Source: an uncultured Pseudomonadota bacterium (lineage in GTDB: Bacteria > Myxococcota_A > UBA796 > SXON01). Taken from it: a stretch of 40,871 nt of DNA. The notes under the pieces are model-generated. The model had not been told where the DNA came from and did no database searches. It saw nothing but the letters and a program-made list of their open reading frames with translations. Made by a program: the position numbers and the translations under genes. Positions 1 to 40,871 of the stretch are shown here, in pieces (the first letter of the stretch is position 1; each line of letters starts with the position of its first letter). The stretch covers positions 1 through 40,871 of the forward strand of contig CAIXRH010000188.1 in the NCBI GenBank assembly GCA_903921785.1, written 5' to 3'.

Positions 1-259
1 CGTCGACCGGCTGGCAACCGCGGCCGCCGCTGGCGCCGGAGAGGCCGCAGCTCTGGAGCACGCGGCGGAGGACCTTCTTGAGCTCGGGGGTGCAGTACCC
101 GACGTCGGACGCGGAGGCGGTCGCCACCACGGCGTTCGGATCCGGCGCAGCCTCGGCCTCGGCGAGGCGCTCTTTGGCGGAGCCGACCCAGCTGCCGACG
201 AGGAGCGTGGGGATGATGAGGGTGCCGGCAGCGAGCGCGGCGTGGAGCCCGGTGTTCAT
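1..259 (-). CDS. Partial exported protein downstream of VKOR-DsbA (C-terminus outside window)
   Basis: Only the first 86 codons are in the window. The ATG at 259 overlaps the stop of the VKOR-DsbA gene in an ATGA arrangement, so the two are probably translationally coupled. The N-terminus is hydrophobic (residues 3-24, through LAAGTLIIPTLLVGSW) and looks like an uncleaved signal or single membrane anchor. A Glu/Ala-rich stretch follows, then a segment with three cysteines (YCTPELKK, QSCGL, GRGCQ). Cysteines in an exported protein beside a thiol oxidase make it a candidate disulfide substrate or partner, but that is inference. The family is not recognised. Confidence 0.7.
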   Translation of the reverse strand, partial: MNTGLHAALAAGTLIIPTLLVGSWVGSAKERLAEAEAAPDPNAVVATASASDVGYCTPELKKVLRRVLQSCGLSGASGGRGCQPVD

Positions 260-1515
260 GGCGTGGCCTCCTTCTTGGCGGGGCCCTGGGAGAGCAGGCG
301 GGAGAGCGCCCAGTCCATGCCCAGGTCGGTGTCTTCGTCGCAGAGCTTGGTGCCCTCGACGTAGAGCTGCGGGGTGAGCACGGGCAGCTTGTTGTCGACG
401 GCCCAACGAAGCGCACGGTTGAGCTTGATCTTCACCGCGGGGGTGTCGATGCAGGTGGCGAGGTCGGGGAACTGGGCGACGACCATCTTCTTCGCGGCCT
501 CGGGATCGGCCTCCGTCGCGGTGCGGATCGCCTCCTGGTTCGCGAACGCCCAGTCGATCACGGCGTCGGACTTACCCTCGGCGCACAGCACGGCGTAGCT
601 GATGGTGCAGGCGCCGGCGTGCAGCGTGCTGCCCACGTTGTAGTTGCAGGTCGCGTCGAGCGGGAAGAGCACCGCCTTGCGGTGGAGCTGCGCGTCGAGG
701 CCGCTGGCCTCCAGGCGATCTTCGAAGCCCTTGCACGCGGGGCAGAGGGGATCGAAGACCTCGATCGCCTCCTTGCCGCCCGTGTTGTTGTCCAGCGGGA
801 TCATCACCGAGTAGGTGTCTTCCGGCTTGGGGAGGGTGCCGCACCCGCCGACGTACTTGGTGAAGTCCGGGGCGAGGATGAGGTACACCAGGCTCGGCAC
901 GGCCACGAAGCCGGCGAGCGTGCCAAAGCCGATCAGGATGCCGGAGAGGCCGGAGCCCGACTCGGGGCCGGGCTCGGGGGCCGGCTCACCGGTGATGCCG
1001 AGGTCCTCGCCGAGGCGCGGCGCGGCGGCCGAACGCCAGAGGAGCAGCGCGAAGATGAACACCGCGAGGCTCGACCCGTAGGTGCCGACGCAGAGCTTGC
1101 AGGTGGCGCCGAGCTCCACCAGCGAGATGTAGGCCATCACCGCCGAGGTGATCACCGGCACGAGCGTGGCGATGACCAGGAAGCGGGTGGCGTCGCGATC
1201 GTCCTGCCGGCGGTTGAGGACGAGGTCCAACCCGCGGAAGAAGAGGAAGGCGAAGGTGGCGAGGCCGGGGAGCGCGATGGGAATGCCACCCCACACCAGG
1301 GTGCGGAACACCGAGCTGTAGGGGCTCATCATGGTGACGTGGCAGCCGCTGGAGGCCGAGGCATCCCCCGAGACCAGGCCGGGGGCCCAGGCGCAATGGA
1401 TGTCGTGCACCTGCCGGTCGAGGTGGCTCGCGAAGTCGAGCGTGGCGAAGCCGGTGAACCAGGCACCCGCGAGGGCGGCGAGAATGAACAGGATCGTGAA
1501 CGGGCGCGGACTCAT
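256..1515 (-). CDS. VKOR family disulfide oxidase fused to a DsbA-like thioredoxin domain
   Basis: This 419-residue inner-membrane protein likely makes disulfides in exported proteins: a quinone-linked VKOR half re-oxidises a thioredoxin half. Residues 1-165 form the VKOR domain, with four to five hydrophobic segments, the loop cysteines C41 and C58, the conserved SPYSSVF-type segment near 64-70 and the active-site CKLC at 139-142. After an acidic Pro/Glu linker and another membrane segment (about 190-213), residues 235-419 are DsbA-like with CPAC at 258-261 after the strand IEVFDPL. VKOR-thioredoxin fusions are known in several bacterial phyla. The start ATG follows a strong GGAGGA ribosome site, and a good sigma-70 promoter lies 25 bases upstream. 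The next gene overlaps its stop. Confidence 0.9.
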   Translation of the reverse strand: MSPRPFTILFILAALAGAWFTGFATLDFASHLDRQVHDIHCAWAPGLVSGDASASSGCHVTMMSPYSSVFRTLVWGGIPIALPGLATFAFLFFRGLDLVLNRRQDDRDATRFLVIATLVPVITSAVMAYISLVELGATCKLCVGTYGSSLAVFIFALLLWRSAAAPRLGEDLGITGEPAPEPGPESGSGLSGILIGFGTLAGFVAVPSLVYLILAPDFTKYVGGCGTLPKPEDTYSVMIPLDNNTGGKEAIEVFDPLCPACKGFEDRLEASGLDAQLHRKAVLFPLDATCNYNVGSTLHAGACTISYAVLCAEGKSDAVIDWAFANQEAIRTATEADPEAAKKMVVAQFPDLATCIDTPAVKIKLNRALRWAVDNKLPVLTPQLYVEGTKLCDEDTDLGMDWALSRLLSQGPAKKEATP

Positions 1516-1539
1516 GGTCCTCCGCGGAAAAGCTGCGGG

Positions 1540-1568
1540 ATGCTACCGCCTTACTCTTGCCGTGTCAA
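1540..1568 (-). promoter_or_regulatory. Sigma-70-type promoter for the VKOR-DsbA gene
   Basis: On the minus strand there is a perfect -35 TTGACA (1563-1568), a 17-base spacer and a -10 TAGCAT (1540-1545, four of six consensus bases). It sits just upstream of the start at 1515 in the 112-base gap after the FG-GAP operon, so this gene is probably transcribed independently of that operon. Confidence 0.6.
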
Positions 1569-1627
1569 GGGCGGGAGCCGGCGGCATCGTTATCGGGCCC
1601 GCTGACTCGCCCGTCTTGCGGGGTTTG

Positions 1628-3046
1628 TCAAGGCCGAAGGGACAACCACCACGCTGCGCCCGTGAATCGGGCGGCGCTCGCGGGGCCCCCGGGCTCGGCG
1701 ACGAGCGCCCCCTCTTCGTTGGCAGCGAGGGCGGCGCCGAAGCGCCCGTCGGGTGTCTGCCCCTCGATGCGTGCGGCGGTGGCCATCGTGGTGTCGCTGT
1801 CGAGGGGCCCGCCGGTGACGACGAAGACGGCACCGAGGGAGCCGGAGTTGCCGCTCCAGTCGGGCGCGCCGATGAGCAGCAGCGGCGGATCCTGGGGCAC
1901 GTAGGCCAGGGCGCTGCCGAAGTGGGCGCCGCGGGTGTCGCCGCGGAGGACCACATGAGCGTCGGCGGCGGAGGCGTCGCTCGTGGGGAGGTCGCCTCCG
2001 AGGAAGATGTAGACCGCGCCACCTTCGAGGGCGCCCTCCGGGTTCTCGTTGGGGGCGCCGATGACCAGGTCGTCGCGGCCGTCGTCGTCGACGTCGGCGA
2101 TGAGCACGGCGCTGCCGAAGTGCGTGAGGGGGTTGGCGCCGCGAATGTGGGTGAGGGCGCCCGGGACCACCACCCCGTCGTCGTTGTCGAGGTTCAGGAC
2201 GTCCGCGCCCAGCCACGCGCCGCCCAACATCCCGCTGCTCTCACTGCCGGGTTCGTCGGGCGCGCCGATGAGCACAGCGGCCTCCCCCGCGGCGTCGCCC
2301 AGCGCCAGCGAGGCCCCGAACCGCGACTTCTGCCCCTCGTAGCCCGCCCCGGGGACGAACTTCCGCCCTGCCGCACCCCAGAGGTGCTGGGCGTCGAGCT
2401 CGTCGCCGTCGCGCAGGGGCCAGGCGGAGACGTAGGCGACGCCGGCGCCGTTGCCGGGCGCGCCGACGCCCACGGTGGTGTCGCCCGCGGAGGAGCCGTC
2501 GGCGGCGGAGACGAAAACGGCGCCGAGCTCGTCGTTGCTCGACTCGCCGACGAGGAGGCCGTCTTCGGTCGGCGACCCGGACCGGTGCGTCGTGTAGGAG
2601 ACAAGGCGGGAGGTGCCGGGGTCACCGGCGACGAGGTGCAGCTCGCCCCCTTCGTCCTGGGCGAAGCCGACCGCGGTGCCGAGGTCGGCGCCACCGGGCT
2701 CGGTGGGCACGCCCACGTCCTCCAGCACCGTCCCGAGGGTGAGGGCGCTCACCGGCACCAGCCAGCTCCGGCCGCTCACCAGCCCGGTCTCCCCCACGGC
2801 CGCGCTCAGCCCGAGCTCGTCCACCCATCCCAGGGCCACGGCGCTGCCGAAACCGCGGGTGGCGTTGGACACGGAGAAGCCAGCGCCGAGCTCCACGACG
2901 GAGAGCGCCTCGCCAGCGTGCCAGAGGGCGGGCGCTCCACCCGTGTCGCCCGTCTCGGAGGGGTCTCCACTGTCGGTGAGCCCCGCGAGGAACGCTGCGT
3001 GCTCGGCGTCGTCGATGAACAAGCAGCCCGCGAGGAGGAGCAGCAT
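1628..3046 (-). CDS. FG-GAP repeat lipoprotein (472 aa)
   Basis: The start ATG shares its A with the stop of the upstream gene (TGATG), which gives a short lipoprotein signal MLLLLAGC with lipid-modified Cys8. After an acidic Ser/Thr/Gly spacer the protein is built of FG-GAP repeats: FGSAVALG, FGASLALGD, FGSAVLIADV, FGSALAYV and FGAALAAN, with the Ca-binding loop DVDDDGRDD and the signature VIGAPNENPEG. FG-GAP repeats fold as integrin-like beta-propeller blades, usually in surface or periplasmic binding proteins. It is the last gene of the kinase/FG-GAP operon. The ligand is unknown. Confidence 0.85.
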   Translation of the reverse strand: MLLLLAGCLFIDDAEHAAFLAGLTDSGDPSETGDTGGAPALWHAGEALSVVELGAGFSVSNATRGFGSAVALGWVDELGLSAAVGETGLVSGRSWLVPVSALTLGTVLEDVGVPTEPGGADLGTAVGFAQDEGGELHLVAGDPGTSRLVSYTTHRSGSPTEDGLLVGESSNDELGAVFVSAADGSSAGDTTVGVGAPGNGAGVAYVSAWPLRDGDELDAQHLWGAAGRKFVPGAGYEGQKSRFGASLALGDAAGEAAVLIGAPDEPGSESSGMLGGAWLGADVLNLDNDDGVVVPGALTHIRGANPLTHFGSAVLIADVDDDGRDDLVIGAPNENPEGALEGGAVYIFLGGDLPTSDASAADAHVVLRGDTRGAHFGSALAYVPQDPPLLLIGAPDWSGNSGSLGAVFVVTGGPLDSDTTMATAARIEGQTPDGRFGAALAANEEGALVAEPGGPASAARFTGAAWWLSLRP

Positions 3047-3801
3047 CAGAAGCTCCCGCTCAGCGCGAACACGCCGAGGCCGAGCCCGACCGCGCCGAGG
3101 CCGACGGCGCCGCCCGCGAGGCCGTTGACGACGTCTCTCCGGGCGTCGGCCTGCGCCACGGTGGTGCTCGCCTGGTAGTCGTCGTTCGCGGCCGTGGCGA
3201 CGCCGAGGAGCGCACCACTGGCGAGCAGGCACGCGCCGGTGCCGATCCACGCGGCCAACGGGTGGGCGTGCGGGTAGGTGGGGGCGATCCCGGCGGCCAA
3301 CCAGGCGGAGTCGCGGGCGCGCCCCTCCTTCGTGACCACCTGGAGCAGCACCGGCCGGGCTTCGGCGCGGGTGTGCCCGGGCATGCCGTCGACAAGGAGC
3401 TCACCGCCGCGGGGCGAGGGGAGGGGGCGTCTGGGGCCCTCCGCGGGCGCCTGATCCCACACCGCGCGCAGCGGGCCCCCTTCCGGCGCGAGCTCGTCGG
3501 GGAGCGCCCAGGCGGGGTCGGCGGCGCGGGCGGCGGCGAACGCCTGCGCGGCAGTGACCTTGTCCCGGGCGGCGAACGCGGCGAGCCCCTCGACGCGGTG
3601 CACATGGGCGGCGGTCGACGCGTCGACGGGCGCGCCGAGGCACGGGACGATCGCGCGTACGGCGGACACGGCCACCTCGAAGTCGGCGGCGGAGGCGCCC
3701 CAGGCGGCGTCGGCGCCGTCGAGCGCGGTGGAGAGCTCAGCGGGGGTCCGGTCGACGGGGCAGGGGGAGGCCGCCAGGGCCGCGGCGACGAGCAGGATCA
3801 C
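3046..3801 (-). CDS. Small envelope protein with PEGA-like strand and two C-terminal TM helices (paralogue of 7553-8317)
   Basis: I place the start at GTG 3801: it overlaps the upstream stop as GTGA and has GGAG seven bases upstream. GTG 3819 is an alternative that adds six residues. The 251-residue product has a signal peptide (1-11), C14 and C54 (40 apart, as in the paralogue), a helical region containing AAFAAARAADPAWALP, then GGPLRAVW, a short strand pair with LLVDG reminiscent of PEGA domains, and two hydrophobic helices near the C-terminus separated by a charged loop. It aligns end to end with the first gene of the same operon. Function is unknown; the topology suggests a membrane-tethered periplasmic domain, perhaps linked to the kinase. 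Confidence 0.75.
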   Translation of the reverse strand: MILLVAAALAASPCPVDRTPAELSTALDGADAAWGASAADFEVAVSAVRAIVPCLGAPVDASTAAHVHRVEGLAAFAARDKVTAAQAFAAARAADPAWALPDELAPEGGPLRAVWDQAPAEGPRRPLPSPRGGELLVDGMPGHTRAEARPVLLQVVTKEGRARDSAWLAAGIAPTYPHAHPLAAWIGTGACLLASGALLGVATAANDDYQASTTVAQADARRDVVNGLAGGAVGLGAVGLGLGVFALSGSF

Positions 3802-5654
3802 AGCTGTGCTCCGAACCACACGGTGAAGGCGCCGGTGATGTCGCCGTAGGCGTCGGTGTAGCCGGTCATGCCCACGGCGAGGTCGGCGCGGCCGTCTTCG
3901 TCGAGGTCGCCCGCCGCGGAGAGGGAGGCGCCGGTCTCGAGCCCGGCGCGATCGCCGTAGCGGGCCCAGGCGACCTCCTGGACGTTGTAGGCGCGCGGTG
4001 CGAGCTCCCCGGGCGCGACGTAGACGGCGCCCGCGTTGACCTCCCCGGCCAGGCCTTGAGCGTTCGGGGCGCCCATGGCCAGCTCGGTGGTGCCGTCGCC
4101 GTTCATGTCGCCCACGAAGGCGACGGCCACCCCGAGGATCTCCTGGGTCTCCGCCTCGGGGCCGTTCCGCGCTTCCCCGAGGAACAGCACGTCGGCGTCG
4201 GCGGCAGAGACCATCCCCGCCCACGGCCCGGGCGCGGAGAATACGTAGACCACCCCGGAGGCGGACGTCTGACCTTCGGCGGTGATCGCGCCCACGGCGA
4301 GGTCGTCGAGGCCGTCCCCGTCGTAGTCGCCCGCGGACATCGAGAAGCCGAAGCCGTCGTAGTCGGCCTCCCCCACCAGGACCGTGGCGTCGTCGAGGCC
4401 CACCGTGTCCATCCCGCCGTTGGCGTCGGGCTCCCACAGGTAGACCGCGCCCGGGTTGTCCGGGCCGACGACGGCCTGGGGCGCGGCGACGGCGGCCACC
4501 GGGGATCCGGTACGATCGGCGCCGTAGAGCCAGACCGCGTCCCACCCGAGGCCGTAGCCGTCGCCGTGGCTCGTGACGCCGCCGAGGCGCCCATAGTCGA
4601 GGTTCCAGACGCCCTGATCGACGTTGAGGTAGTCGGTCATGTCCAGCGCGTAGGCGTACCCGCCGGCGTCCGCCTCGATGGGGGCGCCGACGATCAGCGC
4701 AGGAGCGTTCTGGAGGTGGTCGGTCCACGCGAGGGCGAAGCCGAAGCCGCCGTTGACCGGCTCGCCCTGGATCTCTCCGGTGTGGCGGCTGATGGTCCCG
4801 GTGGCCGGGAGCGCCACGACGAGCACCTCCGAGCCGGCGGTCGGCGGATCGTCGGAGCCAGGGCAGCCGATCAGCAGATCGGGGGTTCCATCTCGCGTCG
4901 CATCCCCGGCGGCGAGCGCCGCGCCCATCCGGTAGTGGAACCCCTCGACGGTGAGCACCGCGTCGTCGAGCTCCAGCGGCGCACCCGCCGCGAGGTCGAC
5001 GCCGGAGTACGCGCTCACCGCGTACCCGTAGGGCATTCCGGCCACCACATCGGGCACGCCGTCCCCATCGACGTCCACGCCGCCGAGGAGCCGCTCGGCG
5101 AAGGCCTGCTCGCTCCCCGAACCGTCCTCGGTGCCGGTGACCCACGGCGCGAGCCCAGCGGTGGTGCACGCCGAGCCGCCCGTCTTCTGGTCGCAGTTGG
5201 CGTCGAGCCCCGAGAGGCAGTCCTCCACCGCGCCGGGGTGGACATCGTCGCGGGCGTCGTCGCAGTCGCCGCCCAAGGTGACGAGGCCGGCCCCGCCGCA
5301 GGAGAGGGCGGCCTGGGCGTCGTCGCCGTAGCCGTCGCCGTCGGCGTCCGGGGACCAGTCCGTCATCCCGCCGACGCCCGCGTCCGCATCGTCGCAGTCC
5401 GTCGCGTCTTCCACGAGCCTCCCGCTCGGGGCGCAGGCGTAGGTGGACTGGTCGGGATCGCCGAGCCCGTCGCCGTCGGCGTCGGGGTGCACGGCCAGGG
5501 CGGCTTCGCCGACGGCCGCATCCGCGTCGTCGCAGTCGGTGCCGCCGAAGGCCTGCGCCGCGAAGCCGTCGCCATCCGCGTCGACCACGGCGGCGCGGTC
5601 GGCGTCGGAGAACCACGCGCAGCCAGCGGCGAGGAGGACCAGCGAGAACGGCAT
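3798..5654 (-). CDS. Lipoprotein with DxDGDG metal-binding repeats and FG-GAP propeller (618 aa)
   Basis: The start ATG has AAGG five bases upstream and gives a lipobox at LLAAGC (Cys12). Residues about 20-160 hold three copies of a DADGDG...DCDDA unit ending in DCLSGLDANCD, which matches the putative metal-binding motif (MopE-like) family and should bind calcium. Residues about 165-618 are FG-GAP repeats, seen as DVDGDGVPDVVAGMP, RDGTPDLLIGCPG, DYDGDGLDDLAVGA, DMNGDGTTELAMGAP and DLDEDGRADLAVGM. The combination is typical of large secreted or surface proteins in Myxococcota-like genomes. It lies 22 bases after the kinase and overlaps the next gene. Confidence 0.88.
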   Translation of the reverse strand: MPFSLVLLAAGCAWFSDADRAAVVDADGDGFAAQAFGGTDCDDADAAVGEAALAVHPDADGDGLGDPDQSTYACAPSGRLVEDATDCDDADAGVGGMTDWSPDADGDGYGDDAQAALSCGGAGLVTLGGDCDDARDDVHPGAVEDCLSGLDANCDQKTGGSACTTAGLAPWVTGTEDGSGSEQAFAERLLGGVDVDGDGVPDVVAGMPYGYAVSAYSGVDLAAGAPLELDDAVLTVEGFHYRMGAALAAGDATRDGTPDLLIGCPGSDDPPTAGSEVLVVALPATGTISRHTGEIQGEPVNGGFGFALAWTDHLQNAPALIVGAPIEADAGGYAYALDMTDYLNVDQGVWNLDYGRLGGVTSHGDGYGLGWDAVWLYGADRTGSPVAAVAAPQAVVGPDNPGAVYLWEPDANGGMDTVGLDDATVLVGEADYDGFGFSMSAGDYDGDGLDDLAVGAITAEGQTSASGVVYVFSAPGPWAGMVSAADADVLFLGEARNGPEAETQEILGVAVAFVGDMNGDGTTELAMGAPNAQGLAGEVNAGAVYVAPGELAPRAYNVQEVAWARYGDRAGLETGASLSAAGDLDEDGRADLAVGMTGYTDAYGDITGAFTVWFGAQL

Positions 5655-5676
5655 CGCCGCCTTGCATAGCCCGCCG

Positions 5677-7551
5677 TCAGCGGCGGAGGCAGCTCATGGA
5701 GAACGAGAGGCACTTCAGCGAAGCGCTGTCGCCCGCCGCCACGGTGACCCGGGTGGTCTTGGTCTGGGGCGCGTCGGGAAACCACGCGTAGACGTCGTAG
5801 GTGCCGGGCGGCACGTCGGCGGGGAGGGTGAAACGGCCGCCGGCCCCGACGAGCTCGATGCGGGACGCGTCTCCCCCGCCGTCTGCGCTCACGTGGGCGG
5901 TGGACACTGCCGGGGCCACGGGGGGCGCCGTGACGACGGGCGCGGCGACGGACGCAGGGACCACCGGGGCGGGCACCCCTGCAGGCGCAGGCCTGGACTC
6001 GGGCGCGGTGGGTCGAAGGGGGGACGCGGATGTGGACCCACCCGCCGCCGTCGCTGCCGGCGAAGCCGCGGTGGCCGCCCGCGTCGACCCCGTCGTCGGC
6101 CCCGTCGAACGGGCGGACCCAGACGGCGCCTTCTCTGTCGCCCCCGGGGCCCCTTCGGGGGACACGGCCGCCGGTACAGGCGCCACGCCGCTGCCGGCCT
6201 TGCCGTCCGCAAGCGCCTTCACGCTCCCGCTCGCGCCGGTCGCCCCGGTTGCCCCGGATGGCGCCGCCTCGACCGCCTTCCCCGCCGGCGTCTCCGCGGG
6301 ACGATGCTCGTCGGGCGACCGCTCGAACGCCCGCCATGCCATCCCGCCGACCAACGCCAAGAGCCCCAGGGCGGCGATCCCGCCCACCATCGGCCCCCAG
6401 CCCCGCGGCGACGCAGGTCGCGACGACGCCAAGGAAGGCGCCGGCTCGCCTCCGAGCGAGTCGGAGGGCACCATCGTGGGGGGGGCGGCGGCCACCTGCG
6501 GCATCGGGATGGGCCGCGGCGCGTCGCCGACCGGCACGGCGCCCATCAGGGTGGTGTCGGACGGAGCGGTGGCCCCCGCAGCCTCCTCCAGAGGACCTTC
6601 CGGGTAGAACGTGGTCGACTGCGCCCCGGCGGTGCTCTGCACCGGCGGGAGCACGCGGTCTCGGAGCACCGGGACATCCACCATGCGCCCGAGGTTCTCC
6701 GGGGTGACGGTAGGCGAGGAGGGGAGGGGACGCCCGTCGAGGACGGCGAGGAGCGCGTCGCAATCGGGGAGGCGCGCGTCGCGTTCGGGCTCGAGGAGCC
6801 CCTCCACGGCGTCGAGCAGCCGTGCGGGCACGTGTGAGGGGAGCGGCGGGTACTGACGCGCCACCACCTCGTTGTAGAGGGTGATGAAGTCGGTCCACGC
6901 GTAGGGCGGGCGGCCGGAGAGCAGCTCGTAGAGGATGCAGCCCAGCGAGAACATGTCGGCCCGGCGATCCACCTTCTTCGCGTCGCGGATCTGCTCGGGC
7001 GCCATGTACTGGGGCGTGCCCATGGTGAGGCCGGAGCGGGTGTGTCCGCCGCCGTGCTCCTCATCGAGGAGCTTGGCCAGGCCGAAGTCGGCGACCTTCG
7101 GCACCAGCCCCTCGTCGTCGTAGCGGGCGAGCAGCACGTTGGACGGCTTGAGGTCCCGGTGGACGAGGCCGTAGCGGTGGGCGTGACGAACGCCGTCCAC
7201 GATGCCGCGGAACAGCGACTCCGCCTCGTCGACCGTGGGTTGGTGGCCGGCGAGCCACACCGCGAGGGACGGCGGCGGCACGTACTCCATGAGCAGGCCG
7301 GGGGCGCCGCCCACGTCGAGGATGTCGGTGACGGCGACGATGTTGGGATGGCGAAGCGCCGCCTGCACCCGCCCCTCCAGCATCAGCCGCAGCTCGGCGT
7401 TCGGCCCGAGGTGCGTGAGGACCTTCAGCGCGTGTTGGGTCCCGAGGTGGCGGTGACGAAGCAACCACACGGTGGCCATGCCTCCGCTGCCGAGGTGGCT
7501 CTCCACCACGTAGCGTTCGATCACCTGTCCGGGGGCGATGCGCTCGATCAT
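5677..7551 (-). CDS. Transmembrane Ser/Thr protein kinase (Hanks type) with C-terminal extracytoplasmic domain
   Basis: Residues 13-275 are a complete kinase domain: glycine-rich loop GSGGMATV (21-28), catalytic Lys43, HRDLKPSN (131-138, catalytic D133), DFG (155-157), and GTPQYMAPE closing the activation segment. A disordered juxtamembrane region with many Thr/Pro follows, then one membrane helix at about 386-408. A long Ala/Pro/Ser/Thr linker leads to a compact C-terminal beta domain (about 540-624) with [11 protein letters not shown] and two closing cysteines, resembling PEGA or carboxypeptidase-regulatory-like folds. The layout is that of a receptor kinase with an extracytoplasmic sensor. 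It starts one base after the upstream paralogue's stop and is followed by FG-GAP lipoproteins, which are candidate sensors or substrates by context only. Confidence 0.92.
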
Positions 7552-7552
7552 C

Positions 7553-8317
7553 TTAGAATTTCGCCACGAGCAGCGCGCTGGTGAGCGCGAGAACGGCGAC
7601 GCTGCCGGCGCTGGCCGAGGCGATCACCAGGGTGTGGTTGGAGGACTCCGCCGCATCGAGCGTCGTGAGGTCCTTCGCCTGGGTGGCCGCGTCGTGCTGC
7701 TGCCACGCGAGGCCGTACAGGACGCCGCCCGCCGCGGCCGCGACGCCCGCGCCGACCAGCAGCGGGTCCCGCGCCGGGTTTGCCTTGCGCGGGTAGCCGG
7801 GCAGCGCGGGGGCGGTGGCGACCGCGCCGGACGCGCTCACCCCGTCGATCCACTGGAACACGAAGGGCGCGGTGGTGGGCACCGTGGTGGCGGGCACGCC
7901 GTTGATGTAGAGCCGGCCGCGAGAGGCGCCGCGGAGCGGGGCCGTGGCGGACGGCCCGGCGGGGGTCTCCCAGATGGCGCGCAGCGGGCTGCCCTGGCCG
8001 GCCATGGACTCGGGGAGGGGGAGGGCGGGGTCGGCGGAGCGGGCGGCCGCGAAGGCGGCGGCGGAGCGGGCGGCGTCGCGGCGGCCGAAGGCGGAGAGGC
8101 CGTCGAGGCGGCGGAGCCGCGCGACCTCCGTGGCCGCGAGGGGCGTGTTCACACACTCCAGGACCTGGGCGGTGAGCCCGGTGGCGTCGGCGAAGGCGGT
8201 GGGGCCCTCCTCCCAGGCGGACTCGGCACGATCGAGCACGGCGTCGAGCTCGACGACCGTACGGGGCAGCGTGCAGGCGGCCTGCGCGGCGGCGAGGAAG
8301 GAGAGGAGCGGGAGCAC
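7553..8317 (-). CDS. Small envelope protein with PEGA-like strand and two C-terminal TM helices (paralogue of 3046-3801)
   Basis: First gene of the kinase operon, starting with GTG 8317; no clear ribosome site is visible. The 254-residue product has a short signal peptide (to about residue 14), C15 and C55 (40 apart), the shared block AAFAAARSADPALPLP, then SPLRAIW, a strand pair RLYINGVP like PEGA domains, a Pro/Ala/Lys stretch and two hydrophobic helices at the C-terminus. Homology to the 251-residue protein four genes downstream is clear across the whole length, so the operon contains a duplicated component flanking the kinase and the 618-residue FG-GAP protein. No known function recognised. 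Confidence 0.78.
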   Translation of the reverse strand: MLPLLSFLAAAQAACTLPRTVVELDAVLDRAESAWEEGPTAFADATGLTAQVLECVNTPLAATEVARLRRLDGLSAFGRRDAARSAAAFAAARSADPALPLPESMAGQGSPLRAIWETPAGPSATAPLRGASRGRLYINGVPATTVPTTAPFVFQWIDGVSASGAVATAPALPGYPRKANPARDPLLVGAGVAAAAGGVLYGLAWQQHDAATQAKDLTTLDAAESSNHTLVIASASAGSVAVLALTSALLVAKF

Positions 8318-8385
8318 GGAGGCGGGGGAATAACCCGCAGGCCGGCGTCCCGGCGCCCCGGCGTGACGACCGGTTAGTCCGCCGG

Positions 8386-9906
8386 ATGCCTCCCCTCTCC
8401 TGGCCGCGCGCGTTGGCGCTCTCCGCGCTCAGCGGGCTGCTGCTCGCCCCGGCGATCCTCGCCCAGGACCTCGCGGTGTTCGCGTTCCTGGCCTATGCCC
8501 CGCTCTACCTCGCGATCCAGGGGCAGAGCCCGCGCCGGGCGGCGCTCCTCGGGCTGCTATCAGGAGTGGTGTTCTCGGTGCCCACGTACTGGTGGGTGGC
8601 GGAGACGATCGCCCGCTTCGGCGGCCCCGGTCAGCCGGTGTCGTCGCTCCTGGTGGTCGCCCTCTCCGTGGCGAACGCCGTGCGAATCGCGATCCCTGCG
8701 TGGGTGGCGGCGCGCGCGGCGCAGCGCGGATGGCCGGAGGCGCTGGTCTTCGTGCTCGCCTTCGTGGGCGCCGAGATCGGCTACCCGCTCTTCCTGCCTT
8801 ACTACCTGGGTGTTGGCGTGGTGCAGGCGCTCCCACTCGTGCAGGTGGCCGAGCTCGGCGGGATGCTCGCCGTGGACCTGGTGGTGATCACGTTCGCGGT
8901 GGGGCTCGGCGAGGCCCTGCGTGCGGCGCGGGCGCGGCGTGTGCCAGCGGTAGGTGCCTGGGTGGCCATGGTTGCGGTTCCGGCGCTGGCCTGGGGATGG
9001 GGGGCCGTGCGCATCGCGCAGGTTCGCGTCGAGATGGCGGACGCGCCGTCTGTGCACATCGGGCTCGTCCAGCCCGACGTCCCCGCGGGCGGCTCCGACG
9101 ATGTGCCGTGGAACCGGGAGGCCACCCTTGCGCTCGCGGACCGCGGCGTCGAGCTGGTGCTGTGGCCCGAGGTAGCCGTACACACGTCGTTCAATGAAGA
9201 CACGTGGCGCAAGCGCATCCCCGAGCGGATCACCTCGGGGCTCGGTGTGCCCGTGTTGTTCGGCACTCGGACCTGGGAGGAGTCGCCCCTGGCGGGTGAG
9301 CCGCGACTGCGGCGAAACGTGGCGGTGCTGGTGGACGACGCGGGGGTGCCGATTGGCCGCTATGACAAGCACCAACTCGTCCCGTTCGGCGAGTTCATCC
9401 CGTTCTCGGACTGGTTCCCCGTCTTGCGCGGCGTGGTGGACAACGACGAGTTGTTCATCCCCGGTGCGGGGGTGCAGCCCATCGAGTGGGGAACGCACCG
9501 GATCGCCGCGCTCATCTGCTACGAGGACATCCTTCCTTCCTACGTGAACCGTCACGTGTCGTCGGTGGCCCCTGATCTGCTGGTCACGATCACCAACGAC
9601 GCGTGGTTTGGGGACACGGCCGAGCCGTGGATCCATCTCACGGAGGCCCGCATCCGCGCCATCGAACACCGACGGTACCTGGTGCGCTCGGCGAACAGCG
9701 GTCCGTCCGGGTTGGTGGACCCGATCGGCGCGCTCGGGGACACGTCTGGCCTGTTCGTCAAGGAGAGCCGAATCGTGGAGGCGCGCTGGATGAGCGGAAC
9801 CACGCTGTACGAGCGCATCGGGGACGTGCCCTGGTGGGTCGCGGGGGTCTTGGCGTTGGTCACCGCGTTCGCGCGGCGGCCCGGAAGCAAGGCAGACGCG
9901 AGGTAG
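8386..9906 (+). CDS. lnt: Apolipoprotein N-acyltransferase
   Basis: Lnt performs the last step of lipoprotein maturation, moving an acyl chain from phospholipid to the alpha-amine of the lipidated cysteine on the periplasmic face of the inner membrane. The 506 residues match the family: about six N-terminal membrane segments (8-210), a nitrilase-like domain (about 222-475) and a final membrane helix. The catalytic triad is visible as E262 (LWPEVAVHTSF), K328 (RYDKHQLVPFGEF) and C378 (ALICYEDILPSY). The upstream neighbour is divergent, so this is a single gene. The many lipoproteins in this window are its likely substrates. The integrated element begins just past its stop. Confidence 0.95.
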   Translation: MPPLSWPRALALSALSGLLLAPAILAQDLAVFAFLAYAPLYLAIQGQSPRRAALLGLLSGVVFSVPTYWWVAETIARFGGPGQPVSSLLVVALSVANAVRIAIPAWVAARAAQRGWPEALVFVLAFVGAEIGYPLFLPYYLGVGVVQALPLVQVAELGGMLAVDLVVITFAVGLGEALRAARARRVPAVGAWVAMVAVPALAWGWGAVRIAQVRVEMADAPSVHIGLVQPDVPAGGSDDVPWNREATLALADRGVELVLWPEVAVHTSFNEDTWRKRIPERITSGLGVPVLFGTRTWEESPLAGEPRLRRNVAVLVDDAGVPIGRYDKHQLVPFGEFIPFSDWFPVLRGVVDNDELFIPGAGVQPIEWGTHRIAALICYEDILPSYVNRHVSSVAPDLLVTITNDAWFGDTAEPWIHLTEARIRAIEHRRYLVRSANSGPSGLVDPIGALGDTSGLFVKESRIVEARWMSGTTLYERIGDVPWWVAGVLALVTAFARRPGSKADAR

Positions 9907-10020
9907 CGGGCAGACGGACAGCGCATGGGCACGGTCAGGGCGGAGCCGTTCAGTCGGCCGCGGCGCTGTCGTTCCGAGTCGAATCAACCATCTGGGCGAT
10001 GGCCGGATCACGCGCCGCCT

Positions 10021-11724
10021 TCACCGGGCGATCTGGTTTGGCCATCGCGGCGCCGCTGGGGCGGAGACTCTCCCACCAGAGAGTCCGCTCCCGTAACTTT
10101 CGGGTGCGCCGCGAGCGGGCCGCCGCCCGCCCTTCGAGCTGTGCGGCACGGGGGTGGACAGCCGGCCGCCCGCGTCGTCGTCGGCCGCCGGCGCCGCACC
10201 GACGAGCACGCGGATCTCGACCTCGCGCGTCTCGGTGTCGATGACCACGCGCTCGATCAGCTCGCCGATGATGGCGCGCTGCTGGTCGCGGTCCACGGTC
10301 TGCACGGCGGTCCGCAGCGAGGCGAGGCGCGCCTCGACCGCCGCCAGCCGGGCCGACTTCGCGCCCTGGCTGCGCTCGTCGAGCTGCGCCAGCTCCAGCC
10401 GGTTGAGCAGCGGGGCGCGCTCCCGCTCGATGGCCGCCAGCTCGGTCGCGACCTCGTCCTCGGTGTAGACGCCCTTGCGGAAGCCCGCCTGGACCCGGCT
10501 CCGCTCCACCGCGAGGCGCTCGAGCTCCGCGCGGAGGGCACGCGCGGCCTCGACGCCCGCGCTGCCGTTGCGCTTCTGGTCCGCCTCGACCGCCCGCTCC
10601 ACCTCGGCCCGGAAGTAGCCGGGCTCGAGGATGAGCTGGCGCACGTAGTTCCAGACGAGGGGCTCCACCTGGTCGGCGCGGACGCTCCCCCGGGCAGTGC
10701 ACCGCTCGCAGTTGACCTGGGGCCGGTTCGCGAACTCGCACCGGTAGTACATGTTCCGGCCCTTCACCGTGGTCTGCCCGCGCATCTTGCGCCCGCAGTG
10801 GGCGCAGAAGACGACCGCGCGGAGCAGGTAGTCGTACTGGAGCGGCCGGGCCGGCGGTCGTGCCCGTCCCCGGAGCGCGGCGTCCGCCGCGTCCCACTGC
10901 TCGCGGGTGACGACCGGCTCGACGGACACGGTGAAGTCGGGGTCCCACGCCGGGTTCGGCGCCCACCGGTCCGAGCAGTACACGGGGTTTGCGAGCATGT
11001 CCTGGATCGACCGCCGGACGATGAACTTGGTCCCGGGCTCCCGCGGCGTGCCCTTCGGCGTTCCGCGGGGACGGTACTTCTGGATGCGTCCCGAGGGCAT
11101 GTTCCGCCGGACGAGCTCGCGCTCGATCTGGAGCGGCCCCAACCCCTCCGCGGCGAGCCGGAAGATCTCGCGGACGACGGGCGCCTCGACGGCGGAGGCG
11201 ATGTAGCCGTGCTTCTCCGGCGACCACTCCAGCCCGAGCGGCGTCTGCGTGAGCGGGCGCCCTCCCTTGCGAAGCACGGCGTCCTTCCTCCCGCGCAGCG
11301 TGCGCTCGCGCGTCTTGGACCGCTCGTAGGACGCGACCGAAGAGAGCATGTCCTGGGTCAGCTTCTCCTCGGGCGTGACGTCGCGGAGGATCCCCTTCGG
11401 CGTGGCGAGGAGCACGCCGTGGTCGCGCAGCGCCTTGCGGACGATGGCTCGTTCGAACGGGTCCTCCGCCCGCGAGGTGCGGTCGAGGTCCACGACGAGC
11501 AGGTAGTCGACAGCCCGGCTCTCCACGAGCCGGAGCGCCCGTGCCATCCCCGGGCGCTCCCACGCGGGGACCGTGCCGCTGAACCCGTCGTCGGACTCGA
11601 CCGACACGACCGTCCAGTCGCTCGCCCGCGCGTAGTGCAAGAGCGTCTCCCGCTGCGACTCGATGGTGCCGGCCTCGCGCTGCTTGTCGGTGCTGACACG
11701 GCAGTAGATCACGCACTTCTTCAT
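10021..11724 (-). CDS. Large serine recombinase (site-specific integrase/invertase family)
   Basis: A 567-residue large serine recombinase, expected to catalyse recombination between short att sites through a 5'-phosphoserine link. The N-terminal resolvase domain has YCRVSTDKQ with nucleophile Ser11, then DDGFSG and LDRTSR supplying active-site arginines. The central recombinase domain runs to about residue 320 (PLGLEW, IFRLAAEGLGPLQIERELVRR). A zinc ribbon follows, with CAHCGRKM and later Cys residues (YRCE, NCERC). A coiled-coil-like helical segment and a basic tail complete the usual layout. The start ATG overlaps the stop of the HTH gene (ATGA), so the two are co-expressed. Convergent with lnt. 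Confidence 0.93.
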   Translation of the reverse strand: MKKCVIYCRVSTDKQREAGTIESQRETLLHYARASDWTVVSVESDDGFSGTVPAWERPGMARALRLVESRAVDYLLVVDLDRTSRAEDPFERAIVRKALRDHGVLLATPKGILRDVTPEEKLTQDMLSSVASYERSKTRERTLRGRKDAVLRKGGRPLTQTPLGLEWSPEKHGYIASAVEAPVVREIFRLAAEGLGPLQIERELVRRNMPSGRIQKYRPRGTPKGTPREPGTKFIVRRSIQDMLANPVYCSDRWAPNPAWDPDFTVSVEPVVTREQWDAADAALRGRARPPARPLQYDYLLRAVVFCAHCGRKMRGQTTVKGRNMYYRCEFANRPQVNCERCTARGSVRADQVEPLVWNYVRQLILEPGYFRAEVERAVEADQKRNGSAGVEAARALRAELERLAVERSRVQAGFRKGVYTEDEVATELAAIERERAPLLNRLELAQLDERSQGAKSARLAAVEARLASLRTAVQTVDRDQQRAIIGELIERVVIDTETREVEIRVLVGAAPAADDDAGGRLSTPVPHSSKGGRRPARGAPESYGSGLSGGRVSAPAAPRWPNQIAR

Positions 11725-12257
11725 GGCGTCTCCGGGGGGTTCAGGATGGTCTCGACCGCGTCGGCCGACCCGGCGGTGTGCCACGCGAGCTTGCGGGCGA
11801 ACTCGATCCACTGCCGCTTCACGAGCGGCGGGATCAGCTCGATCACCACGGGGTCCATGCGCATCGGGCGCAACAGCGGGTGGGTGACGAGGCGGGCGAA
11901 GCGCGCGTCCAGCCGATCGTCAAGCGTGTCGATCTCCGAGGGCGTCTCGAAGCGGAACCCGGCTTCGTGCATCAGCTCGCGGAGGTCGCGTCCGTACACG
12001 CGCCCCATGCGCTGCAGAACCTTGAGCGTGGGCGGGTTCGGCCGCTCACCCGTCTCCATCTTCGCGAGGTAGCTGAAGGAGACGCCGATGGCGGCGGCCG
12101 CGGCCCGGAGCGAGAGCTGCGCCGACTCGCGCATCGCGCGGAGGTAGGGGCCGAAGGACGGGCGCGCCTCCCAGGTGATGGCAGCCACGCCGGTGCGGCC
12201 GGGGACGTCGGGGGGCGCGTTCTTGAGGACCAGCTCGGTGGGGGATCGGGTGGGCAT
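11721..12257 (-). CDS. XRE-family HTH regulator, co-transcribed with the recombinase (178 aa)
   Basis: I use ATG 12257, the first after the divergent promoter region. Residues about 36-95 form a Cro/C1-type helix-turn-helix: LSLRAAAAAIGVSFSYLAKME followed by the typical GERPNPPTLKVLQRMGRVYG. The C-terminal part is helical and unassigned (PVVIELIPPLVKRQWIEF). The gene stops inside the start of the recombinase gene (ATGA). It faces the small HTH gene at 12357 across a 99-base region, as in the divergent repressor pairs of temperate phages and integrative elements, so a lysogeny-like or excision control role is likely but inferred. Confidence 0.85.
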   Translation of the reverse strand: MPTRSPTELVLKNAPPDVPGRTGVAAITWEARPSFGPYLRAMRESAQLSLRAAAAAIGVSFSYLAKMETGERPNPPTLKVLQRMGRVYGRDLRELMHEAGFRFETPSEIDTLDDRLDARFARLVTHPLLRPMRMDPVVIELIPPLVKRQWIEFARKLAWHTAGSADAVETILNPPETP

Positions 12258-12356
12258 GGAGCCACCGTACCCCGGACTCACCGAAAAGTACACAACTTCT
12301 CGGCGAGGGCCTCGAAGGCTGTAGACAATCAGAACACATCGTGCGACGTTGTACAC
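12258..12356. promoter_or_regulatory. Divergent control region with two GTACACA repeats
   Basis: This AT-richer gap separates two divergent HTH genes. GTACACA occurs at 12288-12294 and again at 12351-12357, 63 bases apart. The first lies inside the imperfect dyad AAGT-ACACA-ACTT (12286-12298); the second touches the ATG at 12357 and overlaps the palindrome TGTACA. Such pairs are typical of operators for Cro/C1-like proteins. No confident -35/-10 pair is visible, and no ribosome site precedes ATG 12357, so that gene may be read from a leaderless message. Confidence 0.45.
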
Positions 12357-12650
12357 ATGAATACCCCCTCCGGCCCTTCCTCCTGCTCCCGCCCCGCTTG
12401 GCTCCTCCGCGGCAACCGCGTCCGCGCGCGGCTCGGGCGCTGCCACATGACGCTCACCGAGGGCGCCGCGCGCCTCGGCGTGTCCCGCTCCTACTTCTCG
12501 CAGCTCCTCGCGGGGCGACGGACGCTGTCGCCCAAGGTGAGGCGCCGGCTCCTCGCGTGCCCGCCGTTCTGCGAACTCGCCGCGACGGACCTCTGGCACG
12601 AGCCGCCGGAGGACCCTGGCGACGAGGAGGTGACCCGTGGCGCGGCGTAG
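12357..12650 (+). CDS. Small Cro-like HTH protein (97 aa)
   Basis: Residues about 31-70 look like a minimal helix-turn-helix: MTLTEGAARLGVSRSYFSQL followed by LAGRRTLSPKVRRRLLA, the pattern seen in Cro-like proteins. The first 30 residues are basic and Ser/Pro-rich. ATG 12357 has no ribosome site; an internal ATG at 12447 would give just the HTH part. It is divergent from the 178-residue HTH gene and heads the plus-strand set that includes ParA. The natural reading is a Cro-type counterpart to the opposing regulator. Confidence 0.65.
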   Translation: MNTPSGPSSCSRPAWLLRGNRVRARLGRCHMTLTEGAARLGVSRSYFSQLLAGRRTLSPKVRRRLLACPPFCELAATDLWHEPPEDPGDEEVTRGAA

Positions 12651-12855
12651 CCCCCCGGGGCTGGTCGTGCGGGTCGTGCGAGTGCCCGGCGGGGCCGGTG
12701 TGGGCGACGCCCGCCGCCGCGTACTCGACCTGCTCCTGGCCGCGGCGCGCACGGGCTGGGGCGACGGCGCGGACGCGACCCCCACGCCGGGAGCGGCCGA
12801 GGCGCCCGCCAACGTCCCGCCGCCGAACACGGACCCGAGCAAGCATGCCGCCTGA
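12637..12855 (+). CDS. Small protein of unknown function (72 aa)
   Basis: A GTG start with an excellent GGAGG site six bases upstream overlaps the end of the HTH gene by 14 bases, which supports real coding. The product has a basic beginning with a Val-rich strand, one helix (residues about 26-37) and a Pro/Ala/Asn-rich tail likely disordered. No family is recognised. It may be a cofactor of the adjacent HTH protein. Confidence 0.5.
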   Translation: MARRSPPGLVVRVVRVPGGAGVGDARRRVLDLLLAAARTGWGDGADATPTPGAAEAPANVPPPNTDPSKHAA

Positions 12856-12862
12856 CTTCGCC

Positions 12863-12894
12863 GTCATGGGACGGTCATATGGCCGCCCCATGAC
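12863..12894. promoter_or_regulatory. 32-bp near-perfect palindrome upstream of parA-like gene (candidate parS/operator)
   Basis: The left arm (12863-12878) and right arm (12879-12894) match as inverted repeats at 14 of 16 positions around a central CATATG; the arm consensus is GTCATGGGRCGGYCAT. It sits 47 bases before the ParA start, followed by an AT-rich stretch that could hold the promoter. Placement and size suit a centromere/operator bound by the RHH partner encoded downstream. Confidence 0.6.
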
Positions 12895-12941
12895 CAACTC
12901 CATAACAAGCTTTCATCGAACACTTTCACCATAGGATCACC

Positions 12942-13811
12942 ATGTCTTCGACCTATGACCGCCACATGACCCGGACCTCGTCGGGCCCGTCTCGCACCTC
13001 CTCCAGCGCCCCGCGCGCCGTCCCCACCCTCGCGCTGCCGGCCGAGCCGGCCGGCGACACCGCCGTCCCCCGCCTGCCGACCGTCGTCGTCTCCTCGTGG
13101 AAGGGCGGCGTCTGGAAGACGTGCCTCTCCGCGAGCCTCGCGGAGCGCCTCGCGTTCGCGGGCCTCGACGTGCTGTACCTGGTCACCGACGACCAGCTCG
13201 ACGCCCGGCGCCGCCTCGGCATCTCCGAGTCGGACCCCGATGTCGCCCGTGTCCAGCGTGGCGCCGGGAGCGTCACCGTGGTCGGCCTCGCCGGGCCGCA
13301 CGCGGTCGAGGTGCTCTACCGCTCGGGCCCGGGGCGCCTGGGCCGGTTCGACGCCATCGTGGTGGACACCCCGCCGGTGAAGAAGGGCGGGTGCCTGCCG
13401 GGCGTGCTCCTCGTCGCGCCCACCGACGGCGACGACGCCTCCGCGAACCTCATCCGGATGCTGCGAGCGACGCCCGCTAACACCGAGATCGTGCTGGTCC
13501 GCATCGACAGGGTGCCCAAGCACGAGTGGCTCCACGACGCGGCCGTCATCCACGACGCCTCGGACCACGCGGGCGCGTTCTCATACCTGTCCGACCCGCT
13601 CCCGCGCACGGACGAGGTCCGCGACGCGCTCAACCGCGGGAAGTCGGTGTGGACGCTCCCCCGTCGCGGCCCGACGCGGGAGTTCCTGCATGGCGTGGAG
13701 TCGCTCGCCGGCGTCGCGTGGGGGCGCATCCGGCCCGACACGGCCCTGCCCCCGCTCGCGTCCGCCGCGGCCTCGCCGACCCACATCGCGGGCTGGGACG
13801 ACGATGCTTGA
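12942..13811 (+). CDS. ParA/MinD-type partition ATPase with atypical Walker A
   Basis: This 289-residue protein has a disordered Ser/Thr/Pro-rich N-terminus (1-45), then the deviant Walker A KGGVWKT (54-60) and Walker B-like DAIVVDTPP; a strand with VLLVAPTDGDD follows where ParA proteins place switch II. Both signature lysines (K54, K59) are kept, but Trp58 replaces the usual glycine. ParA ATPases position plasmid or element DNA on the nucleoid using a DNA-bound partner. ATG 12942 has AGGA five bases upstream. The first codons overlap a third copy of the palindrome half-site. It overlaps the partner gene by eight bases. Confidence 0.82.
   Translation: MSSTYDRHMTRTSSGPSRTSSSAPRAVPTLALPAEPAGDTAVPRLPTVVVSSWKGGVWKTCLSASLAERLAFAGLDVLYLVTDDQLDARRRLGISESDPDVARVQRGAGSVTVVGLAGPHAVEVLYRSGPGRLGRFDAIVVDTPPVKKGGCLPGVLLVAPTDGDDASANLIRMLRATPANTEIVLVRIDRVPKHEWLHDAAVIHDASDHAGAFSYLSDPLPRTDEVRDALNRGKSVWTLPRRGPTREFLHGVESLAGVAWGRIRPDTALPPLASAAASPTHIAGWDDDA
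12955..12970 (-). promoter_or_regulatory. Third half-site of the palindrome motif inside the start of the parA-like gene
   Basis: The 16 bases match the right arm of the 32-bp palindrome at 14 of 16 positions and lie within codons 5-10 of the ParA-like gene, 76 bases downstream of that arm. A binding protein occupying both sites could block ParA expression, giving the autoregulation normal for partition operons. Confidence 0.5.
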
Positions 13812-14322
13812 TCCGGCCCGCGCACGCGCCGAGGCCGACGCCGCGGAGCAGCGCGGGTCGGGCACTCTGTGGGCGGCCGGGCCGCTCGCCTGGGAGGGCG
13901 TCAGCGCGGGCACGGTCGCGCAGGCGGAGGTCGTGCCGTCGGTCGAGGATGAGCGCGACGAGGAGCCGGGTCCGGCGCCTCGGCTCGCGCCGGTGCGGCG
14001 CGCGCGTGCGCGTGCGCCTTGTGCCTGGGAGGAGACCGAGCAGGTGCCCACGGCGCTGCTCGCGGCGATCCTCGCGCGCCTGGAGATGGCGCCGCGCAGT
14101 GACGGCGGCGGCGTGCCCTCGTGGCTCGCCGAGGCCATCGGGGACCCGCTCACCTACGCCGCCGCCTCGCCGCACCGGATCGACGTGTGCGCGCGCGTAC
14201 ACCCCGCGCTCTACCGGAAGTTCCAGGCGATGAAGGAGCGGCTTGGGCTCAGGACGATGGCGGGGGCGTGGGAGTACGTGCTCAGGGCGGGCTTGGCGGC
14301 GGCGGCCCGGCGCCTTGGGTGA
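13804..14322 (+). CDS. Ribbon-helix-helix-like DNA-binding partner of ParA (candidate centromere-binding protein)
   Basis: ATG 13804 lies inside the end of the ParA-like gene (8-base overlap), giving 172 residues. The first 120 residues are Ala/Glu/Pro-rich and low in structure, with one helix (VPTALLAAILARLEM). The C-terminal 50 residues read as a strand (RIDVCARVHPAL) followed by two helices (FQAMKERLGLRTMAGAWEYVL), the RHH pattern. In type Ib partition systems a small RHH protein is encoded directly after parA and binds a nearby centromere; order, coupling and the adjacent palindrome fit. The assignment is structural reasoning, not a recognised family match. Confidence 0.6.
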   Translation: MLDPARARAEADAAEQRGSGTLWAAGPLAWEGVSAGTVAQAEVVPSVEDERDEEPGPAPRLAPVRRARARAPCAWEETEQVPTALLAAILARLEMAPRSDGGGVPSWLAEAIGDPLTYAAASPHRIDVCARVHPALYRKFQAMKERLGLRTMAGAWEYVLRAGLAAAARRLG

Positions 14323-14577
14323 GAGATCGTCCACGATCTCGGCGCCCCTCCACGATCGCATTTCCGGTCTGATCTGAACGGCAGCATCCGGCTGTCAGGG
14401 ATGCGCCGGCGAACGCCCCACCTTGCGGGTGCGCGGCTCTGCCACCTGGGCGACCACTCCCGCGGCCTCAATGAAACGAGAATGGCACTTGACGTGCGAC
14501 CAACCATCCGAATACCCTGCCGGAGCACCTCGCCACCCGGCCGTGCAACCCGAACCCCATCCCTGACGGAGTGAACT

Positions 14578-14961
14578 GTGAAACGCCTTCCCCTTCCTTG
14601 GTCGACGCTGGTGGCCACCGGCGACGTCAACAACAAGTCCTTCTGCCCTGCGACCGGCTGGGTCACCGGCGGCGACGTGAAGCGCCTGCGCGGCACGTTC
14701 GAGCAACGGGCCAGCCAGACGAACTTCCGGTGCGTCTTTGGCTATCAGGTTGCGGACAGCGACGGGAACCCCGGCGCGTTCTACGAACTCGGCTCCTCGC
14801 TGACTGCGGACGGCTTCAACTACGGCACCCTGACGGACGTCTTCAGCAACACGCAGTCCAAGCAGCTCGTTCGCTTCGGCTGGGTCGTCTGGTACAATTC
14901 CGGCGGCACCCCTCCGCTGTTCGGCCGCTGCGGGGGCATCGTGGAGTACGACAACTGCTAG
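14578..14961 (+). CDS. Hypothetical protein of the element cargo (127 aa)
   Basis: GTG 14578 has GGAG six bases upstream. A weak promoter candidate (TTGACG at 14489, 18-base spacer, TACCCT) precedes it. The product is rich in Gly, Asn, Thr and aromatics with alternating strand-like stretches (FRCVFGYQVADSDGNPGAFY, VRFGWVVWYNSGG) and three cysteines, and it ends in EYDNC. No signal peptide is visible. Codon use is less GC-biased than the partition genes. The composition suggests a small beta-rich, possibly extracellular protein; no family is recognised. Confidence 0.6.
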   Translation: MKRLPLPWSTLVATGDVNNKSFCPATGWVTGGDVKRLRGTFEQRASQTNFRCVFGYQVADSDGNPGAFYELGSSLTADGFNYGTLTDVFSNTQSKQLVRFGWVVWYNSGGTPPLFGRCGGIVEYDNC

Positions 14962-14971
14962 CCGTCGGAGG

Positions 14972-15012
14972 CGCGGCTCTCTTCGTGCAACCGTCGCGCG
15001 AGGAGAGCCGCG
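14972..15012 (+). terminator. Hairpin after the 127-aa gene
   Basis: A perfect 10-bp inverted repeat (CGCGGCTCTC at 14972-14981 and its complement at 15003-15012) encloses a 21-base loop, eleven bases past the stop codon. There is no T-run, so it may end transcription by a non-canonical route or only stabilise the 3' end. Confidence 0.4.
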
Positions 15013-15061
15013 TGCGACCGGACGACATCAAGGCGCCATTGACTCGTGCAGGAGGCAAGAA

Positions 15062-16435
<1,374 letters not shown>

Positions 16436-16442
16436 TCACAGA

Positions 16443-17099
16443 ATGGAACTGACTCATGATGCTGGTGTTGTAGCGGAAGCCCGTGTGGACTCGGTGGCGG
16501 ACGGTGCCGATGCCGGTGGTCACGGTACTCCAGCGCTGCCTACCTTTCCGGCGCATCCGGCCCGATACTCCGCTTTTGGGACTGTGGCGGGCGGCTACTT
16601 TCAACATGCCTGGGGGGGGCAGTTACAGGTCGGCGCGAGCGTCGGTGCGTCGGGACTTCCCCACATGAGCATCCGACTCGGCGCGTTGGGCCGGAGTGAG
16701 ACGGATCCTCCCGCAGGCGCCCTTCGGATGGGCGGATTCGCCGCTGGCGACGTTGGTTGGTCCGTGCAGCTCGGTTCCGATTGGGTGGTTGGCCCCCGAT
16801 TCGCCGGAGAAATCGCCCGCTTCATGCCTGATGCATCCCTCGTAGGGTACAGCATGATCTCGCCCGGGGCAGAATTCGGGCGCTCACCAAGGGATGGTCT
16901 AGTTCGGGACTGGAGCGTGTACCTTTCCTGGGGATTCGGTAGCTATCACCAATGCAACTGCGGGTGGTCGTTTCCGGAAGCAGGCGCCTCTCTATTGTTT
17001 GCGAACGGCCTCCTCGTTGAGATCAACGCTTCGCTCAACAGAAGCGCAATTGGCGTCGGCTGGGAGTTCGCTCACGGCAAGGCGGACCACGGGCTGTAG
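16443..17099 (+). CDS. Hypothetical beta-rich, glycine-rich protein (218 aa)
   Basis: ATG 16443 follows GAGGAGG eleven bases upstream, within the end of the metallopeptidase-like gene, so the two are co-translated. After an acidic/Ala N-terminus (1-40) the protein shows repeated amphipathic strands with Gly turns (LQVGASVGASGL, MSIRLGALG, WSVQLGSDWVVG, WSVYLSWGFGSY, IGVGWEF), the look of a small outer-membrane barrel, though no signal peptide is visible. It has a CNC pair echoing the CxC array next door. GC content is below the window average. No family is recognised. Confidence 0.62.
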   Translation: MELTHDAGVVAEARVDSVADGADAGGHGTPALPTFPAHPARYSAFGTVAGGYFQHAWGGQLQVGASVGASGLPHMSIRLGALGRSETDPPAGALRMGGFAAGDVGWSVQLGSDWVVGPRFAGEIARFMPDASLVGYSMISPGAEFGRSPRDGLVRDWSVYLSWGFGSYHQCNCGWSFPEAGASLLFANGLLVEINASLNRSAIGVGWEFAHGKADHGL

Positions 17100-17230
17100 G
17101 TCAGTGCGAGGGACATCGTGGCAGGTGCAATCTACCGAGCATCATCCTCGATGTTCCGGTTACCGGCCACCGACATAGATACGCAAAACGAAACTCTCCC
17201 AGCAGTTCTACACCCCCACTGTCACGCCCC

Positions 17231-17347
17231 TCACGCCAACCACCACCCCAACCCCGCCATCGCCAGCAAAAACGCTCCAATCTCCGGTGCGCACCCGAGC
17301 TTCTTCCCGTGGCGGAAGCGTTTTCGCAGCCAGTCTGCCTGGTTCAC
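17231..17347 (-). CDS. Candidate 38-aa tail-anchored micro-protein overlapping the ArsA-like gene
   Basis: The GTG at 17347 overlaps the stop of the ArsA-like gene as GTGA, the coupling used throughout this genome. The 38-residue product begins with a basic segment (LRKRFRHGKK, residues 7-16) and ends in a hydrophobic run of about 16 residues (IGAFLLAMAGLGWWLA) right at the C-terminus, so it would be a tail-anchored protein with a cytosolic basic head. GC at third positions is high (32 of 38 codons), as expected for host coding. Its position after two ATPases of the Get3/ArsA family, which in eukaryotes deliver tail-anchored proteins, is suggestive. Expression is unproven. Confidence 0.5.
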   Translation of the reverse strand: MNQADWLRKRFRHGKKLGCAPEIGAFLLAMAGLGWWLA

Positions 17348-18426
17348 GACACCCCTCCGAGCGCTGCCACCGCGCCGGAGGCTTCCAGCGTAGCGCCGAG
17401 CTCCCTCAGACCGTCCAGGTCATGCACCTCTCGGGGCGACTCGGGAACTCGCCACACCCGAGCGTCGGCGGGCGCGTGGGCCACGAGGTCGGCGATCGCC
17501 AACTCCTGCGCCTCCACCCGTCCCCGTTGCCGATCCAACGCAGGCGCCACGGCCGCGCTCACCGCCTCCCACCGGGCGGCGTCCGGGATGGGGGAGGGGA
17601 GAGGCCACACCGCGGGGGGCGGCTCGGCACAACGGTTCACCAGGAAGCCGGCGAACGGCATCCCGTCCTTCCGGAGGACGTCCAGGAACGCCAACGCTTC
17701 AGCTCGGGCGCCCGGGGCCGGCGCGGTGACCAGCACGAACGTGGTCTCCGGGGCGCGGAGCAGCGCCCGCACGGCCAGTGATCGTTCTCGGAACCCAGAC
17801 CACAACGACTGGAAGCCTGCGAAGAAGTCGGCGATGTCCTCGATCGTCCCCTGGCCGAGCAGCCGCTTGAGGACGCCGGCCAGCACGTCGCTGCCCATCT
17901 CCAACATGCGCCAGCCGCTGGTGGTGGCCGGGAGCACCAGCCACCGCATCACCCCTTCGTCCATCAGCCCGGCCATCCGGTCGGGCGCGGCGAGGAAGTC
18001 GAGTGCGTGGCGGGTCGGCGGGGTGTCAAGAACGATGACGTCGGCGTCGCCGGCGGCGTGCAGCGCCAGCAGCCGCTCCATCGCCATGTACTCGTGCACT
18101 CCAGGCAGGCGCTCGCTCACGAAGCGATAGTAGTGATTGGCGAGGATTCGGTCGCGGACCTCGGGAGAGGGGGCGTGGCGGGCAACGAGGTCGTCGAAGG
18201 TGCCCTTGGCGTCGAGCATCAACGCGCGGAGCTCGCCGTTGCGCGTGGGCACCCGCTGCGCGGTGTTGTCGAGGGTGATGCCGAGCGCGTCGGCGAGGCG
18301 CCGGGCGGGATCGATGGTGAGGACGATCACCCGGTGGCCCTGCTCCGCGAGCTGCAAGGCGAGCGCCGCGGAGAGCGTGGTCTTGCCCACGCCGCCGGCG
18401 CCGCACGTGACCAGCACCCGGCTCAT
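17344..18426 (-). CDS. ArsA/Get3-family ATPase, second of tandem pair (360 aa)
   Basis: The N-terminus has the deviant Walker A GAGGVGKTT (residues about 9-17), then TIDPARRLADALG, typical of the ArsA family, and DVIVLDTPPTRHALDFL as Walker B with the family's DTPPTRH motif. The long helical middle and C-terminal strand set match a single-domain ArsA-like protein. Family members either energise arsenite export (ArsA) or target membrane proteins (Get3). There is no arsB, arsR or arsD here, so arsenic resistance is not supported. The start ATG overlaps the preceding ATPase's stop (ATGA), implying the two work as a heteromeric pair. Confidence 0.88.
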   Translation of the reverse strand: MSRVLVTCGAGGVGKTTLSAALALQLAEQGHRVIVLTIDPARRLADALGITLDNTAQRVPTRNGELRALMLDAKGTFDDLVARHAPSPEVRDRILANHYYRFVSERLPGVHEYMAMERLLALHAAGDADVIVLDTPPTRHALDFLAAPDRMAGLMDEGVMRWLVLPATTSGWRMLEMGSDVLAGVLKRLLGQGTIEDIADFFAGFQSLWSGFRERSLAVRALLRAPETTFVLVTAPAPGARAEALAFLDVLRKDGMPFAGFLVNRCAEPPPAVWPLPSPIPDAARWEAVSAAVAPALDRQRGRVEAQELAIADLVAHAPADARVWRVPESPREVHDLDGLRELGATLEASGAVAALGGVS

Positions 18427-19337
18427 GCCAGCCCTCCGAGCCGCTCGGCGAAGCCCTCGAGCTCGGTCCGCCCGAGGTCGCGCCGGAACAGGAACGGCAG
18501 CTCCGCCAGTGGCGCGCCGAGCGCCCGCATCCGGACGCGCGCCTCGGCCTGTCGGGCGAGCGCCCGCAGTTCGGCGTCCACCACCCGGACCGCGGCGTCC
18601 GCGCCGCCCGCGAGCAGCACCTCCCGATCGGCCGGCCAGGCGACCGGCTGGGGGACCGGGAGCGGGTGCATCTCGTTGAGCACCACGCCCGAGACCAGGG
18701 TGTGGAGCGCCCCGAGGCGCTGGTGGAGCATCTCCGTCTCCCGCAGCGGCATCTCCTCGGCGAGCGTGGCGAGCACCAGGGCGGTACGCCGCGGGTCCTC
18801 CACCAGCTCGGCGATCTCTTTGGCGTTGTCGTAGAACGGACCGGCGCGGGTGAGCTCCATCATCGCCCGCGGCGCGCCGAGCATCGTGAGCCCGTGGCCA
18901 GTGGCAGGGGCATCCACGATGATCTGATCCCACCTGGGTTTTCCACCTTCCATCTCCCGCTCGGCGAACCACACCTTCCCGAGCTGGATGAGGTCGTGCA
19001 GCCCCGGCACCGCATCCACGAAGGGGCCCATGACCCGGTTCTGGAAGACCAGCTTGTACAGGCGCACGAAGTGCAGCTGCAAAACCACGTATTCCTGGAT
19101 CGCGTCCGCCGGGGTGATCGACAGCGTCCAGAGGTTGGGCGCAAGCTGGCACGCCTGGTAGCCCTTGCCCGGGCGACCGAACAACGCCGGGACTCGGGTG
19201 GCGCCCTGCGTCTCACAGAGCAGCACACGCTTGCCTCGCTTCGCCGCGGCCAACGCCAGGGAAGTGGCAACCGTGGTCTTCCCCACGCCACCTTTCCCGG
19301 TGACGAGCACGACGCGGCGGTCGGAGAGGCCCGGCAT
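18423..19337 (-). CDS. ArsA/Get3-family ATPase, first of tandem pair (304 aa)
   Basis: I use ATG 19337 because the ATPase fold begins straight after it (RRVVLVTGKGGVGKTT, Walker A near residues 14-21). QIIVDAPATGHGLTML supplies Walker B with the family's D-x-P-x-TGH signature. The rest is helical with a final strand set and no membrane segment. It differs clearly from the downstream ATPase (switch motif APATGH against TPPTRH), so the pair is an old duplication rather than a recent one. Tandem ArsA-like ATPases also occur in actinobacteria and other groups, where their job is not settled. Confidence 0.88.
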   Translation of the reverse strand: MPGLSDRRVVLVTGKGGVGKTTVATSLALAAAKRGKRVLLCETQGATRVPALFGRPGKGYQACQLAPNLWTLSITPADAIQEYVVLQLHFVRLYKLVFQNRVMGPFVDAVPGLHDLIQLGKVWFAEREMEGGKPRWDQIIVDAPATGHGLTMLGAPRAMMELTRAGPFYDNAKEIAELVEDPRRTALVLATLAEEMPLRETEMLHQRLGALHTLVSGVVLNEMHPLPVPQPVAWPADREVLLAGGADAAVRVVDAELRALARQAEARVRMRALGAPLAELPFLFRRDLGRTELEGFAERLGGLA

Positions 19338-19380
19338 GGGGGCGGCGTGTATGTCGCGGCTCGGGCACCGTCGACTCGGC

Positions 19381-19408
19381 TTGACGGGGAGGTCACCACG
19401 CCTACGAA
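19381..19408 (+). promoter_or_regulatory. Candidate promoter for the fmdB-folD pair
   Basis: TTGACG (19381-19386), a 16-base spacer and TACGAA (19403-19408) lie 80 bases before the zinc-ribbon gene in the gap shared with the divergent ArsA operon. The -10 is weak. Confidence 0.3.
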
Positions 19409-19488
19409 GCGCCGACACGCGGTCGCCGCCGCTGGGTCGGGTTAGCGGGCGTGCCTGACCGCGCGACGCGGTCCATGAGGAGCGCCCG

Positions 19489-19815
19489 GTGCCGATCTAC
19501 GAGTACGCCTGTCCCGACTGTGGCAAGAAGTTCGACGAGCTCCAGAAGTTCGACGACCCCCCGGTCACCACCTGCCCTGGATGCCAGGGCGGCAACGTGA
19601 AGAAGCTCATCAGCGCGACCAGCTTCGTGCTCAAGGGCGGTGGCTGGTACGCGGATCACTACGGGCTGAAGAAGGGCGGCGGCGAGTCATCCACCGGCCC
19701 CGCGCCCACGGCCACGCCTGCGGCCGCGTCCACGCCTGCTTCGGCGCCGGCGGCCCCCGCCGCTGCGCCGGCCTCCACCCCGTCCTCCACCTCCTCCACC
19801 CCGAGCTCCACATGA
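19489..19815 (+). CDS. FmdB-family zinc ribbon protein
   Basis: The 108-residue product opens with MPIYEYACPDCGKKF and continues to TTCPGCQGG, giving the CxxC...CxxC zinc ribbon of the FmdB/CxxC_CxxC_SSSS family, then KKLISATSFVLKGGGWY, the conserved end of that domain. The last 45 residues are a low-complexity Ala/Pro/Ser/Thr tail. GTG 19489 has GAGGAG upstream. Members are small proteins named for formamide/amidase regulation, but the true role is unclear. It overlaps folD (ATGA). Confidence 0.9.
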   Translation: MPIYEYACPDCGKKFDELQKFDDPPVTTCPGCQGGNVKKLISATSFVLKGGGWYADHYGLKKGGGESSTGPAPTATPAAASTPASAPAAPAAAPASTPSSTSSTPSST

Positions 19816-20663
19816 GCGCCCGCATCCTCGATGGCAAGGCCATCGCCGCCGAAGTCACCGAAGCCCTCCGCGTCAAGGTGGCCGGCATGGCGCGCAAGCC
19901 CGGCCTCGCCGTGGTGCTCGTCGGCGACGATCCCGCCAGCGCCGTCTACGTCCGGAACAAGTCGCGCACCGCCGAGCGCATCGGCCTCGCCCATTGGCAG
20001 ATCACGATGCCCGCACAGACGACCGAGGCCGAGATCCTCGTCGAAGTCCGCCGCCTCGCGGCCGATCCGGCGGTCGATGGCATCCTCGTGCAGTTCCCAG
20101 TCCCCGCGCACATCGAGCGCCTGCGGGTGGTCGACAACCTCCCCGCCGACAAGGACGTGGACGGGCTCCACGTCATCAACGCCGGCCGGCTCATGCAGAA
20201 GCGCGAGGGCTTCGTCCCGTGCACGCCCGCCGGGTGCATGGAGCTGCTCGCCCGCACCGGGATGAACCTCCGGGGCGCGGAGGCCGTCGTCGTCGGTCGT
20301 AGCGACCTCGTGGGCCGGCCGATCGCGCGGCTGCTCGAGCACGCGGACTGCACGGTCACCGTCACCCACAGCCGCACCCGCGATCTCGCGGGGCACATCG
20401 CCCGGGCCGACATCGTGGTCGCCGCCGTGGGCGTTCCCGGCATGGTCAAGGGCGCGTGGATCAAGCCGGGCGCCGTGGTGCTCGACGTGGGCATCAACCG
20501 CCTCCCCGACGGCACCCTCACGGGCGACGTGGAGTTCGCGCCGGCAGCCGAGCGTGCCGGCTGGATCACCCCGGTTCCGGGCGGGGTCGGCCCGATGACC
20601 ATCGCGATGTTGATGGCGAACACCGTCAAGAGCGCCGAACGTCGGGACGCTACCGCGGGCTGA
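19812..20663 (+). CDS. folD: Bifunctional methylenetetrahydrofolate dehydrogenase/cyclohydrolase
   Basis: FolD oxidises 5,10-methylene-THF with NADP and hydrolyses the product to 10-formyl-THF in the cytosol, supplying one-carbon units for purines and formyl-Met. At 283 residues it has the normal length. Visible signatures are YVRNKSR with catalytic Lys50, GILVQFPVP, DKDVDGLH, PCTPAG, the nucleotide-binding VVGRSDLVGRP and the closing TPVPGGVGPMT. Its start overlaps the zinc-ribbon gene. Confidence 0.97.
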   Translation: MSARILDGKAIAAEVTEALRVKVAGMARKPGLAVVLVGDDPASAVYVRNKSRTAERIGLAHWQITMPAQTTEAEILVEVRRLAADPAVDGILVQFPVPAHIERLRVVDNLPADKDVDGLHVINAGRLMQKREGFVPCTPAGCMELLARTGMNLRGAEAVVVGRSDLVGRPIARLLEHADCTVTVTHSRTRDLAGHIARADIVVAAVGVPGMVKGAWIKPGAVVLDVGINRLPDGTLTGDVEFAPAAERAGWITPVPGGVGPMTIAMLMANTVKSAERRDATAG

Positions 20664-20697
20664 TCCAGCGTCCGCTGCACCTTCGTTCGCCGTCGAG

Positions 20698-20727
20698 TTG
20701 ACGTCGCGAGCTGACCGGCGATACGGT
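20698..20727 (+). promoter_or_regulatory. Candidate promoter for the GGDEF-EAL gene
   Basis: TTGACG (20698-20703), an 18-base spacer and TACGGT (20722-20727) lie about 30 bases before the start codon, in the gap after folD. The -35 is good and the -10 modest. Confidence 0.4.
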
Positions 20728-20759
20728 CCGCGCGCGATGTCGAAGGGAACGAACTGTGC

Positions 20760-23453
20760 GTGGGGATGGCGGTGAGCGGCCTTGACCCAGGACGCCTCCT
20801 TGAGGCGATCGTGCGCGCGCAGGCAGCGTTCATCGGGGGGAACGACGAGTCGGAGGCCTTTGGGCCACTCCTTCGCGACCTGCTCTCGCTCAGCGGCTCC
20901 GAGATCGGCTTTCTCTGCGCGGTCGAGTCGCTCTCGGAGGATCGGGTGGCGATCCGCATGCTCGCCGTGGCGGGGGCCGCGCGGTTCACGGGCGAGCGGG
21001 CCACGTGGCCCGCGATGGCCGCGCTCGTCGGGCGGCGCATCGAGGAGCCGCGTCCACCGCTGGGGCGCTTTGTCCGGGCAGCCGCGCCGGTGGTCCTCAA
21101 CGGCGCGGTCCTTGCTCACGACGTCGCAGCGGGCATGCCCGGGGTGCATCCCGTCGTCGAGAGGTTCCTCGGGCTCCCGATGTGGGCGGATGGGCGGGTG
21201 GTCGCCTTCGCCGGCCTCGCAAATCGCCCCGGCGGGTACCCGGAGGAGCTCGTCTCCAGCCTGGCGCCGCTCACCACCGCCGTGGCGCAGCTCCTCTCCG
21301 GGTTGGAGGCTCGCCGATTGAAGACCGCCTGGGAGGCGGACATGGCCGAGCGGGAGGCCGCGCATCGGCGGGTGGCAGCCACCCTGCGGAGCGTGCTGGA
21401 CTATGCCCCCCTGGGGATCTGGCTGCTCAACGACAGCGGGAAGCTCGAGCTGGTGAACGAGGCGTTCTGCCGGGCCGTCGGCATCCCCGAGGACGAGTTT
21501 GTCGCCGCCGCAGACTATGGGCAGCTCCTCCCCGCCAACGAGGCGCAGGCCTGCCGCGGATCGGACGCGATCGCCTTCGAACGGGGCGCTCCGCACACGT
21601 CCGTGGAGGCGATGCGCTTCGTGGACGGCGAGCTCCACGAGCTGGAGATCGTCAAGGTCCCCTTCGTGGACGAGGCGGGGAACCTCCGGCTGGTGGGGAT
21701 GAGTACGGACGTCACGGCGCGGCGCGTCGCCGAAGCTCGCGTCCGCCAGCTCGCGGCCGTGTTCGAGAACGCGCGCGAGGGCATCGTGCTCACCAGCCTT
21801 GACGGGGCGATCCGCGAGGTGAATCGTAGCTATTGCACCATCACCGGGTACACGCCGGAGCAGCTGGTGGGGGCCAACCCCCGCATCATCAAGTCCGGGC
21901 GCCACGACAGCGAGTTCTACGAGGCGATGTTCGTGGCCATCCGGAGCACCGGGTATTGGCACGGGGAGATCTGGAATCGACGTCGGAACGGCGAAGTGTA
22001 CCCCGCGTGGGTCTCGATCACGACGATGTACGACGAGGCAGGAAACCCCGACGGCTACGTCTCGGTGGTCTCCGACATCACCGAGGTCAAAGCTCAGCAG
22101 GTGCGGCTGGAGCACCTCGCCTACCACGATTCGCTCACGCACCTCCCCAACCGCACCCTCCTCGCGGACCGCCTCGCGATGGCCCAACATCAGGCCGCCC
22201 GTGGGGGCACGCTGGTCGCGGTGTGCTTCCTCGATCTGGATGGGTTCAAGCCGATCAACGACGCCCACGGCCATGATGTCGGCGACGGTCTGCTCTGCGA
22301 GGTGGCCCGTCGCCTCTCCGACTCGGTCCGGGCCGGGGACACCGTGGCGCGCATCGGCGGCGACGAATTCGTGCTGCTGCTCGCCAACGTGCGGTCGGCC
22401 GCGGAGGTCGACGCGACGGTGACGCGCGTGCTCGCGACCCTGGCACGTCCGGTCGAGATCGACGGCCGCCTGCTCCAGGTCACCGCGAGCGTGGGGGTCA
22501 CCGTCTACCCGAACGACCCCGCCGACGCTGACACGCTGCTGCGACACGCGGACCAGGCGCTGTACGTCGCGAAGGAGCGAGGGAAGAACCGAGCCCACCA
22601 CTTCGACGTCGCGTCCGACCGTCGCGGGCGCGCCCGTCAGGAAGACCTCTCCCGCTTCGCCCAGGCGATCCGCACCGGCGAGCTCTGCCTCCACTACCAG
22701 CCGGTGGTGGAGTTGGGCACCGGGAGGCTGGCCTCCGCGGAGGCGCTGCTCCGCTGGAGGCACCCGCAGCGAGGCCTCCTCGCGCCGGGGCAGTTCCTGG
22801 CGTCCGTGGAGGGTACGGAGCTCGATGTGGCGCTCGGAGAGTGGGTGTTCCACGAGGCGCTCACCCAGCTCACCCGCTGGCGCGAGCTGGGCTTCTCGAC
22901 GACGATCGGGGTCAATGTCTCGCCCCACCACCTCGCACAGCGCAACTTCGCGGACCGCCTCGCCGGCCTCATCGGCGAGTACGGCGCCGGGAACGGCGCA
23001 TGGTTGGAGCTGGAGATCGTGGAGTCCGGGGCCCTGGGCGACCTGGCCGGCGTCTCGGAGACGATGTACGCGTGTCGCGAGCTCGGCGTGGAGTTCGCGG
23101 TCGACGACTTCGGCACCGGCTACTCGTCGCTGACCTACCTCAAGCGACTCCCGGCCCATACCTTGAAGATTGACCAGTCGTTCGTGCGAGACATGATGGA
23201 GGACCATGACGACCTCGCCATCGTACAGGGGGTCATCGGCCTCGCCCAGGCGTTCGCCCGGCGCTCAGTCGCCGAGGGTATCGAGACCCTCGGACACGGC
23301 GTGCGGCTCATCTCCCTCGGCTGCGGCTTTGGGCAGGGCTACTACATCGCGCGCCCGATGCCGGCCGCGGCCCTCCCCGGATGGGCGAGCCAGTGGCGGG
23401 CGCCGGCGGACTGGGTCCAGGCGGCGCGGGGCCAGAAGCGGTCCGGCGCGTAA
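20760..23453 (+). CDS. GAF-PAS-PAS-GGDEF-EAL cyclic-di-GMP turnover protein
   Basis: This 897-residue cytosolic signalling protein joins sensors to both c-di-GMP enzymes. A GAF-like domain spans about 8-190, followed by a short coiled linker and two PAS domains (about 210-325 and 328-445; the second has the motif ITGYTPEQLVG). The diguanylate cyclase domain keeps GGDEF at 533-537 with an RAGD inhibitory site five residues before it. The phosphodiesterase domain keeps EAL (661-663), DDFGTGYS (782-789) and AEGIET, so both activities may be intact; which dominates cannot be told. No membrane segments are present. GTG 20760 is used; ATG 20766 is equally possible. Confidence 0.93.
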   Translation: MGMAVSGLDPGRLLEAIVRAQAAFIGGNDESEAFGPLLRDLLSLSGSEIGFLCAVESLSEDRVAIRMLAVAGAARFTGERATWPAMAALVGRRIEEPRPPLGRFVRAAAPVVLNGAVLAHDVAAGMPGVHPVVERFLGLPMWADGRVVAFAGLANRPGGYPEELVSSLAPLTTAVAQLLSGLEARRLKTAWEADMAEREAAHRRVAATLRSVLDYAPLGIWLLNDSGKLELVNEAFCRAVGIPEDEFVAAADYGQLLPANEAQACRGSDAIAFERGAPHTSVEAMRFVDGELHELEIVKVPFVDEAGNLRLVGMSTDVTARRVAEARVRQLAAVFENAREGIVLTSLDGAIREVNRSYCTITGYTPEQLVGANPRIIKSGRHDSEFYEAMFVAIRSTGYWHGEIWNRRRNGEVYPAWVSITTMYDEAGNPDGYVSVVSDITEVKAQQVRLEHLAYHDSLTHLPNRTLLADRLAMAQHQAARGGTLVAVCFLDLDGFKPINDAHGHDVGDGLLCEVARRLSDSVRAGDTVARIGGDEFVLLLANVRSAAEVDATVTRVLATLARPVEIDGRLLQVTASVGVTVYPNDPADADTLLRHADQALYVAKERGKNRAHHFDVASDRRGRARQEDLSRFAQAIRTGELCLHYQPVVELGTGRLASAEALLRWRHPQRGLLAPGQFLASVEGTELDVALGEWVFHEALTQLTRWRELGFSTTIGVNVSPHHLAQRNFADRLAGLIGEYGAGNGAWLELEIVESGALGDLAGVSETMYACRELGVEFAVDDFGTGYSSLTYLKRLPAHTLKIDQSFVRDMMEDHDDLAIVQGVIGLAQAFARRSVAEGIETLGHGVRLISLGCGFGQGYYIARPMPAAALPGWASQWRAPADWVQAARGQKRSGA

Positions 23454-23494
23454 GGGGCCCGAGCGGCCGCCGGCGGACACGGCCGCCCCCAAAC

Positions 23495-23513
23495 CTCCCG
23501 GGTTCATCGGGAG
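23495..23513 (+). terminator. Hairpin after the GGDEF-EAL gene
   Basis: CTCCCG and CGGGAG form a six-base stem around a seven-base loop, 41 bases past the stop codon and before the ApbE-like gene. No T-run follows, so this is only a candidate. Confidence 0.3.
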
Positions 23514-23587
23514 CGTGGCTTTGGTTCAAGATGGGGAAGACCCGGCCGAAGCTCCGGTGAGCGGCGCTCTCGCCGCCGGAGTCGCCG

Positions 23588-24511
23588 ATGGACGTCCCCC
23601 TGCAGTGTCGCCGGTTGAGCTTCTCGCGGTTCGGCGGGCCGGGGGCCATCACGGGCATGGGGAGCGGACAATGGCCTGCGTTGGAGGACGCGGTCGCCGC
23701 CCTGGTTCGAGCGGAGCGCACGTTGTCCCGCTTCGACCCGAACAGCGAGCTGTCCCGCCTCGATCGCGGCGAGCTCCAAGACCTCGCGCCGCTGGCCGCC
23801 GAGGCGCTCCGCGCGGCCCTCGCCATGGCGGCCTGGACCGACGGGCTGGTCACGCCGCTGGTCGGCGGCGCGCTGCGCCGCGCCGGCTACGACCGTAGCT
23901 TCGAGACGATCGACTTCGCGGTAGAGCGCTCGCTTGCCCCTGCAGCGCCGGCGCCCGATTGGCGTTCGATCGACGTGACGGTCGACGGCGACGTGCGCCT
24001 CCCGCCCGAGCCCGGCCTCGATCTCGCCGGTACCGCCAAGGGGTTCCTCGCGGATCGGGTCGTCCGGGGGTTCTCGCCCGAGACGCCCGTGCTCCTGGAG
24101 TTCGACGGCGTCTTCGCCGCCAATGGCCCCCGCCTCGACGGCGCGCCGTGGCTGCTCCCGGTCACGGCCCCTGGGAGCCACCGCCCGGTCGGGTTCGTGG
24201 CCTTGGCACGCGGCGGCGTCGCGACGTCCGCGCCGGCGCGCCGCCGCTGGTTCCGGGGTGGCCGCTCGGTGCACCACCTCATCGACCCGCGCACCGGCGA
24301 GCCGGTGGTCACCGACGTCAGCTCGGCCACGGTGGTGGCGCCCAGCGCGCTGCTCGCGCAGGCGGCCGCCAAGGTCGTCTGCCTCGCCGGGGCGGACGCG
24401 GGGCTCGCGTTCCTGGCGGTCCACGCCGAGCTGTCGGGGGTGGTCGTACGGGACGACGGCAGCGTCGTGGTGGTCGGGGATCCGGCGCAGGAGCTTGTCC
24501 GGGCCGCCTGA
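23588..24511 (+). CDS. ApbE-family FMN transferase-like protein
   Basis: ApbE proteins attach FMN covalently to a threonine of target flavoproteins, usually in the periplasm. The 307-residue product shows family features: SRFDPNSELSRL near the start, DLAGTAKGFLADR as the FAD/Mg-binding segment and HHLIDPRTGEPV near the C-terminus, followed by SSATVVAPSALLAQAAAK. It lacks a signal peptide or lipobox, and the usual GG of the DxGGIAKG motif is AG here. No Rnf, Nqr or NosR target is in the window. It ends three bases from the convergent phosphoesterase gene. Confidence 0.85.
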   Translation: MDVPLQCRRLSFSRFGGPGAITGMGSGQWPALEDAVAALVRAERTLSRFDPNSELSRLDRGELQDLAPLAAEALRAALAMAAWTDGLVTPLVGGALRRAGYDRSFETIDFAVERSLAPAAPAPDWRSIDVTVDGDVRLPPEPGLDLAGTAKGFLADRVVRGFSPETPVLLEFDGVFAANGPRLDGAPWLLPVTAPGSHRPVGFVALARGGVATSAPARRRWFRGGRSVHHLIDPRTGEPVVTDVSSATVVAPSALLAQAAAKVVCLAGADAGLAFLAVHAELSGVVVRDDGSVVVVGDPAQELVRAA

Positions 24512-24514
24512 GGC

Positions 24515-25411
24515 TCACTCCACCACGACGATCTCGGTCGTCCAATGCCAGGTCTCTTCGTTGACGAAGCCGCGCACCACCCGCACCTCGACCTCGTCGT
24601 CCCACGTGGCGTCGGTCACGATCACGTCGTAGCCGGCGGCCTGTTGCTCCTCCCCGTCGAAGTGGTAGTGGCCCGCGAGGTCGGCCCACACGGTGTCGCC
24701 GTAGGGCGCGATGGTGGTGGCCAGGACGTCGGTGTCTGCCGCGTTGAAGCCGCCGAGGTGCATGGGGATGTGGCTGAAGAGCACCACCGACTCGCGGGGT
24801 GGAGGGGTCGGCGCGGCGGCGAGCTGGGTCCGGAGGAACGGCAGGGTGCCCCCTTCGCTGTCGTGGAGCGCGCCGAGCTCGCTCTCGGGGCCGCCGAGGT
24901 GGCGCGAGGCCCAGTCCAGGCCGACGAAGCGGGCCCCGGCGTAGGTGAAGGCGAGGTCGTGGAGGCGTGTGTCACGGTCCTGCACGGGGTCATGCCAGGC
25001 GGGCGTGTCCATCGTCCACCCGGGGAACGTGGCGGCGAGGTCGGCGTAGATGTCGGCGAACGCCTCGTCGAAGGCGATGTCGTCCTCCGCCTGGACTTCG
25101 TTGTCGCCGTTGATCGGGACGTAGGGGACGTCGAGCGCGTCCAGGGCCGCGTGCGCGGCGGGAAAGCCGTCTCCCCACGCCACGTCACCCAGCACAAGGG
25201 CGAAGGAGAGGTCGTCCTCCGCGGCTTTGGCGTTGATCCAGGCGACGGCGCGCGCCAGGCGGTCCACGTTCTCCCCGGACGCGGTGGTCACGTGGGAGTC
25301 GGCGATCACCACGAAGTTCACAGCTGGCTCGAAGGCGCTGGCGGACCGAGTGGGGGCGTGGACGTCGATGACCGGCGGCTGTCGACAGGCGATGGCGAAC
25401 AGGAGGAGCAC
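24515..25411 (-). CDS. Metallophosphoesterase lipoprotein
   Basis: A calcineurin-like phosphoesterase with the ordered metal-binding motifs ADSH, LGDVAWG, NGDNE (the GNHE block), FSHIPMH and AGHYHFDG. The start is uncertain: GTG 25411 gives a 298-residue protein with short lipobox MLLLFAIAC (Cys9), the same style as other lipoproteins here, and leaves room for a divergent promoter; GTG 25480 would add 23 residues with arginines. I favour 25411. The substrate is unknown. It would be anchored in the periplasm or outer membrane. Confidence 0.85.
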   Translation of the reverse strand: MLLLFAIACRQPPVIDVHAPTRSASAFEPAVNFVVIADSHVTTASGENVDRLARAVAWINAKAAEDDLSFALVLGDVAWGDGFPAAHAALDALDVPYVPINGDNEVQAEDDIAFDEAFADIYADLAATFPGWTMDTPAWHDPVQDRDTRLHDLAFTYAGARFVGLDWASRHLGGPESELGALHDSEGGTLPFLRTQLAAAPTPPPRESVVLFSHIPMHLGGFNAADTDVLATTIAPYGDTVWADLAGHYHFDGEEQQAAGYDVIVTDATWDDEVEVRVVRGFVNEETWHWTTEIVVVE

Positions 25412-25492
25412 AGCCCCGGCTAACCGGCGCGAAGGTCGGCTTGCCTCCTGGGGGCCGAGGGCGTACCGTCGGCGCTCCACCCCCGGAGTCCC

Positions 25493-25789
25493 ATGTCCCG
25501 CAAGCCGCTCATCCTCCTCGTCATCGGCCTCGTTGTCGGCGCCGCCTCCACCCAGCTCGTCGCGACCGCCCACGCCGGCGGGGGCGCCTGGAAGTGCTAC
25601 GTCGTCGACCGCCTCCCCGATCCCACCAAGGCGCAGGACTGGCGCGGCGCCCAGAACGTCTCCGAGGGGCTCAACAAGGTCGCGCCGAACGCGGCGTCCG
25701 GCACCCTGCTCACCGTCCAGTACCCCACCGCCACCGGCGGCTTCGCCAGCGCCCAGTCCGACGTCGGGCTCATCTGCTCGAAGGACTGA
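25493..25789 (+). CDS. Small exported protein of unknown function (98 aa)
   Basis: ATG 25493 has GGAG five bases upstream. Residues 1-28 are a classic signal peptide (MSRK, a long hydrophobic core, cleavage near AHA). The mature part of about 70 residues has two cysteines (KCYVVD and LICSKD) likely joined by a disulfide, with YVVDRLPDP and a TVQYPTATGGFA strand. It diverges from the phosphoesterase gene and its end overlaps the convergent gene by 20 bases. Confidence 0.75.
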   Translation: MSRKPLILLVIGLVVGAASTQLVATAHAGGGAWKCYVVDRLPDPTKAQDWRGAQNVSEGLNKVAPNAASGTLLTVQYPTATGGFASAQSDVGLICSKD

Positions 25790-26573
25790 GCTCCGCAGCC
25801 GCCGCCGCCCGCTCTTCTGCCGGTGCCGAGCGGTTGTCCGCGATGCCACGCAGCGCGAGCGCGCGAAGACAGGCGGTCGGCGATGCTTCGAGCACCCGCC
25901 GGTCCTGCGCCAGCGCCGCCTCTCCCTGGTTCCGCAGCAGCTCCACGTAGCGGAGGCGGGTCCACGGGGAGGGGTTCGGCACCGCGAGCGCGAGGCGGAG
26001 CTCGTCGATCGCGTCGATCCCCGCTTCCTGTCCGCCGACGATCCGCCCGAGCACGGCGTGGGCCTCCGGGCTCAGCCGGCGGCTCAGGTCGGGGTCCGCG
26101 GCGAAAACGGCGCCGATCACCGGCTCGGCGGTGGGCGCGAGCGCGCGCTCCCAGAGCGGCCCGTACAGCTCGCGGGGAACCCCACGCAAGCCAGCGCGCA
26201 GGTCGGCGATCCAGGCGACCCCCTCTTCCCGCGCGCAGTCCGGACCGGCGCGGATCACGCCGTCCAGCTGCGCGGCCCAGCGACGTTCGGCGACGGCCAG
26301 CCCGAGGTCGGCGAACCAGCGTCCAGGGCCGGGCTTCGTGTCGCGCCAAGCGGTGAGCCGGCGGTCAAGGTCGGCCCGAGCGGCGCCCGGCGCGGCGCCC
26401 ACCTCCACGGGAATCCGTACGTCCGCCCAGGCGATCACCAGGGCGCGGGCGACCCGATCCGGCCCGGGGGCGCCGGTGGCGGGCGTCGAGAAGCCCGCGG
26501 CCAGGAGCGCGAGGGCCCACCCGATCCACCGGCGCGCCGTCTTCGCGGCGTACGTTTCGCTCGCCCCGATCAC
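25770..26573 (-). CDS. Exported helical-repeat-like protein of unknown function (267 aa)
   Basis: GTG 26573 overlaps the upstream stop as GTGA. Residues about 15-34 form a hydrophobic signal segment ending near TPATGA. The remainder is Ala/Leu/Arg-rich with short helices (WFADLGLAVAERRW, AHAVLGRIVGG, RLRYVELLRNQGEAALAQD) resembling TPR or HEAT-like repeats. No catalytic motif is seen. Third gene of a tightly overlapping set with the phosphatase-like and transglutaminase-like genes. Confidence 0.6.
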   Translation of the reverse strand: MIGASETYAAKTARRWIGWALALLAAGFSTPATGAPGPDRVARALVIAWADVRIPVEVGAAPGAARADLDRRLTAWRDTKPGPGRWFADLGLAVAERRWAAQLDGVIRAGPDCAREEGVAWIADLRAGLRGVPRELYGPLWERALAPTAEPVIGAVFAADPDLSRRLSPEAHAVLGRIVGGQEAGIDAIDELRLALAVPNPSPWTRLRYVELLRNQGEAALAQDRRVLEASPTACLRALALRGIADNRSAPAEERAAAAAELSPSSR

Positions 26574-26908
26574 CGGGGGGCCCGGCCGGGGGGCCCGAGC
26601 ACGTCCACCAGGCTGTCGCGTACAGCGGCTTCGAGGTCGGGGCTGCCGGCGGCGAAGGCGTCGTCGATGTCCACGTCGAGCACGCGTGCGGCGATCTCCT
26701 CGCCGAAACGACGCTTCAGCTCCACGAGGTGCCCTGGCTCGAAGGTGACGATCTTCTCCGCCCACTCCACGTCCGCAGCGCTCACCAGCCGCCGGGCCCG
26801 GGGCGACACGCCGGCCGATCGAACACGCATTCCCGCGGTGTTTCGGTAGAGGCGCTCCGCGGTGACGCTGCGCGCCACGTTCATGGTGCAGACGAAGAGG
26901 ATGTTCAT
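26570..26908 (-). CDS. Low-molecular-weight protein tyrosine phosphatase-like protein (112 aa)
   Basis: The N-terminus ILFVCTMNVARSVTAERLY contains the CX5R phosphate-binding loop (Cys7, Arg13) after a beta strand, as in LMW phosphatases and the short COG4551-type phosphatases of about 110 residues. DVDIDDAF near the C-terminus may supply the general-acid Asp. It overlaps both neighbours (ATGA before, GTGA after). With a Ser/Thr kinase in the same window it could act in signalling, but that link is only by proximity. Confidence 0.78.
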   Translation of the reverse strand: MNILFVCTMNVARSVTAERLYRNTAGMRVRSAGVSPRARRLVSAADVEWAEKIVTFEPGHLVELKRRFGEEIAARVLDVDIDDAFAAGSPDLEAAVRDSLVDVLGPPGRAPR

Positions 26909-27900
26909 TCGGCGGGGACCTCGCTGCCTTCGACCGCGGCCGCGGCGTCCGGTTCGCCCGGCCTCAGCACCGCCCGAGCCTCCGCCGAGCCCCAGAACAG
27001 GTGCCAGCCCGAGGCCCCGGAGACCTTCCCCGGCGCGAGCTTCGCCGGCCCGACGGGCTCCATCCCCACGTAGGTCGTGCCGTCGCGCACGAAGGTGCGC
27101 TCGCCCGCCTCAGGTTCCAGGGCCACCCCGGCGAACGCGTGGTCGGGGATGTAGACCACCGTCGAGGCCACCTCCGGGTGCTCGGACTCGAGGAGCGCGA
27201 GGAACAAGGTGGTCTTGCTGTCGCAATCGCCCTTGTTGCGCGCGAGCACGGAGAGCGGGCGGCGGTAGCCCTTGTCCGCGCCGTTCTTGCCGCCTTCATA
27301 GGGGATCGCCTGCACGTAGGCGAGGGCGCGGGAGACGAAGGTACGCGCGTCGGGCGCGTCCACGGCCAGGGCGTCGGCGAGCGGGGCCACGTCGTCCGCG
27401 TACTCGCGGGCGAGGCGGGCATGATCGGGGACGATGCCGTCGTTGCGCAGGCGGGTGTAGCGGTGGCGGTAGAGGAAGACGGAGAGCGCGGTCTCGGCGG
27501 TCGCCTTGGCATTGTCGAGGGCCGAGCGCATCTTGGTGGCGCTCTTTCCGGACACCTTGAGGCTCACGGTGCCGCCCTTCCCGGCCTTGGCGGTCACCTT
27601 GGGGCCGCCGTGTTTCTCCTCCCATGCCCGAATCGCGGCGACCTGGGCCTTGGCGGCGGCCTCGGTCGGGAATTTCAAGGGCTTGTCGTTGTCCTTGGTC
27701 ACCGCCTTGGCGGGGAGTCGGAACTCTACCGTGCGCGGGTGGCTGGTCTCGTCGGAGAAGCGGGTGTGGAAGGTCCAGGTCTCCGCGCCCTTGTCCACGG
27801 AGAAGTCGCCCTGGGTCGCTCGTGGCGCCGCGCTGGCGAGGGTGGGGGTGAGCAGCGACGCCGCGAGCAGGGCGGCGCCGGTGGCGGGGCTTCGGTTCAT
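26905..27900 (-). CDS. Exported transglutaminase-like (cysteine protease fold) protein
   Basis: ATG 27900 gives a clear signal peptide (about 1-24, cleavage near ASA). The core motif is NKGDCDSKTTLFLALL followed by IPDHAFAGV and later VGMEPV, which can supply the Cys-His-Glu triad of transglutaminase-like domains. The first half (residues 30-130) is a separate beta/alpha region rich in Lys and Thr. Such bacterial proteins are usually periplasmic proteases or uncharacterised. It heads the three-gene overlapping set. Confidence 0.68.
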   Translation of the reverse strand: MNRSPATGAALLAASLLTPTLASAAPRATQGDFSVDKGAETWTFHTRFSDETSHPRTVEFRLPAKAVTKDNDKPLKFPTEAAAKAQVAAIRAWEEKHGGPKVTAKAGKGGTVSLKVSGKSATKMRSALDNAKATAETALSVFLYRHRYTRLRNDGIVPDHARLAREYADDVAPLADALAVDAPDARTFVSRALAYVQAIPYEGGKNGADKGYRRPLSVLARNKGDCDSKTTLFLALLESEHPEVASTVVYIPDHAFAGVALEPEAGERTFVRDGTTYVGMEPVGPAKLAPGKVSGASGWHLFWGSAEARAVLRPGEPDAAAAVEGSEVPAE

Positions 27901-27975
27901 CCGCGCAGTCTGTCCGCGGGGGAGGGGAGGCGTCAAGGGGCAGGCGGCGGTGAGCGCACGGGGTACCTTGCCGCG

Positions 27976-29223
27976 GTGACCCCGCCGACCTTCTTCGAAG
28001 CCCTCCGGTTCTGGACGTGGCTTGGGTTTGTGAGCTTCGGCGGGCCGGCCGGGCAGATCGCGACCCTGCACCGGGAGGTCGTGCAGAAGAAGCGGTGGAT
28101 CGCCGAGGGGCGTTTCACCCACGCGCTCGCGTACTGCACCCTCTTGCCCGGCCCTGAGGCCCAACAGCTGGTCACGTACATCGGCTGGCTGCTCCACGGC
28201 ACCCTCGGGGGCATCGTCGCCGGGAGCCTGTTCGTGCTCCCGGGGCTCCTGGTGATGATCGGCCTCTCGGCTGCGTACTTCACCTGGGGGAGCGTCGGAC
28301 CGGTCGCGGCGGCGTTCGCGGGGGTCAAGCCCGCGGTGGTCGCGGTGGTGGCGCTGGCGGCGTGGCGGGTGGCGCGGCGTTCGCTCGCGGGGTGGCCCGA
28401 GCGACTCCTGGCGTTGGGCGCGCTGATCGCCGTGCTGCTCGACGTGCCGTTCGCCATCCTGATCGGCGTGGCCTTGCTCCTCGGAACGCAGCTCCCCGCC
28501 CGTCCGGCGGCGGCGCACGGGAAGCCCGCGTCGTCAGCCTCGGGCCCGGCGCCCGAAGCCTCGGGGTTTGTCCTGGGGGAAGACGATCCTCCTCCCCCCC
28601 ACGCCGTACCCGACGCACGCCGGTTGTCGGCGACCCTGCTCGTCGGCGTCGTTTTGGGCGTGGGCACCCTCCTCGCGCTCCCCGAGGGACTCGCCGCCAT
28701 GGCCCGGTTCTTCACCAGCGCGGCGTTCTTGACGTTCGGCGGGGCGTATGCGGTCCTGCCTTACGTCCACGACGGGGCGGTGGCGCACCATTGGGCCACC
28801 TCGGCGCAGGTGGTGGACGGACTCGCGCTCGGCGAGACAACGCCCGGACCGCTCATCCTCATCGTCTCCTTCGTCGGCTACGCGGGCGCGGGGGTGTCGG
28901 GCGCCCTCGTGGCCACGTTCTTCACCTTCCTCCCCAGCTTCTGCTTCATCCTCCTCGGCGCGCCGTTCGTGGAGCGCGCGCGCACGTTGCCGAAGCTCCG
29001 CGGCCCGATGACGGCCGTGTCCGCGGCGGTGGTCGGGGTGATCCTGCACCTCGCGCTGCGCCTCGGCGGAAACGCCCTCTTCCCCGACGGTCGACTCGAT
29101 CCGGTGGCGGTGGTCGTGGCGCTCGTCGCGGGGGCGCTGCTCTTCCGGGATCGGGTCGGGATCGTCGGGGTGCTCGTCGGTGCCGCGGTGGTGGGGCTCG
29201 GACGTTCACTCCTGAATATCTGA
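27976..29223 (+). CDS. chrA: ChrA-family chromate/anion transporter (two-half form)
   Basis: A 415-residue inner-membrane protein with two homologous CHR halves. The N-half has FVSFGGPAGQIATLHRE and LLPGPEAQQLVTYIGW; the C-half repeats these as FLTFGGAYAVLPYVHDG and TTPGPLILIVSFVGY. A Pro/Ala/Asp-rich loop (about 175-215) joins them. Ten or more membrane segments are evident. ChrA expels chromate with protons, although many homologues have unknown substrates. Start is GTG 27976. It stands alone, with a GC-rich hairpin after it. Confidence 0.92.
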   Translation: MTPPTFFEALRFWTWLGFVSFGGPAGQIATLHREVVQKKRWIAEGRFTHALAYCTLLPGPEAQQLVTYIGWLLHGTLGGIVAGSLFVLPGLLVMIGLSAAYFTWGSVGPVAAAFAGVKPAVVAVVALAAWRVARRSLAGWPERLLALGALIAVLLDVPFAILIGVALLLGTQLPARPAAAHGKPASSASGPAPEASGFVLGEDDPPPPHAVPDARRLSATLLVGVVLGVGTLLALPEGLAAMARFFTSAAFLTFGGAYAVLPYVHDGAVAHHWATSAQVVDGLALGETTPGPLILIVSFVGYAGAGVSGALVATFFTFLPSFCFILLGAPFVERARTLPKLRGPMTAVSAAVVGVILHLALRLGGNALFPDGRLDPVAVVVALVAGALLFRDRVGIVGVLVGAAVVGLGRSLLNI

Positions 29224-29240
29224 CAGAATATTTTGGGACA

Positions 29241-29257
29241 GGGGGGCTTCGCCCCCC
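29241..29257 (+). terminator. GC-rich hairpin after chrA
   Basis: GGGGGGC and GCCCCCC form a seven-base stem with a TTC loop, 17 bases past the chrA stop. An AT-rich partial dyad with two GAATAT copies spans the stop codon. No T-run follows the hairpin. Confidence 0.45.
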
Positions 29258-29434
29258 CGTAACGCCCCCCCCCTGGCCGCCGCGGCGCTGTCCGCCCGCC
29301 CCGCCCTTCTCGCCCCGGCGGCTCCTCGACCGCGGCGGGTCCGGGGGGCAGGCCGGCCGGGCACCACCAGCCCCTCGACATGCCGTTTCTGGCCTGCTTC
29401 GTGGGCGGGCGCGCGGCTGTCGGCACGGTCGGCC

Positions 29435-29464
29435 TTGCCGAGGCCCCCCCCGATCGACTATCGT
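29435..29464 (+). promoter_or_regulatory. Candidate promoter for the TULIP-like gene
   Basis: TTGCCG (29435-29440), an 18-base spacer and TATCGT (29459-29464) end 22 bases before GTG 29487. The rest of the 263-base gap is GC-rich and shows nothing else I can support. Confidence 0.35.
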
Positions 29465-29486
29465 GGGCGAAGCCTGTGGAGCTCGC

Positions 29487-31184
29487 GTGCTGCTCGTCTA
29501 CCTCGTCGCCTCGGCTCAAGCGTCCACCTGGCCGGCCGGAACGGTCATCAACCCCGGCGTGAGCGTCGACATCACCAAGGGCGGGTTCGACGCGGTGGCC
29601 GCGCTCATCCCCACCCTGCTCCCCGAGTCCTTGCCGATCGGCGAGGTCGGCGGCGGCGATCCGGGGCTCTTCGACCAGTGCTGGATCGGCGGGTACGAGT
29701 ACAAGCTCAGCAATGGCAACGTGTCGATCGAGGTCGTGGGCGCGAGCATCACCCCCGGCGACGGGGTGCTCGACATCGACGCGCAGCTCATGGTCGCGGT
29801 GAACGACGCGAGCGACGAGTTCGAGCTCTACACCAGCCTCGAGTGCATCGAGGACACGTGCAACGGCTACGTGAACCCCTTCCCGGTGGACATCCACACC
29901 ACCATGCGGCTCTCGATCGTGGACGATGGCACCGGCCACAACACGCTCGACGCGACCATGGGCGCCATCGACGTCACCTACGAGCTCGACGGCGCGAGCG
30001 ACATCTACATGGAGAACTGCACGATCGGCAGCGTGGAGGAGGTGCTCAACTACGTGGGTCTCTCGATCTACGACCTGATCCTCAGCGCCGTCGGCAGCAC
30101 GCTCCAGGACCAGATCGCGAGCATGGGCCCCACGATCGAGGAGGCCATCGAGAGTGCGTTCTCCGCGGCCACCATCGAGCAGGACCTCGATCTGAACGGC
30201 GCCCAGGTGCACCTGCTCCTGCAGCCGAGCAACGTGGAGGTCACCCCCGACTCGATGCGGCTCTGGATGGAAGGCAGCTTCGACGGACAGGCCGCCGAGT
30301 GCGTCGCGTCCTACGATCCCGGCGGCTCGCTGCGCACCGACTCCGAGGTCCCCGGCCCCACCGAGGTTCCTTCGTCCATCGGCTCGGATTACCACGTAGG
30401 CGTGCAGATCGGCGATGACTTCGCCAACAGCGCGCTGTACGCGCTTTGGCGCGGCGGCCTCCTCTGCTACAGCCTCGACGCCGCCTCCAGCCCCATCCCG
30501 CTGGACACGTCCCTGCTCAACGGCCTCACCGGCGACGCGTTTGCGCCCCTCTTCCCCGAGTCCAAGCCGGTGTCGCTCGTCACCCGCCCGCTGAAGCCGC
30601 CCGAGGTGGTGTACTCCGGCGAGCACGACCTGGGCCTCGCCATCAACGACCTGGATCTGGACTTCTACGCCGAGCTCGACGGCCGCCAGGCCCGCCTCAT
30701 CTCCGTGGAGCTCGACGGCACCGCCGGCGCCGACCTCGCGCTCGACGGCGGCTCGGGCAACCTGGCCATCAACGTTGATCTCGACCCCTCGAAGTTCATC
30801 CCTTCGGTGAGCTACAACGAGATCGACGAGAAGGCGAACGCCGCGGTGGCCGAGAGCTTCGGCGGCCTGCTCCAGACCGTGCTCGACACCGTCGTCGGCG
30901 GCATGCTCAGCGACCTCTCCTTCGCCCTGCCGAGCTTCTCCGGCCTCGGCCTCACCGACCTTGAGGTCAGCGAGAACGGCCCCGACAAAGACTGGCTCGG
31001 CGCGTACGCCTGGCTCGGCCCGGTCACCTACACCGGCGGCAGCTGCGGCGGCTGCGGTGGGGACACCGGCGCGGTGGACACCGGCGGGAGCAGCAGCTGC
31101 GGCGGCTGCGAGACCGTGCCCGGCGCCCCGTGGGCCGCGGCGCTCGGCGCGCTCACCCTCTGGGCGCGGCGGCGGCGCGGGTAG
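29487..31184 (+). CDS. Exported BPI/LBP (TULIP)-like protein with Cys-TM-Arg C-terminus
   Basis: GTG 29487 has GGAG five bases upstream and yields a short signal (MLLVYLVASAQAS). The mature start NPGVSVDITKGGFDAVA resembles the opening of animal BPI/LBP proteins (NPG-V-V-ITQKGLDYA). A mid-protein amphipathic helix pair (VEEVLNYVGLSIYDLILSAV), a second-domain opening (SNVEVTPDSMRLWMEGSF) and ALYALWRGGLL also fit the two-barrel TULIP lipid-binding layout. The 565-residue chain ends with paired CGGC motifs, a hydrophobic run and RRRR, like a MYXO-CTERM sorting tag. Lipid or LPS binding at the cell surface is likely; the family link is by eye. Confidence 0.6.
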   Translation: MLLVYLVASAQASTWPAGTVINPGVSVDITKGGFDAVAALIPTLLPESLPIGEVGGGDPGLFDQCWIGGYEYKLSNGNVSIEVVGASITPGDGVLDIDAQLMVAVNDASDEFELYTSLECIEDTCNGYVNPFPVDIHTTMRLSIVDDGTGHNTLDATMGAIDVTYELDGASDIYMENCTIGSVEEVLNYVGLSIYDLILSAVGSTLQDQIASMGPTIEEAIESAFSAATIEQDLDLNGAQVHLLLQPSNVEVTPDSMRLWMEGSFDGQAAECVASYDPGGSLRTDSEVPGPTEVPSSIGSDYHVGVQIGDDFANSALYALWRGGLLCYSLDAASSPIPLDTSLLNGLTGDAFAPLFPESKPVSLVTRPLKPPEVVYSGEHDLGLAINDLDLDFYAELDGRQARLISVELDGTAGADLALDGGSGNLAINVDLDPSKFIPSVSYNEIDEKANAAVAESFGGLLQTVLDTVVGGMLSDLSFALPSFSGLGLTDLEVSENGPDKDWLGAYAWLGPVTYTGGSCGGCGGDTGAVDTGGSSSCGGCETVPGAPWAAALGALTLWARRRRG

Positions 31185-31253
31185 TCACTTCGGCGGCGGC
31201 GCCCGCCCGCCCTCGCCATTCTCGCTGACCGTGGTCCCTCGACCGCCGACGCC

Positions 31254-31285
31254 GCTGGGGAGCAGGGCGGTGGGGGGCCCCCAGC
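31254..31285. terminator. Candidate bidirectional hairpin between convergent genes
   Basis: GCTGGGG (31254-31260) pairs with CCCCAGC (31279-31285) around an 18-base loop, between the TULIP-like gene and RNase D, which converge here. No T-run on either side. Confidence 0.28.
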
Positions 31286-31347
31286 CCTTGGGCGGTTGGC
31301 TGGAATCGGGGCGTTCCGAGACCCCTCATCCGGCGCTCCGCGCCTCC

Positions 31348-32649
31348 CTACGATTCCGCGCCGGCCTCGCTCTCGCTGCCTTCGGGCTCGCCGCCTTCCG
31401 CAGGGCGATCCTCCCCGCGCTCGCCGCGACCGCCGCGGCGGCGCCGACGCTTTTGCGGCGCCGCAGACGCCTCCTCGGCGCTGGCCTCCCGCTCGGGGCC
31501 GAGCACGTCGGCCACGATGTCGAGCCAGATGTCCGCGTAGAGCGACACCTGCCACCGCCGGATGTCCGGGACGGCGGCCAGGGCCTCACGGGTGCGCGGT
31601 GCGACCCGGACCAGCTCCTTCAGGACGTTGTTGGAGACCACCGCGATCGGCGGGACGCCCTTGCGCTCAACCTCGCGGTTGCGCCAGTCCTTGAGCGCGC
31701 CCATGAGCCGCTCTGCCCTCGGCCCGCGCAGGCCAGGCTCCCGCTTCGCGGGCTCCACCGGCGGGGGAAGCGGCTCTTCGGAGGCGAGCCCCTCGGCGAT
31801 GGCGCGCAGGATCCCGTCGCCGTAGCGGCGAACGAACGGCGCGTTGCGGCGGAACGCGCCGACGAGCGCCTCCATCGAGTCGGGGCGCCGATCGGCCAGC
31901 TCCATGAGGATTTCTTCGGGGAGCACCTTGTAGGCGGGGCGGTCGAGCGCCTCGGCCTCACGGTCGCGGAAGCGGTAGAGCGCGCGGAGCGCCTTCTGCC
32001 CCTCGTCAGAGAGCTGGCGGGCGCCCTTCACCCGGTAGAAGTCGCCCGGGTCGTTGCGGGGGCGCTGCCACTCCCGCAGCTCGAGCGCCTCGCATTCTTC
32101 CGCCACGTGCTCCAGCCGGCCCGCGCGCTGCAGGCGGATCATGAACATGTCGCGCAGCGTGGGGAGCCAATGGGAGTCGCCGCGGGCGTAGTCCAGGTGT
32201 TCGTCGCGCAGCGGGCGTTCGGCCCAGTCGTGGCGCTGCCACTTCTTGTCCAGCGTCCAGCCCCACCAGCGGAGGATGAGGTCGGCCAGGCCGAACTTGG
32301 GGAAGCCGAGGAACTGCGCCGCGATCATCGTGTCGAAGATCCCGCGCGGGTTCAGGCCGAAGTCCCGCTTGAGGCAGACCACGTCGTAGTCGGCCCCGTG
32401 GAAGACCTTCACGATCGCCGGATTCTCGAAGATCGGCTTGAGCGGGGAGAGGTCGGGCACGTGCAGCGGATCGATCACGAAGTCCGTGGTGAGGTCGCTG
32501 ATCTGGATCAGGCAGACCTTCTCACGGTAGTGATGCATGCTGTCGGACTCGGTATCGATGCCGATGACGCGAGCGCGGGAGAGCTGCTCCGCGCATCGCG
32601 CGAGCGCGTCGACAGTCTCGACGAGGACGAGCGGGGTATCACCAAACAT
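31348..32649 (-). CDS. rnd: Ribonuclease D-like 3'-5' exonuclease with HRDC domain
   Basis: RNase D trims 3' ends of tRNA and other stable RNAs. The DEDDy exonuclease residues are present: D32 and E34 (GIDTES), D89 (HGADYDVV) and Y154/D158 (YARGD). An HRDC-type helical domain follows (about 215-300, RALYRFRDREAEALDRP), and then a second such region around 310-385. The 433 residues end in a basic Arg/Ala/Glu-rich tail. Last gene of the minus-strand operon, 60 bases after RidA. Confidence 0.92.
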   Translation of the reverse strand: MFGDTPLVLVETVDALARCAEQLSRARVIGIDTESDSMHHYREKVCLIQISDLTTDFVIDPLHVPDLSPLKPIFENPAIVKVFHGADYDVVCLKRDFGLNPRGIFDTMIAAQFLGFPKFGLADLILRWWGWTLDKKWQRHDWAERPLRDEHLDYARGDSHWLPTLRDMFMIRLQRAGRLEHVAEECEALELREWQRPRNDPGDFYRVKGARQLSDEGQKALRALYRFRDREAEALDRPAYKVLPEEILMELADRRPDSMEALVGAFRRNAPFVRRYGDGILRAIAEGLASEEPLPPPVEPAKREPGLRGPRAERLMGALKDWRNREVERKGVPPIAVVSNNVLKELVRVAPRTREALAAVPDIRRWQVSLYADIWLDIVADVLGPEREASAEEASAAPQKRRRRRGGRGERGEDRPAEGGEPEGSESEAGAES

Positions 32650-32709
32650 GGAAACCCGCGTCTATCCCGGAATCGGGCCGCGGGCACCCGCCGATTGGGG
32701 CGCCATGGT

Positions 32710-33162
32710 TCAGCCTCCCTGCGTCGTCCAGCTCGTCGAGGCGGTGGTGCCGCCGCCGCTCGTGGCGGTCGTGCTGGTCGTCGCTTCGTTGATCGCCGCG
32801 ATGCAGTCGATCTCCACGCGCACCTCCTTGGGGAGGCCGGCGACGGCCACGGTCGCCCGGGCGGGACGGTTGGTTCCGAAGAACTCGGCGTAGACGTCGT
32901 TCATCGCGGTGAACTCCGCCATGTCGCGAAGGTACACGGTGGTGCGGATCACCCGGTGGCGACCGGAGCCTGCCGCCTTGAGCACCGCGTCGAGGTTGGC
33001 GAGCACCTGCCGCGTCTGGCCGGTGATGTTCGTGCCGACGACGCCCCCGGAGACGGGGTCGAGCGGAATCTGGCCGGAGCAGTACACCAGCCCGTCGTGC
33101 ACGACAGCCTGGGAGTAGGGGCCGATGGCGGCCGGCGCGGCCGGGGTGGAGACCGAGTTCAT
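32710..33162 (-). CDS. ridA: RidA-family reactive imine deaminase with Ser/Thr-rich tail
   Basis: RidA enzymes hydrolyse reactive enamine/imine intermediates such as 2-aminoacrylate. The core (1-125) has IGPYSQAV, VYCSGQIPLDP, the catalytic-arginine segment with RPAR (ARAT...), and the closing VEIDCIAA. A tail of about 24 residues made almost only of Thr, Ser, Gly and Ala is added, which the family normally lacks. It sits 14 bases after hpt. Confidence 0.93.
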   Translation of the reverse strand: MNSVSTPAAPAAIGPYSQAVVHDGLVYCSGQIPLDPVSGGVVGTNITGQTRQVLANLDAVLKAAGSGRHRVIRTTVYLRDMAEFTAMNDVYAEFFGTNRPARATVAVAGLPKEVRVEIDCIAAINEATTSTTATSGGGTTASTSWTTQGG

Positions 33163-33176
33163 GGGAGCTCCTGGAG

Positions 33177-33698
33177 CTACGGGACGTAGACGGCGACGTA
33201 GGGGAGGTTGCGATACAGCTCGCCGAGGTCCAGGCCATAGCCTACGACGAACTCGTCGGGGATGGTGAAGCCGACGTAGTCCACCGGCACCTCGGTCTCC
33301 CGGTTGCTCGGCTTGTCGAGCAGCGAGGCGATGCGTACCGAGCGCGGACCGCGGACCCGCAGGCTGCGCAGCAGGTAGTCCATGGTGAGGCCGGTATCGA
33401 CGATGTCCTCGACGATCACGCAGGACTGGCCTTCGATGCTGGCGCGGAGGTCCTGGGTGATCTGCACCGCACCGCTGGAGCTGGTGCCCCCGTGGTAGCT
33501 GGCGACACCGAGGAACTCTACGCGTACATCGCCGGGGATGGCCCGGACGAGGTCGGCGAGGAAGAGGAAGCTCCCCTTGAGCACGGCGATGATGGTGATG
33601 GTCTGGTCGGGGTGATCGGCGCGAATCTGGAGCCCGAGCTCCTTGACGCGGGTGGCGATCTGCTCGGCCGAGATGAGCTCACGGAGGTTTGCGGACAT
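33177..33698 (-). CDS. hpt: Hypoxanthine phosphoribosyltransferase
   Basis: Converts hypoxanthine (and often guanine) with PRPP to the nucleotide in purine salvage. The 173 residues match the short bacterial family: the LKGS dipeptide region at 40-43, VASYHGGTSSSG as the flexible catalytic loop, VEDIVDTGLT (96-105) as the PRPP motif, and DKPSNRE then YVGFTIPDEFVVGYGLD near the end. It follows the UPRT gene by two bases, pairing purine and pyrimidine salvage. Confidence 0.96.
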   Translation of the reverse strand: MSANLRELISAEQIATRVKELGLQIRADHPDQTITIIAVLKGSFLFLADLVRAIPGDVRVEFLGVASYHGGTSSSGAVQITQDLRASIEGQSCVIVEDIVDTGLTMDYLLRSLRVRGPRSVRIASLLDKPSNRETEVPVDYVGFTIPDEFVVGYGLDLGELYRNLPYVAVYVP

Positions 33699-33700
33699 GG

Positions 33701-34516
33701 TCAGACCCAGGAGTTGTTGAGGACTTCGCCGAGGCCGCCGGCCCCGGGCACGATGTACTGATGGTCGTCGAGGCCGGACTCTTCGTCGCGGCGGGTGCCC
33801 GAGGGGAGGGCGAGCGCGGCGGCGGAGGAGAACGCGCGATCCAGGCGGATCGCGTGCACCCGCACGTCGGGGTGGCGGGCGTGAACGTTCTTCACGTATT
33901 CGGGGGTGACGATGAGGTGCACGAAGACCACGCGGGCCGGGCGACCGTAGCCGGCGCGGAGGTAGTGATCGAGCACCTCGCAGAGCGAGCCGCCCGTGGC
34001 GCCCATCGGGTCCGGGATGACCAGCACGGCACCATCCACGGTCCCGCCGATCTTGGCGCCCGCGACGGCGCTGCCGGTCACGGTGCCCGCGGCGTCGGTC
34101 ACGCGGCTCACGAACATGTGGTCCTGGCGTACGCCGCTGGGCTCGAGGAGCTCGTTGAAGCGGTCGTAGAAGAGCTGGGAGGAGAGGATGCCGGCGCGCG
34201 CCACATCGACCACCACGACGCGCTGGTCGGTGGGGATCATCACCCCTTCATAGGCCTCCGCGGCGTGCTTCGCGGTCATGCGCGTGGGCACCCGCTGCAC
34301 CTCCGTGCCGAGCTCCGCCGACGCGACCTTGGAGAACAGGTACTCGAAGAGCCGTGTGGCGAGGCGCCCCACCTCGGGCTGGTGGGTGTCGGGGTGGCCG
34401 AGCCGGGCGAGCAGCGTGAGCGGCCACGGCTCGCCGTGGAGCACGAGGTTCTCCCCCCACGCGTGGGGGGTGCCCGAGGTCGGGCGAACGGGCGCGAGCC
34501 AGGTGGAGTCAGGCAT
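33701..34516 (-). CDS. Uracil phosphoribosyltransferase-like protein
   Basis: The PRPP-binding segment IPDPMGATGGSL (168-179) and the closing IVPGAGGLGE are those of UPRT, which makes UMP from uracil and PRPP. At 271 residues it is longer than the usual 208 because of an N-terminal extension and an insertion near 80-100. The C-terminal PGxGxxGD block ends GE here, as in some variant UPRTs. ATG 34516 lies inside the end of the lipoprotein gene (8-base overlap). Neighbouring hpt supports nucleobase salvage. Confidence 0.85.
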   Translation of the reverse strand: MPDSTWLAPVRPTSGTPHAWGENLVLHGEPWPLTLLARLGHPDTHQPEVGRLATRLFEYLFSKVASAELGTEVQRVPTRMTAKHAAEAYEGVMIPTDQRVVVVDVARAGILSSQLFYDRFNELLEPSGVRQDHMFVSRVTDAAGTVTGSAVAGAKIGGTVDGAVLVIPDPMGATGGSLCEVLDHYLRAGYGRPARVVFVHLIVTPEYVKNVHARHPDVRVHAIRLDRAFSSAAALALPSGTRRDEESGLDDHQYIVPGAGGLGEVLNNSWV

Positions 34517-36401
34517 GAGGGCCTCCGAGGAGGGGACGGAAGAGGGCGAGGGTGTCCCAGAGCTGGTCGATCGTGCCGTCGATGTAGAGCTCGGCGAACC
34601 AGGGGAGGGGACCCTCGGCGGTGAGCTCGGTGGCGGTGAGGGCGGCGCGGAGGTCGGGGTTCTCCAGCAGCTCGAGCGCGGGCGTGGCGAGCGCTGAATC
34701 GTCGAGGATGTCGGCGACGGTGTCCAGCAGCGCGAGCTCGGGATCGGCGGCGAGCCGGGCGCCGAGCATGTCGAGGAGCCCCGCGGTGGCGGTCCCGGAG
34801 CGGGTGAGCAGGTGGTGGCTGTTGTGCACCGCGGTCCAGGTGGACTCGCGGGAGAGGACGGGCTCGACGAGGGGGCCGAGCTGCGCCCAGGTGTCGGCGT
34901 CGCCCGCTGCCAGGAGCAGGTCGCAGATCGCGCCCATGTCCACGGGGCGGATGCCGGCGGGGAACGCGGCGGTGTCCTGGCGGCCGGTGGGGTCGACGAG
35001 GGCGGGGACGGCGGCGAGGGCCTCGCGGAGCGCGGACGTGCCGGCGAGGTCGTACACCAGCTCCTGCACCGGGTTGACCAGCCGATCTTCGTGGAGGACG
35101 GAGGCGACGTCGGCCACGGCGTCGAGGTGGTCATCGACGGCGGTGAGCGCGCCGAGGAGCGAACGGAGCAGGTCCTCCGAGGCGGGGTCGCTCAGCCGGT
35201 CGACCGCCTGGAGGTCGGCGACGAACTGCCCGTTGATCACCGGACACACGCCGGAGTCGGCGACGGTGCCGAGAAGGGCGTCGCTCAGCGGGTAGCCCAG
35301 CGCGTCGCCGATGACGTCTACGCCGGAGGAGGCCGTGTCGGGGTCGATCCGGGAGATGGCCTCCAGGAGGGCCACGGCGAGGTTGCCGAGGTCCACGTGC
35401 AGGTCGGTGACGTAGAGATCGATGGTGCAGGTGACCGGCTGGTTCGCGTCGTGGAAGACGCGGATCAGCGACACCAGCGCGCTGGCTTCGCCGTCGTCGA
35501 GGTGCCCGCCCTCGGGATCGACGCTGGCGAGGTAGTTGACGCCCTCGTCCAGGCGGCTCCACCGGCCCGCGTGGTCTTCGTCCACGATCCAGGCGGCGAG
35601 TTGGTCTCGGGCGTGTTCGTCGGCGAGGATCGGCTCCGCGGCGGCGACCACGTCGACCAACGCGGCGTCCGTGGTGAGCGCGGTGACCCCGTCGCGGAGG
35701 GAGTTGCCGGTGAACCCGGGCACGCGATCGTTGGTGCTGTCCTCGGTGCGGTCGATGGCCTCGGCGAGGAGCCCGGGCCAGTCCGTGGCCAGGGCGGCCA
35801 GCGCATCGTCCGGCGCGGTGCCGACGTTCGCGAGGGTCCACGCCCAACGGCGGGTGTCGTCGGCGCGGAGCGCGAGGACGACCGGGTCGAGCGCAGCGAG
35901 GCCGTCGTCCAGCACGCTCGTGGCCACGCTGCTCCCGGTCGCCAGCAGGGGGACCACCAGCCCGAGGTCCAACGAGGTGGTGCTGTTGAGGGAGACGGCG
36001 CTGCCCAGCTCCTCCACGTGGGCGGCGTACGTCCACTCCACCGCCAGCTTCACCCAGGCCTCGGTGCCCTCGCGGTCGTCGAACAGCGCGAGCGCTTCCT
36101 CGAGGATTCCCGCCAGGGAGAGGCCGTCGATCCCGGCCACCCCGGTGAGCAGTCCCACCGCGGCGCCGCCGACGTTGGTCGAGCGGGTGGCGGCGTCGAG
36201 CGCCTGGTCGGCAGGGCGAAGCGGGGCGAACGTGCCCTGTCGGTCCAGGCACGCGAACGCGGCGTGGAGCTCGGTGTTGTCCCCGGCGACCACCCCGTCG
36301 GTCAGGTTGAAGGCGTAGCACGGTCCGTCCGGCGCGATCTGGTCGGTCCACGCCGGCGAGGCGGGGACGGAGACACAGCCCGCGAGGAGGAGCGCGAGCA
36401 C
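34509..36401 (-). CDS. Large helical lipoprotein of unknown function (630 aa)
   Basis: GTG 36401 gives a lipobox LLLAGC (Cys9). The chain is acidic, Ala/Leu/Asp-rich and predicted helical, with repeated short helices of similar look (LAALATDWPGLLAEAIDRTE, LRSLLGALTAVDDHLDAVAD, LLDTVADILDDSALATPALE), suggesting an alpha-solenoid. Few cysteines occur (about six), in mid-protein. No enzymatic motif is seen. It lies four bases after an outer-membrane protein gene and overlaps the UPRT gene, an odd mix of envelope and salvage functions in one operon. Confidence 0.72.
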   Translation of the reverse strand: MLALLLAGCVSVPASPAWTDQIAPDGPCYAFNLTDGVVAGDNTELHAAFACLDRQGTFAPLRPADQALDAATRSTNVGGAAVGLLTGVAGIDGLSLAGILEEALALFDDREGTEAWVKLAVEWTYAAHVEELGSAVSLNSTTSLDLGLVVPLLATGSSVATSVLDDGLAALDPVVLALRADDTRRWAWTLANVGTAPDDALAALATDWPGLLAEAIDRTEDSTNDRVPGFTGNSLRDGVTALTTDAALVDVVAAAEPILADEHARDQLAAWIVDEDHAGRWSRLDEGVNYLASVDPEGGHLDDGEASALVSLIRVFHDANQPVTCTIDLYVTDLHVDLGNLAVALLEAISRIDPDTASSGVDVIGDALGYPLSDALLGTVADSGVCPVINGQFVADLQAVDRLSDPASEDLLRSLLGALTAVDDHLDAVADVASVLHEDRLVNPVQELVYDLAGTSALREALAAVPALVDPTGRQDTAAFPAGIRPVDMGAICDLLLAAGDADTWAQLGPLVEPVLSRESTWTAVHNSHHLLTRSGTATAGLLDMLGARLAADPELALLDTVADILDDSALATPALELLENPDLRAALTATELTAEGPLPWFAELYIDGTIDQLWDTLALFRPLLGGPHA

Positions 36402-36405
36402 CGGC

Positions 36406-36981
36406 TTAGTCGAAGAGGTAGCGCAGCCCGGCGGTGACGTTGGCGTTCGGGTAGATCCGCTTGCGGTAGCGCACGCCGCCGACGACCTCGGCGTGAGCCT
36501 GGAAGTGGCGCGCGAACGTGTAGGTGCCGCCCACGCCGGCTTCCGCCTCGAAGAATTCGGTCTGGTCGGTGGTCATCAAGCCGGTGCCGATGAGGCCGAT
36601 CACGCACATCTGCATGGCCTCGGGCTCGCCGAGCACGCCGAACTGCAACCCCACATCCGCCACGCCGAGGTCCCGGATGGACTCGGTGCGGAGGTTGTAG
36701 ATGATGTCGGTGCCCGTGGGCGCGACCACCGGCATGTCGGCCAGGTAGTAGAGCCGGAAGAAGCCGTTGATCTTGTAGTCCTTGTCCCCGAGGACGAACT
36801 CGAGGCCCCCGCCGCCATTGGGGTTGACCTCATCCAGCGGGGGCTGCTGCTCGGTCTCCCCGATGGAGTTCTGCTTGTAGTAGTACACCCGATCACCGTG
36901 GAAGCCGCCGGTGCCGATGACGCCGATCCCGCCCGCGAGCGCGGAGGAGGTCGTGAGGAGGAGCGCGAGGGAGGAGAGCAT
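36406..36981 (-). CDS. Small outer-membrane beta-barrel-like protein (191 aa)
   Basis: ATG 36981 gives a signal peptide (1-16, cleavage after ALA). The mature part is a series of alternating strands with Gly and aromatics (GGLEFVLGDKDYKINGFFRLYY split by turns, DVGLQFGVLG, AEAGVGGTYTFARHF, HAEVVGGVRYRKRIY) and ends in AGLRYLFD, close to the aromatic C-terminal signature of barrels. It heads the operon that continues to RNase D. The family is not identified. Confidence 0.72.
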   Translation of the reverse strand: MLSSLALLLTTSSALAGGIGVIGTGGFHGDRVYYYKQNSIGETEQQPPLDEVNPNGGGGLEFVLGDKDYKINGFFRLYYLADMPVVAPTGTDIIYNLRTESIRDLGVADVGLQFGVLGEPEAMQMCVIGLIGTGLMTTDQTEFFEAEAGVGGTYTFARHFQAHAEVVGGVRYRKRIYPNANVTAGLRYLFD

Positions 36982-37398
36982 CGGGCGTGCTCCGGGGGGA
37001 GAGGGGGGTCGGACGCGGGTATCGCGGGAACGAGGGCGAGGCAAGCACCCTGGCTACCGGCCCCGGGTTGGCACGGCGGGACGATCTGTGAGCCACCTTA
37101 CGAAATTTGGAGCGTCTTGACACACCAACAGCGGGCGTGAAGCGTCGCGCGGTCACGCCGGAACGACCGGGTTGATGGACTGCTTGGGTAATTACGATTT
37201 CTATGCACGAGGAATTATCGACTTTATCGAATTATTCATTTGTCCGGCAGTCCGTTGATTCGGCGATCTGGTAGGCGGGATGCGGTTCCTGGGGGAGTGG
37301 AAACGCTTGCCGCGATCGGACGTTTCTGGTACTCGGTGAGGACGGCGCGGGAGAGCCTGCTTTCGGCGCTGAACCTCAATCCCCTCCGGAGCCTCGAC
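36982..37398. other. 417-bp intergenic region with AT-rich island upstream of the HU gene
   Basis: No gene is visible here. A TTGACA at 37117-37122 has no good -10 at the right distance. Bases about 37186-37262 are strikingly AT-rich for this genome and contain GAATTAT twice, starting at 37212 and 37229 (17 apart), with TATCGA repeated between them. A weak TTGCCG (37307) / TACTCG (37330) pair with a 17-base spacer could serve HU. The island may be a promoter/UP-element region or a protein-binding site. Confidence 0.5.
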
Positions 37399-37692
37399 AT
37401 GAACAAGAAGGAACTCACTGCCAAGCTCGCGAAGACCACCGGCCTGTCCCAGGCCAAGGCCGGCGAGGTGCTCAACGCGCTCTTCGCCAGCGAGAGCGGC
37501 AGCGGCATCATCGCGGTGGAGCTCGATGCGGGCGGCAAGGTCACCATCCCGGGCTTCGGCACGTTCGGCACCAAGAAGCGGGCCGCGCGTCCCGGCACCA
37601 ACCCGGCGAACCAGAAGAAGATCGAGATCGCCGCCAAGACCTACGCGTTCTTCAAGCCGGGCAAGACCCTCCGCGAGCGCGTCAGCAAGTAG
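37399..37692 (+). CDS. HU/IHF-family DNA-binding protein
   Basis: A 97-residue histone-like protein that bends DNA and compacts the nucleoid. The start MNKKELTAKLAKTTGLS, the turn KVTIPGFGTFGTKKRAARPGTNP (the basic arm, with the family's G-F-G-x-F and P-x-T-x-P-like segments) and the end KPGKTLRERV are typical HU. An insertion after ALFASESGSG makes the N-terminal half slightly longer than E. coli HU. CGGAG lies seven bases before ATG 37399. Monocistronic and probably well expressed. Confidence 0.93.
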   Translation: MNKKELTAKLAKTTGLSQAKAGEVLNALFASESGSGIIAVELDAGGKVTIPGFGTFGTKKRAARPGTNPANQKKIEIAAKTYAFFKPGKTLRERVSK

Positions 37693-37820
37693 TCGTCCGC
37701 GGCGGGCGCCCGTGGAGGCTGGCCCGCCGACGTCGGCTCCGCCGGGCAGGGCGGTTCCGGGTGGCTTTCCCTGGCCCGGCCGCCGCCCCTTGACCACCGC
37801 TTCGGGAGCTCCTTCGGCGC

Positions 37821-38258
37821 TCAGAGCGCGCCGGAGTCCTCGCCCGTGTCGGCCGCTGCGCTCACCGTGAGCGCGGCCGCCCGAGAGGCGGCGTGGAGGT
37901 TCGTCACCGTGACCGTCGTCGCGCCCGGCGCCAGATCGGGCACGGTGAACGAAACGGTCTCGACGCAGGTGGAACACTCGGTCGCGCAGCTGGCACATTC
38001 GTCGCACGAGGTGCAGCCGGCGGCGTCGCGGCAGGTGTCGCATTCGTCGCAGGTGGTGCGGTCGAGCGAGGTGACCTTGGCGGCGCTGCCGCCCACGGAC
38101 ACCGCGGTGTCGAACGCGGCGGTGAGCGGGCCGGTGGTGGCCACCACGGTCTCGCCGGGGCGGGCCTCGGCCGGCGTGAGCACCGGCGTGCGGAGCTCAC
38201 AGAGGAGCGAGAGGGAGCTGCTGTCCGTAGAGCAGCCGAGGAGCAGGAGCCAGAGCAT
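37821..38258 (-). CDS. Lipoprotein with IPT/TIG-like domain and nine-cysteine insertion (145 aa)
   Basis: ATG 38258 shares bases with the PBP stop (TGATG) and gives lipobox LLLLGC (Cys9). TPVLTPAEARPGETVV and VPDLAPGATTVTVTNLHA look like the first and last strands of an immunoglobulin-like IPT/TIG domain. Between them, residues 70-98 carry nine cysteines in CxxC-type spacing (70, 73, 76, 82, 85, 88, 91, 95, 98), far denser than disulfide-stabilised loops usually are, and suited to binding a metal or cluster. Co-translated with a peptidoglycan synthase. Function unknown. Confidence 0.7.
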   Translation of the reverse strand: MLWLLLLGCSTDSSSLSLLCELRTPVLTPAEARPGETVVATTGPLTAAFDTAVSVGGSAAKVTSLDRTTCDECDTCRDAAGCTSCDECASCATECSTCVETVSFTVPDLAPGATTVTVTNLHAASRAAALTVSAAADTGEDSGAL

Positions 38259-40871
38259 CACCACTCCGTCGTGAGCAGGTCTTCGGACGTCACCTGACCG
38301 GCTTCGGCGGCGACTCCGCCCGGGACGGTGCCCGGCAGGAACGGCATCGATCGGCCGCTGGCGGAGGGCCGCCCGGTGCTCTCGTCGATGTTGGCGTACA
38401 CCACGCTGCCGCTGGAGGCGAACGGGTGGTCCTGGTCCTTGGGCACGGCCTTCTCCATGTACTGCATCCAGATGGGGAGCGCGGTGTGCCCCCCGGTCGC
38501 CTGGCCGCCGAGCGACTTGGGCGTGTCGTAGCCGACCCACACCGCAGTGAGCACGGTCGGCGTATAGCCCACGAACCACGCGTCGCGGTTGTCATTCGTC
38601 GTCCCGGTCTTGCCGGCGACGTGCAGCCCGAGCTTCTGGGCCTTCGCCGCGGTGCCGTTGCTGGCCACCTCGATGAGCAGCCAGTTCATGATCTGCGCCA
38701 CCGACGGATCCAGCACCTGCTCGAACTCCGCGGGCGGGGTGTAGCTCTCGAGCACCACCCCATCGCGGTCCACCACCTTGTCGATGTAGTGGGGGTCGAT
38801 CTTGTGGCCGCCCGTGGCGAACGCCGAGTAGGCGCGGGCCACCTCGGGCATGTTCAACGACGCGGAGCCGAGGCCCATGGACAGGTCCACGTCCATGTGG
38901 CTCTCGATGCCGAGGTGCCGGGCCATGGTGAGCACGGGGTCGAGCCCGATGGAGTCGAGCACGCGGACGGTGACCACGTTGCGGGAGAGGGCGAGCGCCT
39001 TGCGCAGCGTGATGTCGCCCATGTAGTCGGTGTCAAAATTCGCGGGCTTCCAGAGCTGGTTGTGCAGGGTGCTGAAGACCAGCGGCGCGTCCTGCACGAT
39101 GGTGCCGGTGGTGAACTTCTTCGACTCGATCGCCGCCGCATAGACGATCGGCTTGAACGTGCTCCCCACCTGCCGCTGCGCCTGTGTGGCGCGGTTGAAC
39201 TGGGTGTCCTGGAAGTTCACCCCGCCGACCATCGCGAGCACGGCGCCGTCGGAGAGCCGGTAGCTCCACAGGGCGCCCTGCACGTCGGGCTCCTGGAAGA
39301 GGCTCACCGCCATGTACGGGCCTTCCCCGGCGTCGGTGTACTTGGCGAGCGCGTCGGTCTTGTGGAAGTCTTCCGCTTCCACCTCCACCGTGATGACGTC
39401 GCCCACCTTCAGGGACTTGTTGAGGTCGTCCACCCGGTGGCCGTGCGCGGGGTTCTCGCTGTCGGTCGGCCACGCCCAGGTGGTCCAGGAGAGCGGGATG
39501 ATCCCCTTGACCCCGCCCATGTCCACGATGGCGTGCTTCTTCTGCACGTCGGTGACCACGGCGGTGTACCAGTCGCCCTCGACGACGTCGCCCACCTTGG
39601 CCGTGAGGGCGGCGACCTTCTTGTCGACGTCGGCGCCGTCGACGTGCTCGATTGGCCCGCGGAAGCCGCCGATCTTCTCCGCGGCGTCCCCCACGCCGCC
39701 GGTGACCGCCTTCTGGGCCTCCTGCTGCAGCGTGAGATCGCAGGTGGCGTTGACGACGAGGCCCTCGTTGTAGACCTTGTCCTGGCCGTACTTCTCGACG
39801 AGGTAGCGGCGGATGTGCTCGGTGAACCACGGCGCCTTCACCAGGAACTCGTTCTTCCGGGCGACGATGTGGAGCTCTTCGGCGTAGGCGGCGTCGGCCT
39901 CGGGCTGGGTGATGTAGCCGTTCTCCACCATCTGGGTGAGCACGTAGAGCTGGCGGACCTTGGCCTTCTCGAAGTGGCGGTGGGGGCTGTAGTCGCTGGG
40001 GCGCTGCGGGAGGCCGGCGATCATCGCCGACTCGGCCAGATCGAGCTCCCCGACGTGCTTGCCGAAGTACACGCGCGCCGCGGCCTCCACCCCGTACGCC
40101 CCGGAGCCCAGGTAGATCTGGTTGAGGTAGAGGTAGAGGATGTGATCCTTGTCGAAGGTCTCCTCGATGCGCCAGGCGAGGAGGACCTCCTTGATCTTCC
40201 GGGAGAACGTCTTCTCGCTGGTGAGGAGGAAGTTCCGCGCGACCTGCTGGGTGATCGTGGAGGCGCCCTGGGCCTTCTTGCCGGCCAGGGTGTTGCGGCC
40301 GATGGCGCGCACGATGCCCATGTAGTCGATGCCGCCGTGCTCGTAGAAGGAAGCGTCCTCCGCGGAGATGAACGCCTCCTTGAGCTGGTGCGGCATCGCG
40401 TCGATCTCTACGACGTAGCGACGCTTCTCGTAGATCTCGCCCATGAGCTCGCCGTGGTTGTCGTAGACCACGGTGACGGTGGGGGGGCGGTACTTGCCGA
40501 GCGTCTCGACGCTGGGGAGGTCCTGCCCGTAGTACCAGGCGACGCCGTAGGCGCCCGCCACGCCGAGCACGGCGAGGAGCACCAGCATCACCCCGGTGCC
40601 CGCGAAGCCGGCCGACAACCAGCGGAGGATCCGCGACTTCTTCTTCGGCGGAGCGGCCTTCTTCGGGGCGGTGCCGCGGGGCGGCGGGGACGAAGGGGGG
40701 GCTGCGCCTCGCGCGGGCGTGGGCGCGCCGGGATCGGGAGGTGCGGAGCGGAGCGGGCGCCGCGGCGGGGGGAGGGGCGTGCCGAGCTGGGTGGCGGCGT
40801 CGCTCGCGCGATCACCCCCGGCGGGGACGGGCGGGAGCGGACGGGGCTCGGCGGCGGGCGTGACGGCGGCC
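38258..40871 (-). CDS. Class A penicillin-binding protein (PBP1A-type), N-terminus outside window
   Basis: A bifunctional peptidoglycan glycosyltransferase/transpeptidase. The frame stays open to the right edge with no ATG or GTG, so the start lies outside; a TTG at 40618 falls inside the membrane-proximal region and is not a likely start. The visible N-terminus is a Pro/Ala-rich cytosolic segment ending PPKKKSR, then one membrane helix. The GT51 domain shows EDASFYEHGG, GASTITQQVARN and LNQIYLGSGAYGVEAAA. An OB-like insertion follows. The transpeptidase has GSTFK (SxxK), SRN and KTGTTND. It is followed directly by the Cys-rich lipoprotein. Confidence 0.95.
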   Translation of the reverse strand, partial: AAVTPAAEPRPLPPVPAGGDRASDAATQLGTPLPPPRRPLRSAPPDPGAPTPARGAAPPSSPPPRGTAPKKAAPPKKKSRILRWLSAGFAGTGVMLVLLAVLGVAGAYGVAWYYGQDLPSVETLGKYRPPTVTVVYDNHGELMGEIYEKRRYVVEIDAMPHQLKEAFISAEDASFYEHGGIDYMGIVRAIGRNTLAGKKAQGASTITQQVARNFLLTSEKTFSRKIKEVLLAWRIEETFDKDHILYLYLNQIYLGSGAYGVEAAARVYFGKHVGELDLAESAMIAGLPQRPSDYSPHRHFEKAKVRQLYVLTQMVENGYITQPEADAAYAEELHIVARKNEFLVKAPWFTEHIRRYLVEKYGQDKVYNEGLVVNATCDLTLQQEAQKAVTGGVGDAAEKIGGFRGPIEHVDGADVDKKVAALTAKVGDVVEGDWYTAVVTDVQKKHAIVDMGGVKGIIPLSWTTWAWPTDSENPAHGHRVDDLNKSLKVGDVITVEVEAEDFHKTDALAKYTDAGEGPYMAVSLFQEPDVQGALWSYRLSDGAVLAMVGGVNFQDTQFNRATQAQRQVGSTFKPIVYAAAIESKKFTTGTIVQDAPLVFSTLHNQLWKPANFDTDYMGDITLRKALALSRNVVTVRVLDSIGLDPVLTMARHLGIESHMDVDLSMGLGSASLNMPEVARAYSAFATGGHKIDPHYIDKVVDRDGVVLESYTPPAEFEQVLDPSVAQIMNWLLIEVASNGTAAKAQKLGLHVAGKTGTTNDNRDAWFVGYTPTVLTAVWVGYDTPKSLGGQATGGHTALPIWMQYMEKAVPKDQDHPFASSGSVVYANIDESTGRPSASGRSMPFLPGTVPGGVAAEAGQVTSEDLLTTEW

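Follow-up and report, generated by a model that had tools for sequence, protein, structure and literature searches.

The closest described relatives of the locus analysed here are BagA and BagB of Mycobacterium tuberculosis (Rv3679/Rv3680), which are Get3 homologues according to Hu et al. (2019) and protect against glycerol and nitric oxide toxicity according to Whitaker et al. (2020), both as cited in PMC10597346. The structure of the BagA/BagB heterodimer has been solved (PDB 6BS3-6BS5). The same ATPase superfamily (TIGR00345, PF02374), to which the pair studied here also belongs, includes eukaryotic Get3/TRC40 and the Get3d proteins of plants and cyanobacteria, the latter of which bind tail-anchored proteins (PMC10248533). 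The arsenical-pump ATPase ArsA, one protein with two ATPase halves, shares the fold family PF02374. To our knowledge, bacterial Get3-like systems have not been firmly shown to deliver clients.

The window, by which we mean the whole 40,871-nt stretch of DNA that was analysed, carries two adjacent ATPase genes on its reverse strand, encoding proteins of 304 aa (18423..19337) and 360 aa (17344..18426) and overlapping by ATGA. Both match the Pfam model ArsA_ATPase (PF02374), with E-values of 3.7e-27 and 4.7e-29, respectively. The best NCBIfam model is BagA for the 304-aa protein (NF053622, 129.6 bits) and BagB for the 360-aa protein (NF053621, 307.6 bits, nearly full length), both models being named for the M. 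tuberculosis proteins. Because these scores fall below the NCBI equivalog cutoffs of 400 and 521, we refer to the window ATPases as BagA/BagB homologues rather than equivalogs. The closest solved chains belong to the same heterodimer: 6bs3_A (Rv3679, E 1.7e-26) for the BagA-like ATPase and 6bs3_B (its partner Rv3680, E 8.8e-65) for the BagB-like one. When aligned to these chains, the catalytic motifs are split between the subunits as in Rv3679/Rv3680. The BagA-like ATPase keeps the lysine of the GKGGxGK signature (Walker A GKGGVGKTT) and has ETQGA at switch I in place of DPA, and the BagB-like ATPase keeps DPA and has an alanine for the signature lysine (Walker A GAGGVGKTT). Neither protein combines the signature lysine with the catalytic aspartate of DPA, and neither contains the CxxC zinc motif of the eukaryotic Get3 dimer. 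Judged by gene order, best models, closest chains and this division of motifs, the window pair is thus a BagA/BagB-type Get3-like pair, a kind already known. The first-pass annotation was right to describe tandem, overlapping ArsA-family ATPases of Get3-like character; its further suggestion that such a bacterial unit would be previously undescribed is out of date, given the solved heterodimer and the phenotypes credited to M. tuberculosis BagA/BagB in the article cited above.

While the M. tuberculosis genes are likewise adjacent, of ArsA/Get3 fold and asymmetric in the same motifs, the window pair differs in belonging to another phylum, in its sub-cutoff scores and in the micro-gene that stands behind the operon. 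It differs from Get3 in consisting of two diverged genes rather than a homodimer, and from ArsA in that these are separate, strongly diverged genes rather than two halves of one protein; no arsenic-resistance genes were recognised among the neighbours examined. Upstream and divergent from the ATPase genes lie a zinc-ribbon (FmdB-like) gene (19489-19815) and folD (19812-20663). With this pair, BagA/BagB-like ATPases, a group without firmly established clients, are seen in an uncultured lineage of deltaproteobacterial type as well. A tree of 50 BagB-like proteins resolves two BagB lineages, both found across the order, and the genome from which the window derives carries a second, diverged BagB-like paralogue elsewhere (G000:C116:60200-61297, L238).

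Behind bagB, and overlapping it by GTGA, is a 38-codon ORF on the same strand (17231..17347) with a GTG start. The basic head and hydrophobic C-terminal run noted for it in the first-pass annotation are borne out at the level of the predicted protein, MNQADWLRKRFRHGKKLGCAPEIGAFLLAMAGLGWWLA: the putatively cytosolic part (MNQADWLRKR, ending in GC) has a net charge of +5 before Cys19, and the remainder is hydrophobic to the last residue. Its conserved N-terminal peptide, taken in isolation, is MNQADWLRKRFRHGKK, with Asp at position 5 and Trp at position 6. At about 16 residues, the hydrophobic run is short, and it is also less hydrophobic than in the relatives: its best 15-mer Kyte-Doolittle mean is 1.79, against 2.0-2.9 for the transmembrane relatives. 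At the sequence level, the protein has the layout of a tail-anchored protein, namely one C-terminal membrane segment and a positively charged cytosolic part without an N-terminal signal. Shortly before the GTG, still inside the 3' end of bagB, is a Shine-Dalgarno-like GGAGGGG (17352..17358, reverse strand), which makes translational coupling of the micro-ORF to bagB plausible. Part of the GTGA/ATGA overlap is inevitable: in any gene that starts RTG AAY, with Asn as its second residue, the adjacent frame reads TGA at that point.

An ORF that overlaps the stop codon of bagB, through ATGA or GTGA, is present at the same place in seven genomes of the genus, all in one clade, with 18 invariant positions and a start of the form MNQxDWLRKRxRxxKxxGCAxEIGA. 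In this clade bagB neither extends nor terminates very differently, and its homologues are of similar length. From pairwise counts among nine genomes of the genus, pN/pS is 0.23 at codons 2-25 and about 1.0 at the hydrophobic codons 26-37; within codons 2-25, 22 of the 24 third positions vary, compared with 9 first and 8 second positions. The low ratio and the variation at third positions indicate that the cytosolic part is under purifying selection as a protein. By these measures the micro-ORF is a genuine protein-coding gene whose anchor is conserved only as hydrophobicity, and the conservation in seven genomes together with the pN/pS of 0.23 rules out a spurious ORF. It is a clear example of a conserved, real gene of fewer than 40 codons that has no curated family model.

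Profile searches found the micro-protein in other genera and families as well. Members share the peptide MNxxDW[LFM][RK] followed by a membrane anchor; most are 33-49 aa long, with a cytosolic MNxxDW[L/F/M][R/K][K/R], then a basic linker and, in most cases, Gly-Cys where the membrane begins. Those outside the genus include MNQDDWLRKRARGKTRPGCGAEIGAFLVFVGVLIYALS (G017), MNDADWLRKRVKPNKSAGCLAGLVLVGLLISLALSV (G016), MNDEDWLKRRRRGPRGGCATLLLLLGLVLVWTVG (G049) and MNDADWFKKIRRGPRGGCALLLGFAALAALAALA (G033). Among 379 genomes spanning the phylum, an HMM identified the family in 29, all within the order of the window and none outside it. The first nine codons, searched as a degenerate DNA pattern, matched 29 of the 63 genomes of the order (once in 28, twice in one), whereas the reversed pattern used as a control had zero matches in all 63; combining both approaches, 31 of the 63 carry the gene. 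It is normally present in one copy per genome, as in the genome of the window, and was found neither in the 21 genomes of family f3 nor in the other families tested. In four members (G013, G014, G029 and G041), the N-terminal peptide is kept and a basic amphipathic stretch (maximum 18-mer moment 0.53-0.60) replaces the transmembrane segment. From these comparisons, the MNxxDW peptide is the fixed element and the anchor is exchangeable, a combination that points to a specific partner.

No Pfam or NCBIfam model comes near its cutoff for any of 22 family members, the motif strings DWLRKR and DWLRKH were not found in the literature searched, and viral contigs contain no relative of the micro-protein. 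The MNxxDW small membrane proteins are thus apparently an undescribed family restricted to one order. Small single-pass bacterial membrane proteins such as AcrZ, CydX and KdpF are under 50 aa long, with one membrane segment and a conserved short face, and the micro-protein resembles them in all three respects. We know of no MNxxDW peptide in these or similar small proteins.

Outside the genus, the family is not tied to bagAB. In 21 of the 22 carrier genomes there, the micro-gene and bagB lie on different contigs. The exception is G014, which has an anchor-variant copy (VNDRDWLRKRLRAREDGWVTWLAAAVRGLRRARAAV, continuing; G014:C67:452-664, L212) on the other strand, about 4 kb away from bagB; this may reflect an earlier linkage or mere chance. 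In G007 and G008, sister species within the genus, the micro-gene stands unattached, 2-4 kb downstream from bagB, and a functional link with BagAB within the genus is conceivable; no gene between bagB and the micro-gene is common to these two genomes and G014. Elsewhere, with neighbour names read from sequence, the micro-gene overlaps a DsbA-family isomerase gene (genus g2), comes after an MBL-fold hydrolase gene or is solitary (g6), or sits between tldE- and yqeY-like genes (genus g13 of family f4). A thiol theme, drawn from the DsbA-like and MBL-fold neighbours and the nearly invariant Cys, was considered; it is suggestive, but inconsistent across genera. BagB homologues occur in every genome searched for them, including f3 genomes without the micro-gene; seven f3 homologues were placed on the tree, where they cluster with the BagB of the window and not with the second paralogue. 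Neither linkage nor co-occurrence of the family with bagAB was seen across genera. In the tree of BagB proteins, the overlap is confined to one clade (support 100/98) and requires one change. Together, these findings suggest that the overlap with bagB is most likely an accident of one clade that arose once, and that the two genes do not form a receptor/ATPase pair. Overlap of a small ORF with its upstream gene is weak evidence of partnership unless checked across genera.

On this evidence, the locus is a BagA/BagB-type operon of a known kind followed by a genuine micro-gene, whose product would probably act as a membrane-tethered docking peptide and whose place behind bagB would be accidental. 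The micro-protein would reside in the inner membrane, its N-terminus facing the cytosol, and the DW peptide, to judge from its conservation, would recruit one partner at the membrane. The protein would be tethered by the transmembrane segment at its C-terminus, which in a few genomes gives way to the basic amphipathic stretch. The position behind bagB would provide the micro-gene with translational coupling, and in sister genomes the micro-segment would serve as the signal or anchor of a periplasmic protein to which it is joined.

Other readings have been weighed against this one. The micro-protein might be a generic post-translational client of BagAB, its sole hydrophobic segment being C-terminal and still within the ribosome at termination. 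Its topology, about 18 mostly basic residues and then a terminal hydrophobic segment, fits such a client, as does the Get3-like nature of BagAB. Tail-anchored targeting by BagAB in these bacteria is itself hypothetical, and adjacency to bagB adds nothing because the link is limited to the genus. Insertion by YidC or spontaneous insertion would also suffice. We regard this reading as unlikely.

It is similarly doubtful that the 38-codon ORF is a remnant, a signal or anchor segment cut off when a rearrangement moved a periplasmic gene and coaE, though the arrangement in relatives gives this idea some footing. Five of the seven genomes with the overlap have a micro-ORF that reads on past the anchor into a periplasmic protein of 192-223 aa, and the junction bears a signal-peptidase-like AxA site. 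In G001, the micro-gene and the periplasmic gene are separate and the latter has its own signal peptide. coaE follows just behind in the six other overlap genomes (L003-L008). In the window, this periplasmic (DYLADL) gene and coaE are absent from the rearranged stretch past the micro-ORF (17100..17230, reverse strand). Their place is occupied by a convergent gene of unknown family (16383-17099, forward strand), which, like the adjoining long predicted gene at 15062-16435 (forward strand), has no Pfam match. The periplasmic gene of this genome lies beside coaE on another contig (G000:C340; L087:1405-1986, reverse strand). Because the BagB of the window nests among those of genomes with the fused gene, the 38-codon form, seen there in a single genome, could be a truncated remnant. 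Against this, stand-alone forms are what the sister clade generally has, as do other genera and families. The window ORF has a clean stop just past the anchor and keeps the conserved N-terminal residues, and its N-terminal part differs from those of relatives by 3-7.5 non-synonymous versus 9-17.5 synonymous differences. As to the order of events within the clade, the most parsimonious reading of the tree gives a slight edge to fusion as the earlier state, but outgroups with a stand-alone gene and the presence of separate signal peptides speak for separate genes at the outset.

A variant of the docking-peptide model gives BagAB a part in it: an MNxxDW peptide at the inner membrane, whose anchor may be a transmembrane helix, an amphipathic helix or a fused exported protein, and which, in this genus, would be co-translated with BagAB and handled by it. 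We consider this quite unlikely; if true, it would provide a Get3-type machine with a bacterial client or adaptor of simple genetic make-up.

The first-pass annotation had also proposed that the micro-protein could be the membrane anchor or receptor of the ATPase pair. In its strong form, as a dedicated receptor or an obligate subunit of BagAB, this draws on the shared, overlapping operon in seven genomes of one clade, on the free copies that G007 and G008 carry no more than 4 kb from bagB, and on the anchor-variant copy at about 4 kb in G014. The wider comparison does not support the proposal. Outside the genus, the micro-gene is unlinked in 21 of the 22 carrier genomes and keeps company with unrelated genes or none, the universal BagB contrasts with a micro-gene missing from all 21 f3 genomes searched and from others, and five relatives have the segment at the start of a periplasmic protein. 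As the micro-gene is unlinked elsewhere and BagB is present without it in f3, it is very improbable that the micro-protein serves BagAB as an obligate receptor or anchor.

Hardly more credible is the idea that the conserved N-terminus is an extended signal-peptide module and the stand-alone copies are signal peptides without cargo. The ESPR of autotransporters is a long basic N-terminal region that starts with MN and has a Trp before the hydrophobic segment. By description, the micro-protein is similar in its basic MN start, its Trp, its hydrophobic segment and its exported fusions in some genomes; it differs in being mostly stand-alone and in having no Pfam ESPR match. Besides the DYLADL fusion of genus g1, MNxxDW is fused to a sulfatase in G026 (L143, G026:C97:410, minus strand) and to a lipobox-bearing, proline-rich protein in G024 (L140, G024:C128:25801), and the latter two represent independent use of MNxxDW as a signal or anchor for exported proteins. 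Most copies, however, stop right after the anchor, four lack a transmembrane segment, and a genome normally holds exactly one copy, which is not what a general signal would show.

The DYLADL protein, predicted to be periplasmic, was examined in its own right. Its C-terminal part in the fused form is predicted to be all-helical, with pLDDT > 90 over most of residues 61-170; a PDB structure search returned no significant match to the fused protein, only a weak resemblance to repeat solenoids. The gene, recognisable by DYLADL...AARxxRxExxRAL in its product and without a Pfam match, is present in 20 of 22 genomes of the family, and in the nine genomes checked (also L154-L171) it is single-copy and next to coaE.

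Two minor observations concern annotation. ARAGORN calls a tRNA-Pro(TGG) at 31254-31336 (forward strand) of the window, within long open frames; Rfam finds no tRNA anywhere in the window at its gathering score, and the call is probably false. Public metagenome-assembled genomes (MAGs) of the lineage (L003, L011, L017 and L019) are titled Klebsiella pneumoniae or Bifidobacterium breve, and these titles are apparently mislabelled because the sequences are closely similar to deltaproteobacterial MAGs.
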